Virus record (IMG/VR): IMGVR_UViG_3300042445_001721
Coordinates: 1-20,807 of that record
Reading direction: 5' to 3' (one strand)
DNA: 20,807 nucleotides
From: a virus
Position numbers and translations under genes: made by a program. Shown in pieces: positions 1 through 20,807 of this stretch. The notes below the pieces were generated by a model. That model was not told the DNA's origin. It ran no database searches and saw nothing but the letters and a program-made list of their open reading frames with translations. Positions within the stretch are counted from its first letter, which is position 1. Every line of letters starts with the position of its first letter.

Positions 1-136
1 GTACAAAGATGATTGCATCCTCAGCGTTCAATCGCTCCAGGATCTCATGTTCGCTCGCTTTGAGGAGCCACAGGAGACCTTCTGGTTTTTCTTCTACGCG
101 TGTGATTTCTTTGTCTGCTGTTTGTTTTCGTGCCAT
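1..136 (-). CDS. Hypothetical protein, N-terminal fragment (cut by window edge)
   Basis: The reading frame starts at an ATG at 136 and stays open for 45 codons to the window edge, so only the N-terminus is visible. It begins MARKQTADKEITRVEE and is rich in charged residues (K, E, D), with no recognisable motif. A good Shine-Dalgarno, GGAGG, lies about 8 nt upstream on the minus strand (around 145-149), which fixes this start. It is the last visible gene of the leftward early operon, 26 nt after the ThyX stop. I do not recognise a family and no function can be given. Confidence 0.6.
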   Translation of the reverse strand, partial: MARKQTADKEITRVEEKPEGLLWLLKASEHEILERLNAEDAIIFV

Positions 137-162
137 ATAAAAACCTCCACATCAGTATGGTC

Positions 163-792
163 TTAAGCAAGTGCTTCCATCGTTATCGGCAGATGTTCAA
201 GCATAAGGTTCTGGATGCTTTGCGCGATGTCGCGATGCTCGAGCTGCGTGTCCTGGCGTGTTCGCAGCTGCACATAATGTATCCACGAGCGGATGCTTCC
301 ACTCATGTACATCGTGGTCGGAGTGCACAGTGGCAGGACCATGCGCGCAGTCTCCGCAGACATGCCATGTGCGATGAGATCGCGATAAGTATCAGTGGCG
401 AACTCGATACTGCAACCGACCAAATACAGGGCGTCCTGCTGCTCTTTGGTTAGTTCCTCTATCTTCGGTAATGGTAGGCTGGATTGACGATTGTGAGCGC
501 CAGTGAGGCGCATCTCTGGGACCTCGATGTCCTCGACCACGGTGGCGTATCGTTGGGAAAACTCCTGGAAAGAGAACGATCTGTGTCGAAGCAGCTGCGC
601 GGCGATGGCTCTCGTGGTTTTGACCTCGATGCACATGGACGCCATTTCAAATATTGACCAGTGTCCGTGACCGACACAAAAACGAAGCAGTCGGGTTACA
701 TCAGGATTGTCCTGGTTCGCGGGGTTTGAGACTCGAGCGCAATACCCGATGACCTGCTCTGCTTCCGGTGTGATCCAGATTAGCTTTGTCAT
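163..792 (-). CDS. thyX: Flavin-dependent thymidylate synthase ThyX
   Basis: Makes dTMP from dUMP using FAD, NADPH and methylene-tetrahydrofolate, which supplies thymidine for phage DNA synthesis. The 209-aa protein carries the ThyX signature RHRx7S at residues 69-79 (RHRSFSFQEFSQRY, 69-82). The C-terminal block (LRTRQDTQLEHRDIA) matches the family's LRxxxxAQxEIRxxA dUMP-binding region, with a Thr where the family usually has Ala. Length fits small phage ThyX enzymes. The ATG at 792 overlaps the upstream stop by 4 nt (ATGA), so translation is probably coupled. It lies at the distal end of the leftward operon, downstream of recombination genes. ThyX is common in phages; the family call is secure, activity is inferred. 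Confidence 0.95.
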   Translation of the reverse strand: MTKLIWITPEAEQVIGYCARVSNPANQDNPDVTRLLRFCVGHGHWSIFEMASMCIEVKTTRAIAAQLLRHRSFSFQEFSQRYATVVEDIEVPEMRLTGAHNRQSSLPLPKIEELTKEQQDALYLVGCSIEFATDTYRDLIAHGMSAETARMVLPLCTPTTMYMSGSIRSWIHYVQLRTRQDTQLEHRDIAQSIQNLMLEHLPITMEALA

Positions 793-1118
793 AATTTGAT
801 TGCCTTTTTTGTAAGGTTGTCTAATAGTTGCTCTGCAATATCTTCAAATCTGTCGATTGGTTTTTCATGACCATCGTATACAACATCATCCCAAGTAACT
901 TGGCGTGTAGAACTGTCGTAGGTTCCGCATTTCCAATCATCAGCAAGTAGTTGTTCTATGCTTGTATATATTGTTGGAACCTCATTACCACTTGGGCCAG
1001 CAATGTGTTGATAAACCTCTCCTTGATAATGTAAATCCCTTAATCTTATAAACTTACATCCCGGACGTGCAATCGCTTTTCCGTTCAGTAATGCACGAAT
1101 AGCTCTGTCGTATGTCAT
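789..1118 (-). CDS. Tad2/DUF2829-like small protein (possible anti-Thoeris-type ligand binder)
   Basis: 109 aa. The N-terminal 67 residues follow the layout I associate with the DUF2829/Tad2 family: an amphipathic start with AIRALLNGKAIARPG (residues 6-20), strands around IRLRD, then the closing LLADDW at 57-62. Known Tad2 proteins from phages bind the cyclic ADP-ribose-type signal made by the Thoeris defence system and so block immunity; that role here is inference from family only. About 47 extra C-terminal residues follow, ending in a Lys/Leu-rich helix. The gene is visibly AT-richer than its neighbours (ERF, ThyX) yet is joined to both sides by 4-nt ATGA overlaps. Two further domains with the same layout occur at 7804-8376 and 8373-8618. 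Family assignment is by eye. Confidence 0.55.
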   Translation of the reverse strand: MTYDRAIRALLNGKAIARPGCKFIRLRDLHYQGEVYQHIAGPSGNEVPTIYTSIEQLLADDWKCGTYDSSTRQVTWDDVVYDGHEKPIDRFEDIAEQLLDNLTKKAIKL

Positions 1119-1420
1119 TGTTTGACCTTCGCCTTCTGCCGTTCCGCTTCAATCCTAGCATTAGAATCACTCCAAAGAGCTAGGCACTTAGATAACCATA
1201 ATCGTGTGTAACGTCCATATAGTGGCCACGATGCATCGATTTCTTTCCATGCAAGATCATGCCAATCATACAGAGGAATTCTGTCCTTCATGTCATGACA
1301 ACCGGCACAGCACGGAACAGTTTCCGTGCCTCCGTTTCGTTCAGGTATTGGCATGTGATCGCCAGTTTTCTTTGCGGAGTGACAGTACAAAACTCCGCAG
1401 TAGTAGCATTCAGACGTCAT
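1115..1420 (-). CDS. HNH-type endonuclease-like protein
   Basis: 101 aa. The N-terminal half has an HNH/zinc-finger layout: CYYC at residues 5-8, a DHMP block (residues 21-24) that supplies the Asp-His core, a Gly-rich segment, then CCAGCHDMK (residues 37-45) with the second Cys pair and the closing His. HNH proteins bind metal through these residues and nick or cut DNA. The C-terminal half is Trp-rich and helical (LAWKEIDASWPLYGRY) and ends in a basic tail. It overlaps ERF upstream and the Tad2-like gene downstream by 4 nt each. It could be a free-standing homing-type nuclease or a recombination accessory; a second, different HNH gene lies at 8597-8953. Confidence 0.7.
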   Translation of the reverse strand: MTSECYYCGVLYCHSAKKTGDHMPIPERNGGTETVPCCAGCHDMKDRIPLYDWHDLAWKEIDASWPLYGRYTRLWLSKCLALWSDSNARIEAERQKAKVKQ

Positions 1421-1962
1421 GCGTTCGGGTCCTCTTCACCGATTACGAAGTGCGACCCGTTGTGGTAGCCAGGTATCGGCTTCGGTGTTGGTGCAAGCTT
1501 GCGGAGCGTGGTCTGTTGTGGCGGTCCTGGCTTGATCTGTGGACGTGCCTGTTGAGCTTGGATCGCTCCATTGCCATCGTCATCCTCATCGGATGCAAGC
1601 GACAGAAGCGCGCTGAGGCTGTAGCGTCGACCATACGAGAGTGCGCTGCCGAATCCGTGGCTGGTCTGTTGCATCACAGGGACCTGCACGACACCAGCGA
1701 TCCACTCACCTGAGCTGTGAATGACACGGCTCTCGACCATGATGCTGGTGCTGTGCTCACCGTCGATGGTGTCCAACACCGACTGCACAACGAACAGACC
1801 ATGTTTCGCCATGACTGGTCGAACGACCTCCATGATGGCATCGAGCGATGTGTACTTTGAGCGAAACGCAGGATTCGTCGAATCCTTGACGATTGGCTTG
1901 ATCTCAGCCTGGGCCTTGACCAGCGCTGGTGCGATTGCACCGATTGTTTCCGACATTGTCAT
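1417..1962 (-). CDS. erf: ERF family single-strand DNA annealing protein
   Basis: 181 aa. ERF-family recombinases anneal complementary single strands and drive phage recombination and, in some phages, genome circularisation. The family hallmarks are visible in order: ALVKAQAEIKPIVKDS, then FRSKYTSLDAIMEVVRP (residues about 33-49), a central beta region, and the GSALSYGRRYSLSALLSL block (residues about 105-122) followed by an acidic DEDDDGN segment. The C-terminal third is Pro/Gln-rich and low in complexity, as in other phage annealing proteins, and may bind an SSB partner. The ATG at 1962 overlaps the upstream stop by 4 nt; a second Met two codons on (1956) is an alternative start. It sits in the leftward operon with HNH and ThyX. 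Confidence 0.9.
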   Translation of the reverse strand: MTMSETIGAIAPALVKAQAEIKPIVKDSTNPAFRSKYTSLDAIMEVVRPVMAKHGLFVVQSVLDTIDGEHSTSIMVESRVIHSSGEWIAGVVQVPVMQQTSHGFGSALSYGRRYSLSALLSLASDEDDDGNGAIQAQQARPQIKPGPPQQTTLRKLAPTPKPIPGYHNGSHFVIGEEDPNA

Positions 1963-2441
1963 ACTAAACCCCCTATGTGTAATCCTGCCCGACTGAGCGC
2001 GTTCCTAAACGCTGTCGTCCAGTTGATGTTGCGTCGATCGATGATGGCGCCTGCCTGGCTGTAGGACCGCCATATAGACACGTCATTGACCACTGGGCTG
2101 ATTGCCCGTGCAATGGCTGGCCATTCGTCCTGGCGCGTCTCGTACGCTTTACGCAGACAGTCAAGAACATGTGCGAGCGCTTCATACTTCGTCGTTCGAA
2201 TAGACCTCGCCCATGCGATCTGCTTCTCGGACCCGCTCATAACAATCGGATTCGGCTCAAGGAGTCGCTGTGTCAGTGACCATGCGCGTTCGATTGATCG
2301 TTTGTTCTCACACGCGGCGCAGATTTGAAGCGTCGACGCCATCATGGCCATTTTGTACTTGAGGTCCCCCTGCGTATATCCAACCGTGATAAATGCGGTA
2401 TGGCCGCACTTCCATTTCAAGTCAACCCGTTCCTGTGTCAT
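1959..2441 (-). CDS. Phage zinc-ribbon protein with GSEKQIAWA motif, function unknown
   Basis: 160 aa from an ATG at 2441. That start is chosen because AGGGGG sits about 7 nt upstream and it begins just after the preceding stop at 2452; a longer in-frame version would overlap that gene without a better ribosome site. The N-terminus has a Cys/His pair (WKCGHTAF) and then ICAACE, a likely zinc ribbon. The middle carries GSEKQIAWARSIR, and near the C-terminus is AGAIIDRRN. I recall this GSxKQxxWA...W/IIDxRN pairing from phage and plasmid proteins of unknown role. The protein overlaps ERF by 4 nt, so an accessory role in DNA metabolism is plausible but unproven. Confidence 0.65.
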   Translation of the reverse strand: MTQERVDLKWKCGHTAFITVGYTQGDLKYKMAMMASTLQICAACENKRSIERAWSLTQRLLEPNPIVMSGSEKQIAWARSIRTTKYEALAHVLDCLRKAYETRQDEWPAIARAISPVVNDVSIWRSYSQAGAIIDRRNINWTTAFRNALSRAGLHIGGLV

Positions 2442-2451
2442 CCTGTCCCCC

Positions 2452-2661
2452 TTAGTTGATTGTTTTGTAGATGTAGTCCCAGTCGATGATGTTGCTGTCA
2501 ATCCATTTCCACATATGTTGATATGCGTCAGATTGTTCGCTCAACATGCACAAACACTCCATGCAGATAACTTCAATAAGTCCTGGTGACAGTTCTTCGT
2601 ACGTGCGAATTACGTCATTGCATATTTCTGCCATTGTTATGGTTTCAGTGTTTGCCTTCAT
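2452..2661 (-). CDS. Small hypothetical protein, first gene of the leftward operon
   Basis: 69 aa from ATG 2661, with AAGGAACAGG directly upstream as a ribosome site. A GTG ten codons further up, at 2691, falls exactly on the expected transcription start of the leftward promoter and could give a leaderless 79-aa form. The protein is mostly helical and acidic, with two Cys (ICMECLCM) in the middle and a Trp/Tyr-rich C-terminus (WKWIDSNIIDWDYIYKTI). I do not recognise it. First position in an early operon suggests a host-takeover or regulatory product; this is inference. The DNA is AT-richer than the gene after it. Confidence 0.55.
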   Translation of the reverse strand: MKANTETITMAEICNDVIRTYEELSPGLIEVICMECLCMLSEQSDAYQHMWKWIDSNIIDWDYIYKTIN

Positions 2662-2697
2662 TGTCCTGTTCCTTCGTGTGGTGTCCGCCACATCAAC

Positions 2698-2727
2698 ATC
2701 CTAGCACGGGTTGACATACTGTGTCAA
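2698..2727 (-). promoter_or_regulatory. Leftward early promoter (sigma-70 type)
   Basis: On the minus strand a perfect TTGACA lies at 2727-2722 and TAGGAT (4/6 to TATAAT) at 2703-2698, with an 18-nt spacer. The expected start of transcription is about 2691, where a GTG opens the 2452 reading frame. It drives the leftward recombination/ThyX operon. The -35 box is one arm of the 2710-2728 palindrome. Confidence 0.65.
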
Positions 2728-2728
2728 C
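2710..2728. promoter_or_regulatory. Palindromic operator shared by two divergent promoters
   Basis: GTTGACATACTGTGTCAAC is a perfect inverted repeat with 7-bp arms and a 5-bp centre. The left arm holds the rightward -35 box and the right arm holds the leftward -35 box, so a protein bound here would block both promoters. The natural candidate is the XRE-type protein encoded immediately to the right (2747-2944). Binding is inferred. Confidence 0.65.
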
Positions 2729-2740
2729 TGTGTGTATAAC
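2711..2740 (+). promoter_or_regulatory. Rightward early promoter (sigma-70 type)
   Basis: TTGACA at 2711-2716 (6/6) and TATAAC at 2735-2740 (5/6) are separated by 18 nt. Transcription should begin at about 2747, which is the A of the ATG of the XRE-type gene, so its mRNA is predicted to be leaderless. This promoter would serve the rightward sigma/replication operon. Confidence 0.75.
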
Positions 2741-2746
2741 GATGGC

Positions 2747-2944
2747 ATGATTTACGGACATACACAGGTGGATATCGCTGAGAAACTCGGCATCCACAAA
2801 TCGGCAGTGTGTCGGATGCTCTCCGGCGCTCATGCTGTCAGACAGTCGACCGTCAAGCGCATCGCTGATGCAATCGGTCGCAGTGAATACGAAGTGCAGC
2901 TGTGGATCCTGTGCAAGCGTACAGGTCAGACTCTCCCAGAATAG
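2747..2944 (+). CDS. Small XRE/Cro-like helix-turn-helix DNA-binding protein
   Basis: 65 aa. Nearly the whole protein is one helix-turn-helix domain: TQVDIAEKLGIHKSAVCRML (residues 6-25) is a textbook turn and recognition helix, followed by STVKRIADAI typical of XRE domains. There is no C-terminal dimerisation or cleavage domain, so it resembles Cro or a minimal autorepressor rather than a full CI/LexA-type repressor. The ATG at 2747 is chosen because it lies 6 nt past a strong -10 box; a longer frame from TTG 2711 would begin inside the -35. As first gene beyond the palindrome at 2710-2728 it probably binds there and controls both early operons; that is inferred. Confidence 0.8.
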   Translation: MIYGHTQVDIAEKLGIHKSAVCRMLSGAHAVRQSTVKRIADAIGRSEYEVQLWILCKRTGQTLPE

Positions 2945-2963
2945 ACAGAATAGGACTAGGACA

Positions 2964-3233
2964 ATGGACACAAGAAACATCAAACTTACATGCATCGAAT
3001 GCCATCGCACGAACGCGGTGCCTTATGGTCGTGGACATCGCATCTGTGACATCTGCTCACAGCGTGAGCTCAAGCGTGAGCGCCGCCTCCGGACACAGCG
3101 CCGCATCCAGATGGTCGGCAGCTTCGTTGTGGTTGTCCTGGCTGTGTGGACAGCATGCGCAATGGCATCCGACTGGAACACTCCGAACAGTCCGGATCAC
3201 CGTGCACATCAGGCAATGCAAGCTCGTGACTGA
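2964..3233 (+). CDS. Zinc-ribbon membrane protein, function unknown
   Basis: 89 aa. Residues 8-34 hold two Cys pairs, CIEC and CDIC, a likely zinc ribbon. A strongly basic stretch follows (RELKRERRLRTQRR), then one hydrophobic segment MVGSFVVVVLAVWTACAMA that should span the membrane, and a short polar tail. The basic patch suggests the zinc ribbon faces the cytoplasm. Start ATG 2964 has TAGGA about 5 nt upstream. The 3' end overlaps the sigma factor start by 8 nt, so the two are probably co-translated. It lacks the HxxxCxxC pattern of ZAS anti-sigma factors, so a sigma-partner role is only a positional guess. Confidence 0.6.
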   Translation: MDTRNIKLTCIECHRTNAVPYGRGHRICDICSQRELKRERRLRTQRRIQMVGSFVVVVLAVWTACAMASDWNTPNSPDHRAHQAMQARD

Positions 3234-4134
3234 CGCCATCACAACATGGTCACAGTATCGGGGCAGTAGACGCACTAGCACCACTGGCCTCCTGACGCCG
3301 GAGGAGGAGTTCTTTCTTGGACGCATGGTCCAGAGTGGAGTCCAGCGTGACAAAGACAAAGCGACCGCTGAGTTCGTCAATCACAACGTCCGCATGGTCA
3401 GCGCCATCGCTAAGAAGTTTCGTGGTCGTGGATGCGAACATGAAGACATGCTCACTGATGGCATGCTCGGACTACACCACGCGGTCCAGCGCTATGACCC
3501 GTCACTCGGTCATCGCTTCTCGACCTATGCGACCAACTGGGTTCGCCAGGCTATCGGTCGCGGCATCGAGAGCCGTGGTCGAGACATCCGTCTACCGTCA
3601 CACGCCATCGCGAAGCTGTCTCACATCAGAGTGTCACGCCAGGAGTACATCGTCAAGCACGGTGAGACTCCGACACCAGCGGAACTGCTCGCGTACGTGC
3701 GTGAAGTTGTGCACACTTACCCGCGATACCTTCACAAGCAAATCGACTCACTGGATGTCAAGTCGCTGACGGAAATCCTCCAGCACGATGTGAAGCTAGT
3801 CTCAAGCATCGATGAGCCTAATGCCTACGGCCAAAGTCGATACGACTTCATGCCATCAGGTGAACCTCCTGTCGGTGACCGTCTAGACAGAGAGATTCTT
3901 TACGCGCAGCTGCGTACAGTCATGGAAGTCCTAACCGATCGCGAGATTGCATGTCTACGCCTTCGCTTTGGGTTCGATGGGTTATCTGATGGTCGCTCAC
4001 TCGAGGATGTTGGAATCCTGATCGGCTACAGTCGCGAGCGCATCAGGCAAATACAGGTGCGCGCAATCGACAAACTTCGTGTGGCCGCTGGTGCAGACGT
4101 GCTAGCGGAGATTTTTGAGAGGATGGAACTTTGA
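3226..4134 (+). CDS. RpoD/SigA-like RNA polymerase sigma factor
   Basis: 302 aa from GTG 3226; the next in-frame Met would cut into conserved sequence. Region 1.2 begins at LLTPEEEFFLGR (22-33). Region 2 (about 45-118) includes NHNVRMVSAIAKKFRGRG and RFSTYATNWVRQAIGRGI. Region 3 spans about 125-185 and region 4 about 222-290, with GYSRERIRQIQVRAIDKLR (267-285). Region 1.1 is absent. Region 4.2 keeps the Arg-Glu-Arg-x-Arg positions that read the -35 element (R270, E271, R274). In region 2.4 the first Trp of the usual pair is Asn (N104), and the position of sigma-70 T440 is Gly (G111); both matter for -12 recognition and melting. Most phage sigmas are smaller or more divergent. It should recruit host RNA polymerase to phage promoters; its specificity is inferred. 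Confidence 0.92.
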   Translation: MTDAITTWSQYRGSRRTSTTGLLTPEEEFFLGRMVQSGVQRDKDKATAEFVNHNVRMVSAIAKKFRGRGCEHEDMLTDGMLGLHHAVQRYDPSLGHRFSTYATNWVRQAIGRGIESRGRDIRLPSHAIAKLSHIRVSRQEYIVKHGETPTPAELLAYVREVVHTYPRYLHKQIDSLDVKSLTEILQHDVKLVSSIDEPNAYGQSRYDFMPSGEPPVGDRLDREILYAQLRTVMEVLTDREIACLRLRFGFDGLSDGRSLEDVGILIGYSRERIRQIQVRAIDKLRVAAGADVLAEIFERMEL

Positions 4135-4493
4135 ACGAGTCAGAACAGCAGATCGCGTTTTTCAACTGGTGCCGCGTCATGAGTGGTAGCGATGCTCGCC
4201 TGGGCACAATCTTCGCTGTGCCGAATGGCGGCTACAGGTCGAAGGCCACAGGTGGCCGCATGAAGTCCGAAGGACTCAAGGCTGGCGTCTGGGACATTTT
4301 CATCCCGGTTCAAATGGGACAGCACTGCGGGATGTGGATTGAGATGAAGGCAGGGAAGAACCGTCTTACGCCAGGACAGATCGCGTTTCGTGAGTCTGTT
4401 GGTGATGCTTACCTGTGGTTTGTCGCCTATTCCTGGGACGAAGCAGTCGAGGCGACATGTCGATATCTAGGCATCGCGAGCGGCATCAATTAA
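4131..4493 (+). CDS. VRR-NUC domain nuclease
   Basis: 120 aa, starting at TTG 4131 that overlaps the sigma stop (TTGA), with GAGAGG upstream as ribosome site. It is a minimal PD-(D/E)xK nuclease of the VRR-NUC type: an N-terminal helix with Glu (ESEQQIAFFNW), the PNGG turn (31-34), GVWDIFIP with catalytic D55, and WIEMKAG with E71 and K73, then LTPGQ. Such phage proteins are usually stand-alone and act on branched or flap DNA during replication and recombination. All expected catalytic residues are present. Its end overlaps the antisense DUF3310 gene by 27 nt. Confidence 0.88.
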   Translation: MNESEQQIAFFNWCRVMSGSDARLGTIFAVPNGGYRSKATGGRMKSEGLKAGVWDIFIPVQMGQHCGMWIEMKAGKNRLTPGQIAFRESVGDAYLWFVAYSWDEAVEATCRYLGIASGIN

Positions 4494-4718
4494 CAGCTGT
4501 TCGTTGACTTCGTCGGCGAGCTCGATGCTGTGCATCTCACAGATCAGATACCAGACAGCCTTCAACAAATCGTCGGTCTTATCTTCGCCAGGTTTAGAAC
4601 CTGCGCGGAGGAGGTACTTCAAAGCATTCCCTCTTTTGAAGTCGAGACCATAGGCGTCGATTATCTCGATGGGCTGCATCGGTTGTTTGCGGTAATGTGT
4701 CGGAACCTGCTTGGACAT
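4467..4718 (-). CDS. DUF3310-family phage protein
   Basis: 83 aa, the only minus-strand gene inside the rightward operon. It matches the DUF3310 layout: HYRKQPMQPIEIIDAYGLDF (residues 8-27), then RGNALKYLLRAGSKPGEDK and DDLLKAVWYLICEM. In other phages this domain occurs alone or fused to nucleotide-related proteins and is sometimes called SaV-like; its biochemistry is not settled. There is no Shine-Dalgarno before the ATG at 4718, but TACAAT lies at 4730-4725, 6 nt before it, the same geometry as the predicted leaderless start at 2747. It is convergent with VRR-NUC and divergent from the primase gene (22 nt between starts). Confidence 0.75.
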   Translation of the reverse strand: MSKQVPTHYRKQPMQPIEIIDAYGLDFKRGNALKYLLRAGSKPGEDKTDDLLKAVWYLICEMHSIELADEVNEQLLIDAARDA

Positions 4719-4724
4719 GCAGTG

Positions 4725-4730
4725 ATTGTA
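4725..4730 (-). promoter_or_regulatory. Possible -10 box for the antisense DUF3310 gene
   Basis: TACAAT (5/6 to consensus) on the minus strand ends 6 nt before the ATG at 4718. The -35 region is weak (GAAACT at 4754-4749 with an 18-nt spacer). The gene has no ribosome site, so a leaderless transcript from here is plausible. The signal is weak by itself. Confidence 0.35.
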
Positions 4731-4740
4731 AGGGGTAAAA

Positions 4741-5577
4741 ATGAATAGAGTTTCACAGGCCGTGACATTTTTGTCATGGCTGTTCGAGCCGTACTCTGAC
4801 GGCTTCGTCGAGATTCGAACGATGAATCAGGGAAAAGTGCAGATGCGCTTCTGGGAACTTCCAAGGACGGAAGCAGACTGGACTGGCATCGGCGAAGCGT
4901 GTATCCAGTGGAGTGACGCTGGAGATGATGTTTACGTCGGCGTGTTGCCACGCTGGCGAAAAGGAGGAAGGGACAATGACGTCCATACTGCTGGTGTACT
5001 TTGGTGCGACATCGATGACCTTACTGGTCTGGATCAGACTGCAACGCTTGATAAAGTCACAGTCGCTGTCCGATCAGGAAAAGGGCTGCACTGTTACAGG
5101 CGACTTAAAGTGGTCGGCATTGGGACTAAGCCAACAGAACAGCGAGAGTTTATACAGCTGCTCGAGAGATGGATGCTCACACTCTCGGCGTCCGCTGACG
5201 TCAAGTGCAAGAACCCGTCAAGAATCTTACGAGTACCTGGAACTCTAAACTGGAAGAATCGCGAACTACCTCGATTGGTGGAACTCGCGAAGTGTCCTTT
5301 AGAAGCCTCCAGAATCGTCGAGGAGACGACATCCACGCATCCATGGGGCGATGAGTGGTCGAGGCTTTTGATCGCCGCCAAAGCGGGGGACCTTCCAAAG
5401 CGCGAGCGGGGTAACTGGGATCTCGGACAATACAAGCATGGTCGATACCTGCTGTACTGTTTCAATCACACGGTGATCGGCATCGAGCAGATGCGATGTA
5501 TGGGCATGGTCGCACATGCCGAGGAGTGTCGTACACTCGTAACCACTGCGCTGGACACGCAGACTTTTTTGGACTAG
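4741..5577 (+). CDS. Archaeo-eukaryotic-type primase (prim-pol) catalytic protein
   Basis: 278 aa. Primes phage DNA synthesis and may also polymerise. The AEP core is visible: DDVYVGVLPR (62-71), the metal-binding WCDIDD (88-93), SGKGLHCYRRL (112-122) with the second catalytic block, and DVKCKNPSRILRVPGTLNWK (153-172), typical of RepB/prim-pol-like primases. AAGGGG 5 nt upstream supports the ATG at 4741. The frame ends at 5577 just after a T6 run, 7 nt before the helicase gene. In many phages and plasmids AEP, PriCT and helicase are one polypeptide; here PriCT is on the next ORF, so this looks like a split enzyme. A one-base change at the T6 run would fuse the two. Confidence 0.82.
   Translation: MNRVSQAVTFLSWLFEPYSDGFVEIRTMNQGKVQMRFWELPRTEADWTGIGEACIQWSDAGDDVYVGVLPRWRKGGRDNDVHTAGVLWCDIDDLTGLDQTATLDKVTVAVRSGKGLHCYRRLKVVGIGTKPTEQREFIQLLERWMLTLSASADVKCKNPSRILRVPGTLNWKNRELPRLVELAKCPLEASRIVEETTSTHPWGDEWSRLLIAAKAGDLPKRERGNWDLGQYKHGRYLLYCFNHTVIGIEQMRCMGMVAHAEECRTLVTTALDTQTFLD
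5565..5571 (+). other. T6-G run at primase/helicase junction: possible slippage site
   Basis: TTTTTTG sits in the zero-frame phase T TTT TTG, which is the canonical -1 slippery heptamer, four bases before the primase stop. A -1 shift would add only about ten residues and stop. A +1 shift (or a T5 instead of T6) reads straight through into the helicase frame and would give a protein of roughly 716 aa. A sequencing error in the homopolymer would look the same. Confidence 0.35.
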
Positions 5578-5584
5578 GACTAAA

Positions 5585-6892
5585 ATGGAAGAACTTTCAT
5601 TAGACGATCTCCGCGCCATGGTTGCCGGAGACATGGCCACGCATGCCCGCATCATCGCTCATGGTGAGCACCACTGGGACAAACTGTGGCAACCTCACCC
5701 GGCATCGGGTGGCGCCTTCGGTGGCCGTAATAACGCATTGGTCACACTCCTCGGATTCTTTCGCGCAAAGCGCTACACCATCGACGTCGCGCAGCTTCAA
5801 GCCGTCTGGTGGAGTGACACGTATTGTGATCCGCCACTGGACCGCGAAGTCATCCTCGAGACAGTCGGTCGCTTCTGGTCACAATGGGCAGCAGGTACCG
5901 TGCCCGATGACCTGCCTGGCGGCCAGACTCTCGCTCCCTGGGAGGTCTGGGACTGGACCCGCATGGAGGTCGAAGAACAGAAACTCGGTAAACAGTCCTG
6001 GCTGATTCCGAATGTACTCTCGACCGGCGGACTTCATTATCTTTCATCGCCACCAGGCAGTGGCAAAACGTGGGTCATGTGCGATCTCATTCGCGCCTGT
6101 TGCTTTGGTGGCAAGTGGCTCAATGAGTTTGAGATTCCACAGACTCGCGTCCTTTACCTCGATGAAGAGATGGGCGTCCAGAAGGTCCTAGAACGGCTGA
6201 GGAAGCTCGGAATGCGCTCGGCTGAGGGAATGGGCTACCTTAACCGTGTAGGCATCAGGTTCGACCAACCGCTTGATGTGGAGCGAATCGTGAAACATTG
6301 CCAGTCGCAGGGTATTGGCCTGGTGCTCATCGACTCACTGGTCCGCATCCATGGCATGGATGAGAATGATAACTCGCAAATGCGGAAACTCTACGACGCG
6401 TTCAAGAAACTCCTGGACAACGGAATCACTGTCCTGATCGCTCACCACAACCGCAAGGGTGGCACTGACTCGACGGTCAAGCACGAAGGTATGCGAGGCG
6501 CTGCGGAGATTGTAGCAGCCGCTGACATGGCCTATTCGGTGGAGAAGCAAGCGAACGGGTTGTACCGCATGTTCGTGACGAAGGGCCGTCTAATCAGCGA
6601 TGAGGACGCGATTGACGTGACGTTTGAAATCAGGGACGAGGATGGCTTGACACAGGTGCGAACACTTGACGCTGGCGCCAGGAGTGAAGTCATCACACAA
6701 GAGATTCGGTCGAAGCTCATTGAGCTCATCAGTGACTCACCAGGTATCACACAGTCACGCCTGATTGAGTTGTGTGGCAGTCGCAGATCGGTCGTTATTG
6801 CCACACTTGCGGACCTCGAAGCGAGTCGGATTGTCATGTTTGAAAAGGGTCCGAAGAACGCAAAACAGTACAGTCCGACAGGCATGCTTTAA
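5585..6892 (+). CDS. PriCT-AAA_25 (RepA-like) replicative helicase
   Basis: 435 aa. Residues about 45-98 (GRNNALVTLLGFFRAKRY to ILETVGRFW) resemble a primase C-terminal (PriCT) helical domain. A RecA-fold ATPase follows: Walker A SSPPGSGKT (154-162), RVLYLDEEM (188-196) with the catalytic Glu, Walker B LVLIDSL (246-252) and the sensor segment ITVLIAHHNRKGG (281-293). Residues about 370-430 look like a winged helix that may bind the origin. It should unwind DNA as a hexamer, working with the primase just upstream. AGGA lies 5 nt before the ATG, so it can be translated on its own. Iteron-like repeats begin 9 nt after its stop. Confidence 0.85.
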   Translation: MEELSLDDLRAMVAGDMATHARIIAHGEHHWDKLWQPHPASGGAFGGRNNALVTLLGFFRAKRYTIDVAQLQAVWWSDTYCDPPLDREVILETVGRFWSQWAAGTVPDDLPGGQTLAPWEVWDWTRMEVEEQKLGKQSWLIPNVLSTGGLHYLSSPPGSGKTWVMCDLIRACCFGGKWLNEFEIPQTRVLYLDEEMGVQKVLERLRKLGMRSAEGMGYLNRVGIRFDQPLDVERIVKHCQSQGIGLVLIDSLVRIHGMDENDNSQMRKLYDAFKKLLDNGITVLIAHHNRKGGTDSTVKHEGMRGAAEIVAAADMAYSVEKQANGLYRMFVTKGRLISDEDAIDVTFEIRDEDGLTQVRTLDAGARSEVITQEIRSKLIELISDSPGITQSRLIELCGSRRSVVIATLADLEASRIVMFEKGPKNAKQYSPTGML

Positions 6893-6900
6893 GGCCTTTT

Positions 6901-6963
6901 CTGCTGTTCCCGCTGCTGTTCCCGTGCTGTTCCCCCTTAAGTATGAGAAAACGGGAACAGCAG
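6901..6963 (+). repeat. Iteron-like 12-mers: two exact, one partial, one inverted
   Basis: CTGCTGTTCCCG occurs twice in tandem at 6901-6912 and 6913-6924. A third partial copy (TGCTGTTCCC) is at 6925-6934 and an exact inverted copy (CGGGAACAGCAG) at 6952-6963. The GCTGTTCCC cores are spaced 12 and 11 bp, close to one helical turn, as expected of initiator-binding iterons. The direct and inverted copies could also pair as a 12-bp stem with a 27-nt loop. Confidence 0.75.
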
Positions 6964-6993
6964 ACAGAAAACCCCCCTTTGGAACCCCCCCCT

Positions 6994-7016
6994 GCGAGCT
7001 TTTGAAGTGTGCTCGC
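6994..7016 (+). other. Small GC-rich hairpin
   Basis: GCGAGC (6994-6999) and GCTCGC (7011-7016) form a perfect 6-bp stem with an 11-nt loop, just after the C8 run. No T-run follows, so it is not a simple terminator. It may be part of the origin structure. Confidence 0.4.
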
Positions 7017-7027
7017 TTAGGGGTCTT

Positions 7028-7088
7028 AAGTCGAAACTGTCCCTGCGGGCCGGACGCTTACGCTGGCCCGCTAGTACAGCATCGACTT
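7028..7088 (+). other. 61-nt imperfect hairpin with symmetric internal loops
   Basis: Three paired blocks nest exactly: AAGTCGA/TCGACTT (7028-7034 with 7082-7088), CTGT/ACAG (7037-7040 with 7076-7079) and GCGGGCC/GGCCCGC (7045-7051 with 7065-7071). They are separated by a 2x2 and a 4x4 internal loop and closed by a 13-nt apical loop. That is 18 pairs with both internal loops balanced, which is unlikely by chance. Four T's end the 3' side, so it may terminate the replication transcript; it could equally be an origin hairpin or a structured RNA. I found no match to hammerhead or tRNA consensus. Confidence 0.55.
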
Positions 7089-7094
7089 TTATGT

Positions 7095-7123
7095 TTGACA
7101 AGTGGTTTGATGTTTGGTAATGT
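7095..7123 (+). promoter_or_regulatory. Probable promoter for the ssDNA-binding-like gene
   Basis: TTGACA at 7095-7100 (6/6) is followed after 17 nt by TAATGT (7118-7123, 3/6). The -10 is poor by host sigma-70 rules. TGTCAAC at 7121-7127, identical to one arm of the 2710-2728 operator, overlaps the -10, so the same repressor might act here. A transcript from about 7130 would include the folded leader at 7135-7200. Confidence 0.45.
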
Positions 7124-7134
7124 CAACTTTGATG

Positions 7135-7200
7135 GTGCTGGTGGAAACACCTTTGGATTGGTAACTGAGCCAGCACTGTCACAGAGTGGTCGTATGACCA
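7135..7200 (+). promoter_or_regulatory. Structured 5' leader ahead of the 7216 gene
   Basis: GTGCTGG (7135-7141) pairs exactly with CCAGCAC (7170-7176). An alternative hairpin inside, GGTG-GAAA-CACC (7140-7151), shares bases with it, so the two are mutually exclusive. TGGTC-GTAT-GACCA (7187-7200) is a 5-bp stem that ends directly against the AAGGAG ribosome site at 7201-7206. This could stabilise the mRNA or control access of ribosomes. Function is inferred. Confidence 0.45.
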
Positions 7201-7215
7201 AAGGAGTAATGAGTT

Positions 7216-7716
7216 ATGGGTTTCTTTTCAAATGCCACGTTCAACGATGGCGCATCACAGTTCGAAGCAGCTGTCGCAGGCTCTTATGTCTGCCGTCTCG
7301 CAAACGTCGAGAGCATCGACCGACCATCGTACGATGATCCGAATGTTTTGCTTCCAAACTTCCGCTTCACCTTCGAAACCACTGAGTATGGCGACAGCAA
7401 CAGCAACGCGTTTCGCTTTGTAAAGTTTACGCGCCAGGGCTATGGTTCCGATAAGGCAGCACTCACTATCCTGCTCGATGGCATGCTCGGACGCCGCTTG
7501 ACACAAGCAGAGTTTCATAACCTTGACATCGACTCGCTCCTGGCTAAGGAGTGGATGGTCACTGTCGACTCGAAGCTCAACACGCGTGGTTATCAAACCA
7601 ACGCCATCGTGTCCGTTTCACCAGTCAGTGCCAAGAAGAAACTGACCAAGATCGCGCAGCCAACCATCAAGACAGATGACATCGAAGATCCCTTCGGTGA
7701 AGACGCCAGCGAGTAA
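7216..7716 (+). CDS. Probable phage ssDNA-binding-like protein (DUF669-like layout)
   Basis: 166 aa. After a short start (MGFFSNATFNDGASQFE) come beta-rich segments: GSYVCRLANVE, LPNFRFTFETTEYGD, FRFVKFTRQGYGSDK, then a helix LTILLDGMLGRRLT and IDSLLAKEWMVTVDSKLNTR. This order, with a small ligand-binding-like barrel and a dLL.KeW.V strand near the end, resembles phage DUF669-type proteins thought to bind ssDNA, and the tail ends in the acidic DDIEDPFGEDASE as many SSBs do. The identity is not proven. AAGGAG 9 nt upstream supports ATG 7216. It has its own promoter and folded leader and is followed by a strong terminator, which fits a protein needed in large amounts at the replication fork. 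Confidence 0.55.
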   Translation: MGFFSNATFNDGASQFEAAVAGSYVCRLANVESIDRPSYDDPNVLLPNFRFTFETTEYGDSNSNAFRFVKFTRQGYGSDKAALTILLDGMLGRRLTQAEFHNLDIDSLLAKEWMVTVDSKLNTRGYQTNAIVSVSPVSAKKKLTKIAQPTIKTDDIEDPFGEDASE

Positions 7717-7747
7717 CCTCTCCCGGTTGCCAACGACTCGCTGACGA

Positions 7748-7790
7748 ACCAGGCGCACTATCCGAACGGTGTGCCTGGTCTTTTACTTTG
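7748..7790 (+). terminator. Rho-independent terminator after the ssDNA-binding-like gene
   Basis: ACCAGGCGCAC (7748-7758) pairs with GTGTGCCTGGT (7769-7779) in an 11-bp stem with one G-U pair and a 10-nt loop, followed by CTTTTACTTT. It is the strongest terminator in the window. The next gene's ribosome site begins at 7791, leaving no room for a new promoter, so it probably attenuates rather than ends transcription. Confidence 0.85.
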
Positions 7791-7803
7791 AAGGGGAGAA
7801 TCA

Positions 7804-8376
7804 ATGTCGAAGAACACAAATATTGAGGAGCGAACACAACTCCTGGTGCAAATCAAGGAACTCAGAGCTGCTGGTAACAGCATCAGTCGAACCGCGCAGA
7901 TCATGAAGATGACACGCGGCACAGTCCAGCGATGGATCAATGAAGAAAAGCCAGACAGGGTAGTCAAGAAAATGGACCCGTACATTTCGCTCGATGACAA
8001 AACCGCAATCGTCATAAAGTGGGCGGAGCTTATTGGCAGTGGTGAGACACGAAGCAAAGCAGCCGAATCAGTCGGTTATCCGACAATGATGCTAAATCGA
8101 TGGCTGATGTCAGAACCTGCACTGCGTGTCGAGTTTCAGGCTTCGGTCGGGAAGACACAAAACAATTACGGTGGCCGTAAGAGCTTCGAGGCAATCCTTG
8201 CAGAAGTGCGCGCAGGACGTCCTGTGTGGCGTGATGGCGGTCGTTTCAAGCTTCAACTGGTAGAAGCTGCACTCATGCGATACGAGCTCGATGGCGCGAA
8301 TGTGTGGCGATGCAAGGGGTTTGCGACACTATCAGGCAATGATGTCCTGGCGAGAGATTGGACGGTGATCGAATGA
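7804..8376 (+). CDS. Helix-turn-helix protein fused to a Tad2/DUF2829-like domain
   Basis: 190 aa in three parts. Residues about 12-46 form a resolvase/transposase-type HTH (SISRTAQIMKMTRGTVQRWI). Residues about 62-100 look like a second HTH (TRSKAAESVGYPTMMLNRWL). Residues 127-190 repeat the layout of the small Tad2-like proteins at 789-1118 and 8373-8618: SFEAILAEVRAGRPVWRD, a beta middle, then VLARDWTVIE at the very end. AAGGGGAG 5 nt upstream supports ATG 7804. It overlaps the next gene by 4 nt. The build suggests a DNA-binding regulator (or a small-terminase-like protein) with a nucleotide-type ligand sensor; I know no named homologue. DNA target and ligand are unknown. Confidence 0.6.
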   Translation: MSKNTNIEERTQLLVQIKELRAAGNSISRTAQIMKMTRGTVQRWINEEKPDRVVKKMDPYISLDDKTAIVIKWAELIGSGETRSKAAESVGYPTMMLNRWLMSEPALRVEFQASVGKTQNNYGGRKSFEAILAEVRAGRPVWRDGGRFKLQLVEAALMRYELDGANVWRCKGFATLSGNDVLARDWTVIE

Positions 8377-8618
8377 AGTTCTCTGAAGTTATTCAACCCT
8401 TGATGCATGGCAAACCGATTACACGCGTATGCTTTGACCACGATGTCTACATCCGATACTCAGATTTGTTCGAGGCATTCATGATGCACACGGGTGATGA
8501 GTCGAAGACTCTGCAAGGCCTGACACTGGACCCTGAGTCGCTGTTCGCGACTGACTGGATGTGGGGCGAGGATCACCCTGTCAAGGATGAAATTGTATGG
8601 ACACGGACAAAATCATAA
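8373..8618 (+). CDS. Second free-standing Tad2/DUF2829-like protein
   Basis: 81 aa from ATG 8373, in a 4-nt overlap with the preceding stop, preferred over an ATG 15 nt upstream. It starts MKFSEVIQPLMHGKPITR, runs through VYIRYSDLFEAFMM and reaches SLFATDW (residues 56-62), the same order as the C-terminus of its upstream neighbour and as the 789-1118 protein. After the DW it shares a further strand with the latter (KDEIVWTRT versus RQVTWDDV). Known Tad2 proteins sequester Thoeris signal molecules; that activity is unproven here. The HNH gene begins 22 nt before its end. Confidence 0.5.
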   Translation: MKFSEVIQPLMHGKPITRVCFDHDVYIRYSDLFEAFMMHTGDESKTLQGLTLDPESLFATDWMWGEDHPVKDEIVWTRTKS

Positions 8619-8953
8619 AGAGCATCATGGCGAAACCATGGTCCAACACCTACAGTCTGCTCAAGGCCATCGGAGCGTCCAGTGACCAGGTCGATGAGGC
8701 ATGGCGCGACTACCGTCGCAAGTACATGCGGAGTCAGCGCTGGCAGGACATTCGGACGAAGGCGCTCGAGCGGTCAGGTAGGACATGTGAGCAGTGTGGC
8801 CGTCGACAGGAGGACGGCTACAAGCTCGATGTCCATCACATCACGTACATCAGACTCGGTGGTGAGCTGATGGAGGATGTGCAGGTCCTGTGCTACTTAT
8901 GCCACGGGCAGCTGCACTACAGGCGCAGAGTGCGCCAGGATGAGCCAGAATAG
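8597..8953 (+). CDS. HNH endonuclease next to the terminase genes
   Basis: 118 aa. Residues about 45-108 form a full HNH domain: RSQRWQDIRTKALERSG, CEQC, LDVHHITYIRLGG with the His-His core, then CYLCHGQLH. HNH nucleases encoded beside terminase in HK97-like phages often assist cutting during DNA packaging, so that role is likely. AGGA 9 nt upstream supports ATG 8597, which lies inside the end of the Tad2-like gene. The N-terminal 40 residues are helical. It differs from the HNH protein at 1115-1420 in length and in the order of domains. Confidence 0.88.
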   Translation: MDTDKIIKSIMAKPWSNTYSLLKAIGASSDQVDEAWRDYRRKYMRSQRWQDIRTKALERSGRTCEQCGRRQEDGYKLDVHHITYIRLGGELMEDVQVLCYLCHGQLHYRRRVRQDEPE

Positions 8954-9362
8954 AAGCATGGCACGTCCCAACATCTACGACGAGGAAACAATCGCACGGG
9001 TCGAAGCTGCTCTGATGGCAGGTCAGACACCGACGGTTGTTTCTCGGCTTCATGGTTTACCACGAACGACCATCATCACGATTCGTGATCGCATGTCGTC
9101 AAGTGTCGGAAAACTACAACCTGTTTCCGACGCGTCGGAAACTGTCACGACTGTAAAGGCGCCGACTGTATCACTTGATGATCTGCTGGCGTCCGTCCTC
9201 GAGGACAATCTCAAAGCACTTCAGGTCATCGCCAGGACGACACAAAGCGAGAGGTACATCAATGGACAAAGCGCCGCGCAGATTGCAGCTCTCTACGAGA
9301 AGATTGCAACTTTCTCGGTTCAACTTCTGTCCGCAGCCAGCGAAGGCCCAAACGAAGACTAG
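8940..9362 (+). CDS. terS: Probable terminase small subunit
   Basis: 140 aa from ATG 8940; ATG 8958 (MARPN) is an equally possible start and neither has a clear ribosome site. Residues about 17-50 hold a helix-turn-helix (ARVEAALMAGQTPTVVSRLH then GLPRTTIITIRDRM), as expected for DNA recognition by TerS. A low-complexity linker and a helical C-terminus (LLASVLEDNLKALQVIA) that could oligomerise follow. Assignment rests on the HTH and on its place directly before the large subunit. It overlaps the HNH gene by 14 nt and the large subunit by 101 nt. Confidence 0.65.
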   Translation: MSQNRSMARPNIYDEETIARVEAALMAGQTPTVVSRLHGLPRTTIITIRDRMSSSVGKLQPVSDASETVTTVKAPTVSLDDLLASVLEDNLKALQVIARTTQSERYINGQSAAQIAALYEKIATFSVQLLSAASEGPNED

Positions 9363-10689
9363 CGCACAGACGGCTGTCTGTTATCTCGACTACCTTCGAG
9401 AGACTCTCCCGAATGGGTGGTCATTTACGGCTCGGCATCTCATCGCCATCGCTTCACACCTTGACGCTGTGGAGCGTGGTGAGATCGACAGACTCGCGAT
9501 CCACATGCCGCCACGTCACGGTAAAACAGAGACAGTCACGGTCCGCTACGGCGCCTATTGCATCGAGCGGGACCCGAGCGCGAACGTGTTGGTCACTGGC
9601 TACAATGAGCGCATCGCGAGACGCTTCTCGAGAAAGTCCAGACAGATCGTTTCGTCCAGGACAAAGCTCGCGAAGGACAACGCCGCACAGGATGAATGGT
9701 CACTGCCGGAGGGCGGAACCTTCATGGCGCGTGGTGTGGGTTCACCTCCAACCGGTGTCGGCTTTAAGCGCATCATTATCGATGATCCGATTCGATCTCG
9801 TGAGGATGCAGAGTCCTCCCTGTATCGTGACAAAGCATGGGACTGGTACACGGACGACCTCTACACCAGGCTCGAACCGAAGGGCGCTCTCATCATCGTC
9901 TCGACCAGGTGGCACCACGACGACATCACCGCTCGCGCAATCAGTTCGGAACCTCATCGATGGACAGTGCTCAACCTGCCAGCCATCGCGGAGGAGAAGG
10001 ACCAAATCGGTCGAATGCCTGGCGAAGCTTTGTGGCCAGAGCGCTATGACGTCAAGGAACTCGGACGCATCAAAGAGGTGATGGTCGCGAACTCCGGGGA
10101 CTACGGGTGGAGTGCTTTGTACCAGCAACATCCAACACCTCGTGAGGGTTCGTTCTTCAAGAGTGACAGGATTGTCATCGAGAGCGCCATGCCAAACTGC
10201 GCGAAGATGTCCCGCGCCTGGGACCTTGCAGCGACAGCTGGAAGTGGTGACTATACTGTCGGCGTGAAGATGGGCCGTGACACGGATGGCCGCATCTGGA
10301 TTCTCGATGTCGTGAGAGGTCAGTACGACACCGATCAGCGGGATAAGATTATCAAGCAGACAGCTGCTCTCGATGGTCGTGGCATCAGGATCCGACTACC
10401 GCAGGATCCTGGTCAGGCTGGCAAGAGTCAAGCGATGCACATGCTCCGGCTGTTGCATGGTAGTGCTGTGACAGTCCTGCCGGTGACAGGATCGAAGGAT
10501 GTGCGCGCTGAACCGTTCGCGAGTCAGGTCGCTGGTGGCAATGTCTACATGGTTGCAGCTTCGTGGAATCGCGAACTCCTGGACGAAATGCGGACGTTCC
10601 CGCTCGGTAAGAATGACGATATCGTCGACGCATTGACTGACGCCTACGACGAGCTCGTCGGTCGTGGCGGTGGGTGGGGTGCAGTCTAG
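9262..10689 (+). CDS. terL: Terminase large subunit
   Basis: 475 aa from ATG 9262, which has GAGAGG 7 nt upstream. The packaging ATPase motifs are clear: Walker A MPPRHGKTET, Walker B FKRIIIDDP, and the coupling motif STRWHHDD. The RNase H-like nuclease has RAWDLAATAGSGDYT with the first metal-binding Asp, a middle DVVRGQYD, and NDDIVDALTDAYDEL with the last Asp pair. It translocates DNA into the prohead and cuts concatemers. The first 30 or so residues lie in the 101-nt overlap with TerS and contain a short duplication (RLQLS-TR-RLQLS) from a 21-bp tandem repeat near 9280-9318; they precede the conserved ATPase and may be dispensable. Confidence 0.95.
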   Translation: MDKAPRRLQLSTRRLQLSRFNFCPQPAKAQTKTSAQTAVCYLDYLRETLPNGWSFTARHLIAIASHLDAVERGEIDRLAIHMPPRHGKTETVTVRYGAYCIERDPSANVLVTGYNERIARRFSRKSRQIVSSRTKLAKDNAAQDEWSLPEGGTFMARGVGSPPTGVGFKRIIIDDPIRSREDAESSLYRDKAWDWYTDDLYTRLEPKGALIIVSTRWHHDDITARAISSEPHRWTVLNLPAIAEEKDQIGRMPGEALWPERYDVKELGRIKEVMVANSGDYGWSALYQQHPTPREGSFFKSDRIVIESAMPNCAKMSRAWDLAATAGSGDYTVGVKMGRDTDGRIWILDVVRGQYDTDQRDKIIKQTAALDGRGIRIRLPQDPGQAGKSQAMHMLRLLHGSAVTVLPVTGSKDVRAEPFASQVAGGNVYMVAASWNRELLDEMRTFPLGKNDDIVDALTDAYDELVGRGGGWGAV

Positions 10690-10714
10690 CACATGATAGG
10701 AACACAATAGTCAT

Positions 10715-12604
10715 ATGGGACTCTTTGACAAACTTCTCGGAAAAGCAACCGCATCACCGTCCGCGCTGCTTCCGCCGCCGCTGATCCAGCGCCAAACGTC
10801 CTATTTCACTGGCACAGGTAACGGCGACTTTTGGAGTCTCCTGACACGTAACCTCCCGGGTTCAAGTTTCAACTGGAGGAACCAGGCCGGTGACCTGATG
10901 CTAAACAGCATCGTCGCGATCGGCATGGACTGGTACATCAGGAACTGGAGCCAGGGTGTTCCTGTTGTCCGTCGACCGATGCCTGATGGCCAGGTCGAGA
11001 CAGTCGCAGATCACCCGATCTTGCAGCTGCTCGCGCAGCCAACACCGAACGTTCCTCCTTCGCTCGTGTGGTCGTGGATTCTCCCTGACTACCAGCTTCT
11101 CGGAAACGCATACTTCCGCAAGGTGCGCGTGTCTGGTCGTGTCGTCGGTCTGCAATACCTAGCGGCTGACATGGTCCGGCCTGTCGGCAATAAGGTCAAT
11201 CCGCTCATCAAGTATCAGTACACGGTTGATGGCACGTCGTACGACATCGCGCTCGAGGACATGATTCACATCCGCTATGGTCGAGATCCGCAGGACTCTC
11301 GCTTCGGGCGCTCTCCTGTCACATCTGTTCTTCGTGAGATCGCCACCGATAACGTCGCCGCATCAGCTGCATTCGGCATGGTTCGCAACGGTGGCATGCC
11401 ATCGATTATGGTCGGACCAGACTACAAGGGCGGTGTCGAGGATTTGTCCGAAGACGATGCCAGACAGACAAAGCGGAAACTACAGCAGGACTTCACTGGC
11501 GACAATGCCGGCAGCGTGTTGGTGATGACTGGACCATTCAAGGTCGAGCAGGTCAGCCACAAACCAAGTGAGATGGCGTTCGATGAGATCCGCCGCAAAC
11601 CGGAAGAGCGCGTGTGTGCAGCTCTTGGACTCAATCCGCTGGTCCTTCAACTCGGCAGCGGCCTCGAGCGCGCAACCTACAGCAACCTCGAGCAAGCGAC
11701 CAGGAGTGCGTGGACTGATGGAATGATTCCACTGATGCGACAGATGTCCGAAGCGCTCACCATCGCGCTGCTTCCAGACTACGAAGAAACGCAACCTGGC
11801 GACTACCTCGAGTTCGACGTGTCAAATGTTCCGGCGCTTCAAGCGGATCTCAATGAGGACGCAGAGAGAGCGGAGCGACTATACAAGAGTGGCATCGTGG
11901 ATCTCGCAACAGCCAAGCGTGTCGCTGGTGTGACGCCTTCGGACGATGACGAAGGTTATTACCATCCAACCGCTGTCCCTGTGCAGATCGGCGCGCAGGA
12001 ACTCCTGGTCCCTGATGCTGCGCCTGTGTCGACAGCTCGAACTGCCGATGAGACTGCGAAGCTGGTAGGCGCTGCCGGTGCTTTGATTCGTGCTGGTTTT
12101 GAACCAGAGGCTGCACTCCAGGCTGTTGGCCTGAATAGCATCCAGCACCTGGGCCTGTTGCCTGTCACGGTGCGCCAGGAAGAGACCAAAGCATTCGACG
12201 ATGCATCTGAGCCAGGACTGAAGTTCTTTCCCTCCAAAGAGATGAAGGAGGAAGCACAGCGCGCCATCGAGTGGCGTGATGCTGGTCGTGATGGCGGAAC
12301 CGCTGTCGCATGGGCTAGGGCGAATCAGATCATCAGTGGTGAGAAGTTGTCCGAGTCGACTGTCCTTCGGATGTATTCGTTTTTCCGACGTCACGAAGTA
12401 GACAAACAAGCGGAAGGTTTCCGACCAGGTGAGGATGGTTATCCTTCCGCTGGTCGTGTGGCATGGGCTGCATGGGGTGGCGATGCTGGATATCGCTGGG
12501 CTACAGCTGCGCGCAAAGAGATCCTCAAAAAGATGGCGCCGAAGGAAAATGGGAAGTCGTACCATCCATACTACGGATACGAGTTGACTGACACCGATGC
12601 CTGA
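10715..12604 (+). CDS. HK97-type portal protein with C-terminal extra module
   Basis: 629 aa. Residues about 1-430 follow the HK97 portal family: start MGLFDKLLG, HPILQLLAQPTPNVPPSLVW (100-119), LLGNAYFRKV, DMIHIRYGRDP (182-192), and EERVCAALGLNPLVLQLG (297-314). It forms the dodecameric ring through which DNA passes. Residues about 504-602 are an added helical domain with EEAQRAIEWRDAGRDGGTAV, VLRMYSFFRRHEVDKQAEGF and YPSAGRVAWAAWGGDAG. I recall this module from other phage head proteins, where it is unexplained. The total is some 200 aa longer than a typical HK97 portal. It ends in an 8-nt overlap with the minor head gene. Confidence 0.92.
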   Translation: MGLFDKLLGKATASPSALLPPPLIQRQTSYFTGTGNGDFWSLLTRNLPGSSFNWRNQAGDLMLNSIVAIGMDWYIRNWSQGVPVVRRPMPDGQVETVADHPILQLLAQPTPNVPPSLVWSWILPDYQLLGNAYFRKVRVSGRVVGLQYLAADMVRPVGNKVNPLIKYQYTVDGTSYDIALEDMIHIRYGRDPQDSRFGRSPVTSVLREIATDNVAASAAFGMVRNGGMPSIMVGPDYKGGVEDLSEDDARQTKRKLQQDFTGDNAGSVLVMTGPFKVEQVSHKPSEMAFDEIRRKPEERVCAALGLNPLVLQLGSGLERATYSNLEQATRSAWTDGMIPLMRQMSEALTIALLPDYEETQPGDYLEFDVSNVPALQADLNEDAERAERLYKSGIVDLATAKRVAGVTPSDDDEGYYHPTAVPVQIGAQELLVPDAAPVSTARTADETAKLVGAAGALIRAGFEPEAALQAVGLNSIQHLGLLPVTVRQEETKAFDDASEPGLKFFPSKEMKEEAQRAIEWRDAGRDGGTAVAWARANQIISGEKLSESTVLRMYSFFRRHEVDKQAEGFRPGEDGYPSAGRVAWAAWGGDAGYRWATAARKEILKKMAPKENGKSYHPYYGYELTDTDA

Positions 12605-13622
12605 TATCTATCAAGTCAACGAGAGCTACAGGAACAAGCTCCGATACCGTGAGAACACCGCACTCTCTGAGATGAGTCGGACGTACGGTGTTCTTCAGGC
12701 TGACAACCTCAAGCGCCTCGAAGCGGTGACAGCCGCCATCGAGGAAGCACAGGCAGCAGGTGAGGACATCAGTGGCCTCAGCGAGTACATGCTCCGCCTC
12801 GAGGCGCTCAATGTGCAGATGGCCGATGAAGTCGCACGATGGGCGCCACAGGCGACCGACATCGCCACGAACGGACAACGACGCGCCATACAGCTGTCGC
12901 TGGACATACAGGAGGATCTCGTGCGAGCAGTCGCTGGTGTCCCTCAAAGCGTCAGTCTGACGGCTGATTTGATGTGGAACCGGCTCCCTGTCGAAGCGAT
13001 AACGAACGTCGTCGGCTTCGCCGCTGACGGCTCACCGCTAGGTCTGCTGTTCGATGCCATCGGTCCATTTGCTTTGGACCATGTCACCATCGGCATCGCG
13101 CAAGGTCTCAATCCGCTCCAGGTCGCACGAAGGATGTCGAGGACGTACGAAACTCTCGCTCCTTCGAGAGCTGCTACCATCGCACGAACGGAGATGATTC
13201 GAGCGAACCGCGAAGCACAGCGACAGACCTTCGAGGCGAACTTGAGCATCGTTCGTGGCTGGCGCCGAATCTCAGCGGGTGATGTGAACGTGTGTCCTGT
13301 GTGCTGGTCGCTTCATGGAGATCCGAATCCTGTTGCAGATGTTGTACCTTCGCATCCAAACTGTAGATGTACGGTCGTCCCGATCACACCGACGTATGCT
13401 GAACTCGCAGGACTGCCGCCAGGCAGTTTCGATGAACCGGAAGAGATGCCGGACAAGGAAGAGCAGTTCAGGATGTTGAGTGAGGCGGAGCGTCGGCAGG
13501 TTTTAGGACCTTCGAGATATCGTTTGTGGGAGACAGGCACACCATTGAGTGCATTCGGTAAAGTAGTACCGAACGCGGAGTGGGGACCACAGGCCGTGGT
13601 CGTGCCGGTCAAGGAGTTATGA
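12597..13622 (+). CDS. Minor head / head morphogenesis protein (Mu F / SPP1 gp7-like)
   Basis: 341 aa. The N-terminal half is helical and charged. Residues about 195-265 carry the Mu F-like domain: TIARTEMIRANREAQRQTF, then VCPVCWSLHGDPNP and SHPNCRCTVVP with the two Cys pairs and His expected of this zinc-dependent fold. Members join the portal and help head assembly or DNA ejection. The C-terminal segment (SEAERRQVLGPSRYRLWETG) is common in this family. The ATG at 12597 overlaps the portal stop by 8 nt. Position between portal and protease is standard. Confidence 0.88.
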   Translation: MPDIYQVNESYRNKLRYRENTALSEMSRTYGVLQADNLKRLEAVTAAIEEAQAAGEDISGLSEYMLRLEALNVQMADEVARWAPQATDIATNGQRRAIQLSLDIQEDLVRAVAGVPQSVSLTADLMWNRLPVEAITNVVGFAADGSPLGLLFDAIGPFALDHVTIGIAQGLNPLQVARRMSRTYETLAPSRAATIARTEMIRANREAQRQTFEANLSIVRGWRRISAGDVNVCPVCWSLHGDPNPVADVVPSHPNCRCTVVPITPTYAELAGLPPGSFDEPEEMPDKEEQFRMLSEAERRQVLGPSRYRLWETGTPLSAFGKVVPNAEWGPQAVVVPVKEL

Positions 13623-14611
13623 TGCAGACTTTGGTATCCTTCGGTGATGCAATCAAGGCAGACGATTCCGGTCGTGTGCGTGGTTACCTGGTGCGCTTCG
13701 GTGGCGCTGATCTCGAGGGCGACTACTTCACAGCGGCGACTGATTTCGGACGACCGATGAAGTCTGGTGAGCGTGTGCCGATGAACCTGTATTATCATCA
13801 CGGCCAGGATAAGCAGGTCGGAAAGTCACGCATCGGAACCGGCTACATCACCATGGACGACAAGGGCCTCTGGTATGAGAGCCAGGTCGAGATGGCTGAC
13901 CAGTATCAGAAGATGATCCAAGAACTCGCGAAGTCTGGCAAGCTTGGATATTCAAGCGGCGCCACGGGTCACATGGTCGAGCGCAAGAAGATGGCCGATG
14001 GCCGATATGAAATCACACGCTGGCCTATCGGTGAGGCTTCGCTCACACCGACACCAGCGGAGCCGATGAACATGGTCAAAAGTCTAAAAGACATGTATGG
14101 CGACATGGAAGGTTATGCTATGGAAGAAGAAGAGATGATGATTCCTGTCGTGCCTGGCGAAGACGTTGCAACGTTCGTCCAGAATGTCTATGGCGACCTT
14201 GACAAGGAAATGGTCCATGAAGGACTCGAGGCGCTTTATGAGCGTCTCTGTGCAGGTGTTACAGCTGCATATGACAGTGGACTCGGCAGTGGACATGTGG
14301 ATGCCATCATCGATGCATTCGCAGTTCGTGCCAAGGAACTGAACAGTAAAGTAAAGGATCCGGCAGCGGAAGCACAAAGCCTTAAGGCTATGCTTGAGCG
14401 TCCGACATCCATCCGAGAAGTGGAGCGACGTCTGCGGGATGCATTTCGTCTCTCACGTAGCGAGTCGACAAGATTCGCAAAAACCATCTGGAACGAACTT
14501 CGAGACGAAGTATCGAGCGAAGATGTCACCATCGTCGAATACTCGAGCGACATCGAGGATGCGAAGTCCGCACTCCTCCGTGAGCTCATGATCTTGGAGT
14601 TAAGTCAATGA
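13622..14611 (+). CDS. Prohead maturation protease
   Basis: 329 aa. AAGGAG lies 5 nt before ATG 13622; an ATG three bases earlier is too close to it. The HK97-type (S78-like) protease core is at residues about 8-160: a DLEGDYFTAATDFG strand, YYHHGQD with the catalytic His, LGYSSGATGH with the likely catalytic Ser, and PIGEASLTPTPAEP. It trims capsid and itself during prohead maturation. The C-terminal 150 residues are acidic and helical, with EEEEMMIP and a coiled tail (SIREVERRLRDAF), and probably act as an internal scaffold. It overlaps the capsid gene by 4 nt. Confidence 0.87.
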   Translation: MQTLVSFGDAIKADDSGRVRGYLVRFGGADLEGDYFTAATDFGRPMKSGERVPMNLYYHHGQDKQVGKSRIGTGYITMDDKGLWYESQVEMADQYQKMIQELAKSGKLGYSSGATGHMVERKKMADGRYEITRWPIGEASLTPTPAEPMNMVKSLKDMYGDMEGYAMEEEEMMIPVVPGEDVATFVQNVYGDLDKEMVHEGLEALYERLCAGVTAAYDSGLGSGHVDAIIDAFAVRAKELNSKVKDPAAEAQSLKAMLERPTSIREVERRLRDAFRLSRSESTRFAKTIWNELRDEVSSEDVTIVEYSSDIEDAKSALLRELMILELSQ

Positions 14612-15903
14612 CAATCGAACAACTCGAAGGACAGCGCCAGTCTACAATCGCTGCTGCTAAAGAAGTCCTCATCAACGGCGGAGACATGGCCGAAGCCAAT
14701 CGCCTCCACGCATCTGCAAAGTCTCTCTCTGAGCGCATCGACATGCTCAAGGAGTTCGGCAACGTTCCTGCTCCTGTCGCATCCGAAGCGCCAAAGTCTG
14801 AGCCATGGAAGTCTGGCAGTGTTGTCCGGAATCCATTCCCTGGGCCAAAGGCTGAGGCTGATTACAAAGCATACGCATTCGGCCAGTGGGTTCGCGGCAA
14901 TGTCCTCGGAAATGCTAAAGCAGCCAAGTGGTGTGATGAGCATGGTGTCAAGTCGCAGACTGAAGGAACGAACTCCGAGGGTGGATTCACCGTCCCTGAG
15001 ATCGTTTCGAGCAGCCTGATCTGGCTTCGCAACGAGTACGGTGTAGCGCGTCGCTTCTCCCGTATTTACCCGATGACGTCTGACATCCTCAACGTGCCAA
15101 ACGCGTCCACTTCGACAACCACGTATTACCCTGGTGAAGCAACCGCCATCACCGCGAGTGACATCACCTTTACACAGGTCGCATTGACCGCGAAGAAACT
15201 CGCGATCCTGACCATCGTGTCCAAGGAACTGAACGAAGACACCGTCATCGACTTCGGCGCCACATTGGCGCAGGACTTCGCATACGGTCTCGCACTTGCT
15301 GAGGATGCAGCTGCATTCCAAGGCGATGGCACGAGCACCTATGGTTCCATCACCGGAATCATGCCACGCATCAAGGCACTGTCTGCAACCTTCGCAAACA
15401 TTGCCAGCATGGTTGTAGGTCCTTCCGGATCACAGACTGCACTCTCGAGCTTCACGCTCGCGAACTTCCAGTCGATGGTCGGCAAGCTTCAGCCATACGC
15501 GACCAGCCCACGATGGTACATGCACAAGAACGTGTTCTATCAAGGCGTCGCAGACAAGCTGATTGCACTCTCCGGTAACAGCATCATGGACATCCAGAAT
15601 GCTTACGGTCCTGAACCAACGCTGTTCGGTATCCCGATCAGCTTCGTTCAGAACATGCCATCCGCAACCGGCGTCAGCAAAACGATGGTCGTCCTCGGAG
15701 ATCTTTCCAAGGGTGTCGCGTTCGGCGATCGTCGTGGCGTGAGCGTCGAGGTCTCTGACCAGGTCAAGTTCATCGAGGATGCGCTTACCTTCAAGGCAAC
15801 CGAGCGCTATGCGTTCAACTGCTTCGATGTCGGAAACGTCACAGCGACAGTGGCCGATCAGGTTCCTGGTTCCATCATCGTTCTCCAGGCTGCCGCTTCG
15901 TAG
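14608..15903 (+). CDS. HK97-fold major capsid protein
   Basis: 431 aa. The N-terminal 65 residues are helical (EQLEGQRQSTIAAAKEVL, ANRLHASAKSLSERIDML) and resemble the short delta/scaffold segment usually cleaved off. The core begins near NSEGGFTVPEIVSSSLI, followed by RRFSRIYPMTSDILNVP, KELNEDTVIDF, GDGTSTYGSITGI, and the closing block FGDRRGVSVEVSDQ and LTFKATERYAFNCFD, all in the order expected for HK97 capsids. Length fits a capsid plus short scaffold domain. The upstream 4-nt overlap couples it to the protease, and a terminator follows 22 nt after the stop. Confidence 0.94.
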   Translation: MTIEQLEGQRQSTIAAAKEVLINGGDMAEANRLHASAKSLSERIDMLKEFGNVPAPVASEAPKSEPWKSGSVVRNPFPGPKAEADYKAYAFGQWVRGNVLGNAKAAKWCDEHGVKSQTEGTNSEGGFTVPEIVSSSLIWLRNEYGVARRFSRIYPMTSDILNVPNASTSTTTYYPGEATAITASDITFTQVALTAKKLAILTIVSKELNEDTVIDFGATLAQDFAYGLALAEDAAAFQGDGTSTYGSITGIMPRIKALSATFANIASMVVGPSGSQTALSSFTLANFQSMVGKLQPYATSPRWYMHKNVFYQGVADKLIALSGNSIMDIQNAYGPEPTLFGIPISFVQNMPSATGVSKTMVVLGDLSKGVAFGDRRGVSVEVSDQVKFIEDALTFKATERYAFNCFDVGNVTATVADQVPGSIIVLQAAAS

Positions 15904-15925
15904 GCTGTCTGACTTCGCAGTCAAG

Positions 15926-15962
15926 GGGAGCGGGATACCATTCCCGTTCCCTTTTTGTTTTT
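15926..15962 (+). terminator. Rho-independent terminator after the capsid gene
   Basis: GGGAGCGGGA (15926-15935) pairs with TCCCGTTCCC (15942-15951) in a 10-bp stem with one G-U pair and a 6-nt loop, followed by TTTTTGTTTTT. A small GACT-TCGC-AGTC hairpin (15911-15922) precedes it. The next gene's AGGA ribosome site starts at 15963, so no promoter fits after it and read-through must feed the neck genes. Confidence 0.85.
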
Positions 15963-15973
15963 AGGATGTACAC

Positions 15974-16462
15974 ATGCCACTCACAAGAACTCAAGCACTC
16001 GACCGACTCGCATGGATGACCGCATCCGACCAGTATCCGTTCCTGGACAGCACCGCTCTACAGCAGCTCGTGGACGATCACGCTCGCTGGGCTGTCTGGT
16101 CTGCATCCACAGCCTTCGTGGTTGGTGACATCATCATCCCGACCGTGGCAAATGGTCGACTCTACCAGTGCGTCATCGCAGGGACATCGAGCGCCACGGA
16201 GCCACAGTTCCCACAGTGGACCAGGACACTTGGCTATTCCGTCAATGACGGAAGTGGTGACCTCTTGTGGCAGGACATCGGTCCCGCAAACGTCGAGCGC
16301 TATGACATCCGCACAGCTGCGCGACAGGGGTGGATTCGCAAAGCATCGAGTATCACGCACCTCATCGATGTGAAGGACGGACAGGTCGATGCAAAGATGG
16401 CCGTGCTCCGTGAGCATTGTCTCGACCAAGCGAAGCGCTTCTCACCGATGGTGTTCGTATGA
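15974..16462 (+). CDS. Head-tail adaptor with inserted carbohydrate-binding-like module
   Basis: 162 aa. The outer parts (residues 1-40 and about 105-162; TAARQGWIRKASSITHLIDV) look like a head-completion adaptor, which caps the portal after packaging. Residues about 42-104 form a separate module: WSASTAFVVGDIIIP, GRLYQCVIAGTSSATEPQFP, VNDGSGDLLWQDIG. This matches the W..sT.Y..GD...Y.C..AGTSG.TEP.WP...G..V.DG...W pattern of carbohydrate-binding-like domains often seen in phage tail and fibre proteins. The module would be exposed and could touch the host surface; this is inferred. AGGA 7 nt upstream supports ATG 15974. Confidence 0.65.
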   Translation: MPLTRTQALDRLAWMTASDQYPFLDSTALQQLVDDHARWAVWSASTAFVVGDIIIPTVANGRLYQCVIAGTSSATEPQFPQWTRTLGYSVNDGSGDLLWQDIGPANVERYDIRTAARQGWIRKASSITHLIDVKDGQVDAKMAVLREHCLDQAKRFSPMVFV

Positions 16463-16839
16463 TCCCGGCAGCTTACAGCACAGCGCTCAAGAACGCGATC
16501 CAGGCGTATTCGTACGCTGACCGTGTCGCGATCTGGCGGACCGTCAATGCGGCGGATGGCATCGGCGGCGTCAGTCAGCACTGGATACAGGTCGCTGAGA
16601 TCCGTGGCACCATAAGCAACACCGGCGACACGGAGGGCGTGGTCGGTGGCATGATTGAGCAGTCTGGTACATGGACGCTCACGTGTTCACCAGACGTCGA
16701 AGTCAAGGCCGATGACAGAATATACACCAGCGGGAATCCTCAGAACCTCGCGCCATATTACGAGGTCATCGGATCAGACTACGGCCACACGAACGCAGTC
16801 TCGCAAACCATCGGACTTCGCGCCAGGACAAACGGCTAA
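16459..16839 (+). CDS. Head closure / head-tail joining protein
   Basis: 126 aa from ATG 16459, in a 4-nt overlap with the adaptor stop. The middle (DRVAIWRTVNAADGIGGVSQ to WIQVAEIRGTISNT) and the later VKADDRIYTSG and YYEVIGSDYGHTNAVSQTI follow the beta-barrel layout of SPP1 gp16-like head-tail joining proteins: a strand, a W-x-V-a-e-I-R-G turn, then adR.I..g..yeV. Such proteins seal the head and dock the tail. The call relies on this layout and on gene order. Confidence 0.68.
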   Translation: MIPAAYSTALKNAIQAYSYADRVAIWRTVNAADGIGGVSQHWIQVAEIRGTISNTGDTEGVVGGMIEQSGTWTLTCSPDVEVKADDRIYTSGNPQNLAPYYEVIGSDYGHTNAVSQTIGLRARTNG

Positions 16840-16914
16840 GTGTATTCACTGCGTGGTGCAAGCTTCGAGTCCATCGCACCATGATAAAGGTGAAGTTATT
16901 GATGGGGTGTATGC

Positions 16915-17142
16915 ATGAGTCCTGAGATGTGGGTCCAAATCGGAATACAGGCGTTTATCACGACGATGTCAATCGGTGCCGCTTGGGTGGCATTGCAGGT
17001 CAGGTTGACGCGCCTGGAGACTCAGGTCGCACACATTATCTCGACGCTTGATGGACAACAGCAGGAAGTGCGCCGCATCGAACAGCGACTCGGTAAACTT
17101 GAGAACAAGGTCAGCGCTTTGGAGGCAATCATACAAAGATGA
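16915..17142 (+). CDS. Small membrane-anchored coiled-coil protein
   Basis: 75 aa. One hydrophobic segment at residues about 6-28 (MWVQIGIQAFITTMSIGAAW) is followed by a heptad-patterned coiled coil (VRLTRLETQVAHIISTLD, QRLGKLENKVSALEAIIQ) to the end. This build recalls phage membrane proteins in lysis cassettes, but it is not diagnostic. It forms a pair with the next gene by a 4-nt overlap. The 75 nt before it hold no convincing gene; a weak GGGG lies upstream of the ATG. Confidence 0.6.
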   Translation: MSPEMWVQIGIQAFITTMSIGAAWVALQVRLTRLETQVAHIISTLDGQQQEVRRIEQRLGKLENKVSALEAIIQR

Positions 17143-17390
17143 ACTCAATTTCAATCAAGAGACTCGTGGTCGTTGTGATCGTGGCTTTTACAGCTGCTTT
17201 TACCTCGGTCTTTGGCGATGGCATCCGCACATCCGAAGCGAAGGATATCAGCGAGCTCGGCGCAGTGCTGGCACTCTACGGTAGCAAGGCGGTAGCGGCG
17301 GGTGTCTCCGCTGCGGTGAGTTCTGTGCTGGCGTTCTTGACGATGCCGTTCAAGGGTGTGGGCGTGAATGCTTTGAAGGTGGGCAAATGA
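17139..17390 (+). CDS. Holin-like protein with two membrane segments
   Basis: 83 aa. Residues about 8-26 (RLVVVVIVAFTAAFTSVFG) and about 48-70 (GSKAVAAGVSAAVSSVLAFL) are hydrophobic and the short tails are positively charged, which is the size and shape of a class II holin. Holins open the inner membrane at lysis. No endolysin gene lies beside it in this window, so the role is uncertain. It overlaps both neighbours by 4 nt. Confidence 0.5.
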   Translation: MNSISIKRLVVVVIVAFTAAFTSVFGDGIRTSEAKDISELGAVLALYGSKAVAAGVSAAVSSVLAFLTMPFKGVGVNALKVGK

Positions 17391-17614
17391 ACCTAGCCAA
17401 TATAGTACTAACACCAAATCCTCAAAATCCTGCGGACTACAATGTAAAAGCGGATATGACCAACGATCAAAACGAAGTAATCGGTACATTTGGTCCGGAT
17501 GGTATTGACGTGTTTACCTGGTGGATAGCACAGGATGTAGAGTTTCAACAGAATGTAGTTATGCAGTTTATGTGGGTAATGGCTAGAGAGATTATGTCGG
17601 GGACTTCTGAATAA
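17387..17614 (+). CDS. Hypothetical protein at the start of the AT-rich cassette
   Basis: 75 aa, acidic, with a strand-like start (NIVLTPNPQNPADYNVKADM), a DGIDVFTWWIAQDVEFQQ stretch and a helical end (MQFMWVMAREIM). No family is recognised. Its codons are clearly AT-richer than those of the gene before it, and the change falls at its start codon. It overlaps the holin-like gene by 4 nt and shares one base (TAATG) with the spike gene. Confidence 0.6.
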   Translation: MNLANIVLTPNPQNPADYNVKADMTNDQNEVIGTFGPDGIDVFTWWIAQDVEFQQNVVMQFMWVMAREIMSGTSE

Positions 17615-19638
17615 TGGCTACATATTACGTTCAACCTAATGGAGCGGATTCTAATACCGGTTTAGGACCAGCCACTGGTACAGCATGGAGAACAGTGCAA
17701 AAGGCTTTAGGGGCTACTGGTGTAACATCTGGGGATACTGTCTACATTGCTCCGGGTACATATAGAGAAACGGTTACAGTTGGTGGAACGTACGCAAGTA
17801 ATGTAAACATTATCGGCGATAGGACGGCATCTCAATTCACTGGGATTAGTGCGGGTTATATACGTATAACAGGACTGGTTAGCGATGCGTTAAACATCTC
17901 AACATACTTAGGTAATTTTGTACTTAATGGTAAATCATACCTAACATTTGATTCTATATGGTTTGAAGGATTAGTCGTATTCTCAGCAAATACTACGAAT
18001 GTCAATTTTATTAGATGTCAAATAACAGTGGCATCTAATTTTCCTAATTTTGGCACTTCTATTCATATAGACACAACCGGTCAATCAAATATATTAATCG
18101 ATAAATGCTTTATACAAGGTGGAATCTATGTATACGGTTCTGGCAATACGACGACTACAAGATTTAATGCTAGTTTTTGGCAATCGGCGAACGTAAGTAC
18201 TGGTGGTATAGAATGCCTTAATACCGGTAGCCCAAGAATAACAATGTCTAACTTGACTGTTTTTGGTGGAGCACCCGGTCAGATATTTAGAGGGTATTCT
18301 CCACCTGCAAATACTTTATTTGTTTATAACTGTTTAATAGTCCCAGACTATGCAACTCCTACATTTGGATGCGGAAATACTAACTGTATTGTTGAAGATG
18401 CAAATGTAGGCTACCTAACTAGAGGCGGTGGAGTTTCAGCAGGAGCAAATTCAAAGCAGTTATACCATCGCGCCTTTATCGGTACTCCTGTGTATATCAA
18501 TCCTATTGACGCTGAAATAATGCCATATACGCCGCTTAATGGTGATGTCCTTATAGGCGCAGGACAACCGGCATATTCATTTGGTACAGACTTTTACGGT
18601 AATGCTTGGGCTAATCCTCCATCCGTAGGAGCTTCCGAATTTAAATCCTTTAATACGATTAGCGCATACCTCCCAACAGAGCGCAACGCATCAACCATCA
18701 CCATCGCTCCAGCCTCAACCTCACAAAGCATCGAACTCTACCTCGGTGCTACAGGCTTGACATTCAGCACATCCGGTCTAGCGGCATACTACGTCAGGAA
18801 TCAATCCGCTCCGGTGGCTATAACGCTGGTAACGCAGACAGCAACAGGCGCGTGGGCATCAGGTGGCTTTGCAGAGATTAGCTCCTCCCTCGTGCCGGGT
18901 GTGTATCGTTTGGACGTTCCTAACGCGGCATTTGCCGCTGGTGCATCTGATGTCACGATCGTGGTGCGTGGTGCCTCTGGTACTAACGGTGCGGTGCTTA
19001 CGGTCACGCTGAGTAGTGGTGGCTTAACGGCAGCGCAGACAGCCGCAGCGGTGTGGGATGAGCCATACACATCGCATGTAACAGCATCTACGTTTGGAGC
19101 ACGAACACTAAAGACGGTAGCAGATAACAGACTTGTAAACGTTGGGACTGCAAACCATATTGAAGCAAACATTCATGCTGTCGTAAACAGCACTGCAGCT
19201 GCGGATGAGCTGTCTGGCGCTCTCCTTCACAACGGAAGCGACTACATCAGCGCGGAGCTGTTGACGCCTGTGTCAGCTGCGACCAGCGTTCACATCGGGC
19301 CTTATCAACTCCTAGCTGATGGACTGGGAGCAGATCAGCCGCTCGATGTCAATGTCGGCACCGCCACGAGCATCGATGTCCAGGTCACTGATGCTAATGG
19401 CACAGGCATCGACATCACTGGCGCGACGGTCACAGCGAAGGTTTACAGTTCAGCGGGGACACTCGTGGCGTCGTATGCCGGCACTGCGACCTATGCGGAC
19501 AATGGTCGGTTATCATTCGGTCTCACGACTACGGTCACCAACACATCTGGCACGTACACTGTGACAGTGACCAGGACAACCGGCGCGACCGACACGCAGA
19601 TCTTTGGACCACTTCGACTTTATGTGAGGCCAGTATGA
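17614..19638 (+). CDS. Beta-helix spike-like surface protein with Ig-like C-terminus
   Basis: 674 aa. Residues 1-350 look like a right-handed parallel beta-helix of the pectate-lyase/DUF1565 type: YYVQPNGADSNTG, AWRTVQKALG, GDTVYIAPGTYRETV, then repeated N- and G-rich turns. Such domains act as tail spikes or glycan-degrading adhesins; no catalytic residues can be assigned. Residues about 350-565 include GLTAAQTAAAVWDEPYTSH (around 472-490), a module common in phage tail proteins. Residues about 570-674 are a beta-sandwich with DANGTGIDITGATV and a final GPLRLYV. Base composition is AT-rich up to about 18660 and GC-rich after it, inside one frame. It lies in the neck region, not at the tail end of the map. 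Confidence 0.72.
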   Translation: MATYYVQPNGADSNTGLGPATGTAWRTVQKALGATGVTSGDTVYIAPGTYRETVTVGGTYASNVNIIGDRTASQFTGISAGYIRITGLVSDALNISTYLGNFVLNGKSYLTFDSIWFEGLVVFSANTTNVNFIRCQITVASNFPNFGTSIHIDTTGQSNILIDKCFIQGGIYVYGSGNTTTTRFNASFWQSANVSTGGIECLNTGSPRITMSNLTVFGGAPGQIFRGYSPPANTLFVYNCLIVPDYATPTFGCGNTNCIVEDANVGYLTRGGGVSAGANSKQLYHRAFIGTPVYINPIDAEIMPYTPLNGDVLIGAGQPAYSFGTDFYGNAWANPPSVGASEFKSFNTISAYLPTERNASTITIAPASTSQSIELYLGATGLTFSTSGLAAYYVRNQSAPVAITLVTQTATGAWASGGFAEISSSLVPGVYRLDVPNAAFAAGASDVTIVVRGASGTNGAVLTVTLSSGGLTAAQTAAAVWDEPYTSHVTASTFGARTLKTVADNRLVNVGTANHIEANIHAVVNSTAAADELSGALLHNGSDYISAELLTPVSAATSVHIGPYQLLADGLGADQPLDVNVGTATSIDVQVTDANGTGIDITGATVTAKVYSSAGTLVASYAGTATYADNGRLSFGLTTTVTNTSGTYTVTVTRTTGATDTQIFGPLRLYVRPV

Positions 19639-19991
19639 GCGTAAACATTTTACAAATCACCGAAGATCCGGAACAGGTCACGCAGATCGCTGCCTGGACC
19701 GGAGACTGGCACACTTACGTTTTGCGCCTGGTCGATGACAACGGCTCTCCGATTGACATCACGACAGGCACTCTTGCGGCGACATACACGAATGCGGCCA
19801 CAGGCGTCGCGTATAGCTTCGGCGGAGGAAGCGCCACGCTCACGAAGTCTCTCTCCTCACAGGGCATTGTGACGGTCCTGAACCCTGCCGCATACCCGAC
19901 AGCAGCTGTCGTGCGTCTGACTTTGTCCTTCACCGTGTCGACTACCGTGCGCCGCTTCGGACCATTACTGATCGAGGTCCTGGCGCCATGA
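19635..19991 (+). CDS. Ig-like/BppU-like beta-sandwich protein, paralogue of the spike C-terminus
   Basis: 118 aa. It repeats the pattern of the last 105 residues of the spike: VDDNGSPIDITTGTLAATY against TDANGTGIDITGATVTAKVY, and ending GPLLIEVLAP against GPLRLYVRPV. This fits a small beta-sandwich like those in baseplate or fibre proteins (BppU N-terminal type). It may sit beside the spike on the virion, or be a remnant of a duplicated domain. It overlaps both neighbours by 4 nt and has the normal GC-rich composition of the structural region. Confidence 0.55.
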   Translation: MSVNILQITEDPEQVTQIAAWTGDWHTYVLRLVDDNGSPIDITTGTLAATYTNAATGVAYSFGGGSATLTKSLSSQGIVTVLNPAAYPTAAVVRLTLSFTVSTTVRRFGPLLIEVLAP

Positions 19992-20377
19992 CCGTCAAGG
20001 TCGACCTGTCCGGCTTCGATGACGCGGAGCAACGTTTTCGCATGCTGGCTATTTTTCTCCAGAATGCGGTGAGCGCTTCGTACACTGGCATGATCGCACT
20101 GATGACTGGCCCTAAGTCTGGGCGACGCTACAAGATGCCAGGCACAAAGACAACGTATCAAGCATCCGCGCCAGGACAAGCGCCAGCGGTGCGGACAGGA
20201 TTCCTTCGAACCTCGATCACAATCGGCAAGGTCAATGACTACGAGTATGTGATCAGCATCGCGGCGCCTTATGGCAAGATCTTGGAGTTCAAGAAGAATC
20301 GTCCGTTCGCGATACCAGCATCGACGAAGGCATGGAGTGTGTTCCAGGGTGTAGTGAGGAAGTACTTCAATGGTTGA
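19988..20377 (+). CDS. HK97 gp10-like neck/tail protein
   Basis: 129 aa. It begins with a short strand and helix (KVDLSGFDDAEQRF), has the GRRYKMPG..TTYQASAPGQAPAVRTGFLRTSI block (around residues 45-77) that is the strongest mark of the gp10 family, and ends PYGKILEFKKNRPFAIPA. Members join the head-closure ring to the tail tube. The 4-nt overlap at its start and 8-nt overlap at its end place it in the neck operon. Identification is confident. Confidence 0.85.
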   Translation: MTVKVDLSGFDDAEQRFRMLAIFLQNAVSASYTGMIALMTGPKSGRRYKMPGTKTTYQASAPGQAPAVRTGFLRTSITIGKVNDYEYVISIAAPYGKILEFKKNRPFAIPASTKAWSVFQGVVRKYFNG

Positions 20378-20807
20378 ATCACTCGTAGTCGACGAATGGA
20401 TATTCGACACTCTCACAGCTGATGCAACGCTCCAGGGACTGCTGGCCGTCGATAACAGATCGCCATCGTACCAGCAGGGCATATACCTGTATCTCGCACC
20501 AGAGAAGGATCCGATCAGCCTCCGCCAGCCACAGGTTCCATACATCGTGGTGCGTCACATTGACGCTGGCCAGACTGACACGACATCGATGTGTGGTGGC
20601 CGCATCGTGACCACATCAAGCCATCAGGTGTGGTGCTGGGACACGCAGTCTGGTGCTGTCTCGATGGCGCGCATCAAGGCCATCGTGGACCGAATCGATA
20701 CACTACTAAACCGACAGACAGTAAACTCGACGACTCCTGTCTTTTTCCTGAATCGCGCATCCGTCAGTTCATCTGTCGACGTGTCGCAGGATGGTCGCGT
20801 CGATAAT
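20370..20807 (+). CDS. Probable tail-completion (tail terminator) protein, cut by window edge
   Basis: The frame opens at ATG 20370, 8 nt before the gp10-like stop, and stays open for 146 codons to the window end. It starts MVESLVVDEWIFDTLTADA, then GIYLYLAPEKDP, PYIVVRH with D and G following, a CGGRIVTTSSHQVWCWD strand pair and a helix MARIKAIVDRIDTLL. This order resembles DUF3168 / HK97 gp11-type tail-completion proteins, which follow gp10 in many siphoviruses. The C-terminus is missing. Function is inferred from layout and position. Confidence 0.65.
   Translation, partial: MVESLVVDEWIFDTLTADATLQGLLAVDNRSPSYQQGIYLYLAPEKDPISLRQPQVPYIVVRHIDAGQTDTTSMCGGRIVTTSSHQVWCWDTQSGAVSMARIKAIVDRIDTLLNRQTVNSTTPVFFLNRASVSSSVDVSQDGRVDN

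Follow-up and report, generated by a model that had tools for sequence, protein, structure and literature searches.

The window analysed here (20,807 bases of an IMG/VR virus record, from an uncultivated virus of bacteria) encodes a sigma-70 family factor which, judged from its sequence, is a group-2-like sigma and not an RpoD. The protein is under purifying selection, and N104 and its other odd residues probably make it a weaker opener of DNA without giving it a new start signal to recognise. With slightly better than even confidence, we lean towards a working group-2-like sigma that would use sigma-70-type promoters with TTGACA, in which N104 would be a weak wedge and the unusual -10 element of the late promoter would owe its shape to an overlapping operator. 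This explanation is built on the gene, the gene order, the purifying selection and the conservation described below.

Genome context and candidate host

The gene order is siphophage-like, with ThyX and ERF genes leftward and genes for an HTH protein, a small CxxC protein, the sigma, a nuclease-like protein, a primase-like protein and a helicase rightward, followed by terminase, portal, protease and major head protein. The gene after sigma resembles a VRR-NUC nuclease by eye, with no family match, and no integrase was found among the matches made in the window. Related records reach 35 kb, and the longest (G001) repeats part of the gene order at a spacing of ~30.5 kb; a genome size of about 30 kb is only a guess, because the repeat copies are just about 81% identical at the exact offset.

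Relatives of the large terminase (TerL), at ~32-57% identity, were found in 20 of 291 Armatimonadota genomes, and one GTDB-wide TerL scan returned Armatimonadota only. Portal and other phage genes gave weak or no match to the Armatimonadota prophages carrying these TerL relatives. Armatimonadota are thus possibly the host, as a lead and not a result. A tRNA-Ser(gct) gene lies downstream of the lysin-like gene in two type B relatives (L084:6160-6244 and L090:12625-12709), a possible host clue. Directly upstream of the lysin-like gene there is a stem-loop, CGCCTCCAG/CTGGAGGCG, conserved in all types (in L074, upstream of 6390).

Identity and class of the sigma factor

The open reading frame (GTG start at 3226, TGA stop at 4134, 302 aa) overlaps both neighbours in an operon-like arrangement. 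Both sigma-70 domains, region 2 and region 4, are present: Pfam sigma70_r2 (PF04542; 58.2 bits, E 7e-16) and sigma70_r4 (PF04545; 47.5 bits, E 1e-12) scored above their cut-offs, as did TIGR02937 (87.1 vs 42.9), and among proteins of solved structure SigA gave the best match (E 6e-38). The initial annotation had described a full RpoD-like sigma with regions 1.2 to 4.2. The sigma domains and the likeness to SigA hold, but the protein is not a full RpoD because region 1.1 is absent, and it scores under every RpoD cut-off (TIGR02393, 155.5 vs 354; NF006666, 160 vs 572). Region 1.2 stays below threshold in Pfam (17.1 vs 22 bits) but is alignable with region 1.2 of Armatimonadota sigmas, and a low-confidence structure model predicts two helices there. 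The Pfam model of region 3 gave no match; the residues align, but domain 3 carries an insertion. The AlphaFold model of the protein (mean pLDDT 60) was too weak for a fold search. In primary sigmas, W256, W257 and E281 (Taq numbering) are 100% conserved across 1002 sequences (PMC4593229); here the W433/W434 dyad is broken by N104, and E458 is replaced by A129. Compared with SigA/RpoD, the phage protein shares, as far as it can be aligned, the domain order 1.2-4.2, the RERIRQ helix and many residues of the -10 pocket, but lacks region 1.1 and carries W433N, T440G, V454S and E458A.

The family is conserved in 72 loci and in further new contigs. By sigma identity to the window, 83 contigs were typed as A (54; mostly 94-100%), B (10; about 82%) or C (19; 62-63%), and none of the 80 viral-contig relatives kept fell below 62%. 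Between types, dN and dS were 0.31 and 1.87 (A-C) and 0.12 and 1.18 (A-B), and dN/dS of about 0.1-0.17 places the protein under purifying selection. No stop codons were present in the full-length copies checked. The features discussed are collected in Table 1.

Table 1. Positions of the sigma gene, its neighbours, its promoter-reading residues and the putative regulatory sites in the window
Feature	Position	Strand	Basis or remarks
Early leftward promoter, TTGACA-18-TAGGAT with TGC extension	2698..2727	-	Putative promoter activity
Operator-like palindrome GTTGACA-TACTG-TGTCAAC between divergent early promoters	2710..2728		Arms conserved, centre variable
Early rightward promoter, TTGACA-18-TATAAC	2711..2740	+	Alignment; putative promoter activity
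HTH (XRE-like) regulator, first gene of sigma operon	2747..2944	+	Family matches
Small protein, two CxxC motifs and hydrophobic stretch	2964..3233	+	Stop overlaps sigma start; no family match
Phage sigma-70 family factor, group-2-like	3226..4134	+	302 aa; regions 2 and 4; putative regions 1.2, 3 and 3.2; no region 1.1
Region 1.2-like segment (residues 5-40: ITTWSQYR...LLTPEEEFFLGRMVQSG)	3238..3345	+	Armatimonadota alignment; sub-threshold Pfam
Regions 2.3-2.4-3.0 (residues 96-126)	3511..3603	+	Most conserved part of protein; 87% A-C, 94% A-B
N104 codon (sigma-70 W433 position, wedge residue)	3535..3537	+	Alignment
G111 codon (sigma-70 T440 position)	3556..3558	+	Alignment
A129 codon (sigma-70 E458 position, extended -10 reader)	3610..3612	+	Alignment; function from PMC2613000
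RERIRQ (residues 270-275), region 4.2 recognition helix reading -35	4033..4050	+	Sequence, alignment
Late promoter, TTGACA-17-TAATGT, TGG at 7115-7117	7095..7123	+	Conserved; putative promoter activity
GTTGACA word overlapping late -10 (TGTCAAC on + strand)	7121..7127	-	Conserved; orientation flipped in type B

A phage-encoded group-2-like sigma is an already known kind, as in P-SS2 (PMC2784084) and S-CBS3. The best phage family match was PHROG 351, 'RNA polymerase sigma factor' (E 2e-47, residues 20-287; a likeness at family level only), and the best-listed record of the phage collection was 38.5% identical, none reaching 60% among the matches listed. The cyanosiphophages P-SS2 (ORF 113) and S-CBS3 (rpsD4) are likewise siphophages with a group 2 sigma of 285-300 aa. 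The sigma gene of P-SS2, likened here by its published description, adjoins a region with helicase, primase, ssb and thy1, and its authors infer the use of canonical sigma-70 promoters (PMC2784084). The S-CBS3 protein, which was compared by sequence, differs from ours: it is 30% identical, keeps both Trp residues, has S at 440 and reads SREAIRQ in region 4.2.

Promoter-reading residues

Alignment with sigma-70/SigA confirmed that N104 stands at the first Trp of the dyad (W433) and G111 at T440, as first annotated; the change of E458 to A129 was absent from that annotation. Retained residues are Y101 (Y430), W105 (W434), Q108 (Q437) and H126 (H455). Within segment 95-131, N104, W105, Q108, G111, H126 and A129 are unchanged in every viral-contig relative covering it, and all three sigma types conserve N104 and G111 together with the helix around them. 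The -35 helix is intact (YSRERIRQIQ), its RERIRQ core, already pointed out in the initial annotation, being invariant among the relatives found. The host-like -35 use proposed there is supported by this invariant helix and by the exact TTGACA of the late promoter (see below).

The same annotation had predicted a changed use of the -10 element, and the properties of W433 speak against it. This residue is a melting wedge and not a base reader: it occupies the space vacated by the flipped A-11, and W433A leaves binding of the -10 strand unchanged while making opening slower by a factor of two to three, or of about seven at 25 C (PMC4593229). Sigma-32 has His at this position; H, N and Q are described as wedges that melt DNA less well, and the ranking given is WW > HW > QR (PMC10216364). 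T440I and Q437H suppress a change at -12, and E458 together with H455 reads the extended -10 (PMC2613000); A129 would thus be predicted to weaken the reading of TGn.

The combination of changes at 433 and 440 also occurs in cellular alternative sigmas, which likewise counts against a changed -10 use. Eight Armatimonadota sigmas (L136, L137 and L140-L145) and the plasmid sigma of Thermomicrobium roseum (L216) have a non-Trp wedge (H/Q/F) with W434, Q437 and G440; L148 has H/S at the two positions. The eight Armatimonadota proteins also share the motif IRLP[SA]H with the phage protein, and a search of 121 Armatimonadota genomes gave L140-L144 the highest scores (162-171 bits vs <=151 for others). 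These cellular proteins differ from the phage sigma in that E458 is present in most of them (Q in L136, D in L216) and the aligned ones are without the insertion in domain 3. Among the RpoD-like cellular sigmas gathered, those with W433, L146 being counted as one of them, carry T, A, S, E or N at 440; exceptions to the pattern are L162 (Y433 with T440) and a gut phage-labelled sigma with Leu at 433 and T440. In its sequence the phage sigma thus fits the alternative-sigma pattern of the cellular non-W433/G440 group. Descent from this group is a candidate origin; in the tree, the phage sigma sits on a long branch without resolved placement relative to these proteins. Homologues in the host with the same residues acting at normal promoters had been named as evidence that would speak against a changed -10; the residue pair seen in Armatimonadota and Thermomicrobium sigmas comes close to such evidence.

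The late promoter and the GTTGACA word

Promoter-like sites (TTGACA with one mismatch allowed, spacer 16-18, TANNNT) were sought on both strands of 19 kb in eight aligned genomes. Two sites were conserved in 8/8 genomes, with -10 positions at 7118 on the + strand and 2703 on the - strand, the site at 7095 being the only one on the + strand; in a control with permuted hexamers, a mean of 0.37 sites (maximum 2) was kept in at least 7 genomes. Besides 7095 and the early leftward site, no second conserved late promoter was found on either strand of the aligned 19 kb. A weak minus-strand site in coding DNA, kept in 6/8 genomes, was taken as chance. Upstream of the lysin-like gene, o7804, o15974 and o16915 there are terminators and ribosome-binding sites, with no shared promoter. 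The early rightward promoter has C at -7 and hence lies outside the scan pattern, but is plain in the alignment. A conserved, apparently structured leader of ~90 nt (7124-7215), with no match in Rfam, separates the late promoter from the gene at 7216.

The late promoter reads TTGACA-17-TGG-TAATGT in every contig of type A (29) or C (10) that covers the site, and TTGACA-18-TGG-TATCGT (7 contigs) or TATGGT (1 contig) in type B. The exact TTGACA, the TGG extension, T-12, A-11 and T-7 are therefore present in 47/47 unique contigs with the late promoter, and its -10, at a site itself only presumed to be cognate, never departs from TANNNT in covering contigs. TAATGT matches just three of the six consensus letters, yet the three most conserved positions are kept; the earlier description of a perfect -35 with a poor -10 was thus exact for TTGACA and overstated for the -10, which has T-12, A-11, T-7 and the extended TGG. 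A single conserved late promoter, of the form TANNNT, was found in the aligned 19 kb, too few to derive from one genome the shared non-TATAAT late element that had been suggested as a check. Types A, B and C differ in their reading helix by V/I-type changes only, whereas the middle of the late -10 is not the same in all of them; this difference therefore does not come from the sigma reader.

An overlapping operator is a better account of the odd late -10 than a special sigma, as far as the sequence patterns indicate, because G-8 and T-7 lie, in all types, within a conserved GTTGACA word that also forms the palindrome at the early promoters. This 7-mer occurs 34 times in eight genomes, compared with a mean of 16 for permuted words, and 24 of the 34 copies are at two places, the early operator and the late -10. 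The early site is a perfect palindrome (GTTGACA-N5-TGTCAAC) and the late one a single copy, which is flipped in type B yet retained. GTTGACA contains TTGACA, and the early copies double as -35 elements, but the late copy does not. The word is presumably bound by the phage HTH protein, whose recognition helix (KSAVCRMLSG) is nearly invariant while the rest of the protein varies. The HTH start codon (ATG, 2747) sits 6 nt after the early rightward -10, and the transcript from this promoter is probably leaderless, starting about at that ATG (2735-2747). The early leftward -10 is TATGAT in most B-type relatives; the early elements (TAGGAT, TATAAC and TATGAT) are also off-consensus, although somewhat closer (4-5 of 6).

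Proposed mechanism and alternative explanations

In the explanation we favour, the sigma would be expressed early in infection as part of the HTH-to-sigma operon and, judging from its regions 2 and 4, would bind the host core RNA polymerase. The holoenzyme would use sigma-70-type promoters with a near-perfect TTGACA, for which the single conserved late promoter at 7095 is the obvious phage candidate, and we infer that the phage sigma, rather than that of the host, may read it. N104 would act as an alternative-sigma wedge, with slower DNA opening, dependence on strong promoters and an unchanged choice of -10 bases, and G111 would accompany it, as happens in the alternative sigmas of cells. An overlapping GTTGACA operator half-site, presumably occupied by the HTH protein, would account for the off-consensus end of the late -10. 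As a counterpoint, A129 predicts weaker TGn reading, yet TGG is invariant, which argues either for the host sigma at this promoter or for H126 being sufficient.

Indeed, the host housekeeping sigma might read 7095 under the phage HTH repressor, and the phage sigma might act elsewhere, for instance at genes of the host, or stand in generally for a host sigma in short supply. We regard this as quite possible, although on the improbable side. The site looks like a normal extended -10 promoter of the sigma-70 type, early and late promoters share the -35 and the GTTGACA word, types A and C share the same late promoter with sigmas only 63% identical, and the phage protein is without E458, the TGn reader. 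Nevertheless, all sampled relatives retain the sigma at this position (its presence in them is not independent, the relatives having been found via sigma), it is under selection at the protein level, and it is the sole transcription initiation factor found in these phages, with the late genes as its natural target.

A sigma that keeps the -35 reading but prefers another -10, so that late promoters would have a -10 of their own (TAnnGT, G at -8), seems unlikely to us. In favour of this view, G-8 is invariant in 47/47 unique contigs while the main early -10 elements have A at -8; moreover, group 1 sigmas have other residues than G111 and A129, and mutations at T440 and Q437 can suppress a -12 change (PMC2613000). 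However, the late promoter still has T-12, the base affected by these two positions, the phage protein retains Q437, W433 does not read bases (PMC4593229), cellular sigmas have the same residue pair, and a single late promoter is available. The G-8/T-7 pair is itself part of the GTTGACA word, conserved even when flipped, so that the overlapping operator explains it better. Phages do acquire host genes, and the missing region 1.1 and a region 3 below detection might suggest a decaying or recently captured host sigma with no phage role. Such a relic is very improbable in view of the uninterrupted full-length copies checked, the low dN/dS (about 0.1-0.17), the discrete old alleles and the fixed operon position.

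Sigma alleles in the phage population

The sigma gene occurs as discrete alleles within a neighbourhood that otherwise recombines, and the adjacent genes, with 0-1 fixed differences, do not follow the sigma type (L074-L092; also at the nucleotide level). Between types A and C, 78 fixed amino-acid differences were counted in sigma, as opposed to none in HTH (65 aa), 1 in the small CxxC protein (89 aa), none in the gene after sigma (120 aa), DUF3310 (83 aa) and the primase-like protein (278 aa), and 4 in the helicase (435 aa). As types were set by sigma identity, clustering of sigma itself is expected, and the finding is the lack of linked differences in the neighbours. Within the protein, A-C identity falls from 87% in regions 2.3-2.4-3.0 to 73% in region 4.2, 45% in domain 3 and 43% in linker 3.2. 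A and C share the same promoters. The small CxxC/hydrophobic protein resembled a possible anti-sigma, but the co-segregation with sigma type expected of a cognate one was not found (1 fixed difference).

HTH, o7804 and the spike are also modular, and the allele pattern is in this respect a familiar sort of mosaicism. The HTH_23 protein o7804 (window 7804-8376) occurs in two types, about 46% and over 70% identical to the window; a tie between its type and the promoter type is broken by recombinants, and it also recombines independently of sigma type. We consider it rather doubtful that A, B and C can be swapped as modules within a recombining phage population, in which DNA-reading surfaces and target promoter would be fixed and the rest would have diverged, maybe matched to different host RNA polymerases or evading anti-sigmas of hosts or rivals. 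The allele pattern is the part most worth following.

With the group-2-like sigma described here, a kind known from cyanosiphophages gains an uncultivated lineage whose hosts are possibly Armatimonadota. A missing Trp at 433 is by itself no sign of a new -10 specificity, as cellular alternative sigmas share the change. With 83 typed contigs, three alleles and one late promoter, these phages offer a natural series that may tell which sigma residues must stay fixed for promoter reading.
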